DNA of 64,000 bases from Parasphingopyxis marina (lineage in GTDB: Bacteria; Pseudomonadota; Alphaproteobacteria; Sphingomonadales; Sphingomonadaceae), in NCBI RefSeq assembly GCF_014237875.1, contig NZ_JACJVJ010000001.1:794501-858500 (forward strand). The letters are read 5' to 3'. The notes beneath the pieces were generated by a model. That model saw only the letters and a program-made list of their open reading frames with translations, made no database searches and had not been told where the DNA came from. The translations under genes were made by a program, and so were the position numbers. Position 1 is the stretch's first letter. The number at the start of each line of letters is the position of its first letter. Positions 1-64,000 of this stretch are shown in pieces.

Positions 1-58
1 ATTTGGGGTCACTAATGCGACAGTCCGCCGTTGCGATCGTCGCCAACCCGACATCGGG

Positions 59-76
59 CTGACATCCAGCTGTTAC
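59..76 (+). promoter_or_regulatory. Pho-box-like PhoB site
   Basis: Two 7-base half-sites, CTGACAT (59-65) and CTGTTAC (70-76), are separated by CCAG. This is the CTGTCAT-N4-CTGTCAT layout of PhoB boxes, with one and two mismatches. It ends 45 bases before the start of a phosphate transporter, which makes phosphate-starvation control plausible. The match is imperfect and no -10 element is obvious. Confidence 0.5.
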
Positions 77-121
77 AGACTCGGATTACCGCTGGCGGAC
101 CAGCACAGCGAAAGGCGACTC

Positions 122-1732
122 ATGGCCAACAGCGAATCCGCCCTCCCTCCGTCCGCCGCCCCTTTCAGCCCGTTCAGCATTTCCGGCACCAGCCTGGCCT
201 TCGGCTTTCTGCTCGTCGCGATGACCGGCTATTTCCTGTTCTGGGGGCTGGATTATACCAACCACAATCACGTGTTGCTGTTCGTCCTGGCGACGATTTT
301 CGGCGTGTTCATGGCCTTCAATATCGGCGGCAACGATGTCGCCAATTCCTTCGGCACCAGCGTCGGCGCCGGCACTCTGACGATCAAGCAGGCGCTGTTG
401 ATCGCCGCGATCTTCGAGGTCAGTGGCGCGGTGATCGCGGGCGGCGAAGTGACCGACACGATCCGCAGCGGCATCGTCGATCTTTCCGGCGTCGCCGTGG
501 AGCCGATGCAGTTCGTCTATATCATGATGTCGGCCTTGCTTGCCGCGGCGCTCTGGCTGCTGTTCGCCAGCAAGCGCGGCTGGCCGGTCTCCACCACCCA
601 TTCGATCATCGGCGGTATCGTTGGCAGCTCGATCGCGCTCGGCATCATGCTGAGCGGCAGCGAGACGGCGATGGCGCTGGTCCAGTGGGACAAGGTCGGC
701 ACGATCGCGATATCCTGGATACTCTCGCCGGTGCTCGGCGGCCTCGCCTCCTATGCGCTGTTCCACCAGATCAAGAAGCACATCCTGCAGTATAATGAAC
801 GCGTCAAAGACGATCTGAAGGTGATCAAGACCGAGCGCAAACAGCTGAACGAGGAACACAAGACGGCGTTCGAGCGGCTGAGCGAGATCCAGCAGATCGC
901 CTATACCAACACGATGGTGCGCGATGCGCAGGCGCTGCGCGAAGAGGATTTCACGCCCGACGATCTGGAATCGGACTATTACAAGAAGCTCAACGACATC
1001 AATCTCAAGAAGGAAAGCGTCGCCGCGCACAAGGCGCTGGAAACCTGGGTCCCGCTGATCGCCGCGCTGGGCGCCGCGATCATCTCCGCGATGCTGCTCT
1101 TCAAGGGGCTCAAGCATATGGATCTGGGGCTCACCACGCTCAACAATTACCTGATCATGGGCATGGTCGCCGCCGGCGTGTGGATGGCCACCTATATCTT
1201 CGCGCGCACCCTGAAAGGCGCCTCGCTCGATCGCTCCACCTTTCTCATGTTCAGCTGGATGCAGGTGTTTACCGCGTCGGGCTTCGCCTTCAGCCACGGT
1301 TCCAACGACATCGCCAACGCCATCGGCCCGTTCGCGGCGATCCTCGATGTGCTGCGGACCGGAGAGATCGGCGCATCGGCCGCGGTGCCGCCGGCCGCGA
1401 TGATCACCTTCGGCGTCGCGCTGATCGTCGGCCTGTGGTTCATCGGCAAGGAAGTGATCGCGACCGTCGGCCACAACCTCACCACCATGCATCCGGCCTC
1501 GGGCTTTTCCGCGGAGCTTGCCGCCGCCGCCGTGGTGATGGGCGCGTCCACCTTCGGCCTGCCGGTATCCAGCACGCACATCCTGATCGGCGCGGTGCTC
1601 GGCATCGGCCTCGTCAACAACCAGACCAATTGGGGCCTGATGAAGCCGATCGCGCTCGCCTGGGTGATCACCCTGCCGGCCGCCGCGGCGCTGTCGGGGC
1701 TCTGCTTCGTCGTCCTGTTCGCGATCTTCTAG
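122..1732 (+). CDS. Inorganic phosphate transporter, PiT family
   Basis: A 536-residue inner-membrane protein that imports phosphate with a cation. Both PiT signature repeats are visible: [10 protein letters not shown] at about 69-78 and [13 protein letters not shown] at about 389-401, each followed by hydrophobic segments. Between the two membrane halves lies a charged soluble stretch (about 220-315) rich in Lys and Glu, which looks helical or coiled-coil; such cytoplasmic loops are normal in this family. ATG at 122 is preceded by AAGG. The upstream Pho-box-like site suggests phosphate control. No PhoU-like partner gene precedes it in the window. Family assignment is firm; the coupling ion cannot be read from sequence. 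Confidence 0.95.
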
Positions 1733-1802
1733 GGCCATTGCGTCGCGCGGCGATTTCGCCATGGTGGCGCGAACCCATGCACCCGGAGAAGGAACCCGCC
1801 CC

Positions 1803-2414
1803 ATGAAACTCTACAATTCGATCGGCCCCAACCCGCATGTCGTGCGCATCTTCATGGCCGAGCGCGGCATCGAGATGCCGATGGAGGAGGTGGACCTGCG
1901 CGCCGGCGACAACCGCGCCCAGCCCTATCTCTCCACCAACCCGGCCGGCCAGATGCCCGCGCTGGAGCTCGACAATGGCGATATCGTCACCGAGATCACC
2001 GCGATCTGCGAATATCTCGACGAAAGCCATCCCGGCGACAGCCTGATCGGATCGAGCCCCGAGGAGCGCGCGCAAACCCGCCGCTGGACCCGCTGGGCCG
2101 ATCTCAACATCGTCGAGCCGCTCGCCAACGGCTTCCGCTTCGCCGAAGGCCTGCCGCTGTTCGAGAGCCGCACGCGCTGCATCCCCGAAGCCGCCGACGG
2201 GCTGAAAGCCTGCGCGCAGGACAAGCTCGCCTTTCTCGACACGCAGCTCGCGACCCGCGACTATATCGCCGGGAACCGCTTCACCCTCGCCGATATCCTG
2301 CTCTACGCCTTCCTGGCCTTTGGCGAGACCGTCGGCCAGCCGCTCAACCCGGAACTCAGGAACATCGCCGCCTGGTATGAACGCGTAGGCAAGCGCGAGA
2401 GCGTGAAGGCGTAG
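1803..2414 (+). CDS. Glutathione S-transferase family protein
   Basis: A 203-residue cytosolic protein with an N-terminal thioredoxin-like glutathione-binding half (MKLYNS...NPHVVRIFM, then NPAGQMPALELDNG and the EITAICEYLDE helix) and an all-helical C-terminal half. It would conjugate glutathione to electrophiles or act as a peroxidase. I chose ATG 1803 because GGAGAAGGA lies just upstream and the protein then starts at the family's usual MKLY; an in-frame ATG at 1761 would add 14 unlikely residues. It stands alone, 70 bases after the phosphate transporter. The substrate is unknown. Confidence 0.9.
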   Translation: MKLYNSIGPNPHVVRIFMAERGIEMPMEEVDLRAGDNRAQPYLSTNPAGQMPALELDNGDIVTEITAICEYLDESHPGDSLIGSSPEERAQTRRWTRWADLNIVEPLANGFRFAEGLPLFESRTRCIPEAADGLKACAQDKLAFLDTQLATRDYIAGNRFTLADILLYAFLAFGETVGQPLNPELRNIAAWYERVGKRESVKA

Positions 2415-2539
2415 TTCGTCAGAGTTTCCCGCAAGCAACGTTCTGATAAACAACTGGGTCCGTTCCGGCGCGATCCTTTACCGCCCGTCAATCCCCGCCG
2501 CCCTAGCCTTGGCCGCGGAGCAGCAGGGGGAGGCGGATC

Positions 2540-2734
2540 ATGGCGATACGGTTTCGGGCAATTCTTCGTCGCGGCAGGGCCCGCGCCGGCCTCTGGCGAA
2601 ACGAAAAGGGCGCGACGGCGATCGAATATGGCCTGATCGCCGCGCTGATCAGCCTCGCCGCGATCATCGCCTTCACGACCCTGGGGCTGAACCTCGGCAA
2701 TATCTTCAACACGATCACCAACGCGATGAAATAG
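2540..2734 (+). CDS. Flp family type IVb pilin
   Basis: A 64-residue prepilin. A short basic leader ends in NEKGATAIEYGLIAALISL, with the prepilin peptidase cleavage site after the Gly and the Flp hallmark Glu-Tyr inside the start of the hydrophobic segment. A strong GGGGGAGG lies before the ATG. Flp pilins form the Tad pilus used for surface attachment. No tad/cpa assembly or prepilin peptidase gene lies in the window, so this is an isolated pilin copy. The AT-richer block starts after it. Confidence 0.92.
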   Translation: MAIRFRAILRRGRARAGLWRNEKGATAIEYGLIAALISLAAIIAFTTLGLNLGNIFNTITNAMK

Positions 2735-3412
2735 CCGCGCGGTGCCTCGCCCGTCCCGGCTGACACCGGTTGACACGGAACGGGGGTAGTTGTGGGGGTG
2801 CGACGCGGCGCAAATCCCGGAAATCCGCGAAACTCGGAAAAACGGGTGTGACCTTTTCGGCGGCGCAAATAGGATTTGGGCGAGGCGCGCGGGGAGGGGT
2901 GTTTTCTTGGCGAAGAAGGGCGGCACAGGCTGGCGTAAAGGCGAGGACGCGGCGCATGGCGGGGAGTATGCCACAAGGCGGGGGCTGTAGGACAGGGAAT
3001 AGGATTGGGGCGATCCGAGAAACGCGCGCTCGCGGAGTTGAAGGGGATGGGGTAACAGGACCGGCGCCATCCCGGCGCCCCGGCGTGGACGCTGTTGGGG
3101 ATGGTCGATGCGAACCCGAAGGCGGCGCTGGATTTGATCGAGCGGACGGCGAGCTATTAGTGCACTGTCACCGTAATCAGGGCACCTCGCCCGCATGTGA
3201 GAGGAAGGCTGGTACATGGTCCACAAAGGCGACCCCGAACATGTGATCTGCGCGAAGCTGAAGCGGCTAATCGCGGAGTACGAGGAGAGAGAGTAGCGGT
3301 GAAGCCGGCCCGCCCCTACCGACTTCGGGCCCTCGTGCCGCGCGAACGGCCCTTAGGCGAGCGCTGGTGTGTGGGCTGCCAACAGCCATTAGGTTTGGAC
3401 GGAGCGCTAAGC
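2735..3412. other. 678-base gap with no convincing gene, probably decayed or island-edge DNA
   Basis: Several short open frames occur on both strands but none shows a recognisable domain. Two look like gene remnants. One frame ends LLGMVDANPKAALDLIERTASY before a stop near 3160. A 26-codon ORF (3216-3296, MVHKGDPEHVICAKLKRL...) has GAGAGGAAGG upstream. A short element, GGCGCAAAT, occurs twice (near 2814 and 2863). The last ~110 bases form the candidate ncRNA listed separately. This is likely the downstream edge of the accessory block; I cannot assign a function. Confidence 0.4.
3300..3412 (-). ncRNA. Candidate DRT3 noncoding RNA with CACACAC tract
   Basis: Read on the minus strand directly after the stop codon of the downstream reverse transcriptase gene. 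A stem AGCGCU/AGCGCU (3403-3408 with 3360-3365, alternatively CUUAG/CUAAG plus CGCU/AGCG with a bulge) encloses a hairpin GGCUG-UUGG-CAGCC (3387-3374) and, unpaired after it, CACACAC (3373-3367). Further hairpins GCCG/CGGC (3350-3337) and GGCCC/GGGCC (3331-3307) follow. As I recall, DRT3 systems contain an ncRNA with a conserved ACACAC that templates poly(GT) synthesis, and this is the only such tract near the two genes. The ends are guesses; no promoter or terminator was identified. Confidence 0.55.
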
Positions 3413-5479
3413 TCAGTATACGTCTCGATAGCGCTTGGCGTCCAGTTCCTTTGACAGATTAAAGCCAGACCAAGTAGTGAACCAATTTTTAGAGACTGCG
3501 CTCAGCTTGGCCAGCTCACCCGCAGTCAGGCCGAAAGTGGCTGCAAATGTGCTTTTTTCGGCGTCGTCAATATAGGGACAAGCGATGGCATCGAGAAAAA
3601 TGAGAACTACTTCAGTGTCTTGACGCGCGTATGCCGCCTTATCGGTGAGAACTCTCGCGATTTCCTCAATGAGGAATCTCCGCAATTTATTGTACTTCGT
3701 GCGACGCCTAACATAAAGCAGAGTAACCGTTATCGTAAGATGAGTAAGCGGCTGCTCTCTGCACAATAGACCTGTCTTGTCTTTGCTAATATTAAGATGT
3801 TGGCACAGAGAATCCTCGTCAAGCCAATATTCTCGACCTAGTTCTCCCAAAGCGGTTAAAAGATAGAGTGTCTCAACTTCTCTATAGTTCGAGACCTGAT
3901 TTTTACGAAGCTGATGAACGATATTGTCGTGAGCATATTTAAAAACATGATGTCTGAGTTCAAGCGCAATTCGCACTCTACGCAATGCCCTGGACACCAC
4001 CGAAACTATGCGGGCCAACCGGATAGACAAGTTCACGCGTGGTGCTGCAGCGTAAATGAAAAATGCAAATTCCAGAATGTTCTCAATTGTATCGATCAGG
4101 CGTTGCTCAGATCGATGGCCTTCGCTGGAGCGAACGAAGTCGGCAAGCAGGCGGTCTATCGTAGATTCAAGAAGCGCAAAGGTGTAATTACCGACCTCCG
4201 GATACGACACCGATGCCGATTTCAGGATCGTCTTGTATCCAATGATCAGTTCGCGGCTCCGCGCATTCGAGACAAACTCGTATACTGGCTCCTCATGTTC
4301 CTGTTCGTCTTCGACCAACTTAAAGTCTGAGGAAACACTTTTTGAAATTAGATCACTAATCGCACTCTTCGCGATCGTGATTTCGGTTATGACTGGTTTT
4401 TCATAGAGTTTTGTCTTGGATCTGTTAAGGCTAAGTTTAACGCCTGAAAGGTGATGACCGATAACGTCGATTATCACTTCACAATCCACGTCTGAATTGA
4501 AGAATATATAATAGTCATCGACATAACGGAAAATTTCGTAGTCATGTCGATGCAAGAGTCCGTGAGCGATTCGGAGCTCTTTCTCGACTTCAACATCAAC
4601 CGATTGAAGAATAATTTCTGCGAAAATACGGCAGAACTCGGGGCCGATTATAATTCCATTTGTTTCGGCATGATTGAGATTTTGCATTAACTTGTCAAAC
4701 ATTGCCGGAAACGTCGATAGAGACCCCTTGAGATCGTCCTTCACGGGGCGCTTACCAAGCACCGCCCAAGGCAGGGAATGTGTATAAATGCTATCGAAAC
4801 ACTTAGAGACGTCGGCCTGCATCATTGCATCGAAACGCTTCTCGGCTCTATGGTATCTAAAAGACTCAAAGAACTTGAAAACATTATTTACGATGCGATA
4901 AGCAAAGAATGAGCCAATTTGATCGTATTCTTTTCCGACTTCTTCAAAATTTTCTTGTTTCGCGAGCAACCGCTCATGCATACGGTCACGATGATTCGAA
5001 TATCTTGCAATGGAATCGGGATGTCGAATAGAAAACGGACTTCGTCTTGCATAATATATTATGCTATCTGAGTAATCGTTATAGAAGTTTGCAACGAGAA
5101 TCTGACTAAACGGATGCGGAATTGAAAGTTTGCGCGATTCGGCCTCTCGGTGACAGATTTCAAAGGCAAACGGCTCTTTGACAGTATCAACGTTCGAAAA
5201 TTCAAGATTTCGATATGTTCGAACCTTGCCGAACTTGGTTTCGTGTGAGGAATTGACGACAGTCGAACGATCAATGCCTGTGAGAATATAGATCGCATCG
5301 TCGATTCGGTCGTCGCTGCATTCCCAGCGAATTACATTCCCTATAATCTGCACATCATGGGCGCGGAGCAACTCGAAGATATGCCGGTTACTAAACGAGG
5401 CGGGAAGCTCAAAGGGCAGCGTGTCCGAGAGGATCGGTCGCTGCCGCCTGGAATGAAGCCGCTCCCGTTTACGCTTCAT
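3413..5479 (-). CDS. drt3b: Reverse transcriptase, Drt3b-like (UG8 type), antiphage defense
   Basis: A 688-residue protein with a complete reverse transcriptase core: QADVSKCFDSIY (catalytic Asp about 223), GIIIGPEFCRIFAEII (about 275-290) and FRYVDDYYIFF with YVDD at 319-322. A long N-terminal part (LPFELPASFSN near 21-31) precedes the core and a roughly 320-residue helical C-terminal part follows it, with no known nuclease or maturase domain. ATG 5479 overlaps the end of the upstream RT gene by 11 bases, implying translational coupling. An in-frame ATG at 5638 would overlap far more and is less likely. Size and pairing with a second RT match the Drt3b partner of DRT3. Base composition is clearly lower in GC than the neighbours, suggesting transfer. 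The UG8 label is inference from architecture. Confidence 0.78.
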   Translation of the reverse strand: MKRKRERLHSRRQRPILSDTLPFELPASFSNRHIFELLRAHDVQIIGNVIRWECSDDRIDDAIYILTGIDRSTVVNSSHETKFGKVRTYRNLEFSNVDTVKEPFAFEICHREAESRKLSIPHPFSQILVANFYNDYSDSIIYYARRSPFSIRHPDSIARYSNHRDRMHERLLAKQENFEEVGKEYDQIGSFFAYRIVNNVFKFFESFRYHRAEKRFDAMMQADVSKCFDSIYTHSLPWAVLGKRPVKDDLKGSLSTFPAMFDKLMQNLNHAETNGIIIGPEFCRIFAEIILQSVDVEVEKELRIAHGLLHRHDYEIFRYVDDYYIFFNSDVDCEVIIDVIGHHLSGVKLSLNRSKTKLYEKPVITEITIAKSAISDLISKSVSSDFKLVEDEQEHEEPVYEFVSNARSRELIIGYKTILKSASVSYPEVGNYTFALLESTIDRLLADFVRSSEGHRSEQRLIDTIENILEFAFFIYAAAPRVNLSIRLARIVSVVSRALRRVRIALELRHHVFKYAHDNIVHQLRKNQVSNYREVETLYLLTALGELGREYWLDEDSLCQHLNISKDKTGLLCREQPLTHLTITVTLLYVRRRTKYNKLRRFLIEEIARVLTDKAAYARQDTEVVLIFLDAIACPYIDDAEKSTFAATFGLTAGELAKLSAVSKNWFTTWSGFNLSKELDAKRYRDVY

Positions 5480-6812
5480 AGCGCCACGCTTCCACAATCG
5501 TGGCCAATGTCCGCGTATTGTATCTTGCAAATCGACGCTCGATGAATCCGCGGACGAAAGAAAATTCATCAATGCGATCTTGAAGCGCGGCGCTTTGCAA
5601 GAGCGAAACCTTATGCGCGAGGTAGGCGTCCAGTCCATTGAGTTGAGCCCAACTCGTTAGATGAGAGTTGTTGAAATAGATGCCCGTGTATGCGTGACGT
5701 TTGTTGTTAATAAGTCTCGTGTTGCTGGTCATAAATTTGATTCTCGCCGAAAGGAGCCGGGCAGCTCCCTTCTGATCGTATACGGCCTGGCGATAGTAGG
5801 CGGCGAAGGCACGATCAATCCTGCTCCGATATCTTGCGAGCTTTTGAGATCCGATTGTCACCTCACAGCGCCCACCGGACACAGAGAAGTGATACCCAAG
5901 GTAGTCAAATTGAAAGGCAAGACCCGGTCCGGTCGACCCTGCGCGTGTCTTTGTAGCATTCAATGTCAGGTGCTTTTCGGTCAGAATGTCCGAAATTTCA
6001 TCAACGTAAGATGCGGTGTCATCACCAGCAGTGCGTGCAAAAATGATGATCATGTCATCAACGTATCGGGCATAAAATATGACGCGCGGGAGCTGTCGAA
6101 TCTTCTCGTCGATCGAGCGCATGTATAGCTCGGACAAAAACGCGCTAACCCCTAAACCTCTTGGTATTCCCGTGGCGGAATTGGCTAAACTACCATACGA
6201 CGATAGGGCCTGCTTTATATATCTCTTCGATCCGTGGCTAAGTAGCTGATCTGAGTCTATCTCTGATATCAATGTTTGTCTGTTTATATTGTCGTAGAAA
6301 GCCGTGACATCGGCGCGTATACAAAAGTGTGAAAAAGAATTGTTTAGAGCATCATAAACTTGGCTAATTATTGCTCTTCGATTACCGGCTTGGAGCTTAT
6401 AAAGTCGGCTAATGTTTCTTTGGATTTGCTTGCCAATAAAATAGGCTCGGGGATCGGATGGCAGTGTAAACAGCGCTGTGCCTTTTGGACCGATACGCGA
6501 CTCAAGTTGAATTTGATAATCTGAGAGGATGGCTTGCGCCACTTCCTCCATTCTCGCCTCGACCAGATCTTCCCTGTTTTCTCTCGCCAAGCGGAGTCTT
6601 TCGCGCAGCGGTTGAACGATCAAATTCAATGCGTCAGGCGATGCTGTTGAGTTTGTTCTCCGTGCTACGCGGATGGCGGCTGACGCAGCGGTGATGCGCG
6701 CGCTAGCGTCGACAAGATCCGGGAAAAAGGCGCGATCAACATTGCGGCCTCGCCGATTCTCGACATCGTAAATTCGACGGAAGTTTTGTGCAGAAAATGT
6801 CTGGTCAAGCAT
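5469..6812 (-). CDS. drt3a: Reverse transcriptase, Drt3a-like (UG3 type), antiphage defense
   Basis: A 447-residue reverse transcriptase and the first gene of the two-RT operon. It opens with LDQTFSAQNFRRIYDVENRRG, followed by RADVTAFYDNI (Asp 168 and 174), GIPRGLGVS (215-223), RYVDDMIIIF with YVDD at 250-253, and the thumb-side FDYLGYHF (303-309). No group II maturase, primase or integrase domain is attached. The start lies 76 bases after the lepA stop on the same strand, so read-through from lepA or a promoter in that gap could drive it; I see no good -10/-35 pair. Together with the overlapping larger RT and the CACACAC-bearing RNA candidate this fits a DRT3 system, in which Drt3a copies the ncRNA template. 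GC is low compared with the neighbours. Confidence 0.8.
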   Translation of the reverse strand: MLDQTFSAQNFRRIYDVENRRGRNVDRAFFPDLVDASARITAASAAIRVARRTNSTASPDALNLIVQPLRERLRLARENREDLVEARMEEVAQAILSDYQIQLESRIGPKGTALFTLPSDPRAYFIGKQIQRNISRLYKLQAGNRRAIISQVYDALNNSFSHFCIRADVTAFYDNINRQTLISEIDSDQLLSHGSKRYIKQALSSYGSLANSATGIPRGLGVSAFLSELYMRSIDEKIRQLPRVIFYARYVDDMIIIFARTAGDDTASYVDEISDILTEKHLTLNATKTRAGSTGPGLAFQFDYLGYHFSVSGGRCEVTIGSQKLARYRSRIDRAFAAYYRQAVYDQKGAARLLSARIKFMTSNTRLINNKRHAYTGIYFNNSHLTSWAQLNGLDAYLAHKVSLLQSAALQDRIDEFSFVRGFIERRFARYNTRTLATIVEAWRYEA

Positions 6813-6888
6813 CGGTAGCCCCGATGTACGACCGTAAGGTACTTAAAGATCTTTGCAAGCTCGGTTGCGCCCAAGTAAATATTGGCGC

Positions 6889-8709
6889 CTACTCCTCCCC
6901 CATCTTCAGCGCCGCAATAAACGCCTCCTGCGGAATACTGACATTGCCGTACTCCCGCATCTTCGCCTTGCCCTTCTTCTGCTTCTCCAGCAGCTTCTTC
7001 TTGCGGGAAATATCGCCGCCATAGCATTTCGCGGTCACGTCCTTGCGCATTGCGCCGATGGTTTCGCGGGCGATGATCTTGCCGCCGATCGCGGCCTGGA
7101 TCGGGATCTTGAACAGGTGGCGCGGGATCAGGTCTTTGAGGCGCTCGCACATATGGCGGCCGCGGGTTTCGGCGGCGTCGCGGTTGACGATCATGCTGAG
7201 CGCGTCGACCGGATCGCCGTTGACCATGATCTCCATCTTGACGAGATCGCCCTCGCGGTGGCCGATCGGCTCATAGTCGAAGCTCGCATAGCCGCGCGAG
7301 ATGCTCTTCAGCCGGTCGTAGAAATCGAACACCACCTCGTTGAGCGGCAGTTCGTAGATGATCTGCGCGCGGCCCGCGACATAGGTGAGCTGCTTCTGGA
7401 TGCCGCGCCGGTCCTGGCACAGTTTGAGGATGGGCCCCAGATATTCGTCGGGGACGTAGATCGTCGCCTTGATCCAGGGTTCGTCGATGCTGGCGATCTG
7501 CGTCACGTCCGGCATGTCGGCCGGGTTGTGGAGTTCGATCGTCTCGCCCTTCGAAAGATGGATCTTGTAGACGACGCTGGGCGCGGTGGTGATCAGGTCG
7601 AGATCGTACTCGCGCGTCAGCCGCTCCTGGATGATTTCGAGGTGCAGCAGGCCCAGAAAGCCGGCGCGGAAGCCCTGGCCGAGCGCCGCGCTGGTTTCCA
7701 TCTCGAAGGTGAAGCTGGCATCGTTGAGGCGGAGTTTCGCGATGCTTTCGCGCAATTTCTCGAAATCCGCGGCGTCGGCGGGGAACAGGCCGCAGAACAC
7801 GACCGACTGGACTTCCTTGTAGCCGGGCAGCGCCTTGGCGGCGGGGTTCTTCACCGTGGTGATGGTATCGCCGACCGCGGTATCCGCGACTTCCTTGATC
7901 TGCGCGGTGATGAAGCCGATTTCGCCGGGGCCGAGCTCTTCCAGCTGCTCGATCTTGGGGCGCATGCAGCCGACCCGGTCCACCAGATGCTGGGTGCCGT
8001 TCTGCATGAACTTGATCGCGAGCCCTTTTTTGAGGACGCCGTCGATCACGCGGACGAGGATGACGACGCCGAGATAGGGATCGTACCAGCTGTCGACGAG
8101 CATCGCCTTGAGCGGCGCGTCGCGGTCGCCGGTCGGCGGCGGGATGCGGGCGACCAGCGCTTCGAGGATATCCTCGATGCCCTCGCCGGTTTTCGCGCTG
8201 GCGAGCACGGCGCCGCCCTCCTGCCAGGGGCCGGTGGCGGGGATGCCGATAATCTCCTCGATCTCCTCCTTCACGCGCTCGGGTTCGGCGGCGGGGAGGT
8301 CGATCTTGTTGATGACCGGCACGATCTCGTGATCATGCTCGATCGACTGGTAGACATTGGCGAGCGTCTGCGCCTCCACGCCCTGCGCGGCGTCGACCAC
8401 CAGCAGCGCGCCTTCGCAGGCGGCGAGGGAACGGGAGACCTCATAGGCGAAATCGACATGGCCGGGCGTGTCCATGAGGCTGAGCTCATAGGTCTCGCCA
8501 TTCTTGGCCGTATAGTTGAGCCGCACGGTCTGCGCCTTGATGGTGATCCCGCGCTCGCGCTCGATATCCATATTGTCGAGCACCTGCTCGCTCATCTCCC
8601 GCTCGGTCAGCCCGCCGGTCGCCTGGATCAGCCGGTCGGCGAGCGTGCTCTTCCCGTGGTCGATATGCGCGATGATCGAAAAGTTGCGGATTTTGGAGAG
8701 GTCGGTCAT
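6889..8709 (-). CDS. lepA: Elongation factor 4 (LepA), ribosomal back-translocase GTPase
   Basis: A 606-residue translational GTPase that binds stalled or mistranslocated ribosomes. G motifs are intact: [14 protein letters not shown] near the N-terminus, DTPGHVDF and NKIDLP. The C-terminal LepA-specific end ([19 protein letters not shown]...) is present and full length, so the accessory block has not damaged it. The start [15 protein letters not shown] is the family's usual one. It ends 76 bases before the Drt3a-like gene on the same strand. Confidence 0.97.
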
Positions 8710-8774
8710 TTCCCGCGCCCTTTAGCACGGAGCGCGCCGGCGGCAACGCTATTCGCGCCGATTAGGCCCGCCGA

Positions 8775-9476
8775 TTATTCGCGGACATTGGCGACATTAT
8801 ACTCATAGGCCTCGTCCTGCGTCAGGCAGCGGCGGGTTTCGCCCTCGCCGGTCGCGCGGGTCGCGTACATCACTTCGGAGAGCAGGCGGCGGGAAACCCC
8901 CATGCGGATCAGGAAGTCGTTATCCTCGGTCGCCAGCTGGGCGCTCGATTGCTCGATCTCCCCGATCAGCGCCACCGCCTCGTCGGTCCCGCCCGAAACG
9001 CCCTGCCGGATCGCCTGGCGGTTGCCGGTATGGGTGAACATATGGACCATGAAGTTGCCGCCGGCCTCGATCACCCGGAGCTGCCCGCCCATGAACACGA
9101 AATTGCAGGCGGAAAAACAGGTCCAGCCCGCCGGGATGCGGGTGACGATCCCCGGATATTGCGTGCGCAGCAGGCGCCCGGCCTCGTTGCCCGACAGCGC
9201 ATTGCCGCCCGGCGAACGGAACCAGATTTCGGCTGCATCGGGATTCTGTTCGAGCGCGCGCTGCAACCGGTCGGGCAGCCCTTCGTCGATCACGCCTTCG
9301 GCCAGCAGCACCTTGACGCCGCCGGAATCGAGCGGGGTCAGCGTCATCCGCTGGTTGCCCGCCCAATTGGGGTTGGCCGGGCAGGTCGGGTTGTTGCGAT
9401 CGGACTGCAGCGCCGGGGCCGCGCTCGCGGAGAGCACGGCTGCGGCAACGGCAATCAGGAATTTCATGCGGGTCAT
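8775..9476 (-). CDS. Exported protein with ClpP/COG3904-like fold
   Basis: About 233 residues with an N-terminal signal peptide (MKFLIAVAAAVLSASAAPALQ). The mature part resembles periplasmic COG3904-type proteins: EIWFRSPGGNALSGNEAGRLLR, then CFSACNFVFMGGQLRVIEAGG and FMVHMFTH, a Gly-rich Ser/His arrangement like ClpP-fold hydrolases. Catalytic activity is not certain. I chose ATG 9476, which lies 4 bases after the stop of the upstream gene, giving a two-gene unit. A distant relative with the same layout occurs at 17134-17925. Family assignment is moderate; the substrate is unknown. Confidence 0.6.
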   Translation of the reverse strand: MTRMKFLIAVAAAVLSASAAPALQSDRNNPTCPANPNWAGNQRMTLTPLDSGGVKVLLAEGVIDEGLPDRLQRALEQNPDAAEIWFRSPGGNALSGNEAGRLLRTQYPGIVTRIPAGWTCFSACNFVFMGGQLRVIEAGGNFMVHMFTHTGNRQAIRQGVSGGTDEAVALIGEIEQSSAQLATEDNDFLIRMGVSRRLLSEVMYATRATGEGETRRCLTQDEAYEYNVANVRE

Positions 9477-9480
9477 TGCG

Positions 9481-10020
9481 CTATGCTTGCCGCGTATACC
9501 TCGACTCGCCAGGGCCGCGGCACATGGTTTCCGGCACCGTCGTTTCCTCGCCATCGACGATCACGACATTGGTGACCTGGAGGCAATTGCCGCCATCGGC
9601 CCGCTGTTCGCGCCCGGTGACGGTCGAAGAACCGCGCACGCCGGGGCGGGTTTCGCTTTCCCAATTGGCCGATGTGCCGACCTCGCCGCTGCGGGTCGCT
9701 TCGATCGTCGCGTCCGCGGCCTTTTCCTGCTCTTCCTCGTCGAGCCGGCAGGCGATCTCGGTGGAAAGGACGTCGGCAAATTCCGTCATCGGCATGAAGG
9801 TCGGGATGCCCAGGCTGCGCGCCGCGCCGCCCAGGACGCCGCTCAGCACCGATCGTCCCGCCGACTGGCCGACCGTGTTGCAATGATTTTCGCTGTCGCT
9901 GGCCCGCGAAGACCGGCCGCCCAAAAGGCCGCCGAACTGCATCGCGGCGACGGGTTGTGCGGCAACGGCTGCGAGAAGGCAGGTCGCCATGAGCTTCCTC
10001 ATACGCTGTCGTCCGAACAT
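9481..10020 (-). CDS. Small exported protein resembling 17-kDa surface antigens
   Basis: About 179 residues with an N-terminal signal-like segment (MRKLMATCLLAAVAAQPVAAM). The mature region starts with Gly-rich GGLLGG and ends with a Trp-containing, two-Cys beta-type segment (NWESETRPGVRGSSTVTG, then NCLQVTNVVIVDGEETTVPE and MCRG), similar to the C-terminal module of 17-kDa surface-antigen-like proteins. ATG 10020 is supported by GGAG 9-12 bases upstream. It shares a transcription unit with the following COG3904-like gene and is divergent from the CsgG-like gene. The function is unknown; an envelope role is inference. Confidence 0.5.
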   Translation of the reverse strand: MFGRQRMRKLMATCLLAAVAAQPVAAMQFGGLLGGRSSRASDSENHCNTVGQSAGRSVLSGVLGGAARSLGIPTFMPMTEFADVLSTEIACRLDEEEQEKAADATIEATRSGEVGTSANWESETRPGVRGSSTVTGREQRADGGNCLQVTNVVIVDGEETTVPETMCRGPGESRYTRQA

Positions 10021-10139
10021 GAATGTGTCTCCAAACTGACTGCGACCGCGCCTTATGGTGCGACCGATTACCGCCAAATCGGCGGAAAATCAAGGTTTCT
10101 AGACCAGGACCGATTAACAAAGGCCGAATGGCGAAAGCC

Positions 10140-10153
10140 GTGACCCCCGTCAC
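10140..10153. promoter_or_regulatory. CRP/FNR-like palindrome GTGAC-CCCC-GTCAC
   Basis: A perfect GTGAC/GTCAC inverted repeat with a 4-base centre, which is also GTGA-N6-TCAC as in CRP-type sites. It lies in the divergent gap between the surface-antigen-like gene (start 10020) and the CsgG-like gene (start 10251). The same palindrome recurs at 31858 and 52647. Confidence 0.45.
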
Positions 10154-10250
10154 TGCCGGTCGCCTCCTCCTCCTTCATAACCGCGATTGTCGATGCCGCC
10201 CGATGGCGGGCCGGCGACGGAAACGAAACGAATTTTTTTGGAGACGCGCA

Positions 10251-10994
10251 ATGTGGAAGAAACTTGCTTCAGTAACTGCCATCGCCGCCGCCATGACCAT
10301 GGCGGCGACCCCGGCTTCGGCCGATCGCGGTTCGCGCCATCTCGCCGAACTGCCCAGCTGCACCCAGCCGATCGGCGCGGTCGCGATCGTCGAACCCGAC
10401 GATAACTGGTGGCAGCGTTACGATCTCGACAGCCCCGAATCGCTGATCAACTATCTGGTGCTGCGTTCGGGCTGTTTCACGATCGTCAATCGCGGCCGCG
10501 GGCTCCAGCACCGCAACCTTGAACGCGCGCTTTCCGACAATGGCGATTTGCAGCCCGGATCGAATTTCGGGGGCGGGCAGGTGCGCGCCGCGGACTTTTT
10601 CATCATCCCCGACATCGTATCGACCAACCGCGACGCTGGCGGCTTCAGCATCGGCGGCAATTTCGGCGGCCTGTTCGGCAACACCTTCGGCCAGGGCGGG
10701 ATCGGCATCAACACGCGCCGCAAGGAAGCGAGCGTGACCCTGACTCTCGTCAACGCGCGGACGACCGAGGCGCTGCGGCTGACCGAGGGCTATCACCGCG
10801 AAACCGATACCGGCGTCGGCGGGCGGCTGTTCGGCGGCGGCGGGGTGTTCGGCCAGACGTTCGGCGGGATCAATCTCGGCAGCTATGAAAATACCGAGAT
10901 CGGCCAGGTCGTCGCGGCCGCCTATCTCGATGCCTATAGCCAGATGATCGTCCAGCTGGGCGGCGTCACCTATGACGCCCCCCTCGCCCAGTAG
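10251..10994 (+). CDS. CsgG/HfaB-like outer-membrane-associated protein
   Basis: A 247-residue exported protein with a clear signal peptide (MWKKLASVTAIAAAMTMAATPASA). The start of the mature part (GAVAIVEPDDNWW, then SLINYLVLRSGCFTIVNRGRG and the following ERAL helix) resembles CsgG/HfaB-type proteins that assemble secretion pores for curli or holdfast components. It lacks the usual lipobox Cys, and it carries Gly-rich loops (GGNFGGLFGNTFGQGGIG and a second near the C-terminus). GGAG precedes ATG 10251. It is monocistronic and closed by a strong terminator. CsgG assignment is probable; the pore function is inferred. Confidence 0.6.
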   Translation: MWKKLASVTAIAAAMTMAATPASADRGSRHLAELPSCTQPIGAVAIVEPDDNWWQRYDLDSPESLINYLVLRSGCFTIVNRGRGLQHRNLERALSDNGDLQPGSNFGGGQVRAADFFIIPDIVSTNRDAGGFSIGGNFGGLFGNTFGQGGIGINTRRKEASVTLTLVNARTTEALRLTEGYHRETDTGVGGRLFGGGGVFGQTFGGINLGSYENTEIGQVVAAAYLDAYSQMIVQLGGVTYDAPLAQ

Positions 10995-11058
10995 AGGGCC
11001 TGGCGCAGCAGCGACACGGTTCCGGGCCACCGGCTCCCCTTTGAACGGCCCGAACCTC

Positions 11059-11092
11059 GGGGCGCATGGTCAACAGGCCGTGCGCCCCTTTT
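11059..11092 (+). terminator. Rho-independent terminator after the CsgG-like gene
   Basis: Stem GGGGCGCA (11059-11066) pairs with TGCGCCCC (11081-11088), extended inward by TGG/CCG, and is followed by TTTT. It lies 65 bases after the stop at 10994 and before the reductase gene at 11156. Confidence 0.8.
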
Positions 11093-11155
11093 GCTTGCCA
11101 GATGCGATGGCGGCGTTAGCATCCGGCGCGACCACAGTGCGGAGAGGACGCCTAG

Positions 11156-12463
11156 ATGCGCCATATCGCCATCGTCGGTTCGGGTCCGGCCGGCTATTAC
11201 ACCGCAGAGGCGGCGCAGAAGACGTTCGGCGAAGATGTCTGCATCGACATTATCGACCGGCTTCCGGTCCCTTACGGCCTGATCCGCTTCGGCGTCGCGC
11301 CCGATCACCAGTCGATCAAGAATGTCGCGCGCCGCTACGAAAAGGTCGCGCTTTCGGACAATGTCCGCTTCGTCGGCAACCTTACCATCGGCGAGCATGT
11401 CTCGATCGAGGAGCTGCGGGCTCTCTACGACGCGGTGATCCTCGCCACCGGCGCGCCGCATGATCGGCCGCTGGAGATCGCGGGCGCCGACCTTCCCGGC
11501 GTGATCGGCAGCGCGGCTTTCGTCGGCTGGTATAATGGCCATCCCGATTTCGTCGATCTCGATCCGCCCCTCTCCGGCCGCCATGTCGTCGTTATCGGCA
11601 ACGGCAATGTCGCGCTCGATGTCGCGCGCATCCTTTCGAAAACTCCGGATGAATTTGCCGGGTCCGATATCGTCCATCATGCGCTCGCGCGGCTGGAACA
11701 GGCGAAGACCGAACAGGTGACCCTGCTGGGCCGCCGCGGGCCGCACCAGATCGCGATGACGCCCAAGGAACTGGGCGAGCTCGGCCATCTCGCGCGCGCC
11801 TGTCCCCGCGTCGATCCGCTGGACCTGCCCGATATCGGCGAGGACGCGCTGCTGGAACCGGGCATGCGCAAATCGGTGACCCTGCTGCGCGAGTTCGCGG
11901 GCATCCCGGAATCCTACCGCGCCGACAAAACGGTGGAGATCGCGTTCGATTTCTTCGCCGCGCCGGTGCGGATCGAGGGCGATGGCAAGGTCGAAAATGT
12001 CGTCGTCGAACGTACCGAACTCGATGACGAGATGCGGAGCCGGGGCACCGGGGAAACATACACCATCCCCGCCTCGCTGGTCGTCAGCTGTATCGGCTAC
12101 CGGACGCCGCCGATCGAGGGCGTGCCCTTCGAACATGGCCGGGGCCGGTTCGCCAATGATGAGGGCCGGATCCTTCCCGGCCTGTATTGCGTCGGCTGGG
12201 CGCGGCGCGGGCCATCGGGGACGATCGGCACCAACCGGCCCGACGGCTATGCCATCGTCGACCTGGTAGCCGAAGATATCGGCGAGGGCGGCGGCAAGGA
12301 GGGCCGCGCCGCGCTCGACGCGCTGCTCGCGCAGCGCGGCGTAGAGGCCGTCACCTTCCGCGACTGGAAGAAGATCGAGGAGGCCGAGGAAGGGCGCGCG
12401 CGCGAAGGCAGCCCGCGCGAGAAATTCGTCGCCATCGAGGAAATGATCGCCGCCCGGAAATAA
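11156..12463 (+). CDS. FAD-dependent ferredoxin--NADP reductase (FprA/adrenodoxin reductase type)
   Basis: A 435-residue cytosolic flavoprotein. The FAD motif GSGPAG is at 8-13, followed by the family stretch DRLPVPYGLIRFGVAPDH; the NADP motif VVIGNGNVALDVARIL is at about 143-158, and the C-terminal FAD stretch ends with CVGWARRGPSGTIGTNR. It transfers electrons between NADPH and ferredoxin, possibly feeding ferredoxin-dependent oxygenases or P450s. GGAGAGGA lies before ATG 11156. No ferredoxin gene is adjacent, so its partner must lie elsewhere. Confidence 0.88.
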   Translation: MRHIAIVGSGPAGYYTAEAAQKTFGEDVCIDIIDRLPVPYGLIRFGVAPDHQSIKNVARRYEKVALSDNVRFVGNLTIGEHVSIEELRALYDAVILATGAPHDRPLEIAGADLPGVIGSAAFVGWYNGHPDFVDLDPPLSGRHVVVIGNGNVALDVARILSKTPDEFAGSDIVHHALARLEQAKTEQVTLLGRRGPHQIAMTPKELGELGHLARACPRVDPLDLPDIGEDALLEPGMRKSVTLLREFAGIPESYRADKTVEIAFDFFAAPVRIEGDGKVENVVVERTELDDEMRSRGTGETYTIPASLVVSCIGYRTPPIEGVPFEHGRGRFANDEGRILPGLYCVGWARRGPSGTIGTNRPDGYAIVDLVAEDIGEGGGKEGRAALDALLAQRGVEAVTFRDWKKIEEAEEGRAREGSPREKFVAIEEMIAARK

Positions 12464-12604
12464 AGGGCGCGGCCGAATCCGGGCTTGCCGATACGATCAC
12501 CGACGGGGAAAGAGCAGCGACGGCGTCGATGCCGACGGGATCGTTGTTCCCCCGGCAACGGCCCAAGGGACGCCGGTTGAACGGAGCAAGGAAGGAAAGC
12601 CGCG

Positions 12605-13600
12605 ATGAAACAGCGTAAATTGGGAAATACGGGCCCCGACGTCTCGGCCATCGGCCTGGGCTGCATGGGTATGTCCGGCATGTATGGCCATGCCGACCGC
12701 GCGGAAAGCATTGCGACGATCCATGCCGCGCTCGATGCCGGTATCGACCTGTTCGACACCGGCGATTTTTACGGCATGGGCCATAACGAGATGCTGATCG
12801 GCGAAGCGCTGAAAGGCGTGCCGCGCGACAGCTACCGGCTCAGCGTCAAGTTCGGCGCGCAGCGCGGGCCGGATGGAAGCTGGCTCGGCTATGATGCGCG
12901 GCCGCAAGCCGTGAAGGCCTGGCTCGCCTATACGCTCCAGCGGCTGGGCGTCGACTATATCGATATCTACCGCCCGGCGCGGCTCGATCCCGAGGTGCCG
13001 ATCGAGGAAACGGTCGGCGCGATCGCGGACATGGTGGAGGCCGGCTATGTCCGCCATATCGGTCTTTCCGAAGTCGGCTCGGAAACCTTGCGCCGCGCCG
13101 CCGCCGTCCATCCGGTCGTCGATCTGCAAATCGAATATTCGCTGATCTCGCGCGGCATAGAGGAATCGGTGCTGCCGACCTGCCGCGAACTCGGCATCGC
13201 GGTCACCGCCTATGGCGTGCTCTCGCGCGGCCTGATCGGCGGCAACTGGCAGGCGGGGAAAGCCGCACCCGGCGATTTCCGCGCCCATAGCCCGCGCTTC
13301 CAGCAGGGCAATGTCGAACAGAATCTCGCGCTGGTCGAGGCGCTCAAGGCCGTGGCCGATACGAAGGGCGTCAGCGTCGCCCAGGTCGCCATCGCCTGGG
13401 TGCTGTCGCGCGGCTCGGATATCGTGCCGCTGGTCGGCTCGCGCACGCGCGACCAGCTGGTCGACGCGCTGGCGTCGCTCGATGTCGCGCTCACCCCGGA
13501 CGATCTTGCCGCCATCGCGGATGCCGTGCCCGCCGGCGCCGCGGCCGGCGATCGCTACATGGCCGCGCAGATGGGCCAGCTCGACAGTGAGAGGGGCTGA
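12605..13600 (+). CDS. Aldo/keto reductase with an altered catalytic tetrad
   Basis: A 331-residue (beta/alpha)8 NADPH-dependent oxidoreductase. The start [19 protein letters not shown] is typical, and Asp and Tyr are present in [10 protein letters not shown] and Lys in SVKFG. Where most relatives read YQHRVDP, this protein reads YRPARLDP, so the active-site His is replaced. Similar forms exist within this family, so it may still be active with shifted specificity. AAGGAAGG lies before the ATG. It stands 69 bases upstream of the amidohydrolase gene, possibly in the same unit. Confidence 0.85.
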
Positions 13601-13669
13601 GCCGCCCGAAAACCGTTTCGACACGCTACCCATCTCCGTGATATGTGAGTCGGCAAAAGGAGAGGATGG

Positions 13670-15418
13670 ATGCATGATCTGGTCATTCGCGGCGGCACGG
13701 TCGTCGATGGTCTGGGCGGCAAGCCCTTTATCGCCGATGTCGCGATCGACGGCGATCTGATCACTCAGGTGGGCGCGGTCGTCGAAGCGGGCCGCGAGGA
13801 GATCGACGCGACCGGCAGGGTCGTCACCCCCGGCTTCGTCGACGTGCACACCCATTATGACGGCCAGGCGACCTGGGACGAGGAAATGGCGCCCTCCTCC
13901 TGGCACGGCGTCACCACGGTGATCATGGGCAATTGCGGCGTCGGCTTCGCGCCCGCCAAGCCGGACCGGCACGACTGGCTGATCGGCCTGATGGAAGGCG
14001 TGGAAGATATTCCCGGCACCGCGCTCGCCGAGGGCATGAGCTGGGACTGGGAAACCTTCCCCGAATATATGGACGCGCTCGAAAAGCTGCCGCGCACCAT
14101 CGACATCGCCACCCATGTGCCGCACGGCGCGGTGCGCGCCTATGTGCTCGGCGACCGCGAACAGCCCGGAGCGGTTCCCACCGACGAGGATATCGACGCG
14201 ATGTCGGCGATCGTCGAGGATGGCCTGCGCGCCGGCGCGCTCGGTTTCTCGACGAGCCGCACGGTGATCCACAAATCGGTCGATGGCGAGCTGGTGCCCG
14301 GCACAACCGCGACCGCCGACGAGCTGGTCCGCATCGGCCGGGCGATGGGCCGGGTCGGCCATGGCGTGTTCGAGATGGCGAGCGACCTGCGCCGCGAATG
14401 GAACGAGTTTTCCTGGATGGGCGATCTTAGCCGCGAAACCGGGCTGCCCGTCACCTTTGCCGCGCTCCAGTCTATCGCCAAGGAACTGCCGCTCGACGAA
14501 CAGATCGCGATGATGCGCGCGGAGAATGACAACGGCGCCAATATCGTCGCCCAGATCGCGCTGCGCGGCAACGGCGTCGTCATGGCGTGGCGCGGCACCG
14601 TCCACCCCTTCCGCTTCAAGCCGTCCTGGAAGGCGATCGAAGGGCTGCCCTGGGACGCGCAGAAGGCGAAGCTCTTCGATCCCGAGTTCAAGGCGCAGCT
14701 CCTTTCCGAAGAGCATGATTTCACCGGCCAGCCCAAGGATATCATGGGGCTGATCATGGTCATCGCCGGCGGCTGGACGATGCAGTTCGAAATGGACGAG
14801 GATTTCGATTACGAGCCGGGCGCGGAAGCGAGCATCGCCGCGCGCGCCGCGGCCAGGGGCGTGAGCCCCGAAGACTATGCCTATGACCTGCTCTGCGAGG
14901 ACGATGGCGCGGGCTTCATCTACCTGCCGATCCTCAACTATGCCGACGGCAATCTCGATTTCCTCGAAACCCTGCAGAAGGACGAGGACACGGTGAATTC
15001 GCTGTCCGACGGCGGCGCGCATTGCGGCACGATCTGCGATGCAGCCTCGCCGACCTTCATGCTCCAGCACTGGGTGCGGGACAGGAAGCGCGGCGGGCGC
15101 ATCTCGCTGCAACATGCGATCAAGCGGCAATGCCACGATACCGCGCGGCTCTACGACCTCAACGATCGCGGCGTGCTCGCGCCCGGCTATCTCGCCGATA
15201 TCAATGTCATCGATCTTGAGAATCTCCGTCTCGAAAAGCCCTGGCTCGCCTTCGATCTGCCGGCCGGCGGCAAGCGGCTGCTGCAAAAGGCGGTCGGCTA
15301 TGACGCGACGATCAAGTCGGGCGAAATCACCTTCCGGGGCGGCGCGGTGACCGATGCCCGGCCCGGCGGCCTGATCCGCGGGCCGCAATCGGTGCCGGTC
15401 GCCGAAGCCGCGGAATAG
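13670..15418 (+). CDS. Amidohydrolase, N-acyl-D-amino-acid deacylase-like
   Basis: A 582-residue metal-dependent hydrolase. It has the N-terminal beta-sandwich [18 protein letters not shown], the metal-binding [10 protein letters not shown], the family motif [10 protein letters not shown], a distal [16 protein letters not shown] loop, and the C-terminal [15 protein letters not shown]. It would cleave an amide such as that of N-acyl-D-amino acids; the exact substrate cannot be read. AAAGGAGAGG lies upstream of the start. The following sulfotransferase starts 10 bases after its stop, so the three genes up to 17130 may be one operon. There is no signal peptide. Confidence 0.87.
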
Positions 15419-15428
15419 GATCGGCCCC

Positions 15429-16235
15429 ATGAGCCAGCCGCCGGGCGACCTTTCCCGGGACCAGCTTTGCGCGCTGATCGAGGGCTATATCGGCGAGCCG
15501 CGCATGGCGAAGATCGGCGAAGCGCTCGGCGATTTCGCGCCCGAGCCCTTCGCCGCCCCGCCGCGCATCCTGTGCATCCTCTTCGCCTCGCGTTCGGGCA
15601 GCAGCTATGCCGGGCGCCTGCTCGCCAAGACCGGGCATTTCGAGGAAGTCGGCGAGAATTTCGCGCCCGATCAATTGCGCGCCATCGCCGAACGCCGAAG
15701 CCTTCCCGATCTCCACGCCGCCGCGCGCTGGATGGTCGGGCGGCGCGGCACAAAGCGCGCGTTCGGCTACAAGGCGGGCTTTTCGGTGCTGGCTTCGGCG
15801 GCGCGGCTCGGCTTTCTGAACGAAACGCTGGAGCGCACGCAGTTCGTGGCGCTGCGCCGGCGGGACAGGATCGCCCAGGCGGTCAGCCTCGCCAGGGCGG
15901 AGATGAGCGGACGGTTCCATTCCAACCAGCAGCCGGACCGCGCCGTCACCGAGCAGGATTATGACGGCGAGGCGATCGCCGGCTGCCTGCACCGGATCGA
16001 GCGCGCCGAACATGACCTTGCCGATTTCGCCGAGCGGATCGGCGCGCGCCCGATGCTTGCCTATTATGAGGATATCTGCGCCGATCCCGCGCGTTTCGCG
16101 GCGTCGGTCTGCGACCTGCTCGACCTGCCGATGGCCGGCGATTTCGACGCCTCGGTGGATCTCGAGATCCTGCGCGACGCGGTAAACGACGCCTGGGCCG
16201 CGCGGTTCCGGGAGGATTGGCCGGTATCGAGCTAG
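15429..16235 (+). CDS. Stf0-type sulfotransferase, copy 1
   Basis: A 268-residue cytosolic protein of the Stf0 sulfotransferase family. The PAPS-binding P-loop-like stretch ILCILFASRSGSSYAGRLL is near 40-58. Further family blocks are FGYKAGFSVL, TLERTQFVALRRRDRIAQAVSL and the AYYEDICADP segment with its acidic residues. It would transfer sulfate from PAPS to a hydroxyl, classically on a sugar such as trehalose or a glycolipid. The next gene is a clear paralogue, so this is a tandem duplication. It starts 10 bases after the amidohydrolase stop. Confidence 0.78.
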   Translation: MSQPPGDLSRDQLCALIEGYIGEPRMAKIGEALGDFAPEPFAAPPRILCILFASRSGSSYAGRLLAKTGHFEEVGENFAPDQLRAIAERRSLPDLHAAARWMVGRRGTKRAFGYKAGFSVLASAARLGFLNETLERTQFVALRRRDRIAQAVSLARAEMSGRFHSNQQPDRAVTEQDYDGEAIAGCLHRIERAEHDLADFAERIGARPMLAYYEDICADPARFAASVCDLLDLPMAGDFDASVDLEILRDAVNDAWAARFREDWPVSS

Positions 16236-16305
16236 CGCGGGGCTATGCCGCCGCGATCGAAACGGGCAAGATCGGCCTTCCAACAGGAGCACGCCCGCCA
16301 CCGCC

Positions 16306-17130
16306 ATGCCGTCTTTTCTGAAACGCTTTCTCCCCCGGCCCCGGTCGCGCGATGCCCTGCTGCGGCTGTTCGCCGGTTATGTCGGCCAGGGCCGTGTCGA
16401 CGAGATCGCGGCGCAGGTCGAGCCGGTCGGCGAGCGCGCGCTGCAGCTGCCGCCAAGGATGTTGTGCATCGTTTTCGCCGCGCGCTCGGGCAGCACCTAT
16501 GTCGGGCGGCTGCTGTCGAACACGCCCTTTTTCGCAGACGTGAACGAGAGCTTCCAGCCGGGCCAGCTGGCCGCGATCCGCGCGCGCCATGGCCTCGCCG
16601 ACAGTCGCGCGGCGGCCCAGTGGATGATCGACAATCGCGGCACCGCCCAGGCCTTTGGCTACAAGGCGGGCTTTTCGGTGCTCATCGCGGCGGCGCGGAT
16701 CGGGTTCCTCTCCGAAACGCTGGAGCGCACCCAGTTCGTCCGCCTCGTGCGGCGGGACCGTGTGGCGCAGGCGATCTCGCTATGGCGCGCGGAACTCGGC
16801 GGCAAGCTCCATTCGGTGGTGCCCGGGGAAGGCAAGGCGATTGCCCCCGATGATTACAACGCCGAAAGAATCGCCTTCAATATCGCGCATGTCGCGCGCA
16901 ACGAGCGCTGGTTCTCGGAGATCGCCGATCGGCTGGGCAAGCCCGCGCCGATCTATGCGTATGAGGATATCTGCGAAGATCCGCGGGGCTTCGTAACATC
17001 GGTTTGCGCGCTGATGGATCTGCCCGTGCCCGACAATTTCGATCCCGGCGTCGATCTGGAAATCATGCGCAACGATATCAGCGCGGAGTGGGCAGAGCGG
17101 TTTCGCAAGGAACGGCCGGACCTGGCCTAG
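16306..17130 (+). CDS. Stf0-type sulfotransferase, copy 2
   Basis: A 274-residue paralogue of the preceding gene, roughly half identical by eye. It shares LCIVFAARSGSTYVGRLL, FGYKAGFSVLIAAARIGFL, TLERTQFVRLVRRDRVAQA and YAYEDICEDPRGF. The divergence suggests an old duplication and different acceptors rather than a recent copy. AGGAG lies upstream, though at long spacing. The gene ends 3 bases from the convergent gene at 17134. No PAPS-synthesis genes are in the window. Confidence 0.78.
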   Translation: MPSFLKRFLPRPRSRDALLRLFAGYVGQGRVDEIAAQVEPVGERALQLPPRMLCIVFAARSGSTYVGRLLSNTPFFADVNESFQPGQLAAIRARHGLADSRAAAQWMIDNRGTAQAFGYKAGFSVLIAAARIGFLSETLERTQFVRLVRRDRVAQAISLWRAELGGKLHSVVPGEGKAIAPDDYNAERIAFNIAHVARNERWFSEIADRLGKPAPIYAYEDICEDPRGFVTSVCALMDLPVPDNFDPGVDLEIMRNDISAEWAERFRKERPDLA

Positions 17131-17133
17131 GCG

Positions 17134-17925
17134 TTAGCGCAGCAGCCCGAAGCGCGAGAGATCGGCGAGCGAGAGCTGGCGCATCCCGGCATTGGGCGCG
17201 CTGTTGGTGAGCGCATAAAAGGCGCGGGCCTGATCGGGAGCCATGCCGATTTCGCGGTAGAAATCGAGGTACGGCGCGTGGATCGGATCGTTGGCCGCAT
17301 AGTCGGCGGCTTCGAGGCCAAGATCGTTGCGCCAGCTATGGACGATGAACTCGGCGCCGGGTTCGGCGGTCCGTGTCGCCCCGGCGAGGAACAGTTCGAT
17401 GCCGCCCGAACGCACCGATCCGTTGGCGGGCACATGGGTGGCGAGGCCGGCCCGGTGGATCATCCGGGCGAGCGCGATATTGGCATTGTCGTCGACCGTG
17501 CCGCCGCATTCGAGGATGGCGATCATGCGCAGCCCCGGAAAATCCGCCAGCATCGCGGCGAATTCGCCCGGCGTATAGCTGTCGACATCGCCGATCATCT
17601 CCGCCCTGTCCGGCGCGACCACGTGAAAGGGGCCGTAGCGCGCCAGCGCAGGGCGGCTGGGCCCGTAGGCGGCATCCTGCCCGGCATAGCCATCGCCATC
17701 GAAACCGAAAGCGGCGTCCTCCTCCGAAACGCCGTAATCGACATAGTCGATATATTCGATCGTCTCGACGATGGTGACCGAACGGTGCGCGCTTTGGGCC
17801 CAGAGCGGGCGGTCCGGCAGGATCGCCACGATGACGAGCAGCAGCGCAAGCGCGACCCAGCCCAGCCAGGCGGTCGCCTTGCCGCGCCACAGTTCCAGAA
17901 CGTCGATGGGATCGGGTTCGCGCAT
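17134..17925 (-). CDS. Membrane-anchored COG3904-like protein
   Basis: About 263 residues. One N-terminal membrane segment (TAWLGWVALALLLVIVAIL) is followed by an extracytoplasmic acidic, Tyr/Asp-rich linker and a ClpP-like domain: MIAILECGGTVDDNANIALA, then NGSVRSGGIELFLAGATRTAE and FIVHSW. The Ser/His spacing resembles the exported protein at 8775, so the two are probably distant relatives. I chose MREPDP at 17925; an in-frame ATG at 17973 would add 16 basic residues and neither has a clear ribosome site. The function is unknown. Confidence 0.55.
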   Translation of the reverse strand: MREPDPIDVLELWRGKATAWLGWVALALLLVIVAILPDRPLWAQSAHRSVTIVETIEYIDYVDYGVSEEDAAFGFDGDGYAGQDAAYGPSRPALARYGPFHVVAPDRAEMIGDVDSYTPGEFAAMLADFPGLRMIAILECGGTVDDNANIALARMIHRAGLATHVPANGSVRSGGIELFLAGATRTAEPGAEFIVHSWRNDLGLEAADYAANDPIHAPYLDFYREIGMAPDQARAFYALTNSAPNAGMRQLSLADLSRFGLLR

Positions 17926-18128
17926 AATCTGCCGCTTGTCGCGCAAAGCCCTTACCCGGGCCCTGAAAGCCATGGTTAGACGGGGCTTAACCAGTTTGCG
18001 GTTCGGCCGCGGATGGCGCGCGATGCGGGGGCGCGAAACAGCAGTTGAAAGCGCGATACTTCGCCGCTAAAGACCCGCGTCTGCCTCCGGGGCCGGCCCG
18101 TCACAAGCGCGGGCCCATTGGCATCGGT

Positions 18129-18205
18129 CGGGGAGTAGCTCAGCCAGGTAGAGCACTGTCTTCGGGAGGCAGGGGCCGGAGGTTCGAATCCTCTCTCCCC
18201 GACCA
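18129..18205 (+). tRNA. tRNA-Pro (anticodon CGG)
   Basis: A full cloverleaf: acceptor CGGGGAG/CTCCCCG, D arm starting GCTC, anticodon stem CTGTC/GGCAG with loop TTCGGGA (anticodon CGG at 18163-18165, reading CCG), and T arm GGAGG-TTCGAAT-CCTCT. Discriminator A is followed by encoded CCA (18203-18205). It is intact, and I see no integrase or duplicated 3' end beside it. Confidence 0.95.
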
Positions 18206-18393
18206 GTTTTCGCAAAAAGGGGAAGGCGCTGGGCGCATTCCCCGCAAATACTCCCTAGCGACAGCGGCGTGCGCGACGCATTTCGCGAATAGTGCCGCCC
18301 AAGTCTCAGCCCATCGAATATTGAACTCTCAACGCTTCTCTCTACGATGCCTCGGCACAGCGGCCGCGATATCGGCACGGGGAGAGGGAAAGA

Positions 18394-19794
18394 ATGGCGA
18401 CGGCACCGGCCGATCAGGCGCAATTGCTGGAACCGGCCTATCGGCGCCGGTTCATCGCGCTGATGTTTCTCGTCTGCCTGTTCGATTTCGCGGATCGCGC
18501 GGTGTTCGCGGTGCTCGCCCAGCCGATCAAGGAAGAGTTGCTGCTCACCGATTTCCAGATCGGTATGTTGCAGGGGCTGGCCTTTGCCGCGCTCTATGCG
18601 GGGCTCGCTTTGCCGCTGGCCCGGCTGGCCGAACGCGCGTCGCGGCGCAACATCGTGGCCATCTGCACCGCCGTCTGGTCCACCGCGACCATCTGGTGCG
18701 GTTTCGCGACGAGCTTCGCGACGCTCGCCATCGGCCGGATCGGCGTCGGCGTGGGAGAGGCAGGCTTTCTCCCGGCCACCAATTCGATGACCGGCGATCT
18801 CGTCCCGCGCCATCGCCGCGCCTCGACGATGGCGCTGATCATGCTCGGCGCGCCGGCCGGCATCTTCCTCGGCGCGATGGTCGGGGGCTATGTCGCGGGG
18901 CTGGCAAGCTGGCGCGAGGCGTTTCTCGTGCTCGGCCTGCCCGGCCTCACGGTGGCGATCATGGTGCGCCTGTTCGTTCGCGAGCCGCGCCGCGGGCTTG
19001 TCGACAATGTTCCGCCCGATCCCAGCCCGCCGCCCGATTTCAAGGCCTTCCTGAAAACCCTGCGGCGCAAGCCCGCGCTGATCTTCATTCTGCTGGGCTC
19101 GACCACGGCGAGCTTCGGCATCACCGCGATCTCGCAATTCCTGGCGATCTTCCTCGCCCGCGTGCACGAGATGGACGTGCCCGACGCGGGCGCGCTCTAC
19201 GGTACCATCTCGGGCATCTATATTGCGCTCTCGCTGCTGATCGGATCGTTCGGTACGGATTGGCTCTCGAAACGCGATGGCCGCTGGCCGGCCTGGGGAG
19301 CGGCAATCGGCCTGCTCTCCGCGCCTTTTCTCTATTATCTCGCCTTCAACGCCCAGGATATCGGCGCGGCGACGGCGCTGCTCATCGTATCGGGCGTGAT
19401 GCTGATGCTGTTCTACGGCCCCTCGGCGGGGATGATCCAGAACCTGCTCGAACCCCGGATGCGGGCCACCGGTATCGCGCTGTTCACGCTCTTCTATTCG
19501 CTGATCGGTTACGGCCTCGGCCCGGTCTTTGTCGGCTTTGTCAGCGACCGGATGGCGGTGAGCGCCTATGGCCCCGGTTTCTTCGCCGATTGCCCAGGCG
19601 GGGTTGCGCCGGAAGGGGCGAGCGCGGCGCTCGCTTCGGCCTGCGCCTCGGCCTCGGCGGACGGCGTGCAACAGGCGCTGCTCGTCGCGATCTGCGTTTT
19701 CTTCGTCGCAGCGCTGTTCTTCCTGCTGGCCTCCCGCACCTTGCGCGAGGACGCCTATATTCCCGAAGCCGCCAACGAAGGAGCCGCCACATGA
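18394..19794 (+). CDS. MFS transporter (spinster-like)
   Basis: A 466-residue inner-membrane protein with about twelve hydrophobic helices. The loop LARLAERASRRNIV after helix 2 and the family motif GRIGVGVGEAGFLPATNSM place it among spinster-type major facilitator carriers. GGGGAGAGGG lies before the ATG. The stop overlaps the start of the next gene by 4 bases (ATGA), so the NTF2-like protein is co-translated. The substrate is unknown; proximity to halogenase genes suggests, but does not show, a metabolite linked to them. Confidence 0.88.
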   Translation: MATAPADQAQLLEPAYRRRFIALMFLVCLFDFADRAVFAVLAQPIKEELLLTDFQIGMLQGLAFAALYAGLALPLARLAERASRRNIVAICTAVWSTATIWCGFATSFATLAIGRIGVGVGEAGFLPATNSMTGDLVPRHRRASTMALIMLGAPAGIFLGAMVGGYVAGLASWREAFLVLGLPGLTVAIMVRLFVREPRRGLVDNVPPDPSPPPDFKAFLKTLRRKPALIFILLGSTTASFGITAISQFLAIFLARVHEMDVPDAGALYGTISGIYIALSLLIGSFGTDWLSKRDGRWPAWGAAIGLLSAPFLYYLAFNAQDIGAATALLIVSGVMLMLFYGPSAGMIQNLLEPRMRATGIALFTLFYSLIGYGLGPVFVGFVSDRMAVSAYGPGFFADCPGGVAPEGASAALASACASASADGVQQALLVAICVFFVAALFFLLASRTLREDAYIPEAANEGAAT

Positions 19795-20216
19795 CGATCA
19801 ATGGCCAGCCGGTGCGGGAATTTCTCGGCGCCTATATCGATGCCTTCAACCGCAGCGACTATGCGGCGCTGACCGATTATTACGACGACGATGTCGAGCT
19901 GGTGATCGGCAACGGCACGGTGATGCGCGGCAAGCAGGCAATCGTCGATTTCTACAGCGTCGTCAAAAGCCAGACGAGCCGGACGATCAAGATCCTCCAC
20001 TGCATGGAGCAGGACGGCGTGATCGCCGCCGAATTCGAATCCGAATTTCTCGCGCTGGAAGACGCGCCCGATTTCACCTCGGGCCCGCTCGCCAAGGGGG
20101 ACCGGCTCTACATCAACAGCTTCGCCTTTTACGAGCTTGGGGGCGGCAAGTTCACCCGTATCCGCGCGGCGGTGTTCAAGCGGGTGTGGAAGCGGGTGGG
20201 GGAAGACCCGGCCTGA
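19791..20216 (+). CDS. NTF2-like (SnoaL-type) protein
   Basis: A 141-residue cone-shaped alpha+beta-barrel protein. The start REFLGAYIDAFNRSDYAALTDYYDDDVELV and the later RGKQAIVDFYSVV follow the NTF2/SnoaL pattern of small isomerases, hydrolases or binding proteins. It overlaps the MFS stop by 4 bases. Its role may be to act on or bind the transported compound. The catalytic residues of characterised SnoaL enzymes cannot be assigned here. Confidence 0.75.
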   Translation: MTINGQPVREFLGAYIDAFNRSDYAALTDYYDDDVELVIGNGTVMRGKQAIVDFYSVVKSQTSRTIKILHCMEQDGVIAAEFESEFLALEDAPDFTSGPLAKGDRLYINSFAFYELGGGKFTRIRAAVFKRVWKRVGEDPA

Positions 20217-20291
20217 GGGTTGGTCGGCGGCTCCGATCCGGTCTAGTCTGCGCGCCCTCGGCATAGCGCCGGGATGCGTGGGAGGGAAAGC

Positions 20292-21818
20292 GTGGCCGAT
20301 CGGCCGGACCACATGGTTCGCGATATCGTTATCGTCGGCGGCGGCACGGCGGGCTGGATGACGGCGGCCGCGCTCGTCCGGCGGCTGGCGGGCACGGGGA
20401 TTTCCGTCACCCTGGTCGAATCCGCCGAGATCGGAACCGTCGGCGTCGGCGAGGCGACCCTGCCGCAGATCCGCTATTTCAACGAGATGCTGGGCATCGA
20501 CGAGGCCGAACTAATGGCGCGGACCAGCGCGACGATCAAGCTGGGCATCGAGTTTCGCGACTGGGGCCGGATCGGCGATCGCTATATCCACCCCTTCGGC
20601 GCCCATGGCGAACGTATCGGCCCGGCGGATTTCCACCACTATTGGCTGAAGGAGCAGGCGGCCGGCACGGCGCAGCCCTTCGGCCGCTATTGCTATCCGA
20701 TCGTTTCGGCGTGGAACGACCGCTTCGAACTGCCGCGCGAGGATCCGGCCTCGCCGCTGACGCATTTCTCCTACGCCTTCCAGTTCGACGCCAGCCTCTA
20801 TGGCGCCTTCCTGGCGGACTATGCGCAGAAGCGCGGCGCGAAGCGGGTCGAGGGCAAGATCGTCTCGGCCGATCTCGACGGCGAAAGCGGCTTCGTCCGC
20901 TCGGTAACGCTCGAATCCGGCACGCAAATCGCGGGCGAATTGTTTGTCGATTGCTCGGGCTTTCGCGGGCTGCTGATCGAGGAACAGCTCGAAACCGGTT
21001 TCGAGGACTGGAGCGACTGGCTGCCCTGCAACCGCGCCTGGGCGGTGCCCTGCGCGATCGGCGGAGAAGTCGGCCCCTATACGCGCTCGACGGCGCGCAC
21101 GGGCGGCTGGCAATGGCGCATTCCGCTGCAACACCGGATCGGCAATGGCCATGTCTATTGCGACCGCTATGTCAGCGACGGGGACGCGCTCGACCAGCTG
21201 ATGACGAGCCTGGAAGGCGAGCCGCTCGCCGATCCCCGCAAGCTCTTTTTCGTGGCGGGCAAGCGGCGCAGATTGTGGAACCGCAACTGTATCGCCATCG
21301 GCCTGTCGGGCGGGTTTCTCGAACCGCTGGAATCGACGAGCATCGACCTCATTCAGAGCGGCATTGAGAATCTCGTCGCGCTGTTTCCCGAAGCGGACTG
21401 CGCGGCCGCCGACAGGGACGAATATAACCGGCTGATGGATCTCGAATTCGAGCGGATCCGCGATTTCCTCATGCTCCATTATGTCGCGACCCAGCGCGAC
21501 GATGCGCCGCTCTGGCGCGACATGCGCAACATGACATGGCCCGACAGCCTCGCCGAAAAGATCGAAACCTTCCGCCATCGCGGCGCGGTGCCGAACTATG
21601 CGAGCGGGCTGTTCCAGCCGCCGAGCTGGCTTGCGGTGTTTATCGGCCAGAATATCGTGCCCGAGGCCTGGGACCCGCGGGTCGACCGGATGGCGGACGA
21701 GGAACGCAGCGCGCATCTCGAACGGGTGCGAACGACGATTGCCGATGCGGTCGAACGATCGAGCGGCCATCTCGCCTTTATCAAGAGCTATGGCGCGACC
21801 TTCGGGGACGCGGCATGA
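20292..21818 (+). CDS. Flavin-dependent (tryptophan-type) halogenase, intact
   Basis: About 508 residues. The FAD motif GGGTAG is at 16-21, followed by VGVGEATLP. The catalytic Lys is at 83 in TIKLGIEF, the halogenase signature WQWRIP is present, and the active-site Glu at 347 lies in PLESTSIDL. These match PrnA-type enzymes, which halogenate indoles or phenols using FADH2. I prefer GTG 20292 because GGAGGGAAAGC sits just before it; ATG 20274 and ATG 20313 are alternatives. The stop overlaps the next gene by 4 bases. The substrate is unknown; related proteobacterial genes often lie near uptake genes rather than in antibiotic clusters. Confidence 0.88.
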   Translation: MADRPDHMVRDIVIVGGGTAGWMTAAALVRRLAGTGISVTLVESAEIGTVGVGEATLPQIRYFNEMLGIDEAELMARTSATIKLGIEFRDWGRIGDRYIHPFGAHGERIGPADFHHYWLKEQAAGTAQPFGRYCYPIVSAWNDRFELPREDPASPLTHFSYAFQFDASLYGAFLADYAQKRGAKRVEGKIVSADLDGESGFVRSVTLESGTQIAGELFVDCSGFRGLLIEEQLETGFEDWSDWLPCNRAWAVPCAIGGEVGPYTRSTARTGGWQWRIPLQHRIGNGHVYCDRYVSDGDALDQLMTSLEGEPLADPRKLFFVAGKRRRLWNRNCIAIGLSGGFLEPLESTSIDLIQSGIENLVALFPEADCAAADRDEYNRLMDLEFERIRDFLMLHYVATQRDDAPLWRDMRNMTWPDSLAEKIETFRHRGAVPNYASGLFQPPSWLAVFIGQNIVPEAWDPRVDRMADEERSAHLERVRTTIADAVERSSGHLAFIKSYGATFGDAA

Positions 21819-23314
21819 CGGATCGGCCGACGCGCATCGCGCTGCTGGGAAAGCCGCACGAGATCTGGCCGGTCGCGGCGCTGCTGGCGCGGAACCTGCC
21901 GCCGCGCATTGCGCTCGTCATTATCGAGGATGCCGGCGCGCAGGAGGAAAGCGCGGCGCTCACAATTCCCGCCGATCACCGCTTCCACCACCAGCTCGGG
22001 ATTACGGCCGGGGATCTCGTCCTGCGCTGCAACGGGACGATCGGCCTCGGCACCGACTGCATCGGCTGGCAGGGCGAGGGCAGCCGCTTCTTCGCCGCCC
22101 GGTCCGGCGAGCTGCCGCGGCTCAACGGCGTGGCGCTCCACCAGATCATGCTGCGCGCGGCGCTGATGCGCCGCGAGCCCGAAAAGCTTGCCTATCTCTT
22201 CCAGCCCTTCCGCTTCGCCGCCCGCGCGGCGATGGCGGGCAAGCTCGCCGGTCCCGTTGACGACGCGCAATCGCCGCTGCGCCTGCTCGGCCCCACCGTC
22301 CAGTGCGACCGGGCGGACTATGCGGCGCTGCTGCAGGCGCAATGCCGCGCCGTCGGGATTGAGCCGCGCGAGGGCCGGCCGGTCGACTTGGCTCGCGCTC
22401 CCGGTAGCGAGGCCATTGCGTCGGTCCGTCTCGAGGATGGCGAGGATATCGCCGCCGACCTCTTTATCGATGCCTCGGGCGCCCTGGCGAACCTTGCTGA
22501 CGATGACGGAGAAACCGGCTTCGGCTCGCTTTCAGCGAATCTCGCCTTCGATCGCATCATCGCCGGCCCCGGAGCCAAGCCAGGCGATTCCGGCCACACC
22601 GTCGCCCGCGCGCTTCCGGGCGGGCTGTTACTCGAAACGCCATTGGGCCAAGGGCAGCGCTCCGAGCTGCTCTTTTCCTCCACGGCAATGGATGAGGAAA
22701 CCGCGCTCGCGCTAGTCGGCGGCGATAAGGGATCGTCGCCCTTCGCGGCGGGCCATGCCGAGCGCCCCTGGACGGGAAACCTCGTGCGGATGGGCGGCGC
22801 GGCGGGCCGTTTCGGGCCGTACCAGTCGGCGGACATGCTGGCCCTGTACGAACAGGCGCTGCGGCTCGTGGAATGGCTTCCGGTGAACGCCGCGATGGCG
22901 ATCGAGGCGCGCGGCTATAATCGCGGGCAAAGCGAGGCAATCGCGGAAATTCGCGATTTTTCGCTGCTGCCCTTCCTGCTGAACGGACGGACGGACGCCC
23001 CCTGGGCGGCGATGCGCGAGGCTAGGCCGCCCGAAAGCCTGCAAATGCGGATCGACCAGTTCGCCAGCCGCGGCCGGTTCCTGCCCTATGAGCATGCGCT
23101 GCTTGACGACCAAAGCTGGATCGACCTGCTGATCGGCTTCGGCGTCGTTCCCCGCCGCCATGATCCGCTGGCCGCGTCGCTGGACATGCCGCGCATCGCG
23201 CCGATCCTGAGACAGATGGTCGCGGCCTTCACCGCTGCCATCGACGCCATGCCGACACAGGCCGAATATCGCGCGCAATGCATCGAGGCTGCAGAGGATG
23301 GCGCGGGCCGATAG
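21815..23314 (+). CDS. Degenerate halogenase-family protein (probable pseudoenzyme)
   Basis: A 499-residue protein that aligns along the upstream halogenase but has lost its key residues. GGGTAGW becomes GKPHEIW (12-18), VGVGEATLP becomes ESAALTIP, the catalytic Lys in TIKLG becomes Gly 77 in TIGLG, WQWRIP becomes LLLETP, and the Glu in PLEST becomes Gln 337 in PYQSA. The reading frame is long, intact and translationally coupled (ATGA overlap), so it is kept as a protein rather than decaying. A structural or regulatory partner of the active halogenase is the natural guess; a different chemistry without tightly bound FAD cannot be excluded. Confidence 0.7.
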   Translation: MTDRPTRIALLGKPHEIWPVAALLARNLPPRIALVIIEDAGAQEESAALTIPADHRFHHQLGITAGDLVLRCNGTIGLGTDCIGWQGEGSRFFAARSGELPRLNGVALHQIMLRAALMRREPEKLAYLFQPFRFAARAAMAGKLAGPVDDAQSPLRLLGPTVQCDRADYAALLQAQCRAVGIEPREGRPVDLARAPGSEAIASVRLEDGEDIAADLFIDASGALANLADDDGETGFGSLSANLAFDRIIAGPGAKPGDSGHTVARALPGGLLLETPLGQGQRSELLFSSTAMDEETALALVGGDKGSSPFAAGHAERPWTGNLVRMGGAAGRFGPYQSADMLALYEQALRLVEWLPVNAAMAIEARGYNRGQSEAIAEIRDFSLLPFLLNGRTDAPWAAMREARPPESLQMRIDQFASRGRFLPYEHALLDDQSWIDLLIGFGVVPRRHDPLAASLDMPRIAPILRQMVAAFTAAIDAMPTQAEYRAQCIEAAEDGAGR

Positions 23315-23397
23315 ACGGGATCGGGCAACGCTTTCACCTTCCCTTGCGCGGCCCGGTCCGCCATGGCGGGTAGATTGATCGATTGAGGGGGCCGCCC

Positions 23398-25017
23398 ATG
23401 ATTTTACGGTTGGGATTCAGCGCAGTGTGCGCATTCGGAGCGATGGCGGCGCAGGCGCAAAGCAATGAGGGCGGCCATAGCGAGCGAGCCGTCAGCGCCG
23501 CGCCGCAAGCGGCCGGGGAGGAGACGCAAAGCGAAACCGCGCACGGCGCGATGGATCACGCCGCAACACCGGGCGAAGCCGAAGCGCCCACCGCGCTGAT
23601 AGCCAATCACGGCAATGGCGGCTTTCCCGTCGCGACGAGCGTTCCCGAAGCCCAGGCCTTTTTCGATAACGGTATCGAGCTTGCCTTCGCCTTTGCCCAT
23701 GAGGATGCGATTCGCGCCATGGCCGAAGCCGTGCGGCGCGATCCCAACTGCGCCATGTGCCTGGCCGGCCATGCCTTCACGCTGGGGCCGACGGTCAACT
23801 ACCCCAAGTCGATGGAAGAGCGCGAAGCGGCCCATGCCGTCGCCGAGCAAGCGCTGGCGATGGCGGGCGATTCCGACTTCGAACGCGGCTTTGCCGAGGC
23901 GATGATCGAGCGCTACCGCCCCCAAGGCACTACCGACGACCGCGACACCGCTTATGCGCAGGCCATGGCGCGCCTTGCCGCGCGCTTCCCCGAACATGAT
24001 ACGCTGCAGGTGCTGGCCGCCGACGCGCAGATGATCAGCGATTTCGAAACCGCCTCGATGCGCAGGGCGATGGACCTGCTCGAGCCTGTCCTGGCGCGCA
24101 GCCCCGATCATAGCGGCGCCATCCATTTCTATATCCACGCGACCGAGATTTACGGCGAACCCGCTTTGGCCGAAGCGGCCGCCGATCGGCTGGCCGCGAT
24201 GAATCTCGACGCCAGCCATCTCGTCCATATGCCCTCGCACACCTATTATTGGGTCGGGCGATACGGCGACGCCGCCGATGCCAATCGCATGGCCGTCCAG
24301 ATCGGCGAGCATCAGGCGATGGCGATGGGCGATGAGGACCCGATGGCCGTGTGGGGCATCCCCTATCATGTCCATAATGTGATCTTCGGGCTTGGCGGCG
24401 CGATGATGGCAGACGATTCCCGCACCGCGCTAATGCTTGCGCGTCCGATGATCGAGCGGGCGCAATCGCGAGACGAAGGCAGCTATTTCGCCCAGTTGCT
24501 GATGTCGGCGGCCTATTTTGCGATGGGCCGGTTCGAGAGCCCGAACGTCGTGCTGGCGCTCGAGGAGCCCCGGCTGCCCTATCTCCAGGCGGCCTGGCAT
24601 TATGCGCGCGGCGAGGCTTATGCCTTTCTGGGCGATGGGGAGGGCTTGGCGGCGGAGCGCGACGCGATCCCCGAAAATATCGCGCAGTCCGAAGCGGAAG
24701 AAGACGACCGGCTCCCCGCCGCCGACCAGATGTTGGCGATTACGCGCGCCGTTCTGGCGGGACGGCTGGCGATGATGGAAGGGCGCTATGACGAGGCCGC
24801 GGCCTTCTTCGCCGAAGCGGCCGCGACCGAGGAAACCGAAGATTTCAGCCAGTTCAGCGATCCACCTGCCTTCTGGTATCCGGTGCGGCGCGATCTCGCC
24901 CAGGCGCTGCTCGCGGCGGGCGACGAGACGGCGGCCTTGCGCGAAGCCGTCGCGACGCTCGAGGTGCGGCCCCGCGATCCCGTCGCGCAGGCGATCATCG
25001 CCCGGCTGGTGCGATGA
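23398..25017 (+). CDS. Exported tetratricopeptide-repeat protein
   Basis: A 539-residue protein with a signal peptide (MILRLGFSAVCAFGAMAAQAQ), a low-complexity His/Ala/Glu linker to about 70, then helical repeats typical of TPR arrays. Distinct stretches include FFDNGIELAFAFAHEDAIRAM, RRDPNCAMCLAGHAF and HLVHMPSHTYYWVGRYGDA, which contain His and Cys that could bind metal or haem. AGGGGG lies before ATG 23398. The next element is a strong terminator. It is probably periplasmic. Its role is unknown, and a link to the halogenases is only positional. Confidence 0.72.
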   Translation: MILRLGFSAVCAFGAMAAQAQSNEGGHSERAVSAAPQAAGEETQSETAHGAMDHAATPGEAEAPTALIANHGNGGFPVATSVPEAQAFFDNGIELAFAFAHEDAIRAMAEAVRRDPNCAMCLAGHAFTLGPTVNYPKSMEEREAAHAVAEQALAMAGDSDFERGFAEAMIERYRPQGTTDDRDTAYAQAMARLAARFPEHDTLQVLAADAQMISDFETASMRRAMDLLEPVLARSPDHSGAIHFYIHATEIYGEPALAEAAADRLAAMNLDASHLVHMPSHTYYWVGRYGDAADANRMAVQIGEHQAMAMGDEDPMAVWGIPYHVHNVIFGLGGAMMADDSRTALMLARPMIERAQSRDEGSYFAQLLMSAAYFAMGRFESPNVVLALEEPRLPYLQAAWHYARGEAYAFLGDGEGLAAERDAIPENIAQSEAEEDDRLPAADQMLAITRAVLAGRLAMMEGRYDEAAAFFAEAAATEETEDFSQFSDPPAFWYPVRRDLAQALLAAGDETAALREAVATLEVRPRDPVAQAIIARLVR

Positions 25018-25056
25018 TGCCCAAGCAAACAGCCTAAACGCCCGGGCTTGAGGATC

Positions 25057-25097
25057 GGCGTTTTGGCGCCGCGCCATGCGGCGGCGCCAAAGACGCC
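25057..25097. terminator. Bidirectional terminator hairpin
   Basis: A 16-bp stem with one bulged base: 25057-25072 pairs with 25081-25097 around the 8-base loop GCCATGCG. It sits between the convergent TPR gene (stop 25017) and the XRE/MmyB gene (stop 25103). The stem centre TTGGCGCCGC/GCGGCGCCAA is perfect. T residues flank only weakly. Confidence 0.7.
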
Positions 25098-25102
25098 CTG
25101 CG

Positions 25103-25888
25103 CTAAGCGGGGCTATCGCCCTCCGGGAACAGTGTTACGAGCTTGTAGTCCGGTCGCTCGGCGGGGCTGAAAGTGTGCTGCACATAGGCGAGAGGCCCGT
25201 CTTGCGGATGCACGAACATTCGCGAGCCCCCCTCCCGCGCCATGACGGACTGGGCATCCCATTCCCGCGCGAAGAATTCGGACTCGGCTCGCAATCGCTC
25301 CACAAGTTCGCCCAGCGCCGCATCGTCCACCAGCCGCCCATAATCGGCCCGGAATTCCGCGAGCACGCGCCGCGCCCGGTCTTCCCAATCCGGAATCAGC
25401 TCGCGCGAGGATGGCTCGGCGAACATGTAGAGCAGCAGGTTTCTCTGCTGGCCTTCGCCCAGCCAGCCCACGAACAGCCGTTCGGCGGCGGCGTTCCAGC
25501 AACAGGCGTTCCATTGCGGGTCCAGCCCGTAGGCGGGGCAGGACAGCGCCGCTACCAGTGCCGTAACGGCTTCCGGCGCCTGGGAGATCGGCGCGGATCG
25601 CGGCGCTTCGGGATCGCGGCGTCCCGCCAGCTCGAAAAGATAGGCGCGTTCCGCCGGGGTGAGCGCGAGCGCCACGGCAAGCCGGGCGAGCGTGGCCGGC
25701 GAGACGCTGACGTCGCGCCCCTGTTCTATCCATGCGCACCAGGTGACGCCGATCCCGGCCCGGGCCGCCAGTTCCTCGCGCCGCAGACCGGGCGTCCGGC
25801 GGCGGCGGACCGACAGGTCGGGGGTAATGCGATCCCGGTGAGAACGGACGAACTGCCCCAGTAATTTGCGCTGTTCGTTGCTGCTCAT
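25103..25888 (-). CDS. XRE-family regulator with MmyB-like ligand domain
   Basis: A 261-residue DNA-binding protein. The N-terminal helix-turn-helix (LGQFVRSHRDRI, RRRTPGLRREELAARAGIGVTW, then RLAVALALTPAERAYLFELAG) is followed by a PAS-like MmyB domain (NACCWNAAAERLF, then PDWEDRARRVLAEFRADYG) that binds small ligands such as fatty acids in studied relatives. It is divergent from a methyltransferase across about 80 AT-rich bases and probably controls that gene and itself. Confidence 0.88.
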   Translation of the reverse strand: MSSNEQRKLLGQFVRSHRDRITPDLSVRRRRTPGLRREELAARAGIGVTWCAWIEQGRDVSVSPATLARLAVALALTPAERAYLFELAGRRDPEAPRSAPISQAPEAVTALVAALSCPAYGLDPQWNACCWNAAAERLFVGWLGEGQQRNLLLYMFAEPSSRELIPDWEDRARRVLAEFRADYGRLVDDAALGELVERLRAESEFFAREWDAQSVMAREGGSRMFVHPQDGPLAYVQHTFSPAERPDYKLVTLFPEGDSPA

Positions 25889-25970
25889 GGGTCATCTTAT
25901 AACAGGATAAAATTGTCTATTGTACTAGTTTAATTGGCGGTGTTGGGTCGAATTCCAGGAGGATTGATTT

Positions 25971-26747
25971 ATGACCCGTTCCCACGAAACCCTGGTCGAC
26001 GACCAGTTCGGCGCGCAGGCAAGCGCCTATGTGCAAAGCGCCGTCCATGCCGAAGGCGAAGATCTCGAGGCGCTGGCGGCGATTGCCGCGCGCGAGAAGC
26101 CGGACCGAGCCTGCGACGCCGGATCGGGGGGCGGCCATGTCGCCTATCGGCTCGCCGCCCATGCCGGCGCCGTGACCGCCGTCGATCTTTCCGCGGCGAT
26201 GACGGACGCGGTGACGGCCGCGGCGCGGGAGAAAGGCCTGACGAACATCGAGACCTGCGTGGCGCCCGTCGAATCCATGCCCTTTGCGGACGGCACATTC
26301 GATTTCCTCGGCTGCCGCTTTTCCGCGCATCATTGGCGCGACTTCGAGGCCGGGCTGCGCGAGGCGAGGCGTGTCCTGAAGCCCGGTGCCACCGCGATCT
26401 TTATCGACGTGATCGCGCCGGGGCATGCCGCGTTCGACACCCATCTCCAGACCGTCGAAACATTGCGGGATCCCTCGCACGTCCGCGACTATACGGCCTC
26501 GCAATGGATAGCGGCGCTCGATCGCGCCGGCTTCCGGGTGCGGAACACGCTGACCCGCCGGCTGCGGATGGAGTATTCGACATGGGTCGAACGCATGCGG
26601 ACCGCCGAGCCGCATCGGGTGGCGATCCGTTCGCTGCAGGAACGCGCTTCCGCCGAAACGGCGGCCTATTATGCGATCGAGGCGGACGGATCGTTTACGC
26701 TCGATACGGTGCAGATCGAAGCGTCGGCGTGCCGGGCGAGGGCGTAG
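25971..26747 (+). CDS. Class I SAM-dependent methyltransferase
   Basis: A 258-residue protein of the UbiE/Methyltransf_11 type. The SAM-binding motif is CDAGSGGGHVAYRLA, with AVDLSAAMTDAV (motif II) and PFADGTFDFLGCRFSAHHW (motif III) following. AGGAGG lies 9 bases before ATG 25971. Divergence from the XRE/MmyB regulator suggests it is that regulator's target. The methyl acceptor is unknown. Confidence 0.88.
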   Translation: MTRSHETLVDDQFGAQASAYVQSAVHAEGEDLEALAAIAAREKPDRACDAGSGGGHVAYRLAAHAGAVTAVDLSAAMTDAVTAAAREKGLTNIETCVAPVESMPFADGTFDFLGCRFSAHHWRDFEAGLREARRVLKPGATAIFIDVIAPGHAAFDTHLQTVETLRDPSHVRDYTASQWIAALDRAGFRVRNTLTRRLRMEYSTWVERMRTAEPHRVAIRSLQERASAETAAYYAIEADGSFTLDTVQIEASACRARA

Positions 26748-26830
26748 GAAATTTTGTGGCGTGTCCCGGCAACGCTGCGTGTGAAGTTCGTAAAGTTTGG
26801 GCCCCGTTTCGCCTGGTGGCGCGCATCCGA

Positions 26831-26859
26831 TTGGCCTTGCCTCCATTTCCCGATATTAT
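26831..26859 (+). promoter_or_regulatory. Sigma-70-like promoter for the SDR pair
   Basis: TTGGCC (26831-26836), 17-base spacer, TATTAT (26854-26859). It lies 44 bases before the SDR start at 26904 and would drive both tandem SDR genes. Confidence 0.5.
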
Positions 26860-26903
26860 GCGCTGCATACAAAAGCCGGGCAGCGGCTATGGGGAGGATG
26901 AGG

Positions 26904-27821
26904 ATGGACTATCGGGGCAAGACCGCCTTTATCACGGGCGGCGCCAATGGCGCGGGCTTCGGGCAGGCGCGCTACTTCGGGGGGCTGGGCTGCCGCATCT
27001 TCATCGCCGATATTCGCGGCGACGCGCTGGCACAGGCGCTGGAGGCGCTACGCGGCGAGGGCATCGAGGCCGAGGGCGCGCAGCTCGACCTGATGGACCG
27101 CGAAGCCTATGCGCGCGTCGCCGATACCGTGGAGGAGACCTATGGCGGCCCGCCTGAATTGCTCTTCAACACCGCGGGCGTGTTCGCCCACGGCCCCACC
27201 GAAGCCTCCACCTATGAGGATTTCGATTGGGTGTTCGGCGTCAATCTGGGCGGCGTCGTCAACGGCATGGTCACGATGGTGCCGCGGATGATCAAGGCCG
27301 GGCGGCCGGGGCATATCGTCACCACGTCCTCGCTCGGCGGCTTTCGCGGCGGCGACGGCGCAGCGCTCTATTCGGCGGCCAAGGCGGCGGTGATCAGCCT
27401 GATGGAGGGCTATCGCGGCGCGCTCGAAAAATACGATATCGGCGTCTCGGTGCTCTGCCCGGCCAATATCAATTCCAATATCGCGCTTTCCAGCGATACC
27501 CGGCCCGCGCACCTGAAGCGCTCCGGCTATGTCGTCAACGAGGACAGCAAACAGGCGCTGAAGGATATCTACCAGCACGGGATGGACCCGATGGAGCTCG
27601 CCGAAAATGTCCGCAAGGGCATCGATGCAAACGCGCTCTACATCATCCCCTACCCGGAAGCGAAAGAGGGGATCGCCGCGCATTTCGCGGAGATCGTCGA
27701 GGCCTTCCCGCCGCTGGAATCGGACCCCGAAGGCGCGAAGAAACGCACCGAGGCGCTGATCGAATGGGCGGGCAAGCGCCGCGACATCTTCACCGCCAAG
27801 AGCAAGGATGCGCCGGTATGA
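26904..27821 (+). CDS. Short-chain dehydrogenase/reductase (SDR)
   Basis: A 305-residue classical SDR with cofactor motif TGGANGAGFG near the N-terminus and catalytic YSAAK. The C-terminus is extended by about 50 residues relative to short SDRs (AHFAEIVEAFPPLESDPEG...), as in its neighbour. I chose ATG 26904 because GGGGAGG lies 6 bases upstream; ATG 26889 and 26898 are within or next to that site. The next SDR starts 10 bases after its stop, so they form an operon of paralogues. The substrate is unknown, probably a hydroxy/keto lipid or terpenoid. Confidence 0.87.
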   Translation: MDYRGKTAFITGGANGAGFGQARYFGGLGCRIFIADIRGDALAQALEALRGEGIEAEGAQLDLMDREAYARVADTVEETYGGPPELLFNTAGVFAHGPTEASTYEDFDWVFGVNLGGVVNGMVTMVPRMIKAGRPGHIVTTSSLGGFRGGDGAALYSAAKAAVISLMEGYRGALEKYDIGVSVLCPANINSNIALSSDTRPAHLKRSGYVVNEDSKQALKDIYQHGMDPMELAENVRKGIDANALYIIPYPEAKEGIAAHFAEIVEAFPPLESDPEGAKKRTEALIEWAGKRRDIFTAKSKDAPV

Positions 27822-27831
27822 GGAGGACAGC

Positions 27832-28671
27832 ATGACGATCGACAGCTTCGAGGGCAAAATCGCCTTCATCACCGGCGGCGCATCGGGCATCGGGCTCGGC
27901 ATCGCCAAGGCGCTGGTCGGGCGCGGCGCCTTCGCGATCCTCGCGGATATGCGGCAGGACCATCTCGACGAGGCTGTGGCCGCGTTCGCGGCGGCGGGGC
28001 AGGGCGAGCGCGTCGAGCCGCTATTGCTCGACGTGACCGACCGCGCGGGCTTCGAGGCGGCGGCGCAGGATATCGACGCGCGGCACTGCGGCATCGACAT
28101 CCTCGTCAACAATGCCGGGGTCGGCACCGAAGGGCCGCTGCGCCAGGCGACCTATGCCGATTGGGATTTCGGGCTCGGCGTGAATATCGGCGGCGTCGTC
28201 AACGGTATCGTCACCTTCATGCCGCGGATGATCGCCCGGGCGAAGGAGCGCGGCGGCGGGCATATCGTCAACACGGCCTCGCTGGCCGGGACGGTGCAGA
28301 TGCCCGGCACGCTCGGCATCTATGCGACGAGCAAGGGCGCGGTGATCTCGCTCTCCGAAGCGCTGCGCAACGAGCTGGAGCCGGACGGGATCGGCGTGAC
28401 CGCGCTGCTGCCCGGCTTCGTCAAGTCGAACATCCATGAGGCGAAGCTCAACCGGCCCGCGCATCTGCGCGAAGGCAGCGGCTATGCGGAGTCCGAAGAG
28501 GCGCTGTCCGAACGCGTGCTCGGCGACGACTGGATGGAGCCCGAGGAAGCCGGCGAGATGGTGGCCAAGGGCATTCTTGAAAACGCGCCCTTCGTGGTTA
28601 CGCACGGCATCTTCCGCGATGCCATGCAGGCGAAGTTCGACGCGGTGATGGAGGCGACGCCCCCGGCCTGA
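27832..28671 (+). CDS. Short-chain dehydrogenase/reductase (SDR)
   Basis: A 279-residue SDR paralogous to the preceding gene. It has cofactor motif TGGASGIGLG, LVNNAGVGTEGPL, and catalytic Ser region NTASLAG with YATSK. It carries the same C-terminal extension as its neighbour (WMEPEEAGEMVAKGILENAPF). GAGGAGGACAGC lies before ATG 27832. The two may act on successive or alternative substrates. It ends 10 bases from the convergent amidohydrolase gene. Confidence 0.87.
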   Translation: MTIDSFEGKIAFITGGASGIGLGIAKALVGRGAFAILADMRQDHLDEAVAAFAAAGQGERVEPLLLDVTDRAGFEAAAQDIDARHCGIDILVNNAGVGTEGPLRQATYADWDFGLGVNIGGVVNGIVTFMPRMIARAKERGGGHIVNTASLAGTVQMPGTLGIYATSKGAVISLSEALRNELEPDGIGVTALLPGFVKSNIHEAKLNRPAHLREGSGYAESEEALSERVLGDDWMEPEEAGEMVAKGILENAPFVVTHGIFRDAMQAKFDAVMEATPPA

Positions 28672-28681
28672 TCGGTACCGT

Positions 28682-30694
28682 CTAGTCCGCTGGCGTTACC
28701 GCCGGCGCCTCGGCGAAGGGCCGGATGCCGAAATGCGGGTAGATCTCGCTCGGGAAATAGGCGGTGCCGTTGGCGACGACCATCGAGATCGCCCGGATCG
28801 CGCCGAGATCGGCCGTGGGGTCACCGGGGATCAGGAAGAAATCGGCATATTTGCCATGCGCGATCGAGCCGAGATCCTCGTCCTGCCCCAGATATTCCGC
28901 CATGCCGAGGGTCGCGATCCGCAGCACTTCGGCGGGCGAATAGCCGATCTCCTCGAACAGCTCGAGTTCGCGGTGATAGGCGAAGGAGCCGCCCATATCG
29001 GTGCCGGGGACGAGGCGGATGCCGCGCTCGCGCATCATCCGCAGGGTCGCGATGATCTGTGCGTACGCGCCGCGATATTTCTCGTCCTGTCCGGGGGCGG
29101 AGACGTCCGACCAGGCTTGGCGCAGGCTGCGCTGCTCGCCGACCGGCATGTGATCGAAGACGGCGGCGAAGCTCGGCGAAATCTCGCCATTGCGGCCGAG
29201 CAGCAGCGATTCGTGGATGGTGACGGTAGGATCGAGCGCGATGTCGTTATCCGCCATCAGGCCGATCGTGTGCTGGACGGGTTCGCTGGCGAGATCGAGC
29301 TCGGGCAGCCGGTCGAGCGCCGTCAGCCGAAGGAGCGTGCGCGTATCCTCTCCCTCTTCGAGGATCCAGCCGAGCACGATCTGATTAATATGCGTGAGCT
29401 CGTCGAACCCGGCCGCGATCATTGCGTCCGCGTTGGAAAAGGCCGGGACATGGCCGGTGACCCGCATGCCGAGCCGGTGCGCCTCGGCAGCCAGAGCCGG
29501 AGCCCATTCCGGCGTCATCGAATTGTAGAGCTTGACCTGGTAGAAGCCGCGCGCGCCGTACCAGCGGACCATGTCGAGGGCCTGTTCCTCGGTCTCGACC
29601 AGTTCGCCGGTCTGTGAGCTGAACTCGCTCAGCCCCTCGATAAAGCCGCTGCGGGTGACGCGCGGGCCGGCGATGGTGCCCGCCTCGATGCGTTCGATCA
29701 GGCCGTCGAGCACGTCATTCTCGTTGCCCATGTCGCGGGCCGAGGTGATGCCGGCGGCGATGTTGAGCAGCGCGTCGTCTTGCGAGAGATGCGCGTGCAT
29801 CTCGTACATGCCGGGCACAAGGGTGCCGCCGGCGCCGTCGATGATCGTCTCGCCCTCGGTTGCCGGTTCGTCATTGGGCTGCACGCCGGCGATGCGCTCG
29901 CCGTTCCACACGACCGCGAAGGGCCCTTCGCGCTCCAGCGTTGCGGGGTTGAAGACATGGACGTTGCGGATGCGCACCGGGCCATCGAAATTGTGCGCGG
30001 CTTCGGATTGGATCGAGACGAAACGCTCGGTCGAAAGCTGCTGCGCATAGGCGCGCAGATCCGCGTCTGCCGCTTCATAGCCTGAACGGATGACGGCGAA
30101 GCGGGAGGACGCCACCGCGAACAAAATGCCCTGCTCGTCGAGCAGCACATAGCTTGGATTGAGCTCGATCCCGCCAATCTCGTATGTCGTCGCGGTGACC
30201 GGCCCGCCTGGCCCTTCGAAGGTCTGGGTGCGGCGTGCGGTCAAGGTGGCGCCGCCGCCCGGCAGCACGTCGATGCTGTGATCCTCGTCGGCAAGCAATG
30301 CGCGGGCTAGCAGCGCCAGCGCCCAGGGGCTGCTATTCTGCGGGACGTAGAAATGCGAGATCGCGGCCTCGCCCGTGCCGGTCGAATCGCGCCATTGTGC
30401 GCCGTCGCCGGTCCGCGCGAAGCTTTCTTCGATCTGGTTGCCGAAGGTTGCCGCGCCCGCGATCTCCCAGGCCGTCGGGTAGCCATTCTCGTCGAGCGCG
30501 ACGGTCTCGGCGATGGTCGGCCCGCGGCCGTTATTCTTGTAATCGTAATCGATCACGACGCGTCCGGGCTCGGCATCCACGTTGAGATGGCCGACATCGT
30601 TGCCACCGGAAAGCACACGATATTCGCGCATTTCGGCGCCGGCGGGAGCGGCGATGACGAGGGCGGCGAGAAGGAGCGGTCTGAGCATGTGCAT
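28682..30694 (-). CDS. Exported amidohydrolase with N-terminal beta-rich domain
   Basis: About 670 residues with a signal peptide (MLRPLLLAALVIAAPAGA). The first ~220 residues (MREYRVLSGGNDVGHLNVDAE...) form a beta-rich domain of unknown role. The amidohydrolase domain follows: GTLVPGMYEMHAHL with the metal HxH, KLYNS, RVTGHVPAF, LTHINQ, and PGTDMGGSF carrying the distal Asp, ending YLGQDEDLGSIAHGKYADF. AGGA lies before ATG 30694 (ATG 30688 is also possible). It would hydrolyse an amide or ester in the periplasm; the substrate is unknown. Confidence 0.82.
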   Translation of the reverse strand: MHMLRPLLLAALVIAAPAGAEMREYRVLSGGNDVGHLNVDAEPGRVVIDYDYKNNGRGPTIAETVALDENGYPTAWEIAGAATFGNQIEESFARTGDGAQWRDSTGTGEAAISHFYVPQNSSPWALALLARALLADEDHSIDVLPGGGATLTARRTQTFEGPGGPVTATTYEIGGIELNPSYVLLDEQGILFAVASSRFAVIRSGYEAADADLRAYAQQLSTERFVSIQSEAAHNFDGPVRIRNVHVFNPATLEREGPFAVVWNGERIAGVQPNDEPATEGETIIDGAGGTLVPGMYEMHAHLSQDDALLNIAAGITSARDMGNENDVLDGLIERIEAGTIAGPRVTRSGFIEGLSEFSSQTGELVETEEQALDMVRWYGARGFYQVKLYNSMTPEWAPALAAEAHRLGMRVTGHVPAFSNADAMIAAGFDELTHINQIVLGWILEEGEDTRTLLRLTALDRLPELDLASEPVQHTIGLMADNDIALDPTVTIHESLLLGRNGEISPSFAAVFDHMPVGEQRSLRQAWSDVSAPGQDEKYRGAYAQIIATLRMMRERGIRLVPGTDMGGSFAYHRELELFEEIGYSPAEVLRIATLGMAEYLGQDEDLGSIAHGKYADFFLIPGDPTADLGAIRAISMVVANGTAYFPSEIYPHFGIRPFAEAPAVTPAD

Positions 30695-30760
30695 GGGTCC
30701 TGTTGCGACGGGCAGGGCCATGGCTTGCCTCATCTGCCGGGCCTTCGCAACTCCATGCGG

Positions 30761-31681
30761 CTAGGCGGGTTTCTCCCCGGCGATCGTCGTGCGGTACAGC
30801 TCCCGGCGGAAGCCGTCATAATCGTTGAACGCCTGATGGATGCACAGGCGGTTGTCCCACATCGCCAGCATGTCGGGTTCCCAGCGCAACCGGCAGGTAA
30901 AGGCCGGCTGGGTCAGATGGCGTCCCAGGAAATCGAGGATCGGCTGGGCTTCGTCCTCGCTCAGCCCTTCGAAGCCGATCGCGTAGGAGGGATCGAAATA
31001 GAGCGCCTTCTCGCCGCTCACCGGATGGGTGCGGACGAGCGGATGGCATGTGCCTTCGATCTTTCGCGCGACATCTTCGGGGATATCGGCGCCCTTCAGC
31101 GCGGAGAGCCGCCCGACCGGGCCGTCATCGGCCTTGGCATGGGCCTGCGCGGAGACGAACACGTTGCGCATCGACATATGGACGCGCAGCGGCTCAAGCA
31201 GCGCCTTCATCGTATCGCTGAGCATCTTGTAGGCGAGGGCGGAATTCGCCCACATCGTGTCGCCGCCATAGGGCGGAATCTCGATGCTGCGCAGGCAGGT
31301 GATCGCCGGCGGTTCGGGCATGAAGGGCGAATCGGTATGCCAGCCCGATCCGAAGATATGGCCGGTTACCGCATCGGCTTCCTTGATCAGCGGATGGACG
31401 TCGCGATGGCCGGGCACGCCCTGGGTATAGGCATCCTCGGCGAACGCGCCGAAGCGCGCGCTGAAGGCTTCATGCTCGCCATGGCTGATCTTCTGGCCGC
31501 GGAAGAAGATCATCTTGTGGCGGAACAGCGCGTCGCGCACTTCCTCGAAGGCGGCGTCGGACAGGTTCGCAAGCTCGGCGCCCGCGATCTCCGCGCCCAT
31601 GGCGGCGGCAAGGGGCTTTGCTTCGATATGCGCATAGTCGCGCGCCGAATTGTCGAACTGGCCGTAGGGATGGACGATCAT
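30761..31681 (-). CDS. TauD/TfdA-family Fe(II)/2-oxoglutarate dioxygenase
   Basis: A 306-residue oxygenase. The iron facial triad is visible as GWHTDSPF (HxD) and WDNRLCIHQAFNDY (distal His), with the 2-oxoglutarate-binding Arg in FRRELYR. FFRGQKISHGEHEAFSARFG matches the TauD start. It hydroxylates an organic substrate such as taurine, a sulfonate or an aryloxyalkanoate; the side chains seen do not decide which. AGGAGAG lies before the ATG. A palindrome TGATTAATCA (31722-31731) lies in its upstream region. Confidence 0.88.
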   Translation of the reverse strand: MIVHPYGQFDNSARDYAHIEAKPLAAAMGAEIAGAELANLSDAAFEEVRDALFRHKMIFFRGQKISHGEHEAFSARFGAFAEDAYTQGVPGHRDVHPLIKEADAVTGHIFGSGWHTDSPFMPEPPAITCLRSIEIPPYGGDTMWANSALAYKMLSDTMKALLEPLRVHMSMRNVFVSAQAHAKADDGPVGRLSALKGADIPEDVARKIEGTCHPLVRTHPVSGEKALYFDPSYAIGFEGLSEDEAQPILDFLGRHLTQPAFTCRLRWEPDMLAMWDNRLCIHQAFNDYDGFRRELYRTTIAGEKPA

Positions 31682-31764
31682 GGCATTCTCTCCTGGGGCC
31701 GCATCCTAGGCGCAATAATGATGATTAATCAATATTGTTGGTTGCGCGCGCGCAGATATGTCCC

Positions 31765-31785
31765 GAGCCGGGTCTTACCCGGTTC
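31765..31785. other. Short hairpin in the gap before the double-glycine peptide genes
   Basis: GAGCCGGGT (31765-31773) pairs with ACCCGGTTC (31777-31785) with one G-T wobble and loop CTT. No T-tract follows on either strand. It lies between the divergent TauD-type gene and the peptide genes. Its role is unknown. Confidence 0.4.
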
Positions 31786-31857
31786 GCGCAGCCGCTGTCG
31801 ACCGACAGGCCCCGGCTTGGCGGGCCGCCACGCGCCGCTACGTTTTTTTGCGAAACG

Positions 31858-31871
31858 GTGACGGGCGTCAC
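31858..31871. promoter_or_regulatory. CRP/FNR-like palindrome GTGAC-GGGC-GTCAC
   Basis: A perfect GTGAC/GTCAC inverted repeat 52 bases before the first double-glycine peptide gene. It is preceded by TTTTTTGCG (31844-31852), a tract also found upstream of the related site at 52647. Likely a regulator site for the peptide genes. Confidence 0.5.
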
Positions 31872-31923
31872 TCCATGGCTGGCGGGTCCGGGCTAGTCCG
31901 GCCTCACCAGCAGGGAGGAAATG

Positions 31924-32145
31924 ATGACCGACAAGTCCATCCATCTCGACGACCGCGAACTCGAAGCGGTTGCCGGCGGCGCTTCGCGCGGCGATAATCA
32001 GGCCGCGGCGTATCAGCCGCACTATCAGGGCGGCGTGCACGTCGCTGCGGGCGATATCAACGGCGATGCGCCGCCTGCCAAGATTGTATTTAGCGACCTG
32101 ATCGTTTCCAGCTATCAGGTCGGCGGTAGCCACGGCGACAGCTAG
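31924..32145 (+). CDS. Small peptide with double-glycine leader, copy 1
   Basis: A 73-residue peptide. The leader IHLDDRELEAVAGG ends in Gly-Gly at 18-19 and matches the L-x-x-x-E-L-x-x-V-x-G-G pattern cut by C39-type peptidases during export of bacteriocins and RiPPs. The remaining ~54 residues lack Cys and are Gly/Ala/Ser-rich, ending KIVFSDLIVSSYQVGG. ATG 31924 sits 5 bases after GGAGG; ATG 31921 is too close. No modification enzyme or C39 transporter is in the window. The second copy follows 17 bases later, so the two are an operon. Function unknown. Confidence 0.68.
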   Translation: MTDKSIHLDDRELEAVAGGASRGDNQAAAYQPHYQGGVHVAAGDINGDAPPAKIVFSDLIVSSYQVGGSHGDS

Positions 32146-32162
32146 TCGAAGGAGACATGCAC

Positions 32163-32363
32163 ATGACCGAACGCAAGAAAACCGCGGAGCTGGACGATCG
32201 CGATCTCGATGCCGTCCAGGGCGGCGCCGATGCGCAGTATAACCCCGAAACCGTCAGCCGCTCGCTTTCGGCCGGCCAAACGTCCAGCGAGAGCGAAGAA
32301 GCGCATCACACGATCAAGCTCACCAACGCGACGGTCTCGAGCATCAAAAGCACGACGAAGTAA
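32163..32363 (+). CDS. Small peptide with double-glycine leader, copy 2
   Basis: A 66-residue peptide. The leader ELDDRDLDAVQGG has Gly-Gly at 20-21 and nearly repeats that of copy 1 (LDDR, acidic-Leu-acidic, AVxGGA). The C-terminal part is Ser/Thr-rich, lacks Cys, and ends IKLTNATVSSIKSTTK, which matches copy 1 in the I-x-x-[ST]-[DN]-x-x-VSS motif. I chose ATG 32163 (8 bases after GGAG) over ATG 32157. The stop is 6 bases from the convergent DUF885 gene. Shared leader and C-terminal motif argue for a real gene pair. Confidence 0.66.
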   Translation: MTERKKTAELDDRDLDAVQGGADAQYNPETVSRSLSAGQTSSESEEAHHTIKLTNATVSSIKSTTK

Positions 32364-32369
32364 GCCGGC

Positions 32370-34133
32370 TCAATCGCCGGATTGCTGCTCCGCGATCCAG
32401 CGGCGCATATGGTCTTCAAGGGTGCTCAGGGGCACCGAGCCGAGCGCCAGTATCTCGTCGTGGAAGGTGCGCCGGTCGAAATTCTCGCCCAGCGCTTCCT
32501 CGGCCTCTCCGCGCATCCGCCGGATGGTGAGCTCGCCGAGCTTGTAGGCCAGCGCCTGGCCCGGCCAGCTGATATAGCGGTCGATCTCGTTCTCGATTTC
32601 GAGATCGGAGAGCGCGGTATTTTCCGAAAGATAGTCGATCGCCTGCTGGCGGCTCCAGCCATAGCGGTGCAGCCCGGTATCGATCACGAGCCGCGCGGCG
32701 CGCCACATCTCATAGGTCATCCGCCCGAAATTTTCATACGGCGTGCGATAGATACCCATCTCGATGCCGAGATATTCGGTGTAGAGTCCCCAGCCTTCGC
32801 CATAGCCGGAGAAATAGGTGTAACGGCGGAATTCGGGGCCGGCATCGCGTTCCTCGGCGAGCGCCGCCTGCATCGAATGGCCCGGCGCGCATTCGTGCAG
32901 GGTCAGCGCAGGCGCGTTGTAGAGCGGGCGGCTCGGCAGGTCGTAGGTGTTCATCAGGCAGCTTCTGAGGCCGCCCCGGCCGGACGTGTAGAAAGGCGCG
33001 ATCTCGTCCGGCACCGGCAGGATGGTGAAGCGGCGGCGGGGCAGGACGCCGATCACATCGCCGATCGTCGCATCGGCGCGCTTGGCGACATAGGCCGAGA
33101 ACATCAGCAGTTCCTCGGGCGTCTGTGCGTAGAATTGCGGGTCGGTGCGCAGGAACTGGATAAACTCGGCAAAGCTGCCTTCGAAACCCGTTTCCGCGAT
33201 TGTCGCTTCCATATCGGCGCGGATGCGGGCGACTTCGGAAAGGCCGAGCTGGTGGATTTCTTCCGCCGTCATGTCGAGCGTCGTGAACTCGCGGATCTGC
33301 GTGTCATAATAGGCGTCGCCATCGGGCAGGTCGCTCGCCCCGGTCGTCGTCCGCGCTCCGGCAAGATATTCGTCCCGGTAGAAGGCGAGGAGCTCGGCAT
33401 AGGCGGGCGCAACCGCCTCGGCGATCAGCGCGCGGGCCTCCGCCTGCATCGCTTGCCGTTCGGCAGTGGGAATCGCATCGGGCATGTCGGCGAAGGGCGC
33501 GTAAAAGGGGTTTTCGTCCGGATCGGCGTTGGTGAAAGGCTCCATCGAAGCATCGCGGCCAACCTGAGTCACGCGCGGAACGGTGAAGCCGCGGGCGAGC
33601 CCGGCGCGCATATTGGCGATATTCTCGTCGAAATAGCGGGGCAGGTCGCGCAGCCGGCCGAGATAGCGCTGGAAATCGCCGGCGCGGGTCAGCCGTCCGG
33701 GGCGCGGATTGATGCCGGACCAGAAGGAGGAGTCGCTGTTGAGCGGCATTTCATATTCGCGGTAGCGGGTGTCGTTGATCGCGATTTCGAGATTGGTACG
33801 GAAAACCGAAGCGTTGATGCGCTCGGCTTCGGACAGCTGGTCGGCGGGGATGGCGTCGAGCGCGGCGAGCGTTTCCTCCCAATGGGCGAGGCGGCGTTCG
33901 TAGTCCGCGGGCGTGACCGAAGGGAAATGGTCGCCCGACGTCAGCTGTCCGTCTTCGTCATGGGTCGTCGCCTGGTCGGCGAGGCTCCATTCCCAGTCGG
34001 CCTCGTAAAGCGCGCGCAGCCTTTCGTCGGCGGTCTGGGCGGCTTCGCTTTGTGCGAGCACGGGCGCGGCCACGGGGAGGGTGAAAGCGATCGCGGCGAG
34101 CGAGGCGGCGAAAGGAGCGAGGCGCAGGGTCAT
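32370..34133 (-). CDS. Exported DUF885-family hydrolase/peptidase
   Basis: About 587 residues with a signal peptide (MTLRLAPFAASLAAIAFTLPVAAPVLAQ). The metal motif LHECAPGHSMQ is the DUF885 HExxPGH, and a downstream YFSGYGEGWGLYTEYL supplies the third ligand region; this resembles gluzincin metallopeptidases. It is probably periplasmic. ATG 34133 was chosen because it gives a proper signal peptide; an in-frame ATG at 34190 would spoil it. The convergent peptide gene ends 6 bases away. Confidence 0.82.
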   Translation of the reverse strand: MTLRLAPFAASLAAIAFTLPVAAPVLAQSEAAQTADERLRALYEADWEWSLADQATTHDEDGQLTSGDHFPSVTPADYERRLAHWEETLAALDAIPADQLSEAERINASVFRTNLEIAINDTRYREYEMPLNSDSSFWSGINPRPGRLTRAGDFQRYLGRLRDLPRYFDENIANMRAGLARGFTVPRVTQVGRDASMEPFTNADPDENPFYAPFADMPDAIPTAERQAMQAEARALIAEAVAPAYAELLAFYRDEYLAGARTTTGASDLPDGDAYYDTQIREFTTLDMTAEEIHQLGLSEVARIRADMEATIAETGFEGSFAEFIQFLRTDPQFYAQTPEELLMFSAYVAKRADATIGDVIGVLPRRRFTILPVPDEIAPFYTSGRGGLRSCLMNTYDLPSRPLYNAPALTLHECAPGHSMQAALAEERDAGPEFRRYTYFSGYGEGWGLYTEYLGIEMGIYRTPYENFGRMTYEMWRAARLVIDTGLHRYGWSRQQAIDYLSENTALSDLEIENEIDRYISWPGQALAYKLGELTIRRMRGEAEEALGENFDRRTFHDEILALGSVPLSTLEDHMRRWIAEQQSGD

Positions 34134-34237
34134 GGCATACCGATCCGTAAGCTGGGGAGAGATCGCCAAGGCATAACCGGGCGCGAACAAAAGTCCATGG
34201 TCTGGCCGGCGCCACTCGACTCAACTCCGCCGCCGCG

Positions 34238-34251
34238 TTACGTCTACGTAA
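34238..34251. promoter_or_regulatory. Palindromic operator candidate TTACGT-CT-ACGTAA
   Basis: A perfect 6-base inverted repeat 42 bases before the phosphotransferase gene that opens the acyl-CoA catabolic block. ACGT-centred palindromes of this kind are bound by regulators of fatty-acid or branched-chain acid breakdown. A related TGACGT-A-ACGTCA lies at 41420. Confidence 0.4.
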
Positions 34252-34292
34252 AGCGATAAGCGCAAGCACCGGACAGGGGCACAGGATAGAGG

Positions 34293-35357
34293 ATGGCCGA
34301 CAAAGCGATCAGCGCCGAAGGCGTGGCCGAAAAGGATCGGCTGAAGGAGGACAATCTCGACGCCTGGATGCGCGAGCATGTCGAGGGCTTTGCCGGTCTT
34401 GCCGCTTACACCAAATTTTCCGGCGGCCAATCCAACCCGACCTACCGGATCGAGGACGCGGCGGGCAAAGCCTTCGTCCTGAGGCGCAAGCCTTTCGGCA
34501 AGCTGCTGCCCTCGGCCCATGCCGTCGACCGCGAATATCGCGCCATCGTCGGTCTCCACCCGACCGGCTTTCCGGTCGCGAAGCCCTATGCGCTGTGCGA
34601 GGACGATAAAGTCGTCGGTTCGGCTTTCTATATCATGGAGATGGTCGAGGGGCGGACCTTCTGGGACGGAATGCTCCCCGAATGCGATCCCGCCGAACGC
34701 ACGTCGATCTACCGCTCGATGATCGGCACGCTCGCGCGGCTCCACACTCTCGATTATATCGAGATCGGCCTTGAAGGGCATGGCAAGCCCGGCAATTATT
34801 TCGAGCGCCAGATCGCGACCTGGACGAAACAATATCGTCTTGCCGAAACCGAGACGATCTACGAGGTCGAGCGGCTGATCGAATGGTTGCCCGAAACCGT
34901 GCCCGAGCAGACGCGGACCAGCGTCATCCATGGCGATTACCGGATCGACAACATGATCTATGCGCCCGACCGGCCCGAAGTCGTCGCCGTGCTCGATTGG
35001 GAACTGTCGACGATCGGCGACCCGCTGGCCGATTTCACCTATCTCGCGATGAACTGGGTGATGGAGGGCAAGGGCACGGCCTCGCTCGGCGGAGAGACGC
35101 TCGGCGGAACCGGCATCCCGACCCTGGAGGAAGCGGCCGCGCTCTATTGCGAGCTGACCGAGCGGGACGCGGTGCCCGATCTCAACTGGTATTTCTCCTA
35201 CAACCTGTTCCGGCTCACCGGCATCTTGCAGGGGATCAAGAAGCGCTGGCTGGACGGGACGGCGTCCTCGCCCGAGGCCGAGGAACGCGCGAAACGCGTG
35301 CCCGAACTCGCCCAGGCCGCCTGGAAATTCGCAAAGGCCGCCGGCGCGCCCGGGTGA
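34293..35357 (+). CDS. Phosphotransferase family protein (ACAD10 N-domain/APH-like)
   Basis: A 354-residue kinase-fold protein. The catalytic loop HGDYRIDNMIY is near 213-223 and the metal-binding VLDWELSTIGDPLADF follows, with the ATP-site Lys in FVLRRKPFG. Proteins of this subgroup resemble part of ACAD10/11 and are usually encoded beside acyl-CoA dehydrogenases and SDRs, as here; phosphorylation of 4-hydroxyacyl-CoA intermediates is the proposed role. AGGATAGAGG lies before the ATG. An SDR follows after 54 bases. Confidence 0.85.
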   Translation: MADKAISAEGVAEKDRLKEDNLDAWMREHVEGFAGLAAYTKFSGGQSNPTYRIEDAAGKAFVLRRKPFGKLLPSAHAVDREYRAIVGLHPTGFPVAKPYALCEDDKVVGSAFYIMEMVEGRTFWDGMLPECDPAERTSIYRSMIGTLARLHTLDYIEIGLEGHGKPGNYFERQIATWTKQYRLAETETIYEVERLIEWLPETVPEQTRTSVIHGDYRIDNMIYAPDRPEVVAVLDWELSTIGDPLADFTYLAMNWVMEGKGTASLGGETLGGTGIPTLEEAAALYCELTERDAVPDLNWYFSYNLFRLTGILQGIKKRWLDGTASSPEAEERAKRVPELAQAAWKFAKAAGAPG

Positions 35358-35411
35358 ACCCGTGCCCGGAACGATGAAGACCAGGCCGAAAAGGCGCAGG
35401 AAGAGGTTAGT

Positions 35412-36176
35412 ATGTCCCAATTCGATCTGACCGGAAAAGTCGCGATCATTACCGGTTCCACGCGCGGGATCGGCAAGGCGATTGCCGAGGAAATGGCCGA
35501 GCATGGCGCGAAGGTCGTGATTTCGAGCCGCAAGCAGCCGATCTGCGACGAGGTCGCCGCCGCGATCAACGCGGAGCATGGCGAGGGAACGGCGATTGCC
35601 GTGCCCGCGAACATCTCTTCGAAAGAAGATCTGCAAAATCTCGTCGATCGGACGCGCGAGGCTTTCGGCAAGATCGACGTGCTGGTCTGCAATGCCGCGT
35701 CGAACCCCTATTACGGGCCGATGGAAGGGATGGCGGACGAGCAGTTCCGCAAGATCCTCGACAACAATATCGTCTCCAACCATTGGCTGATCCAGATGGT
35801 CGTGCCCGAAATGCGCGAGCGGCGCGAAGGATCGATCATCATCGTCTCGTCGATCGGCGGGCTGCGCGGCTCGGAAACGATCGGCGCCTATTGCATTTCC
35901 AAGGCCGCCGACATGCAGCTCGCGCGCAACCTCGCCCATGAATATGGGCCGGACAATGTCCGCGTGAACTGTATCGCGCCGGGGCTGATTCGCACCGATT
36001 TCGCGCGCGCGCTGTGGGAAAATCCCAAGGCAGAGGAAGCCGTCAACGCCTCGACGCCGCTCCGGCGTATCGGCGAACCGCACGAGATCGCCGGCGCCGC
36101 CGTCTATCTCGCCTCGCCCGCCTCGACCTTCATGACCGGCCAGTCGCTTGTCGTCGACGGCGGCCGGACGATCTGA
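35412..36176 (+). CDS. Short-chain dehydrogenase/reductase (SDR)
   Basis: A 254-residue SDR with cofactor motif [24 protein letters not shown] and catalytic Ser (IIIVSSIGG) with YCISK. The C-terminal [15 protein letters not shown] is the usual end of FabG-like SDRs. AGGAAGAGG lies upstream of ATG 35412. The next SDR starts 22 bases after its stop. It likely oxidises or reduces a hydroxyacyl intermediate of this catabolic block. Confidence 0.87.
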
Positions 36177-36198
36177 ACCGAATAGAGAGGATAAGCGC

Positions 36199-37002
36199 AT
36201 GAACCGCTTCGAAGGAAAATCGATCATCGTCACGGGGGCCGGTTCGGGTATCGGCCGGGCGACCGCCAAGCGTTTCGCGGCCGAAGGCGGCAAGGTCCTC
36301 GCCGCCGACAAGATGCCGAGCGTGCACGAGACGGTCGAGGAAATCACGGCGGCGGGCGGCACGGCCATCGGCGTGGAGATGGACGCGGGCGTAGAGGCCG
36401 ACGTCAGGGCGCTCGTCGAGCGCGCGGTTGCCGACCATGGCGGGCTCGATATCGTCTTCGCCAATGCCGGGATTACGGGCGGGCTTTCCGGCGGATTGTT
36501 CGACAGCGATGCCGAAAACTGGGCCGAGGTGCTGCGGGTCAACCTGATCGGGCCCTTTCTGGCGATCAAATATGGCGCGCCCGAAATCGAGAAGCGCGGC
36601 GGGGGTGCGATTGTCTGCACCGCCTCGGTCGCGGGTATCCGTTCGGGCGCGGGGCCGAGCTCCTATTCGGCGTCCAAGGCGGGCGTGATGAACCTCGTCC
36701 AGACCGCCGCGCAGCAGATGACCGGCAGCAATGTCCGCATCAACGCCGTCTGCCCCGGCATCATCGAAACCGGGATGACGAAGCCGGTATTCGATTATGC
36801 GCGCGATGCCGGGAAGCTCGAGAAAATCGGCCAGCTCAACCCGCTGAAACGCGGCGGCCAACCCGAAGAACTGGCCGGGGTCGTCACCTTCCTCGCCTCC
36901 GACGATGCCAGCTATGTGAACGGCCAGGCGATCGCGGTGGACGGCGGGCTTTCCTCCTCGCATCCCGTGACCCGGCAATTGCCGAAACAGGCGGCGCATT
37001 GA
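36199..37002 (+). CDS. Short-chain dehydrogenase/reductase (SDR)
   Basis: A 267-residue SDR with cofactor motif [19 protein letters not shown], catalytic YSASK, and the ending [30 protein letters not shown] precedes ATG 36199; an in-frame ATG at 36148 would overlap the previous gene. The stop overlaps the next start (TGATG), so this and the following SDR are translationally coupled. Confidence 0.87.
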
Positions 37003-37799
37003 TGGCACAGGATTTCTTCGACGGGAAAGTCGCGATCGTCACCGGCGGCGGGCGCGGCATCGGCGCGGCGACCGCGCAGGCCTTGGCCGCGCGCGGCGCG
37101 AAGGTCGCGATCAACTATTCCAAGAGCCGGGACGAAGCCGAGGCGCTGGCCGCGGCGATCGGCGGAAATGCGGCTGCGTTCCAGGCCGATCTGGCTTCGG
37201 GCGAGGCCGACAAGCTGGCCAAAGACGCGCTCGCCCGATGGGGCCGGATCGATTTGCTCGTGAACAATGCCGGCAAGACCAAGATGGTCAACCATGAGGA
37301 TCTCGACGGGCTTTCGGCCGAGGATTTTCTCGATCTCTACCGGCTCAACGTCGCCGCCGCCTTCGAGATGGTGCGCGCTTGCGTGCCCGCGATGCGAGAG
37401 GCCGGTGGCGGCGCGATCGTCAACATCACCTCGGTCGCCGGGCATTTCGGCATCGGGTCTTCGGTCGCCTATGCCGCCACCAAGGGCGCGCTGATCACGA
37501 TGACGAAATCGCTGGCCCGCGCGCTGGCGCCGGATATCCGAGTCAACGCCATCAGCCCCGGCTATGTCGGCACCGGATGGTTTCGGGATATGCTCGGCGA
37601 CGAAGGCATGGTGACGCTGAACGCCAAGATCGCCGGCAGCGTGCCGTTGGCCCATGCCACCCAGGCGGAGGACGTGGCCGATGCCGTTCTTCTGCTGCTC
37701 GACAAGGGCAGCCGAATGGTGACCGGCGAAACCTTGCTGGTGGACGCCGGGGCGCATCTCGATGTCGGGTTGTCGCGGCGGCCCGGCAAGGAACTGTGA
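37002..37799 (+). CDS. Short-chain dehydrogenase/reductase (SDR)
   Basis: A 265-residue SDR with cofactor motif TGGGRGIGAA, LVNNAGKTKMVN, catalytic ITSVAG and YAATK, and the ending GETLLVDAGAHLD. ATG 37002 overlaps the preceding stop. It is the third SDR in a row in the same orientation, followed 13 bases later by an aldo/keto reductase, so the phosphotransferase-to-thioesterase genes (34293-39562) look like one transcription unit. Confidence 0.87.
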   Translation: MAQDFFDGKVAIVTGGGRGIGAATAQALAARGAKVAINYSKSRDEAEALAAAIGGNAAAFQADLASGEADKLAKDALARWGRIDLLVNNAGKTKMVNHEDLDGLSAEDFLDLYRLNVAAAFEMVRACVPAMREAGGGAIVNITSVAGHFGIGSSVAYAATKGALITMTKSLARALAPDIRVNAISPGYVGTGWFRDMLGDEGMVTLNAKIAGSVPLAHATQAEDVADAVLLLLDKGSRMVTGETLLVDAGAHLDVGLSRRPGKEL

Positions 37800-37812
37800 A
37801 GGCCTTGTATCT

Positions 37813-38769
37813 ATGAAATATCGCAAGCTCGGATCGAGCGACCTTGAAGTCTCGGCAATCTCTCTGGGCACCTGGCTCACCACCGCCGGCGGGATCGAGA
37901 AGGACATAGCGATCGCCTGTGTGAACCGGGCCTTCGATCTCGGCATCAACTTCATCGATACGGCGAACGTCTATGGCCGGGGCGCATCGGAATCGGTGCT
38001 CGGCGAGGCGTTGAAAGACCGGCCGCGCGACAGCTATGTGCTGGCGACCAAGGTCTATTTCCCGATGTCGGTGGAAGACAGCGGCCTTTCGCGCGAACAG
38101 ATCGCCAAGCAGATTGACGCATCGCTCGGCCGTCTGCGGACCGACCATGTCGATCTCTATCAGTGCCATCGCTATGACGAAAACACGCCGCTCGAGGAGA
38201 CGATGGAGGCGCTGACCCGCGTCGTGCAACAGGGCAAGGCGCGCTATATCGGCTTTTCCGAGTGGTCGCCGCAGAATATTCGCGATGCCCTGGCGATGGT
38301 ACCGGAGATGGAAAAATTCGTTTCCAGCCAGCCGCAATATTCGCTGCTCTGGCGGCGGCCTGAAAAGGAAGTCATCCCGCTCTGCGCCGAAAACGGGATT
38401 TCGCAGATCGTCTGGTCGCCGCTCGCCCAGGGCATGTTGACCGGAAAATACAGTGCGGACGCCCCGCCCCCGGCTGACAGCCGCGCCGCGAGCGACGAGA
38501 TGGGCGGCTTCATGGACAGGCTCATGCGGCCCGAGGTGATCGCGGCGGTCGACCGGATGAAGCCGCTCGCCCAAGAGGCCGGCTGCACGATGGCGCAGTT
38601 CGCGCTCGCCTGGGTGCTGCGCGAGCCCAATATCGCGTCGGCGATTGTCGGCGCGAGCCGGCCCGAGCAGCTTGACGACAACGCGGCTGCGGCCGAACTC
38701 GCGATCGCGCCCGCCCTTTTCGAACAGGCCGAAGCGATTGCGACGGCGATCCCGCGGCCGCAGAATTGA
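37813..38769 (+). CDS. Aldo/keto reductase
   Basis: A 318-residue NADPH-dependent reductase related to potassium-channel-beta/YghZ-type AKRs. It has MKYRKLGSSDLEVSAISLGTW, catalytic Asp/Tyr in FIDTANVYGRG, Lys in LATKVYF and His in DLYQCHRYD, so the tetrad is complete, unlike the AKR at 12605. The C-terminal IVGASRPEQLDDN binds the cofactor phosphate. The thioesterase starts 7 bases after its stop. Confidence 0.88.
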   Translation: MKYRKLGSSDLEVSAISLGTWLTTAGGIEKDIAIACVNRAFDLGINFIDTANVYGRGASESVLGEALKDRPRDSYVLATKVYFPMSVEDSGLSREQIAKQIDASLGRLRTDHVDLYQCHRYDENTPLEETMEALTRVVQQGKARYIGFSEWSPQNIRDALAMVPEMEKFVSSQPQYSLLWRRPEKEVIPLCAENGISQIVWSPLAQGMLTGKYSADAPPPADSRAASDEMGGFMDRLMRPEVIAAVDRMKPLAQEAGCTMAQFALAWVLREPNIASAIVGASRPEQLDDNAAAAELAIAPALFEQAEAIATAIPRPQN

Positions 38770-38776
38770 AACAACG

Positions 38777-39562
38777 ATGAACTTTCCCGAGCTCCTCGCC
38801 GCGATGCGCGAGACCGAAACCGGCCTTGACGGCCATGTCCCGCAGGAATGGCTGCAGGGGCGCACGGCCTATGGAGGCCTCAGCGCCGCGGTCGCGCTGC
38901 ATGCGGCCCAGCAAAAACTCGAGACATTGCCGCCGCTCCGGTCTGCGCAGGTCGCCTTTGTCGGGCCTATCGCCGGCGATATCCGCGTCGAACCCGTGCC
39001 GCTCCGGATCGGGCGCACCGCGAGCTTCGTCCAGAGCGACATTCATTTCGACAAGGATGGCGACTGGACCCTGGGGCTGAAAACGCTGTTCGTCTGCATG
39101 GACGAGCGGGAATCGGCGATCGACCACGTCCAGGCCGATTATCCGCCGGTGCCGCCGCCCGATATCGGCAAGGCGACGACGCGCGCGACGTCCCTGTCTT
39201 TCCTCCAGCATTTCGAATTCGCCGATGTGAAGGATGTCGAGGGGCAGGGGCCGGCCGACTATCTGCGCTGGATCCGCTTGCGGGATCGCGCGGATATCGA
39301 CCCGATGGTCGAGTTGATGCTGATCGCCGACGCGCTGCCGCCTGCCGCCATGCGGCTAGTCGACGGCTTCGGCCCGATCAGCTCGATCACCTGGCAGGTC
39401 AATATCCTCACCACGACGCCCCAAACCGACGACGGCTGGTGGTTGCTGCGGTCGCGCTCGGATTATGCGCGGCATGGCGCGTCGAGCCAGGTGATGAGCG
39501 TCTGGAATACGCGCGGCGAGCAGATCGTGACCGGCATGCAAGGCGTGGCGCTCTTCCTCTAG
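38777..39562 (+). CDS. Acyl-CoA thioesterase (TesB-like double hotdog)
   Basis: A 261-residue protein with two hotdog halves. HVPQEWLQGRTAYGGLSAAVALHAA is the typical start (here the helix that closes the first fold), followed by VAFVGPIAGDIRVEPVPLRIGRTASFVQ. It would release free acids from acyl-CoA. The stop overlaps that of the convergent ligase gene in the tetramer CTAG. It closes the 34.3-39.6 kb gene string. Confidence 0.8.
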   Translation: MNFPELLAAMRETETGLDGHVPQEWLQGRTAYGGLSAAVALHAAQQKLETLPPLRSAQVAFVGPIAGDIRVEPVPLRIGRTASFVQSDIHFDKDGDWTLGLKTLFVCMDERESAIDHVQADYPPVPPPDIGKATTRATSLSFLQHFEFADVKDVEGQGPADYLRWIRLRDRADIDPMVELMLIADALPPAAMRLVDGFGPISSITWQVNILTTTPQTDDGWWLLRSRSDYARHGASSQVMSVWNTRGEQIVTGMQGVALFL

Positions 39563-41313
39563 GCGGCCGTTTCGGCTTCGGCGAAGAACAGGTCGGCCAG
39601 GTCCTTTTTCATGATCTTGCCATTGGCGTTGCGCGGCAGGGTGTCGTCGACGAACACGATCCTTACCGGCGTCTTGAACTTGGCCAGCCGCTCGGAAACC
39701 CAGCTCTTCAGTTCCTCCTCGCTCGCCGTCTTGCCGGGGGCGAGATGGACGACCGCCGCCGGTTCTTCGCCCAAAGTCTTGTGCGGCAGACCGATCAGCG
39801 CGGCATCGGTGACGGCGGGGTGGTCGTAGAGGACGTTTTCGACTTCGCTGGAATAGATATTCTCGCCGCCCCGGATGATCATGTCCTTGGCGCGGTCGCA
39901 AATATAGCAAAAGCCTTCCTCGTCGAGCCGGGCAAGGTCGCCGGTGCGGATCCAGCCGTCGATAAAGCTCTCGGCATTGGCTTCGGGCTTGTTCCAATAG
40001 CCGCGCACGACCATCGCGCCGAACGCCCATAATTCGCCGATCTCGCCGGTCGGCAGTTCGCGCGTGCCGTCTTCCGACATGATCTTGAGCTTGGCGACCG
40101 GCACGGGCGGGCCGCAGCTGTCGGCGCGATGGAGATAGTCTTCGGCGGTATGGCCGGTGACGGTGCCCGATGTTTCGGTCATCCCCCAGCCGCTGCCGGG
40201 CGAGGCGCCGAATTCGCTCTTGATCTTGCGGACCAGTTCGGGCGCCGCCGGCGCGCCGCCATAGGTTATGCTCTCCAGGCTCGAGAGATCATATTTGGCG
40301 CGATCGGGATGTTCGAGGATCTGCCAGGCGATGGTCGGCACGCCGCCGGTCATGGTCACTTTCTCGCGCTCGATCAGTTCGAGCGCGCCGGTCGCGTCCC
40401 ATTTGCGCATCAGCACGACCTTGGAGCCGCTGGCCATGGCCGGGCCCATGATCGCCGTGCAGCCGGTGACATGGAACATCGGGATGACGAGCAGGATGGT
40501 GAGCGGGCTTGCCGGTTCGGGCGTTTCGCCCCGGCGCAGTGCGCCCCGGGCTGTGGCATAGCCCGAGGACAGGAGGTTGGTCAGCGAGTTGCGATGGGTC
40601 GCCACCGCGCCCTTGGGATGGCCGGTCGTGCCGCTGGTATAGAGGATCGTGCCGTCGTCTTCGGGCCCGATATCGGCCGCGGGAAAATCGTCATGCGGAA
40701 GCGTGCCCCAGCCGGACGACGGCCCGATCAGCGCATCGAGCCCGATCACGCCCTTATCGAGCGGGCCCGAAGGCCGGGTAACGATGACCTGTTGGATTCC
40801 GTCTATTTCCGGGAGCAGCGGCTTGATCCGGTCATAGCGGCGGCCGTCGGCGATCAGGATCTTCGCCCCGGAATCGGTCAGGCCATATTCGAGTTCCTGG
40901 CCCGTCCACCAGGCGTTGAGTGGCACGACGATGCCGCCAAGCGAAAGCACGGCATAATAGACGACCGGCCATTCGGGGAGATTCTGCGCGGCAAGCGCCA
41001 CCCGATCGCCCTTTTCGACGCCCATCTCGTGAAGCTTGTGCGCCAGCGCCGTCGCGGCCCGGTACCAGTCGCGATAGGTGATCCGTTCCTCGTCGAAAAC
41101 GATAAACTCATTGTCTCCGAAAGCCTCGACGAGAGCCCGTGCGAAGGCCGGGAAGGTCGGCGGGATATTCTTCCAGACCCGGGTCATATGGCCCCGGATT
41201 TCGACATCTTCGGTTTCGAACGTCGCGCCCGGCCCGGTCAGCATCTCCTCGGCCTCGGCAAGGGTCATGGCGGGCCAATCCGGGCGATCGGGATTGAGGA
41301 AGGTCTCTGTCAC
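39559..41313 (-). CDS. AMP-binding acyl-CoA ligase
   Basis: About 584 residues of the ANL superfamily. The P-loop-like [20 protein letters not shown], the adenine-binding [22 protein letters not shown], the hinge [20 protein letters not shown] and the catalytic Lys in [12 protein letters not shown] are all present. It activates a carboxylic acid to acyl-CoA. I take GTG 41313 as start ([11 protein letters not shown]) because GGAGAG lies upstream and earlier in-frame residues look non-coding. Divergent from the hydratase/dehydrogenase gene. The chain specificity is unknown. Confidence 0.88.
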
Positions 41314-41419
41314 GACTCGGTCTCTCCACTTCGGGCAAATGCCGGATTCGTTCGATCCGGTCTTTCTTTGCAACGCAGGCTATGGTGGTTCCGCCTCAAG
41401 CTCAAGGGCTTGGAGCAGT

Positions 41420-41432
41420 TGACGTAACGTCA
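41420..41432. promoter_or_regulatory. Palindromic operator candidate TGACGT-A-ACGTCA
   Basis: A perfect 6-base inverted repeat in the divergent gap between the ligase (start 41313) and the bifunctional hydratase/dehydrogenase (start 41502). It shares ACGT-centred arms with the site at 34238, which suggests a common regulator of the acyl-CoA block. Confidence 0.4.
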
Positions 41433-41501
41433 GCCTTGCCAGCGGCCCCGGCGATGCGCGACAAGCGAAAGAAAATTCCGGAAAACAGGAGATACTCCCC
41501 C

Positions 41502-43553
41502 ATGTCGGTCATCACCGCCGAACGTCAGGACGACGTTCTCGTCATCATATCCAACAATCCGCCCGTGAACGCGCTGGGCGCCGCCGTCCGCCAGGGCCTC
41601 AAGGCGGAAATAGAGGAAGCGCTGGGCGACGATGCGGTCAAGGCGGTCGTCATTCGTTGCGAAGGCCGCACCTTCTTCGCGGGCGCCGACATCACCGAAT
41701 TCGGCAAGCCGCCGGTGGAGCCCGGCCTTGGCGAAGTGATCGATCTGATCGAGGCGAGCGACAAGCCGGTGGTCGCGGCGATCCACGGGACGGCGCTGGG
41801 CGGCGGCTGCGAAGTCGCGCTTGGCTGCCACTACCGGGTTGCCGTGCCGAGCGCGAAGATCGGCCTGCCCGAGGTGAAGCTCGGCCTGATCCCGGGTGCC
41901 GCGGGTACGCAGCGCCTGCCGCGTCTCGTCGGCGCGGAGGCCGCACTGCCGATGGTGGTCGGCGGCGATCCCGTTCCGGCGAAACATGCCGAGGCGATCG
42001 GGCTGGTCGACAAGATTGTCGGCGAAGACAGCCTGGCGGCCGACGCCATCGCCTTTGCGCGCGAACAGATCGGCAAGCCCGTGCCGCGTTCCAGCGAGGG
42101 CACGGCGAACGAGGACGGTGTGAAGAATCCGGCGATCTTCGACGAATTCCGCGCCAAGAACGGCCGCAAGCTGCGGGGATTCGAAGCGCCAGAAGCGGGC
42201 ATCCAGGCCGTGAAAGCGGCGGGCGAGATGAGTTTCGCCGATGGCGTTGCGAAGGAACGCGAGCTTTTCATGAAGCTGATGACCGGCACGCAATCGGCGG
42301 CGATGCGCCATTATTTCTTCGCCGAGCGCGCCGCCAACAAGATCGAGGGCATCGACAAGGATATCCCGCTCATTCCGATCAACAAGGTCGGCGTGATCGG
42401 CGCCGGGACGATGGGCGGCGGGATTTCGATGAATTTCCTTTCCGCCGGCATCCCGGTGACGATCCTCGAAATGGAGCAGGAAGCGCTCGACCGCGGCACC
42501 GGCACGATCCGCAAGAATTACGAGCGCACAGCCAAGCGCGGCCGGATGACCGAAGATCAGGTCGAAGCCGCGATGGGCCTGCTGACGCCGACCCTCGATT
42601 ATGCCGATCTGGCCGATTGCGATCTCGTGATCGAAGCGGTGTTCGAGAATATGGACGTCAAGAAGCAGGTTTTCGGCAAGCTCGACGAGGTGGTGAAGCA
42701 GGGCGCGATCCTCGCCTCCAACACTTCCTACCTCAACGTCGACGAGATCGCGGCGGCGACGTCGCGGCCCGAATATGTGCTGGGCCTCCACTTCTTCTCG
42801 CCGGCCAACATCATGAAACTGCTGGAAGTCGTGCGCGGCGAAAAGACCGCGGACGACGTGCTGGCAACCGCGATGGCGCTCTCCAAGAAGATCCGGAAGA
42901 TCGCCGTCGTCGCGGGCGTCTGCGACGGTTTCATCGGCAACCGGATGCTCTCGCCCCGACAGCAACAGGCGAATGCGCTCATCATGGAAGGCGCGAAGTA
43001 TTGGGAAGTCGACGAAGTGTTGCTCGATTTCGGTTTCCCGATGGGGCCGTTCCAGATGTCCGATCTCGCCGGGCTCGATATCGGCTGGCACCGCGATCCG
43101 AGCCGGGTCGAAAGCATCCGCGACGCGCTGTGCGCGCTGGACCGGCGCGGCCAGAAAACCGGGGCGGGCTTTTACGATTATGACGAAGCCCGCAACCGCA
43201 CGCCTTCGGACGAGGTGCAGACCATCATTTCGGAGTTTGCCGAAAAGCAGGGCGTCGTGCAGCGCGATATCTCGCGTGAGGAGATCAAGGAGCGGCTGCT
43301 CTATCCGATGGTCAACGAGGGTGCGCTGATCCTCGAAGAGGGTATGGCGCAGCGCGCGAGCGACATCGATGTCGTCTGGATCAACGGTTACGGTTGGCCG
43401 GTCTATACCGGCGGGCCGATGTTCTGGGCCGATACGATCGGGCTGAAGACGATTGCCGACGGGCTGGAGAAACATGCCGATCGGCTGGGTCCGGACTTTC
43501 CCTTCTCGCAGCTGCTGAAGGACAAGGCGGAAAAGGGTGAACGGTTCAACTAG
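41502..43553 (+). CDS. Bifunctional enoyl-CoA hydratase/3-hydroxyacyl-CoA dehydrogenase
   Basis: A 683-residue beta-oxidation enzyme of the FadJ/FadB or peroxisomal multifunctional type. The N-terminal crotonase domain has [10 protein letters not shown] for the oxyanion hole and both Glu residues ([13 protein letters not shown] and [20 protein letters not shown]). The dehydrogenase part starts [12 protein letters not shown] near 302 with catalytic [20 protein letters not shown] lies before ATG 41502. No thiolase follows directly; one lies at 53522. Confidence 0.92.
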
Positions 43554-43576
43554 GCGGTTCGAATGGGAGAGAGCCG

Positions 43577-44893
43577 ATGCTGGAGGTGAGCGAAGCCGGG
43601 GCCATCGAAACCGCGCGGCGCATCGCCAAGGGTGAAAGCTCCGCCCTTGCCGAATGCGAAGCGGCGATTGCCCGGATCGAGGAACGCGATCCGCCGATCA
43701 ACGCCGTTGTCGTGCGCGATTTCGATCGGGCGCGGGAGGCGGCGAGAGCGGCCGATGCGGCGCTGGCGGCGGGCGAAACGAAGCCGTTGCTGGGCGTGCC
43801 GATGACGGTGAAGGAATCGAACGACGTCGCCGGCCTGCCCACCACCTGGGGCCTGGAAGCCCATGCCGGCTATATTCCCGACGCGGATGGTCCTCCCATA
43901 GCGCGGCTGAAGAATGCGGGCGTGGTGATCCTCGGCAAGACCAACGTCCCGCCGATGCTCGCCGATTGGCAGGCGAACAATCCCGTCTATGGCCGGACCA
44001 ACAATCCGCACGATCTCGAGCGCGTGCCGGGCGGCTCGTCGGGCGGCGCGGCGGCGGCGCTTGCGGCGGGCATGGTGCCGCTCGAATTCGGGTCGGATAT
44101 CGGCGGCTCGATCCGGGTTCCGGCCCATTATTGCGGAGTTTACGGGCACAAGCCGAGCTATGGCGCGATCACGCTCGAAGGCCACGGCTTTCCGGGCACC
44201 GACGGCGCCGATCTGCCGCTTGCCGTGGTCGGCCCGCTGGCGCGCAACTGCGCGGATATCGCGCTCGCGCTGGACATCGTTTCCGATATCGCGCTGCCGC
44301 GTCCCCGGAAACAGGCGCTTTCGGAGTGCCGGCTGCTCGTCGTCACCGATGCCGCCTTCGCTGTCGAGGACGCGATCGCCGCGGCGGTGGAGAACCGGGC
44401 GGCGGCCTGCGAACGCGCCGGGGCCACGGTAGATCGGCGTAGCGATCTGCTGCCCGATCTCGGCGCGCTGCACGCGCAATATGTGGGCATGCTGCTCACC
44501 GTGCTCGCGGTCCGCGATCCGAGCATGGGCGTCGACATGCCGAAGCTTCCCGCCTGGTTCGACATGCTCGACGCGCAGGCGCGCTGCCGCCGCCAGTGGC
44601 GGGCGCTGTTCGAAGATTATGACGCCGTGCTCGCGCCGGTGGCGGGAACCACGGCCTTTCCGCACGATCCCAAGGGCATGGATGGCCGCATGCTGACGAT
44701 CGGCGGCGAGGAGGTGCCTTTCGGCGCGCAGTTCGGCTGGATCGGCATCGCCACCTATCCGGGCCTGCCCGCGATCAGTGCGCCGATCGGCGAGGATGCG
44801 GCGGGCCTGCCCATCGGCCTCCAGATCATCGGTGGCTATCATCAGGATCACCAGGTGATCGAACTGGCGAAGCTGATCGGCGAACTCGGCTAG
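43577..44893 (+). CDS. Amidase (amidase-signature family)
   Basis: A 438-residue hydrolase with a complete Ser-Ser-Lys triad: Lys in PMTVKESNDVAG, then GGSSGGAAAALAAGMVPLEF followed by GSDIGGSIRVPAHYCGVYG holding the two Ser. It hydrolyses a carboxamide to acid and ammonia. GGGAGAG precedes the ATG, 23 bases after the hydratase/dehydrogenase stop, so the two are probably one operon. An amide-derived acid feeding the acyl-CoA pathway is a reasonable inference. Confidence 0.9.
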   Translation: MLEVSEAGAIETARRIAKGESSALAECEAAIARIEERDPPINAVVVRDFDRAREAARAADAALAAGETKPLLGVPMTVKESNDVAGLPTTWGLEAHAGYIPDADGPPIARLKNAGVVILGKTNVPPMLADWQANNPVYGRTNNPHDLERVPGGSSGGAAAALAAGMVPLEFGSDIGGSIRVPAHYCGVYGHKPSYGAITLEGHGFPGTDGADLPLAVVGPLARNCADIALALDIVSDIALPRPRKQALSECRLLVVTDAAFAVEDAIAAAVENRAAACERAGATVDRRSDLLPDLGALHAQYVGMLLTVLAVRDPSMGVDMPKLPAWFDMLDAQARCRRQWRALFEDYDAVLAPVAGTTAFPHDPKGMDGRMLTIGGEEVPFGAQFGWIGIATYPGLPAISAPIGEDAAGLPIGLQIIGGYHQDHQVIELAKLIGELG

Positions 44894-44989
44894 GTCGTCG
44901 GCCGGCTGTGCCAAGTATCAAGGCATAGCGGCGGCGCGCCCGATCGCGGAAATCCGTGCCGCCCCCTTGCCTTCGCCGCGCGGCTGTGG

Positions 44990-45005
44990 TTTCCGTTAAC
45001 GGAAA
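44990..45005. promoter_or_regulatory. Perfect 16-base palindrome, operator candidate
   Basis: TTTCCGTTAACGGAAA reads the same on both strands. It lies 31 bases before the acyl-CoA dehydrogenase start at 45037, a position suited to a TetR- or similar-type repressor. The arms differ from the ACGT sites at 34238 and 41420, so a separate regulator is likely. Confidence 0.45.
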
Positions 45006-45036
45006 GCAAAAGCGCGCCCGTGAGAGGCGTAACCGA

Positions 45037-46134
45037 ATGAGGATGACGATGGCGGGACTCACCGAAGAACAGGCGATGCTGCGCGATATGGCGCGCGAAT
45101 GGTCGAACAACGAAAATCCGGTTTCCGCCTTCCGCACCATGCGCGACGCCGGCCATAGCGAAGGCTATGACCCCGCCGTCTATGCCGAAATGGCGCAGAT
45201 GGGCTGGACCGGCATCCTCGTCCCCGAAGAGCATGGCGGCAGCGGATTCGGGTTCGTCGGGCTCGGGCTGGTGCTCGAGGAGCTTGGCCGTAATGTCGCG
45301 GCGGCGCCGCTGGCGGCCTCTTCGGCGGCGGCGATGGCGATCATGCTCGGCGGTTCGGACGAGCAGAAGGCGAAATATCTGCGGAAAATCGCGAGCGGCG
45401 AACTCGTCGCCACGCTCGCTATCGACGAAGGCGCGCATCACGATCCGGAAAAGATCGAAACCGCGGTCGAAGGCGGCAAGCTCAATGGCAGGAAGGCTTT
45501 CGTGCCCGAAGGCGATAGCGCCGGGCTGTTCGTGGTCGCGGCGAGGGACGGGCTTTATCTCGTGGATGGCGATGCCGAGGGCGTGTCCCGAGAGGCGCGC
45601 AACGTCGTCGATTCGCGCAGCCATGCGGAGATCGCGCTGAAGGACGTGGCGATCGGCAACGATTCCCGGCTCGCCGAAGGCGGTGACGACTTGCTCGACA
45701 AGGTGCTGGATTGCGCGCGGGCCATTGCCTGCGCCGAGATGCTGGGCCTTGCCGTGCAAGCCTTCGAAACGACCAACGAGTATCTGAAGACGCGCGTCCA
45801 GTTCGGCCAGGCGCTTTCGAGCTTCCAGGCGCTGCAGCACCGGATGGCGGAGCTTTTCGCCGATATCGCGCTGATGCGGTCTTCGGTCGAAGGCGCGCTG
45901 CAAATGCTCGACAGCAATATCACGGGCGCTGCGGCGACCGTTGCCGTGGCCAAGGCGACCGCCAACGATGTCGTCCACCGCGCGACCCACGAGATGATCC
46001 AGCTCCATGGCGGTATCGGCATGACCGACGAGCATGATGCGGGCTTTTATTTCAAGCGCGCGCGGGTGCTGGAGCAGCAATGGGGCAGCGCCGGTTTCCA
46101 CCGCAATCGTTTCGCGACGCTAAACGGCTATTGA
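45037..46134 (+). CDS. Acyl-CoA dehydrogenase
   Basis: A 365-residue flavoprotein with N-terminal helices (LTEEQAMLRDMAREW), GWTGILVPEEHGGSGFGFVG, and the C-terminal FAD-binding KTRVQFGQALSSFQALQHRMA and IQLHGGIGMTDEHDAG. It is shorter than canonical enzymes in the middle beta-domain, as in the partner subunits of heteromeric (steroid-side-chain type) dehydrogenases. The usual catalytic Glu position could not be located with confidence. The start is uncertain among ATG 45037, 45043 and 45049. Confidence 0.85.
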   Translation: MRMTMAGLTEEQAMLRDMAREWSNNENPVSAFRTMRDAGHSEGYDPAVYAEMAQMGWTGILVPEEHGGSGFGFVGLGLVLEELGRNVAAAPLAASSAAAMAIMLGGSDEQKAKYLRKIASGELVATLAIDEGAHHDPEKIETAVEGGKLNGRKAFVPEGDSAGLFVVAARDGLYLVDGDAEGVSREARNVVDSRSHAEIALKDVAIGNDSRLAEGGDDLLDKVLDCARAIACAEMLGLAVQAFETTNEYLKTRVQFGQALSSFQALQHRMAELFADIALMRSSVEGALQMLDSNITGAAATVAVAKATANDVVHRATHEMIQLHGGIGMTDEHDAGFYFKRARVLEQQWGSAGFHRNRFATLNGY

Positions 46135-46168
46135 GCATTGGCCGTGCTCCTGCAATGGCAGTGGCACC

Positions 46169-47443
46169 ATGGCTGATAATCCGGATCTCGAAACACAGGA
46201 AGCTGATTACGATCAGTTCGTCCGCGACAATCTCCGCCACAATTATATAGCGCATTTCACGCACGGCATGCTGGGGATGACGGGCTTCCGGATCCTGATG
46301 GCGCCGACATTCCTGCCGGCCTATCTTTTCGCGTTGACCGGATCGAACGCCCTGGTCGGCCTCGGCCAGTCGCTTCTTCAGGCGGGCGCGACCATCTCGC
46401 CGATGATCAGCGCGTCCAATATAGAGCATCGCCGCCGCGTCCTGCCCGTGGCGCTCCGCACCGGGATGGCGATGCGCTTCCAGATCCTCGGTCTTGCGCT
46501 TGCCGGTTTCTTCCTCACCGGTTCGCCGCTGCTCATCGCCACATTCGTCTTCATCTTCCTGCTGGGCTTCTTCCAGGGCCAGCAGCGCGTCATTTTCCAG
46601 ATGCTGCTCTCCAAGGTGATTCCGATCGACGTGCGCGGCCGGCTCCAGGCCTATCGCAACGTCGCGGGCGCGGGGCTTGCGGCGCTGATCTCCTACCTCG
46701 CGGGCGTCTGGTTCATCGGGCACAATGTGTTGGGCAACGGTTATGCGACGACCTTCCTGCTCTCTTTCGTGCTCACGACCGTCGGCCTGCTGATCCTCTA
46801 CCGATTCATGCGCGAACCGGAGCCGCCGACCGTGCGGGAGCGCATGTCGATCCGCGAACGGTTGCGCGACCTGCCCGAACTGCTGGCCGATCGCGATTAT
46901 CGCTGGTTCCTGGTTGCCCAGAGTTTCGGCGTCGCGGCGCGTATCTCCACGCCCTTCTGCATCCTCTACGCGGCCGACAAGATCGAGGTCAGCGGCGCGA
47001 TGCTGGGGTTGCTCACCGTCGGCTTTCTCGGCGCGGACACGCTGTCCAATCTCGTCTGGGGCTATCTGGGCGACAGCCGCGGCTATCGCCTCACCTTCAT
47101 TCTCGCCATGATCGTCTGGCTCGCGGCGCTGCTCCTGCTGATCGCCGCCAACGGGCCGATACCCATCTTTCTCGCCTTTTTCGGGATCGGCGCCTCGATG
47201 TCCGGCTATATGATGAGCGCGACGACGATGATCCTCGAATTCGGCAAGCGGGACGACCTGCCGATGCGGCTGGCGCTTTCGACCACGGCGGAAACCAGCA
47301 TGGCGGCGATCGGGCCGCTGCTCGGCGGCGTTATCGCGGCCTATTATGGCTATGTGCCGCTTTTCTGGATTTCCATCGGCCTGCTTTGCGTGACGCTGGC
47401 GATCCTGCTGTTTCGCGTGCGGGAGCCGCGCACCCGCAACTAA
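46169..47443 (+). CDS. MFS transporter
   Basis: A 424-residue inner-membrane protein with about twelve hydrophobic helices. It starts with a short acidic tail ([19 protein letters not shown]) and has a central charged loop ([20 protein letters not shown]). It begins 34 bases after the acyl-CoA dehydrogenase stop, so it may import that pathway's substrate. No strong ribosome site. The stop overlaps that of the convergent hmgA. The substrate is unknown. Confidence 0.83.
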
Positions 47444-48729
47444 CCGGGAAGGCCGGCCTTTTCGAACCCGTCCCAGCCGTCGTCGTAATCCTCCTGCAGC
47501 AACGGCGTTTCCATCGCATGGCGCGTGGGCCGGATCGGCAGGCAGCTTTCGAACATGAAGGCCATCGTGTCCTCGATCTTGTGCGGCTTCAGTTCGGCGC
47601 TCATCGCCGCCTGCGCCGACGCCTTGTCGGGGCCGTGCGCGTTCATGCAATTGTGGAGCGACCCGCCGCCCGGCGCGAAGCCGCCGGCCTTGGCATCATA
47701 GGCGCCATGGATCAGCCCCATATATTCGCTCATTACATTGCGGTGGAACCAGGGCGGGCGGAACGTATCCTCGCCCACCATCCAGCGCGGCGGGAAGATC
47801 ACGAAATCGCAATTGGCCGTGCCGGGGCTCGCCGAGGGCGAGGTCAGCACCGTGAAGATCGAGGGATCGGGATGGTCGAAGCTCACCGTGCCGATCGTGT
47901 TGAAACGGGCGAGGTCGTATGTGTAGGGCGCATTGTTGCCGTGCCAGCCGACGACGTCGAACGGCGAGTGGCCCAAGGTCGTCGTCCACAGCGCGCCGCC
48001 GAACTTCTGGACGAGCTCGCAAGGCTCGTCCCGGTCTTCGAAAGCGGCGACGGGTGTCAGGAAATCGCGGGAATTGGCGAGCCCGTTGGAGCCGATCGGC
48101 CCGAGATCGGGCAGGCGGAAGGGCGCCCCGTAGTTCTCGCAGACATAGCCGCGCGCCTCGCCATCGGTCAGCTCGACCCGAAATTTGAGCCCGCGCGGAA
48201 TGACCGCAATGGCGTTCGGTGCGACGTCGATCACGCCCATTTCGGTGACCAGCCGCAGCCCGCCCATCTGCGGCACGATCAAGAGTTCGCCATCGGCATC
48301 GAAGAACGCCTTATTCTCCATCGAGGCGGTCGCCGCGTAGAGATGGATGCCGATGCCCGACAGCATCGCCGCATCGCCATTCCCCGCCCAGGTGACGAGC
48401 CCGTCGACCCAGTCGGTCGGGGATTCGGGCAGGTCCATCGGGCTCCAGCGCAGGCGGTTGGGCGGGAAGCTGTCGCCCGCGATCGGGCCGGTCTCTATTG
48501 CCTCGCCCCAGGGATAGGGGGCGAAGGCGTCATGCATCGCGCTTGGCCGCATCCGGTAGAGCCAGCTGCGCCGGTTATGGTCGCGCGGCACCGTGAAGGC
48601 CGTGCCCGAAAACTGCTCGGCATAGAGGCCGAAGGCGGGCCGCTGCGGGCTGTTGCGCCCTTGCGGCAACGCGCCTTTCACGGCTTCGGTCGCAAAGTCG
48701 TTGCCAAAGCCGGACATGTAGTCGGTCAC
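47440..48729 (-). CDS. hmgA: Homogentisate 1,2-dioxygenase
   Basis: A 429-residue cytosolic iron dioxygenase that opens the homogentisate ring to maleylacetoacetate in tyrosine/phenylalanine breakdown. Typical stretches include [26 protein letters not shown] and the iron-ligand region [18 protein letters not shown] followed by [13 protein letters not shown] chose GTG 48729 (VTDYMSGFG) with AAGGGG upstream. It follows hppD by 34 bases on the same strand, so the two successive enzymes form an operon. The maleylacetoacetate isomerase and fumarylacetoacetase genes are not adjacent. Confidence 0.95.
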
Positions 48730-48763
48730 TGCGGGGCCCCTTCCCAATAGCGGCGCAATAGCG

Positions 48764-49837
48764 TCAAGCCTCTTCGTTCGCCGGGATTACCCCGCGCTTG
48801 ATCTGGTCGAGCTCGATCGACTCGAACAGCGCCTTGAAATTGCCCTCGCCAAAGCCTTCATTGCCCTTGCGCTGGATGATTTCGAAGAAGATCGGACCGA
48901 CCATATTCTCGGTGAAGATCTGCAACAGCAGGCCTTCACCGGTTTCGGGCGAGCCGTCGATCAGGATCTTGCGCTTGCGCATCTCGTCGATTGAATGGCC
49001 ATGGCCGGGCAGCCGTTCGTCGATCATGTCGAAATAGGTGTCCGGCGTATCCTGGAAACGAATGCCTTTTGCGCGCAGCGCATCGACCGTCGCAAAGATA
49101 TCGTCGGTGGCGAGCGCGAGATGCTGGATGCCTTCGCCGTGATAATCCTTGAGGAATTCCTCGATCTGGCTGTGCTCGTCCTGGCTCTCATTGAGCGGGA
49201 TGCGGATCTTGTTGTCGGGCGCAGTCATCGCCTTGGAGAGCAGCGCGGTCTGTTTGCCCTCGATGTCGAAATAGCGGATCTCGCGGAAGTTGAAGATGCG
49301 CTCATAATAGTCGGCCCAATAGTCCATCCGCCCGCGCATCAGATTGTGCGTCAAATGATCGAGCGTGTGCAGGCCGACGCTATTGTCGTCGGGCTTTGCG
49401 CCTTCGACCGGCTCGAAATCGATATCGTAGATCGTCGCCGCGCCGCGCTTGTCGACAAGATAGAGGTTCGCGCCGCCGATCCCCTCGATGCAGGGGATGT
49501 TGAGCTCCATCGGCCCAACCTTGCCTTCGACCGGCGTCGCGCCGCGTTCGACGGCGAGCTTCAGCGCCTTGGCCGCATCCTCGACACGGAACGCCATCGC
49601 ATTGGCGGAAGGGCCATGTTCTTCGCGGAATTCGGCGACCTGGCCGGCGGGCTCCATATTGAGGATGAAGTTGATGTCGCCCTGCACATAACGGCGGACG
49701 TTTTTCGACCGGTGGTTGGCGATATGGGTGAAGCCCATAGCGGTAAACAGGCCGGCCAAGGCCTCGGGATCGGGGCCGGTGAATTCGACGAATTCGAAGC
49801 CGTCCAGGCCCATCGGATTTTCAAGTTTCTCGGTCAT
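48764..49837 (-). CDS. hppD: 4-Hydroxyphenylpyruvate dioxygenase
   Basis: A 357-residue non-haem iron enzyme converting 4-hydroxyphenylpyruvate to homogentisate. The iron ligands are visible in [12 protein letters not shown] (His), [10 protein letters not shown] (His) and [12 protein letters not shown] (Glu). The C-terminal gating helix [19 protein letters not shown] is present. ATG 49837 lies 9 bases after GAGGAA. Transcription probably starts at the promoter 175-203 bases upstream, leaving a long leader with a short ORF. It is co-transcribed with hmgA. Confidence 0.96.
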
Positions 49838-49936
49838 TGCGGGTCGTTCCTCTGAATGCTTTTGCGATAGAAACCGCGCTTCTGCCCCCTCAATAGGCGG
49901 GCCGGGCGCCGATCGTTGCGCCGCGCGGGCGCGCAT

Positions 49937-50005
49937 TCAGAGGGCGAGCGAGCGGCTCAGCCGGTGGACTGTCCAATAGGCGATGGATGGGCAGTATACG
50001 TCCAT
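49937..50005 (-). CDS. Possible 22-codon leaderless upstream ORF before hppD
   Basis: The ORF MDVYCPSIAYWTVHRLSRSL (22 residues in all) has its ATG at 50005, only 6 bases past the -10 box, so the transcript may begin on the start codon. It holds two Tyr and one Trp codon, which fits a regulatory leader peptide for an aromatic-acid operon. There is no ribosome site and no database support, so it may be chance. Confidence 0.25.
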   Translation of the reverse strand: MDVYCPSIAYWTVHRLSRSLAL

Positions 50006-50011
50006 GCGCCG

Positions 50012-50040
50012 ATGATAGCAGAACAAAGCGCTTTTGTCAG
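50012..50040 (-). promoter_or_regulatory. Sigma-70-like promoter for hppD-hmgA
   Basis: On the minus strand CTGACA (50040-50035), 17-base spacer, TATCAT (50017-50012). The spacer contains the perfect palindrome AAAGCGCTTT, a possible operator between -35 and -10. It lies in the gap between the CoA-transferase gene (stop 50049) and hppD. Confidence 0.6.
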
Positions 50041-50048
50041 CTTTGCCG

Positions 50049-51239
50049 CTAGAGGATGCCTTGCGCGCGAAAGGCGGCGATTTCGTCCGCCGAAAGGCCA
50101 AGCCGCCCGGAAAGCACGGCATCGGTGTGCTCGCCGAGCAGAGGCGGGGGCGAGGGTTCCGGCCGCTCCGACGCGGCGAGGCGCAGCGGGCTCGCGACAT
50201 AGGGCACGCCCTCGATACTGCCCGACAGGCCGCGATGGAGCGCCTGGGGTTCGGCAAAGGCCTGTTCGATGGTATTGATCGGCCCATAGGGGATGCTTGC
50301 CTCGGTCAGCAGCGCCGTCCATTCGTCCGCGCTTTTCGTCTTCATCGCCTCTTCGAGCGGCGGGATCAGCGTGTCGCGATTTTCCACGCGCGCGGCATTG
50401 GTCGCATAGCGTTCGTCTTCGGCCATTGCGGGATGGCCGGCGATCTTCGCGAAGCGCGCGAACTGCGTATCGTTGCCGACCGCGACGATGATCCAGCCAT
50501 CGGCGGTCTCGAAGGGCTGATAGGGCACGACATTCGGATGCGCGTTGCCGGTCCGTTCGGGTGCCTCGCCCGACACCAGATAGTTGAGCGCCTGGTTGCC
50601 GAGGCCGGACAGCGCGACGTCGAACAGCGCGATATCGATAGGCTGGCCTTCGCCCGTCTTCTCGCGCTGGTAGAGCGCGGCGAGGATCGCGGCGGCGGCG
50701 TTCATGCCCGTCGTCATGTCGACCATCGCCACGCCCATGCGGCGCGGCGGGCCTTCGGCGTCGCCGGTGATCGACATGAAGCCGCTCATCGCCTGGATCA
50801 TCAGGTCGTAACCGGGCTTGTCGGCATCGGGGCCGTCCTGCCCGAATCCGGTGATCGAACAATAGATGAGGCGCGGATTGACGGCGTTCAGGCTTTCATA
50901 GTCGAGACCGTATTTCTTGAGGCCCCCACGCTTGAAATTCTCGACGACGATATCGCTGTCTTCGGCCAGCCGCCGGATCAGCGCCTGCCCCTCGGGCCTG
51001 GCCATGTCGATCGTCACCGATTTCTTGTTGCGGTTCGCCGCGAGATAATAGCCGGCGCGGCAATCCTCGCCTTCACCATGCCAGGGCGGCCCCCAGCCGC
51101 GCGTATCGTCGCCGGCGCCGGGCCGTTCGATCTTCACGATCTCCGCGCCCAGATCGCCGAGCATCTGCGTCGCCCAGGGGCCGGCCAGCACTCGGGAAAG
51201 ATCGAGAACGCGGACGCCGGAGAGAGCTTGGCCAGTCAT
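50049..51239 (-). CDS. CaiB/BaiF (class III) CoA-transferase
   Basis: A 396-residue enzyme with GVRVLDLSRVLAGPWATQMLG, then GAEIVKIERPGAGDDTRGWGPP, and the region with the catalytic Asp (VAMVDMTTGMNAAAAIL). GGAG lies upstream of ATG 51239. It follows the glutaryl-CoA dehydrogenase gene on the same strand across a 104-base gap with an inverted repeat. In other bacteria a CaiB/BaiF gene next to gcdH is a glutarate CoA-transferase, so a role in glutarate/lysine breakdown is likely but not proven. Confidence 0.88.
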   Translation of the reverse strand: MTGQALSGVRVLDLSRVLAGPWATQMLGDLGAEIVKIERPGAGDDTRGWGPPWHGEGEDCRAGYYLAANRNKKSVTIDMARPEGQALIRRLAEDSDIVVENFKRGGLKKYGLDYESLNAVNPRLIYCSITGFGQDGPDADKPGYDLMIQAMSGFMSITGDAEGPPRRMGVAMVDMTTGMNAAAAILAALYQREKTGEGQPIDIALFDVALSGLGNQALNYLVSGEAPERTGNAHPNVVPYQPFETADGWIIVAVGNDTQFARFAKIAGHPAMAEDERYATNAARVENRDTLIPPLEEAMKTKSADEWTALLTEASIPYGPINTIEQAFAEPQALHRGLSGSIEGVPYVASPLRLAASERPEPSPPPLLGEHTDAVLSGRLGLSADEIAAFRAQGIL

Positions 51240-51252
51240 GCAGACCTACTCC

Positions 51253-51336
51253 GTCATCCCAGTGAAGGCTGGAATCCATTCCGGTCTTTCGAATTTTCGC
51301 GACCGGGGAATGGGCCCCAGCCTTCGCTGGGTTGAC
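51253..51336. repeat. REP-like inverted repeat
   Basis: The left arm 51253-51286 (starting GTCATCCCAGTGAAGGCTGG) pairs with the right arm 51301-51336 around a 14-base loop, with a few mismatches. The core CCCAGYGAAGGCTGG is of the type widespread between genes in sphingomonads and relatives. It sits between gcdH and the CoA-transferase gene, where it could act as a processing or attenuation element. Confidence 0.75.
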
Positions 51337-51343
51337 GACCTCA

Positions 51344-52555
51344 TCACCCGGTAAAGGCCTGAATGCCGGTGATCGCGCGCCCCAGAATGAGCGCATGGAT
51401 ATCGTGCGTACCCTCATAGGTGTTCACGGTTTCCAGGTTGATCGCGTGGCGGATGACGTGGAATTCGTCGGCGATGCCGTTGCCGCCGTGCATATCGCGC
51501 GCGGTCCGCGCGATATCGAGCGCCTTGCCGCAATTGTTGCGCTTGATGAGGCTGATCATCTCCGGCGCCCATGTGCCCGCATCGATAGCGCGGCCCACAG
51601 TCAGCGCGGCATTGAGCCCCAGCGCGATCTCGGTCTGCATATTGGCGAGCTTGAGCTGGACTAGCTGGGTCGCGGCCAGCGGACGGCCGAACTGCTTGCG
51701 GTCGAGCGTATAGCTGCGCGCCCGGTGCCAGCAATCTTCCGCGGCGCCCATTGCGCCCCAGGCGATGCCGTAGCGCGCCTTGTTGAGGCAGCCGAACGGC
51801 CCGCCAAGGCCGCGCGCGCCGGGCAGCAGATTTTCTTCCGGCACGAACACCTCGTCCATGACGATCTCGCCGGTGATCGATGCGCGCAGGCTCATCTTGC
51901 CTTCGATCTTGGGGGCGGAGAGGCCTTCCATGCCCTTTTCGAGGACGAAGCCGCGGATTGTGCCGTCATCGTCCTTGGCCCAGACGACGAAAATGTCAGC
52001 GATCGGCGAGTTGGTGATCCACATCTTGGAGCCTGACAGCGAGTAACCGCCATCGACGCTTTTCGCGCGGGTCTTCATGCCGCCGGGATCGGAACCCGCA
52101 TCAGGCTCGGTCAGCCCGAAGCAGCCGACCCATTCGCCGGTCGCCAGCCTGGGCAGGTATTTTTCGCGCTGTTCCTCGGAGCCATAAGCATGGATCGGAT
52201 GCATGACGAGCGAGCTCTGCACGCTCATCGCCGAGCGATAGCCCGAGTCCACCGCCTCCACCGCGCGGGCGACAAGGCCATAGGCGACATGGGAAACACC
52301 CGCGCAGCCATAGCCGTCGATCGTCGCGCCGAGCAGGCCGAGCTCGCCAAGCTCGGTCATGATTTCGCGGTCGAATCGCTCTTCGCGGGTCGCGGTCAGC
52401 ACGCGCGGCAGGAGTTTTTCCTGCGCGTAGTTGCGCGCGGTTTCATAGACCATCTTCTCTTCGTCGGTCAGCTGCTCGCCGAGCAGGAAGGGATCTTCCC
52501 AGCTAAAGGCGAAATCCGCCTTTTCCGCCGCTTTCGCCGGCTTTTCGATATTCAC
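51344..52555 (-). CDS. gcdH: Glutaryl-CoA dehydrogenase-like acyl-CoA dehydrogenase
   Basis: A 403-residue flavoprotein. [36 protein letters not shown] and the catalytic-Glu motif [20 protein letters not shown] match glutaryl-CoA dehydrogenases, which oxidise and decarboxylate glutaryl-CoA to crotonyl-CoA. The start is GTG 52555, with AGAGGA 9 bases upstream. The adjacent CaiB/BaiF gene supports glutarate handling. Confidence 0.9.
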
Positions 52556-52646
52556 TTGGCTTGTCCTCTTGATCGCTTTTCCCCGCCTCTAGCACAGGCC
52601 GGAAAGCCGCGCGACAGCGAAGCTTTTTTGCGGAAAGGACAAAGAT

Positions 52647-52660
52647 GTGACCCGTGTCAC
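52647..52660. promoter_or_regulatory. CRP-like palindrome GTGAC-CCGT-GTCAC
   Basis: With the flanking bases (52646-52661) it reads TGTGA-N6-TCACA, an exact match to the CRP consensus. TTTTTTGCG lies 23 bases upstream. It could serve gcdH (start 52555) or the sulfotransferase side. Confidence 0.55.
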
Positions 52661-52730
52661 ACCGGGTTCATCCGGAAATGCTCATAAGGGGGGCAACCGG
52701 AGAGGGAGCACCAAGCAACCAATTCGGCAC

Positions 52731-52787
52731 AAGCCATCATGGGATCACCCGGTTTTTTGCGACCCGGCCGGGCTCCCATGGTGGCTT
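52731..52787. other. Long stem-loop in the gcdH-sulfotransferase gap
   Basis: AAGCCATCATGGGA (52731-52744) pairs with TCCCATGGTGGCTT (52774-52787) with one wobble; inside, CCCGG (52748-52752) pairs with CCGGG (52768-52772), leaving the 15-base loop starting TTTTTTGCG. No T-tract follows, so it is not a standard terminator. It could be an RNA structure, a DNA cruciform or a small mobile repeat. Confidence 0.55.
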
Positions 52788-52907
52788 GACCATTTTCGGG
52801 GCGGCGATTCCGCGGCACCCGCTCAACACAGCCTCGACAATGGTGCGCCATCCGGGCAGATGGCCCCTATGCCCACGGCATGGGGCGATCAATCATGGGG
52901 GTAGGGA

Positions 52908-53525
52908 ATGGCGTTATCCGTTATCGGTGCAGGTTTCGGGCGTACGGGCACGATGTCGATGAAAATGGCGCTGGAGCAGCTTGGCTTCGGGCCATGCCAC
53001 CATATGGAAGAGGTCCTCAGCAATCCTCCCCAGACTCCCCTCTGGCTGGCCGCCGCCAATGGCGAAGCCGTGGATTGGGACGTGGTTTTCGACGGCTATA
53101 CGTCCACGGTCGACTGGCCCGGCGCGCATTATTGGCGCGAACTGTCGGAGGCCTATCCGGAGGCCAAAGTGATCTTGACCACGCGCCCGGCGGACCGCTG
53201 GTGGGCGAGCATATCCACGACGATCCTCAAGCTTCTGGACAGTATGGACGAGGTCGAAGACCCCCAAATGCGGCAATGGCTGTCGCTGCCCTATAAGATC
53301 GTTACCGAACAGACCCTCGGCGGCGACAGCAGCGAAGCTTCGGCCCTAGCGGCTTTTGAACAGCGGGAACGCGATGTGCGTGCGGCAATCGCACCGGATC
53401 GCCTGTTGGTGTTCAACGTCGCCGAGGGATGGGAGCCGCTATGCAATTTCCTGGGCTGCGAGATTCCGGACAATGAATTTCCGCGCAGCAATTCGAAAGA
53501 CGAATTCTGGGAGCATTTTACCTAA
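52908..53525 (+). CDS. Sulfotransferase family protein (P-loop, type distinct from Stf0)
   Basis: A 205-residue protein starting VIGAGFGRTGTMSMKMALEQLG, a Gly-rich PAPS-binding loop, then MEEVLSNPPQTPLW, DWPGAHYWRELSEAYPEAKVILTTRPADRWW split over the core, and a C-terminal VAEGWEPLCNFLGCEIPDNE. This is the layout of small bacterial sulfotransferase-like proteins related to eukaryotic cytosolic types. GGGGGTAGGGA precedes the ATG. The stop overlaps that of the convergent thiolase by 4 bases. The substrate is unknown. Confidence 0.8.
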   Translation: MALSVIGAGFGRTGTMSMKMALEQLGFGPCHHMEEVLSNPPQTPLWLAAANGEAVDWDVVFDGYTSTVDWPGAHYWRELSEAYPEAKVILTTRPADRWWASISTTILKLLDSMDEVEDPQMRQWLSLPYKIVTEQTLGGDSSEASALAAFEQRERDVRAAIAPDRLLVFNVAEGWEPLCNFLGCEIPDNEFPRSNSKDEFWEHFT

Positions 53526-54706
53526 GCCAGCTCCACTGCGACCGCGGTCGCCTCGCCGCCGCCGATGCACAGGCTTGCGACGCCGCGCTTGAGACCGCGT
53601 TTTTCGAGGGCATTGAGCAAGGTCGCGACGATCCGCGCGCCGCTGGCGCCGATCGGATGGCCGAGCGCGCAGGCGCCGCCATTGACGTTGATCTTGTCGT
53701 GCGGGATGCCGAGTTCCTGCATCGCGATCATTGCGACCACCGCAAAGGCTTCGTTGACCTCGAACAGGTCGACATCCTCGACGCTCCAGCCGGCCTTTTC
53801 CAGAACCTTCTTCATCGCCGGGACGGGGGCCGAGGTGAACTTGCCGGGCTCGTGCGCGTGCGCGGCATGGGCGATAATGCGCGCCTTGATCGGCATGTTC
53901 TTTTCCCTGGCCACGCTCTCGCGCGTCATCACCAGCGCGGCCGCGCCGTCGGAAATGGATGAGGCGTTGGCGGCCGTCACCGTGCCATCCTTGGCGAAGG
54001 CGGGTTTCAGCGTCGGGATCTTGTCGGGCCGGGCCTTGCCGGGTTGCTCGTCGATCGTCACGCTGGTGCTGCCGCCGCGCGTTTCGAACTCGACAGGCAC
54101 GACTTCGCCTTCGAAGGCGCCGCTCTGGATCGCCGCATTGGCGCGGGCGAGGCTTTCAATCGCATAGGCGTCCTGCGCCTCACGGGTGAACTGGTATTCC
54201 TGCGCGGCTTCCTCGGCAAAGGCGCCCATCAGCTTGCCCTCGTCATAGGCGTCCTCCAGCCCGTCGAGGAACATCGAATCCTTGATCGCGTCATGGCCGA
54301 TGCGCGCGCCCGAACGGTGCTTCGCCAGCAGATAGGGCGCGTTGGTCATGCTCTCCATGCCCCCCGCGACGATGATGTCGGCAGTGCCTGCGCGCAGCGC
54401 GTCATGCGCCATGATCGCGGCCTGCATGCCGCTGCCGCACATCTTGTTGACGGTCGTCGCCTCGGTGGAAATCGGGAGCCCGGCGCCCATTCCGGCCTGG
54501 CGCGCCGGGGCCTGGCCGAGCCCGGCCGGCAGCACGCAGCCCATGAAAATCTGTTCGACCGCCTCGCCTTCGACCCCGGCCTTTTCGAGCGCGGCACGCA
54601 CCGCCGTCGCGCCGAGCGCGGTGGCGGGAACGGAGGCGAGATCCCCCTGAAAGCCGCCCATCGGCGTGCGGGCATAGGCGGAAATGACGATAGGATCGGC
54701 GGACAT
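53522..54706 (-). CDS. Acetyl-CoA C-acyltransferase (thiolase)
   Basis: A 394-residue thiolase. The nucleophilic Cys is in VNKMCGSGMQAAIMAHDAL, the second set in EVNEAFAV, GGACALGHPIGASGARI and SLCIGGGEATAVAVE, so the active site is complete. It condenses or cleaves acetoacetyl- or 3-ketoacyl-CoA and would finish the beta-oxidation and glutarate routes encoded in the window. ATG 54706 (MSADPIVISAYARTP) was preferred to an upstream in-frame ATG at 54751. Confidence 0.93.
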   Translation of the reverse strand: MSADPIVISAYARTPMGGFQGDLASVPATALGATAVRAALEKAGVEGEAVEQIFMGCVLPAGLGQAPARQAGMGAGLPISTEATTVNKMCGSGMQAAIMAHDALRAGTADIIVAGGMESMTNAPYLLAKHRSGARIGHDAIKDSMFLDGLEDAYDEGKLMGAFAEEAAQEYQFTREAQDAYAIESLARANAAIQSGAFEGEVVPVEFETRGGSTSVTIDEQPGKARPDKIPTLKPAFAKDGTVTAANASSISDGAAALVMTRESVAREKNMPIKARIIAHAAHAHEPGKFTSAPVPAMKKVLEKAGWSVEDVDLFEVNEAFAVVAMIAMQELGIPHDKINVNGGACALGHPIGASGARIVATLLNALEKRGLKRGVASLCIGGGEATAVAVELA

Positions 54707-54851
54707 GGTACGACTCTCTTTCTGTCGGTCGGGAATTTCCTGTCTTTCCAAGGTAAGCCTTCGACGAACGGCTTTCCAGAGCCGACGCCGAGCCTTTCAT
54801 ATCGCCCCTCATATGCTAGCTATCGGGGATAATCTCTCGCAGGGGGCCATC

Positions 54852-57800
54852 ATGTCGAAAACCGCAATTCTTTCCTTCGCCGTCAGCGCCATGGCGCTCG
54901 CCTTTGCTGCGCCGGCGCTCGCGCAGGAGGAAGAGGCCGCCGAATGGGATGTCGCCAATCCGCCGCTCCCCACGCGCCAGGTGAATATCGACGTCACCGA
55001 GGGCACCTGGATGAATGTCGATGTCAGCCCCGACGGACGGACCATCGCCTTCGACCTGCTCGGCGATATCTACACCATGCCGATCACCGGCGGCACTGCG
55101 ACCCGGATCGCAAGCGGGCTGCCCTATGAAGCCCAGCCGCGTTTTTCGCCGGACGGGACGCGCATCGCCTTTACCTCGGATCGCGGCGGCGGCGACAATA
55201 TCTGGGTGATGGACGCGAACGGCGCGAATATGCGGCAGGTGACGAACGAGGATTTCCGCCTGCTCAACCAGCCCGACTGGTCGCCCGACGGCCAGTATAT
55301 CATCGCCCGCAAGCATTTCACGACCCAGCGCTCGCTCGGCACCGGCGAGGTCTGGATCTATCATGTGTCGGGCGGCGGCGGGGTACGGCTTGTCGAACGG
55401 CCCAACGAGCAGTTCCAGAAGGATCTCGGCGAACCGGTCTTCGCGCCCGACGGCGAAGGCGTCTATTTCAGCCGCAACACGACGCCCGGCAACAATTTCA
55501 TCTACGCGCAGGATTCCAACACGCAATTGTTCGCCATCGAGCGCTACGACATGGAATCGGGCGAACGCGAAACCGTGGTTTCGGGCGAAGGCGGCGCGCT
55601 CAACCCGCGTCCGTCGCCCGATGGCCGCTATATCGCCTTTGTCCGGCGCGAACGCACCCAATCGGTCCTCTATATCAAGGATCTGCGCAGCGGCGAGGAA
55701 CGCCGGGTCTATGACAATCTCGACCGCGACATGCAGGAAACCTGGACGGTTTACGGCACCTATCCGCGGATGGACTGGACGCCCGATAGCGCCAGCCTGA
55801 TCTTCTGGTCCGGCGGCCATATCAACCGCATCGGCATCAATGGCGGCGAGGCGCAGGTGATCCCCTTCCATGTCACCGACACCCGCGACGTTATCGATCC
55901 GCCGCGCCCGCAGATCGAGGTCGCGCCCACCACCTTCGAAACGCGGATGCCGCGCTTCGCCAGCGTGTCGCCCAATGGCCGGCAGGTCGTGTTCGAAAGC
56001 CTCGGGCACCTCTATATCGCCGATACCGGCGGCGGCACGCCGCGCCGGCTGACCAGCCAGAACAGCGCCTTCGAACTGTTCCCCAGCTGGTCTCGCGACG
56101 GGCGGCGGCTCACCTATGTCCGCTGGACCGACGGGGAACTCGGCCAGGTTCGCGTGATGAACGCCAATGGCGGCGGCGATCGCGCGGTGACGAGCGAACC
56201 CGGCCATTATCGCCGTCCGCGCTTCTCGCCCGACGGCTCGACCATCGTGTTCGAGAAAGGGGAGGGCGGGTTCCTGACCTCGCCGGAATGGTCGACCCGC
56301 CCCGGCATCTATCGCGTATCCGCTTCGGGCGGCACCGCCGAGCGCGTGACCGAAGCCGGCACGAGCCCGCATTTCGGCGCTTCGGGCGACCGCATCTTCT
56401 TCATGGTCAGCGAGGAAAACAAGCAGCGGCTGGTCTCGACCGATCTTTCGGGGAATGACCGCCGGGTCCATGCCTCGGGTGAACTCGTGACCAGCTATCA
56501 GGTCTCGCCCGATGGCGACACGCTGGCCTTTACCGAGAATTACCAGGCCTATGTTGTGCCGATGCTGCCCGGCACGCAGGATGTCGAGCTGAGCGGCGGA
56601 GCCAGCGCGCTGCCCGTCACCCGCGTCAGCGGCGACGGCGCGACCTATCTGAGCTGGAGCCAGAATGGCGACCGGCTCAACTGGACCCTGGGCCCGACCC
56701 TATATTCGGCGGCGACCAATATGGCCTTTGCAGCAGCCCCGCCAGCCGATGGCGAGGAGCGACCGGCCTTTACCCCGCCCGCAAACGGCGTTTCGCTGTC
56801 GATCCCGGTACGCGCCGCGCAGGCGACGAGCCGCGTCGCGCTGACCGGTGCGCGCATCGTCACCATGCAGGGGGAGGATAGCGGCATCATCGACAATGGC
56901 ACCATCGTCATCGACGGCGATCGCATCGCCGCGGTCGGGCCTGCCGACAGCACGGCGATCCCCGCTGGCTACCAGACGGTCGACATGGCCGGGGCGACGA
57001 TCGTGCCGGGATACATCGATGCCCATTCGCACGGACCCCAGGGCGTCGACGATATCGTCCCGCAGCAGAACTGGCACACGATTGCCCATTTGGCCTTCGG
57101 GGTGACGACGGTCCACAACCCGTCCAGCGATTCCGCGCTGATCTTCCCCGCCGAAGAAATGCAGCGGGCCGGGACGATCCTCGCTCCGCGCATCTTCTCG
57201 ACCGGCGAAGTCGTCTATGGCGCACGGGCACCGGGCGTTTTCGCGCAGATCGGCAGCCTGGAAGATGCCCGCCACCATGTCCGCCGGCTGCGCCTGCAGG
57301 GCGCGCATTCGATCAAGAATTACAACCAGCCGCGCCGCGAGCAGCGTCAGCAGGTCGTTGCCGCGGCGATCGAGGAGAATATCGCGGTCGTTGCCGAGGG
57401 CGGATCGCTGTTCGGGATGGATATCGCGCTGATCGCCGACGGCAACACGACCCTGGAACATAATATCCCGCAGGCGGTGCTGTACGAGGACGTGCTGAGC
57501 TTTTTCAGCCAGACCGATGTCGGCTATACGCCCACGCTTGTCGTCACCTATAGCGGGCTCGCGGCCGATCCCTATTGGCGCGCGCATACCGATATCTGGC
57601 GGCACCCGATCCTCTCGCGCCACGTTCCGCCCCGGCAGTTGCAGGCGAGCGGCGTGCGCCGCGAGATCGCGCCCGAAGAGGATTATGTCGACGATGAAAG
57701 CGCCGCTTCGGCCCATGCGTTGGCGCAGCGCGGCGTCCGCGTGTCGATCGGCGCGCACGGCCAGGAGGAAGGCCTTGCCGCCCATTGGGAGATGTGGAGT

Positions 57801-58067
57801 TTCGTGCGCGGCGGGATGAGCCCGCTGGAAGCGCTGCGCGCGGCGACCATCGTTCCGGCCCAGGCGCTGGGCTTCGATCGCGATATCGGCAGCCTGGAGG
57901 TCGGCAAACTGGCCGACCTGGTGGTTCTCGATGCCGATCCGACGGCAGACATCCAGAATAGCGACGATATCCGCTATGTGATGATCGGCGGCCGGCTTTA
58001 CGATCCCTTGACCATGAACGAGACGATTACCGGGAATCGCCAGCGCCAGCCCTATTTCTGGGAATAG
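54852..58067 (+). CDS. Exported TolB-like beta-propeller/amidohydrolase fusion
   Basis: A 1071-residue protein with a signal peptide (MSKTAILSFAVSAMALAFAAPALA). Residues ~45-650 contain repeated PD40/TolB-type blades with the SPDG signature (VSPDGRTIAF, FSPDGTRIAF, SPDGRYIAFVRRE and others). The C-terminal ~400 residues are an amidohydrolase: VPGYIDAHSHGPQG, then VTTVHNPS, HSIKNYNQPRREQRQ and LEVGKLADLVVLDADPTADI. It is probably periplasmic, acting on a peptide-like or cyclic amide; the propeller may select substrates. ATG 54852 follows CAGGGGG. The gene is single. Confidence 0.88.
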   Translation: MSKTAILSFAVSAMALAFAAPALAQEEEAAEWDVANPPLPTRQVNIDVTEGTWMNVDVSPDGRTIAFDLLGDIYTMPITGGTATRIASGLPYEAQPRFSPDGTRIAFTSDRGGGDNIWVMDANGANMRQVTNEDFRLLNQPDWSPDGQYIIARKHFTTQRSLGTGEVWIYHVSGGGGVRLVERPNEQFQKDLGEPVFAPDGEGVYFSRNTTPGNNFIYAQDSNTQLFAIERYDMESGERETVVSGEGGALNPRPSPDGRYIAFVRRERTQSVLYIKDLRSGEERRVYDNLDRDMQETWTVYGTYPRMDWTPDSASLIFWSGGHINRIGINGGEAQVIPFHVTDTRDVIDPPRPQIEVAPTTFETRMPRFASVSPNGRQVVFESLGHLYIADTGGGTPRRLTSQNSAFELFPSWSRDGRRLTYVRWTDGELGQVRVMNANGGGDRAVTSEPGHYRRPRFSPDGSTIVFEKGEGGFLTSPEWSTRPGIYRVSASGGTAERVTEAGTSPHFGASGDRIFFMVSEENKQRLVSTDLSGNDRRVHASGELVTSYQVSPDGDTLAFTENYQAYVVPMLPGTQDVELSGGASALPVTRVSGDGATYLSWSQNGDRLNWTLGPTLYSAATNMAFAAAPPADGEERPAFTPPANGVSLSIPVRAAQATSRVALTGARIVTMQGEDSGIIDNGTIVIDGDRIAAVGPADSTAIPAGYQTVDMAGATIVPGYIDAHSHGPQGVDDIVPQQNWHTIAHLAFGVTTVHNPSSDSALIFPAEEMQRAGTILAPRIFSTGEVVYGARAPGVFAQIGSLEDARHHVRRLRLQGAHSIKNYNQPRREQRQQVVAAAIEENIAVVAEGGSLFGMDIALIADGNTTLEHNIPQAVLYEDVLSFFSQTDVGYTPTLVVTYSGLAADPYWRAHTDIWRHPILSRHVPPRQLQASGVRREIAPEEDYVDDESAASAHALAQRGVRVSIGAHGQEEGLAAHWEMWSFVRGGMSPLEALRAATIVPAQALGFDRDIGSLEVGKLADLVVLDADPTADIQNSDDIRYVMIGGRLYDPLTMNETITGNRQRQPYFWE

Positions 58068-58133
58068 ACGCCGCGGGACGCGACGAAGCGACTCACATCT
58101 GCGGCGCGCCGTTGCCGGGACGCGGTTCGTTCA

Positions 58134-58162
58134 TTCGCGGTCGAGCATGACGGGGCTATAAT
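58134..58162 (+). promoter_or_regulatory. Promoter with perfect -10 before the beta-lactamase-like gene
   Basis: The exact TATAAT at 58157-58162 has a 17-base spacer to a weak TTCGCG (58134-58139). It lies 32 bases before the start at 58195. Confidence 0.5.
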
Positions 58163-58194
58163 CGCATCCTGCATATTGTGGGACGGGGTTTGTC

Positions 58195-59367
58195 ATGCGT
58201 TTTGGAAATTCGGTAAAAAAATCACTGTTTTGGCGGCGGTCCATGTCGGCTGCGCTGTTTGCCGCGCTGGCCGGATGCGCGGGCGTAATTCCCGCTTCGA
58301 CCCAGGCCCAGCCGTCCTCCAGCCCCTATATCGCGCCGCCGCCGCCGCAGCAGCAGCAGGCGCAGGCAACGCGCCAGATGCCGGCGCGCGGGCCTTCGAG
58401 CCAGCTGGAAAGCACGATTACCGCGCTCGGCCGCGATTTTAGCGGCGAGGTCGGGATCGCGGTGCGCGATATCGACGAGGGATGGACGGTGTCGTGGAAT
58501 GGCGACCGCTTCCTGCCGCAGCAAAGCGTCAGCAAGACCTGGGTGCAGATGGCGATGCTCGATGCCGTCGATCGCGGCGAGATGTCGCTCGATCGCGAGG
58601 TGCGTGTCGGACCCGAACATGCGGTCGTCTTCCACCAGCCGCTGCTTTCCCGCGCGAATAATGGCGGTTTCCAGGCCAGCATCCGCTATCTTTTCGAACA
58701 GGCGATGACGCGCAGCGACAATCTTGCCAATGATCGCATCCTCTGGCTGACCGGCGGCCCCGATGCGGTGCGCGCCTTTTTCCAGCGCAACAATCTGGAA
58801 GGCCTGCGCTTCGGACCCGGCGAACGCGAATTGCAGGCGGGGATCGCCGGGCTCACCTGGCAGGAATCCATGTCGCGCGGCCGCAATTTCTATTCGGCGC
58901 GGTCCAGCCTTGCCGCCGATACCCGCCAGGAAGCGATGCGCCGCTATCTCGCCGATCCCGTGGACGGGGCGACCGCGAACGGCATTGTCAACGCGTTTGC
59001 GCGGCTGGTGCGCGGCGAATTGCTGTCGCCGGAATCGACGCGGCTGATGCTCAGCACGATGCGCGCTTCGCATACCGGGCCGCAGCGGCTGCGCGGCGGC
59101 GTTCCCGATGGTTGGCAGTTCGGCCACAAGACCGGCACCGGGCAGAATCTCAACGGCCTTGTCGCCGGCTATAACGATGTCGGGATCGTCACTACGCCGG
59201 ACGGGCACAATTATGCGGTCGCGGTGATGATCGGCAATACCCGGGTCGGGATTCCCGAACGCCAGCAGCTGATGCAGCGGGTGATGGGGCAGGTGGTCAG
59301 CCACCATCTCCGCCGCCGATACGAACTGTTCACCGCCGGTATCAATACCTCCGGCGATTCCAACTAG
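58195..59367 (+). CDS. Class A beta-lactamase-like serine hydrolase, probable lipoprotein
   Basis: A 390-residue protein. A lipobox LAGC with Cys 28 follows a basic N-terminus, then comes a Pro/Gln-rich linker (about 40-66). The penicillin-binding fold motifs are present: SVSK (111-114), SDN (174-176) and HKTGTG (about 311-316). ERELQ occurs where class A enzymes have ExxLN, so the deacylating Glu may be kept while Asn is Gln. Activity on beta-lactams is possible but unproven; a role in cell-wall handling is the alternative. The stop overlaps that of the convergent phosphatase gene. Confidence 0.83.
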   Translation: MRFGNSVKKSLFWRRSMSAALFAALAGCAGVIPASTQAQPSSSPYIAPPPPQQQQAQATRQMPARGPSSQLESTITALGRDFSGEVGIAVRDIDEGWTVSWNGDRFLPQQSVSKTWVQMAMLDAVDRGEMSLDREVRVGPEHAVVFHQPLLSRANNGGFQASIRYLFEQAMTRSDNLANDRILWLTGGPDAVRAFFQRNNLEGLRFGPGERELQAGIAGLTWQESMSRGRNFYSARSSLAADTRQEAMRRYLADPVDGATANGIVNAFARLVRGELLSPESTRLMLSTMRASHTGPQRLRGGVPDGWQFGHKTGTGQNLNGLVAGYNDVGIVTTPDGHNYAVAVMIGNTRVGIPERQQLMQRVMGQVVSHHLRRRYELFTAGINTSGDSN

Positions 59368-60983
59368 GCAGACCAGGCGCCTGCGCCACGAACCGTTTCC
59401 ATCCTGTGGCGGCGGGCGATGGCGGTGGACCGGCTGCGGATGCTGTCGGTGAACAGCCATTCGCCGTGTGCGGCTTCGGGCGTCAGGGTGAGCGTCATAT
59501 AGCCGCGGCCCGAAGTGTCGGCCCATTGCAGTTCCGGGCTTGCCGCCACGAGCTGCCCGGCTAGCGTATCGGGCGCGACCTGCGGCACGAAGCTTTCGAA
59601 GCCCGGCGAGGTGACGCTCTGGCCGGCCATTTCGATGCCCACCGCGCTGCCGTCCTGCGTCAGGTCGAAGGCCCAGGCATTGTGGCTGTCGCCCGCCAGC
59701 ACGACGAGATTGGCCTCGGCTTCGAGCGCGGAACGCAGCAAACGCGTCCGCGCTGCCGGATAGCCGTCCCAGGCGTCGAGATTGAGAGGCAAGCCGGCCC
59801 GCGTCGCCGCCGCCAGCACGCGGGCGCGCTCGCGGACGAGGTCGGAATCGCTGCGGCCGATCTCCTCGGCCAGGGGAAGCGGGAAATAGTTGCGGCCCAT
59901 GATCACCTGCTGGGCAAGGATCTGCCAGCGCGTTCCCGACGATACCGAATCCCGGAAACCCTGCCCCAGCCACTGCTCTTGTTCGACGCCGAGCACGGTG
60001 CGGTCCTCGGCCGACCAGTCGTCGTCTCGGAACGCCGCCAATGTCGCATCCAGATCGCCCGCACCCTCGACGATTTCCGGATATTCATATTGGCGGCTGC
60101 GCCCGACGATCCGGGTTTCCGGCATGAAGATCGTCGCAAGATCGCCGATCCGGTAGCTCGCCCACATCGGGTCGTTGACCGGCATCCAGTCATGATAGGC
60201 CTGCATCGCCGCGCGCTTGCGGACTTCCCAATCGCCCTCGTCCGCCTGGTGGTTCTCGGCCCCGCCCATCCAGGGATCGTTGGCGATTTCGTGATCGTCC
60301 CATCGCGCGATCATCGGGAAGTTGCGGTGCAGCGCGGCGAGGTTGGGGTCGGTGCGATAGCTGGCATAGCGCAGCCAGTAATCGGCGAGCGCGATCGCTT
60401 CGGTCGAGGGCATGATCTCGCGCCCGGCCAGCGCCTGTTCTTCGCCGGGATAACGGCCCGCCTGATATTCGTAGAAATAGTCGCCGAGATGGACGATCAG
60501 GTCGAGATCGTCGCGCTGCGCCGCGTGGGCATAGGCGTTGAACCAGCCGAAGCGGAGGTTGGAGCAGGAAAAGACGCCGAGGGTGAAACTGTCCACCCCG
60601 CCTTCCGGCAATGTCCTCGTGCGGCCGGTGGGCGAATGGCTGCCGTCGGGCGCGATGAAGCGATAGAAATACCAGCGCCCGGGGTCGAGCCCACCGACCG
60701 TGATCTTGGCGGTAAAATCATAGGCGCTGCGGGCCGGGCCTTCGCCGCGCGCGACGATCCGCCCGAATTCCGCATCCTCGGCGATCTCGGCGCGCAGGGT
60801 TGGCTGGCCTTCCGAAACATAGCGCGTCCACAGCAGCACCGAGCTTTGCGTGGGCTCGCCCGAAGCGACGTCATGGGTGAAGCCGCTGGCGGTCAAGAGC
60901 CGCGCCGCGCCCGGTGTCGCCAGGGCGCCCAGCCCGAACAGTCCGCCTTGCAGCAGCAGCCGCCGGTCGATGGTGATGGTCAT
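59364..60983 (-). CDS. PhoD-type alkaline phosphatase/phosphodiesterase
   Basis: A 539-residue exported enzyme with an RR-containing, Tat-like signal (DRRLLLQGGLFGLGALATPG). The metallophosphatase motifs LIVHLGDYFYEYQAGRYPGE, ARWDDHEIANDPW and VVLAGDSHNAWAFD are in order, and ASGEPTQSSVLLWTRY is the PhoD N-domain start. It would cut phosphate mono- or diesters in the periplasm using Ca/Fe. GGGGAGAG precedes the ATG. No Pho box was found near its start. Confidence 0.92.
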   Translation of the reverse strand: MTITIDRRLLLQGGLFGLGALATPGAARLLTASGFTHDVASGEPTQSSVLLWTRYVSEGQPTLRAEIAEDAEFGRIVARGEGPARSAYDFTAKITVGGLDPGRWYFYRFIAPDGSHSPTGRTRTLPEGGVDSFTLGVFSCSNLRFGWFNAYAHAAQRDDLDLIVHLGDYFYEYQAGRYPGEEQALAGREIMPSTEAIALADYWLRYASYRTDPNLAALHRNFPMIARWDDHEIANDPWMGGAENHQADEGDWEVRKRAAMQAYHDWMPVNDPMWASYRIGDLATIFMPETRIVGRSRQYEYPEIVEGAGDLDATLAAFRDDDWSAEDRTVLGVEQEQWLGQGFRDSVSSGTRWQILAQQVIMGRNYFPLPLAEEIGRSDSDLVRERARVLAAATRAGLPLNLDAWDGYPAARTRLLRSALEAEANLVVLAGDSHNAWAFDLTQDGSAVGIEMAGQSVTSPGFESFVPQVAPDTLAGQLVAASPELQWADTSGRGYMTLTLTPEAAHGEWLFTDSIRSRSTAIARRHRMETVRGAGAWSA

Positions 60984-61049
60984 GCTCGCTCTCCCCGATT
61001 TATCCGCGCTTATTGTCCCCTATTGTTGCGCGCCGATGACCGCGCCCGT

Positions 61050-61850
61050 CTAGAGCCGCGTGCGCAAACTCCACAGCTCCGGAAAGGCGCGTTTCGCGAG
61101 CGTCGTCTGCAGATAGGCGACCCCCGCGGTTCCGCCCGTGCCGGGCTTGCCGCCGATCACGCGCTCGACCGTCAGCACATGCTTGTGCCGCCAGCTGGCG
61201 AGCGCATCGTCGAGATCGACGAGCTTTTCGGCGAGCTGGTAGAGCTCCCACCATCGCTCGGTATCCCGGTAAACTGTCGCCCAGGCGATTTCGACGCCCT
61301 CGCTGGGCGCGTAGGGCTGCGCCCAGTCCCGCTCCAGCGCGTCGGTGGGGATCGGCAGCCCGGCCCGCGCGGCGGCCCGGTTGGCCTCGTCCCACAGGCT
61401 CGGGCCGAGGAGCGCGGCTTCCATCGCGGTCCGTTCGGGGCTGCCCTCGGCCTGGAATTTCAGATGCGCTGCGTCTTTCAGGCCGAGCAGGAATTCGACC
61501 TGGCGGAACTGGGCTGACTGGAAGCCGGAGCTCTTTCCGAGCACGTCGCGGAAGCGGGTGTAATCGGCCGGCGTCATCGTCGCGAGTATGTCCCAACTGA
61601 GCGTCATCACGGCCTGGATCCGGCTGACCCGCGCCAGCCCCTTATAGGCCGGAACGAGCGCGTCGGTGCGGACGAGTTCGAACACTTCCTCCAGCTCGAA
61701 CAGGATCTGTTTCAGCCAGAGCTCTTTTGTCTGGTGGATGATGACGAACAGCATCTCGTCGTGCCGGTCCGAAATCGGGTGCTGGGAGGAGAGCAGCGTG
61801 TCGAGCGAAAGATAGCGACCATAGGTCATGGCGTCGGGCGGTTGGGTCAT
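61050..61850 (-). CDS. kynA: Tryptophan 2,3-dioxygenase
   Basis: A 266-residue haem enzyme that opens tryptophan to N-formylkynurenine. The start TYGRYLSLDTLLSSQHPISD and DEMLFVIIHQTKELWLKQIL with the distal His are characteristic, and HKHVLTVERVIGGKPGTGGT contains the proximal His and the flexible TGGT loop. Kynureninase and formamidase genes are not adjacent. It lies 49 bases downstream of rel on the same strand. Confidence 0.95.
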   Translation of the reverse strand: MTQPPDAMTYGRYLSLDTLLSSQHPISDRHDEMLFVIIHQTKELWLKQILFELEEVFELVRTDALVPAYKGLARVSRIQAVMTLSWDILATMTPADYTRFRDVLGKSSGFQSAQFRQVEFLLGLKDAAHLKFQAEGSPERTAMEAALLGPSLWDEANRAAARAGLPIPTDALERDWAQPYAPSEGVEIAWATVYRDTERWWELYQLAEKLVDLDDALASWRHKHVLTVERVIGGKPGTGGTAGVAYLQTTLAKRAFPELWSLRTRL

Positions 61851-61899
61851 CCCGGCAACCTAGCCCCGTGGGCCGGGCGTCGCCAGCCCGATCGCAGTT

Positions 61900-63984
61900 T
61901 CAGACCCGCTCGGCCTGGCTCACGCAGTCGGCGGCGCGCAGCGCGGCGAGGATGCGCATCAGGTGGGGCAGGTCGTGCACTTCGATATCGACGCAGAAGC
62001 TGTGGAAGCTGCTGTCGCGGTCATCGAGCTTCACATTGAGGATATTGGCGCCGTGCGTGCCGAAAATCCCGGCCATCACCGCGAGCGAGCCGGGTTCGTT
62101 CTTGAGAACCGCGCGAACCTGCGCCGTGCCGCCGTCCGATCCGTCGCCCCAGTTCACGGCGATCCAGTCGGCATCGTCGCCATTGGCCAGTTCGTCGCAA
62201 TCGATCGTGTGGATCAATATGTCCTCGCCGCGCGCGCGAATGCCGACGATCCGATCACCGGGCACGGGATGGCAGCATTCGGCAAGCTGAAAGGCAACGC
62301 CCGGCGTCAGACCCTTGATCGAAATCGCCTGTCCCTTGGGCGGTACGGCATTTTGGAGATCGCCGGAACCGGGCATCAAGGCTTCCATCAGCTCATGGTC
62401 GTCGATTTCGTGGCGTGCGATCTTTTCAAGAAGAGCCTCTTCCTGGCGGATGCCGAGCCGCTGCAGCGCATTCTTCAGCGCCCCCTTGCCGAGCGGCGCG
62501 GGAAGTCGCGAGACGACCTGGTCGTAGAGCTTGCGGCCCAGCGAGACGATTTCCTCATGCTCCTTGTGGCGCACGAAGCGGCGGATCGCGGCGCGCGCCT
62601 TGCCGGTGACGACGAAGCTGAGCCAGCCGGGATCGGGATGCTGGTTGTCGGACCGCAGGATGCGGACCTGATCGCCATTGTCTAGCTGGGTGCGCAGCGG
62701 CACCACGCGGCCGTTGACCTTGGCGCCAACCGTCTGGTTGCCGAGATCGGTATGCACTTCATAAGCGAAATCGACGACGGTCGCGCCCTTGGGCAGCTGG
62801 ATCAGCTCGCCGGCCGGCGTAAAGGCGAAGATACGATCCTGGTACATCGCCATGCGGGTATTTTCGAGCAGCTCCTCGGGGTTTTCCGAGGTCTCGAGAA
62901 TTTCGAGGAGATCGCGGATCCAGCCCGCCTGTCCGTCCGGCCTGTCTCCCTGCTTGTAGCTCCAATGGGCGGCGAGGCCGTGTTCGGCCTGTTCGTGCAT
63001 GCCGATGCTGCGAATCTGCACCTCGATCCGCCGGTCCTCGCCATATTGCACCGAGGTGTGGAGCGAGCGATAGCCGTTGCGCTTGGGCGTCGAGATATAG
63101 TCCTTGAAGCGGCCGGGAACCATGTGCCAGCGTTCATGGAGGATGCCCAGCGCGCGGTAGCAGGCCTCGACGTCCGGCACGATCGCGCGAAAGGCCATGA
63201 CGTCGGTCAGCGTTTCGAACGAAACATGCCGTTCGGCCATTTTCCGCCAGATCGAATAAGGGTGCTTTTCGCGGCCCGTCACTTCGGCATCGACGCCGTG
63301 GCGGCCGAGTAGCTGTTTGATCTCGTCGGCGATCCGCTCGATCGCGACCTCGCCTTCGCCTTCGCGCAGCCGCGCCTGGCGGGTTGTGATCGACTCATAC
63401 GCATCGGGTTCGAGATGCTGGAAGGCGAGCGTCTGCATCTCCTTCATGAATTCGTACATGCCGATCCGCTCGGCGAGCGGGGCATAGATATCCATGGTCT
63501 CGCGCGCGATGCGGCGGCGCTTCTCCTCATTCTTGATGAAGTGGAGCGTGCGCATATTGTGGAGGCGATCGGCCAGCTTGACCAGCAGCACGCGGATATC
63601 GCCCGACATGGCGAGCAGGAATTTCCGGAGATTTTCGGCGGCGCGTTCGGTGTCCGATTGCGCCTCGATCGTCGACAGCTTGGTCACGCCGTCAACCAGC
63701 CGGGCGACGCGTTCGCCGAACAGCTTCTCGATTTCTTCCTGGGTGGCGACCGTATCCTCGATGGTATCGTGGAGGATCGCCGTGGCGATGGTCTCGTCGT
63801 CCAACCGAAGATCGGTCAGGATACCGGCGACTTCGATAGGATGGCTGAAATAGGGATCGCCCGAAGCGCGCTTTTGCGTGCCATGGGCGTTGACCGAGAA
63901 GACATAGGCGCGGTTGATCAGCGCCTCGTCGGCATCGGGATCGTAGCTTTTGACCCTCTCGATCAATTCATATTGTCTCAGCAC
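61900..63984 (-). CDS. rel: Bifunctional (p)ppGpp synthetase/hydrolase, Rel/SpoT family
   Basis: A 694-residue stringent-response enzyme. HD-hydrolase residues: YFSHPIEVAGIL (His 48) and LHDTIEDT (72-79). The synthetase has PGRFKDYISTPKRNGYRSLH, where RFKD marks bifunctional Rel/SpoT rather than RelA-only enzymes. A TGS domain (FAFTPAGELIQLPKGATVVDFAY) and a C-terminal ACT domain (AQVRAVLKNEPGSLAVMAGI) follow. The start is GTG 63984 giving MLRQYELIERVKSYDPDADE, the usual start in alphaproteobacteria; it is complete within 17 bases of the window edge. Confidence 0.95.
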   Translation of the reverse strand: MLRQYELIERVKSYDPDADEALINRAYVFSVNAHGTQKRASGDPYFSHPIEVAGILTDLRLDDETIATAILHDTIEDTVATQEEIEKLFGERVARLVDGVTKLSTIEAQSDTERAAENLRKFLLAMSGDIRVLLVKLADRLHNMRTLHFIKNEEKRRRIARETMDIYAPLAERIGMYEFMKEMQTLAFQHLEPDAYESITTRQARLREGEGEVAIERIADEIKQLLGRHGVDAEVTGREKHPYSIWRKMAERHVSFETLTDVMAFRAIVPDVEACYRALGILHERWHMVPGRFKDYISTPKRNGYRSLHTSVQYGEDRRIEVQIRSIGMHEQAEHGLAAHWSYKQGDRPDGQAGWIRDLLEILETSENPEELLENTRMAMYQDRIFAFTPAGELIQLPKGATVVDFAYEVHTDLGNQTVGAKVNGRVVPLRTQLDNGDQVRILRSDNQHPDPGWLSFVVTGKARAAIRRFVRHKEHEEIVSLGRKLYDQVVSRLPAPLGKGALKNALQRLGIRQEEALLEKIARHEIDDHELMEALMPGSGDLQNAVPPKGQAISIKGLTPGVAFQLAECCHPVPGDRIVGIRARGEDILIHTIDCDELANGDDADWIAVNWGDGSDGGTAQVRAVLKNEPGSLAVMAGIFGTHGANILNVKLDDRDSSFHSFCVDIEVHDLPHLMRILAALRAADCVSQAERV

Positions 63985-64000
63985 CCGGCCAAGATGGCCG

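What the first reader, a model, noticed from the sequence alone, without database searches (positions are those of the whole stretch)
3413..6812. Two overlapping reverse transcriptases forming a DRT3-type antiphage system
Two complete RT genes (447 and 688 residues, both with YVDD and intact catalytic Asp) overlap by 11 bases in one operon of lower GC than its surroundings. Neither has maturase, integrase or Cas domains. A small RT followed by a large RT with a long helical C-terminus is the Drt3a (UG3)/Drt3b (UG8) layout. DRT3 is rarely described from sphingomonad-like chromosomes as far as I know.
Basis: partly seen in the sequence, partly recalled or inferred. Interest (0 to 1): 0.9.

Follow-up and report, generated by a model that had tools for sequence, protein, structure and literature searches.

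The report
DRT3 antiphage system with compact ncRNA

Summary
Window 5469-6812(-) is Drt3a and 3413-5479(-) Drt3b, overlapping by 11 bp; both pass NCBIfam's equivalog cut-offs. A covariance model built from 40 other loci finds it at 82.6 bits, E 4.4e-18, once in the genome. The Drt3b residues reported to select nucleotides and prime synthesis in E. coli (E22, R71, R241, Y666; PMC13174585) are kept as E24, R116, R284, Y688. It most likely makes poly(dTdG)/poly(dCdA) duplex that halts infected cells. The host has AddA and no RecB over cut-off, so the RecBCD checkpoint would have to be AddAB here (inference). The E. coli Drt3b of PDB 26cz and a close relative of 9z6y fall in the other clade, with the template 101-261 nt after Drt3b; in this clade it lies 24-75 nt after it, in a different, compact RNA. 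New member of a known kind; possibly a distinct variant.

The parts
5469..6812 (-). drt3a: UG3-type (Class 2) reverse transcriptase, 447 aa, YVDD at residues 250-253; expected to copy the ncRNA ACACAC template into poly(dTdG)
   Evidence: NF041747 356.9 bits, cut-off 200; PADLOC Drt3a 373.5 bits; phmmer to PDB 9z6y_A Drt3a E 5e-25; D168, D252, D253 in 89 of 89 aligned Drt3a
3413..5479 (-). drt3b: UG8-type (Class 1) reverse transcriptase, 688 aa, with long helical C-terminal part; expected to make poly(dCdA) without nucleic-acid template, primed from Y688
   Evidence: NF041748 647.6 bits, cut-off 350; PADLOC Drt3b 605.9 bits; phmmer to 26cz_A E 1.3e-70 and 9z6y_H E 1.2e-59; E24, R116, R284, YVDD, Y688 kept; AlphaFold2 model mean pLDDT 87.6
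3279..3412 (-). DRT3 ncRNA, compact class: P1, P2, template, P3, P4
   Evidence: covariance model R1 (40 loci, own locus left out) 82.6 bits, E 4.4e-18 in the window; single match in the genome; 25 pairs on the model alignment, 19 with changes on both sides, 0 of 500 shuffles as high on five measures
3367..3372 (-). ACACAC template of the ncRNA, 40 nt after the drt3b stop codon
   Evidence: read; ACACAC within 400 nt after Drt3b in 122 of 127 homologous loci
3403..3408 (-). ncRNA P1, 5' strand (AGCGCT; model pairs 3407-3404)
3360..3365 (-). ncRNA P1, 3' strand (AGCGCT), directly after the template
3374..3387 (-). ncRNA P2 hairpin (GGCTG/CAGCC) directly before the template
3301..3326 (-). ncRNA P4 hairpin with conserved loop UAGGRGCGG (loop sequence read)

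Best explanation
A complete three-part DRT3 defence system. Shown here by sequence: Drt3a, Drt3b, and a structured ncRNA with an ACACAC template between P2 and the 3' strand of P1. Inferred from the E. coli work (PMC13174585): Drt3a copies ACACAC over and over into poly(dTdG); Drt3b, held as an oligomer, starts DNA on its C-terminal tyrosine Y688 and adds dC and dA in turn, with E24 as the dA gate and R284 as the dC switch; the two strands anneal to repeat dsDNA. In uninfected cells a dsDNA exonuclease keeps the product low; phage proteins that block that nuclease let it build up and the cell stops growing. In this host the nuclease would be AddAB rather than RecBCD (inference; AddB was not searched).
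For: Profile margins. PDB matches to both solved Drt3b sequences and to 9z6y Drt3a. Aligned to 26cz, E24, R116 and R284 sit at E22, R71 and R241, and Y688 is the C-terminal Tyr. Among 113 distinct Drt3b: clade-I label (template at 24-75 nt) E24 86 of 87 and R116 86 of 87 (one gap each), R284 87 of 87, Y688 87 of 87; other label R284 26 of 26, E 20 and D 6 of 26, Tyr 24 of 26. ncRNA found by a model that did not contain it and only here in the genome; covariation above every shuffle and every slid control. ACACAC within 400 nt after Drt3b in 122 of 127 loci; of the 118 with a Drt3b ORF of at least 550 aa and an ACACAC, shuffled downstream sequence gave a mean of 9.1 and at most 19 (these 118 were picked for having the motif, so the fair count is 122 of 127).
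Against: No expression, product or phage data for this locus. The minimum-energy fold of the single ncRNA sequence is no more stable than shuffles (z 0.67) and does not show P1; P1 in this clade is short and a duplex test against shuffles was not significant (3 of 79 at <= 5/100, median z -0.3), so P1 rests on covariation in 2 of its 4 pairs. Rfam has no match (one chance match far below its gathering score). Promoter and terminator scans are at chance level. Foldseek's best PDB match is DRT6, then DRT4; neither 9z6y nor 26cz is among the 50 rows listed (library to April 2026). The mechanism was worked out in the other clade.
Confidence: 0.88

Rival explanations
1. A DRT3 system of a different working variant: same two enzymes and repeat product, but a minimal RNA that scaffolds a different Drt3a:Drt3b:RNA assembly, or a different trigger and nuclease guard.
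For: Trees separate this clade from the one of the solved Drt3b proteins with support 1.0; the template lies 24-75 nt after Drt3b against 101-261 nt; model R1 matches 58 of 60 loci of this clade given to (7 of them in its training set) and 0 of 31 other loci; AddA instead of RecB.
Against: Template, its place beside the 3' strand of P1, catalytic and gate residues are shared, so function may be the same; R1 was trained on this clade only, so failure on the other clade is partly expected. No reciprocal model was built.
Confidence: 0.4
2. A degenerate or silent DRT3 relic carried on a foreign island.
For: Low-GC insert; promoter-like matches only at chance level.
Against: Both frames intact, all tested catalytic, gate and primer residues kept, ncRNA with all four helices and template kept.
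Confidence: 0.07
3. Another RT class (group II intron, retron, diversity-generating element, CRISPR RT or another UG group).
For: Weak cross-hits to group II (75.7 bits, cut-off 300) and retron (40.8, cut-off 235) models.
Against: All far below cut-off; both proteins far above the Drt3 cut-offs; paired order and ncRNA fit only DRT3.
Confidence: 0.01

Closest known systems
EcoDRT3 of Wang et al. 2026 (PMC13174585; Drt3b in PDB 26cz)
   Same: Drt3a then Drt3b then ncRNA; ACACAC template; gate residues E22/R241, R71, C-terminal priming Tyr (alignments)
   Different: Other Drt3b and Drt3a clade (L194 matches 26cz over its full 667 aa at 1492.7 bits); template 128 nt after Drt3b at L194 against 40 nt here; their ncRNA model came from EcoDRT3 relatives (section 22 read)
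Drt3 complex of PDB 9z6y/9z6z (probably Deng et al. 2026, Science; that paper is not held, attribution is mine)
   Same: Both RT families match
   Different: Its close relative L193 (884.8 bits over 650 aa) falls in the other clade with the template 125 nt after Drt3b
E. coli GYB01 drt3a/drt3b (L076) and the Yersinia vastinensis locus (L184)
   Same: Same clade and same ncRNA class (R1 43.5 and 45.3 bits)
   Different: About 37% Drt3b identity to this one for L076; I know of no experiment on them
Parasphingorhabdus sp. locus L109
   Same: Closest Drt3b found (50%; 51%), same ncRNA class (83.6 bits)
   Different: Other genus, MAG contig

Membership tests
DRT3 (Drt3a) | UG3 RT over the curated NCBIfam cut-off | tested here: met
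   356.9 bits, cut-off 200
DRT3 (Drt3b) | UG8 RT over the curated NCBIfam cut-off | tested here: met
   647.6 bits, cut-off 350
DRT3 | Drt3a and Drt3b adjacent in one operon | tested here: met
   11-bp overlap, same strand
DRT3 | ncRNA downstream of Drt3b with ACACAC template in a loop | tested here: met
   3279-3412(-), template 3372-3367
DRT3 | ncRNA of the EcoDRT3 covariance family | tested here: inconclusive
   Wang et al.'s model is not held; R1, built on this clade, matches 0 of 31 loci of other clades; no model of the other class was built
DRT3 (Drt3b) | nucleotide-gate residues E22, R241 and neighbour R71 | tested here: met
   E24, R284, R116
DRT3 (Drt3b) | C-terminal priming tyrosine (Y666) | tested here: met
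   Y688, last residue
DRT3 | YVDD active site in both RTs | tested here: met
DRT3 | poly(dTdG)/poly(dCdA) product, oligomeric complex, phage defence | not testable with these tools
   needs biochemistry and phage assays
DRT3 | placement in UG3/UG8 on a UG/Abi-wide tree | not tested
   only DRT3-internal trees were built; profile margins stand in
Group II intron / retron RT | curated model over cut-off | tested here: not met
   best 75.7 of 300 and 40.8 of 235 bits

The most novel reading that the evidence does not exclude
This locus belongs to a DRT3 clade that is a distinct variant: a minimal ncRNA of about 115-135 nt (in L148, L157, L173 and L190 even the hairpin before the template looks absent, read by eye) scaffolds and templates Drt3a with far less RNA than in the solved complexes, and in its AddAB hosts the product is guarded by AddAB instead of RecBCD.
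Probability: 0.4. Interest if true: 0.6.

Novelty: new member of a known kind. Interest (0 to 1): 0.4.

Why it matters
DRT3 is one of the very few polymerases reported to write a fixed DNA sequence from amino-acid side chains. This member keeps every tested gate and primer residue at about 30% Drt3b identity to the solved ones, so it is a far-off test case for which residues are needed. Its compact RNA gives a simpler ncRNA for structure work, and an AddAB host would show whether the RecBCD guard is general.

Tried and rejected
Rejected: group II intron, retron and other UG classes. Chance ACACAC. A first genome-contig scan with the single protein gave no relative; the alignment scan worked. 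Single-sequence folding did not reveal the ncRNA; covariation did. A P1 duplex test was significant for 19 of 24 loci of the other class but 3 of 79 of this class. Rfam gave nothing. No flanking repeat of the lepA 3' end, as seen in relatives, was found in the own window at E 1e-3; direct repeats in 2500-7100 look like chance. Foldseek confirmed only the Class 1 UG RT fold (DRT6, DRT4, UG15, AbiK). Literature: PMC13174585 read as abstract, sections 5, 6, 7, 10, 22, 37, legends part 1 and found passages; PMC13314766 passages only; PMC13213688 part 1 of 2; Deng et al. not held; Gao 2020 and Mestre 2022 only as cited there. That this clade has no experiment in print rests on searches of a library that lacks most subscription papers; the supplements were not open.

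Rows dropped: one search left out five loci with identical Drt3b and, through, four with short ORFs (L167, L168, L169, L211) and the five without ACACAC (L206, L208, L210 short ORFs; L213, L214 divergent). One search used 113 Drt3b and, of these, 89 with a Drt3a over 350 aa. L175 carries the 'other' label by template distance (98 nt) but groups with this clade in the Drt3b tree; its Drt3b ends early. R1 was built from 40 of the 79 non-redundant loci of this class, the most divergent ones left out by choice.

Full report
Observation. They are the only RVT_1 matches of the genome at E <= 0.001, carry no other Pfam domain at E <= 1 and form the lowest-GC 3.4-kb stretch of the window (0.471). The genome is 3.31 Mb in 5 contigs.

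Identity. NCBIfam equivalogs Drt3b 647.6 bits (cut-off 350) and Drt3a 356.9 bits (cut-off 200); PADLOC agrees with wide margins. phmmer matches the solved Drt3b proteins 26cz (E 1.3e-70) and 9z6y (E 1.2e-59) and the Drt3a of 9z6y (E 5e-25).

The missed part. Wang et al. (PMC13174585, sections 5-7) report a ncRNA downstream of Drt3b with an ACACAC template. Here ACACAC lies at 3372-3367(-), 40 nt after the Drt3b stop. In 127 homologous loci, ACACAC occurs within 400 nt after Drt3b in 122; the five without are three with short Drt3b ORFs and two divergent ones. I aligned 40 such RNAs without the own one. RNAalifold found 26 pairs, 19 with compensatory changes. Counted as 25 pairs, 94.4% of cells pair, 123 cells change on both sides, and none of 500 shuffles reaches any of the five measures; slid controls pair 38-50%. 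The model R1 then found the own element at 3279-3412(-), 82.6 bits, E 4.4e-18; the next window match has E 0.73. It is the only match at E <= 0.001 in the genome.

Protein template. In the 26cz alignment, E22, R71 and R241 of EcoDRT3b fall on E24, R116 and R284; the C-terminal Tyr is Y688. Over 113 distinct Drt3b: with the label of this ncRNA class E24 and R116 86 of 87 (one gap each), R284 and Y688 87 of 87; with the other label R284 26 of 26, E 20 and D 6, R116 23 of 26, second Asp 25 of 26 (one Asn), Tyr 24 of 26. Wang et al. report that E22D keeps partial activity.

Two clades. The Drt3b tree (113 sequences) splits off 25 of the 26 loci whose template is 98 nt or more from Drt3b, with none of the other label, at support 1.0; the exception L175 is a Drt3b that ends early and groups with this clade. 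The Drt3a tree (89 sequences) splits 19 of 19 with support 1.0 (FastTree local support). First ACACAC positions are 24-75 nt in one class (92 loci) and 101-261 nt in the other, L175 apart at 98. L194, which matches 26cz over all 667 residues, and L193, close to 9z6y, belong to the other clade. R1 matches 58 of 60 loci of this clade given to (missed: L035, L175; seven of the 60 were training loci, and eight matches have E above 0.0001) and 0 of 31 others. This suggests a compact ncRNA class, but R1 was trained on one class only and I built no model of the other.

Mechanism. By the E. coli work: RNA-templated poly(dTdG) by Drt3a, protein-primed and side-chain-gated poly(dCdA) by Drt3b, annealing to dsDNA, abortive infection when RecBCD is inhibited. 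Steps shown here are the presence and conservation of the parts; product, assembly and defence are inferred. The own genome has the alphaproteobacterial AddA (1062.5 bits, cut-off 860.75), and the RecB model stays below cut-off, its best match (116.7 of 696.05 bits) lying inside that AddA gene, so an AddAB guard is my inference.

Spread. Drt3b over cut-off in 7 of 396 genomes of the order, 5 of 385 of the class and 2 of 398 of the phylum, own genome counted in each; these samples overlap in part. Plasmids: 7 records with at least 80% of the query covered. Phage records: none with 80%.

Setting. DRT3 sits between lepA (6889-8709) and the GST gene (1761-2414), with a short pilin-like frame between (my reading). 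Of 9 other genomes of the genus, 8 gave a lepA match long enough to fetch. Right after lepA, four have low-GC stretches (G1118, G1122, G1124, G122), two do not (G316, G1119), and two are unclear (G1120 mixed, G1123 near a contig end). Cargo there: Vsr with a C5 methylase (G1122), PADLOC candidate PDC-M66A/B and an HNH protein (G1124), RadC and an HNH protein (G122), a weak PDC-M41A match (G1118). So the place looks like a small defence-cargo hot spot, filled with DRT3 here.

Verdict. A genuine, complete DRT3; known kind. The added value is the ncRNA, the kept gate residues at low identity, and a clade with a compact RNA that, in the papers I could see, has not been studied. Interest 0.4.

Noticed in passing
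L101-L108 (genus relatives), window 6813-6889: Downstream of lepA is a variable, often low-GC cargo site in this genus; in G122, G1119 and G1120 copies of 60-81 bp of the lepA 3' end lie further downstream, as if elements carry a copy of it. Cargo looks defence-related in at least three genomes. One paper search gave nothing on point by its titles.
   Followed up: partly
L213 3382-3389, L226 3144, L224 3391, L222 3406; L223 and L214 intergenic: A third, divergent DRT3-like group (Lactiplantibacillus plasmid, Erysipelothrix phage SE-1 and others) lacks ACACAC after Drt3b; in 4 of 6 loci GTGTGT lies on the Drt3b strand in the stretch before drt3b, between it and drt3a (annotated or listed for L213, L222, L224; assumed for L226), with shared context GATGATGTGTGT in L213 and L226, GACGTGTGT in L224 and GATGTGTAT in L223. 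E and R gate residues are kept in L213 and L214. A moved or inverted template, or an antisense RNA, is possible.
   Followed up: partly
window 3201-3296: A 31-residue reading frame on the plus strand (EEGWYMVHKGDPEHVICAKLKRLIAEYEERE) ends just beyond the ncRNA and looks like the tail of a lost gene; not searched.
   Followed up: no
L034 (E. coli plasmid CP083496.1): drt3b is annotated as two pieces, while the near-identical chromosomal copy L076 has one intact gene; a frameshift or a sequencing error.
   Followed up: no
L044, Drt3b motif YVDN: One Drt3b of the other clade has YVDN instead of YVDD with the first Asp kept.
   Followed up: no
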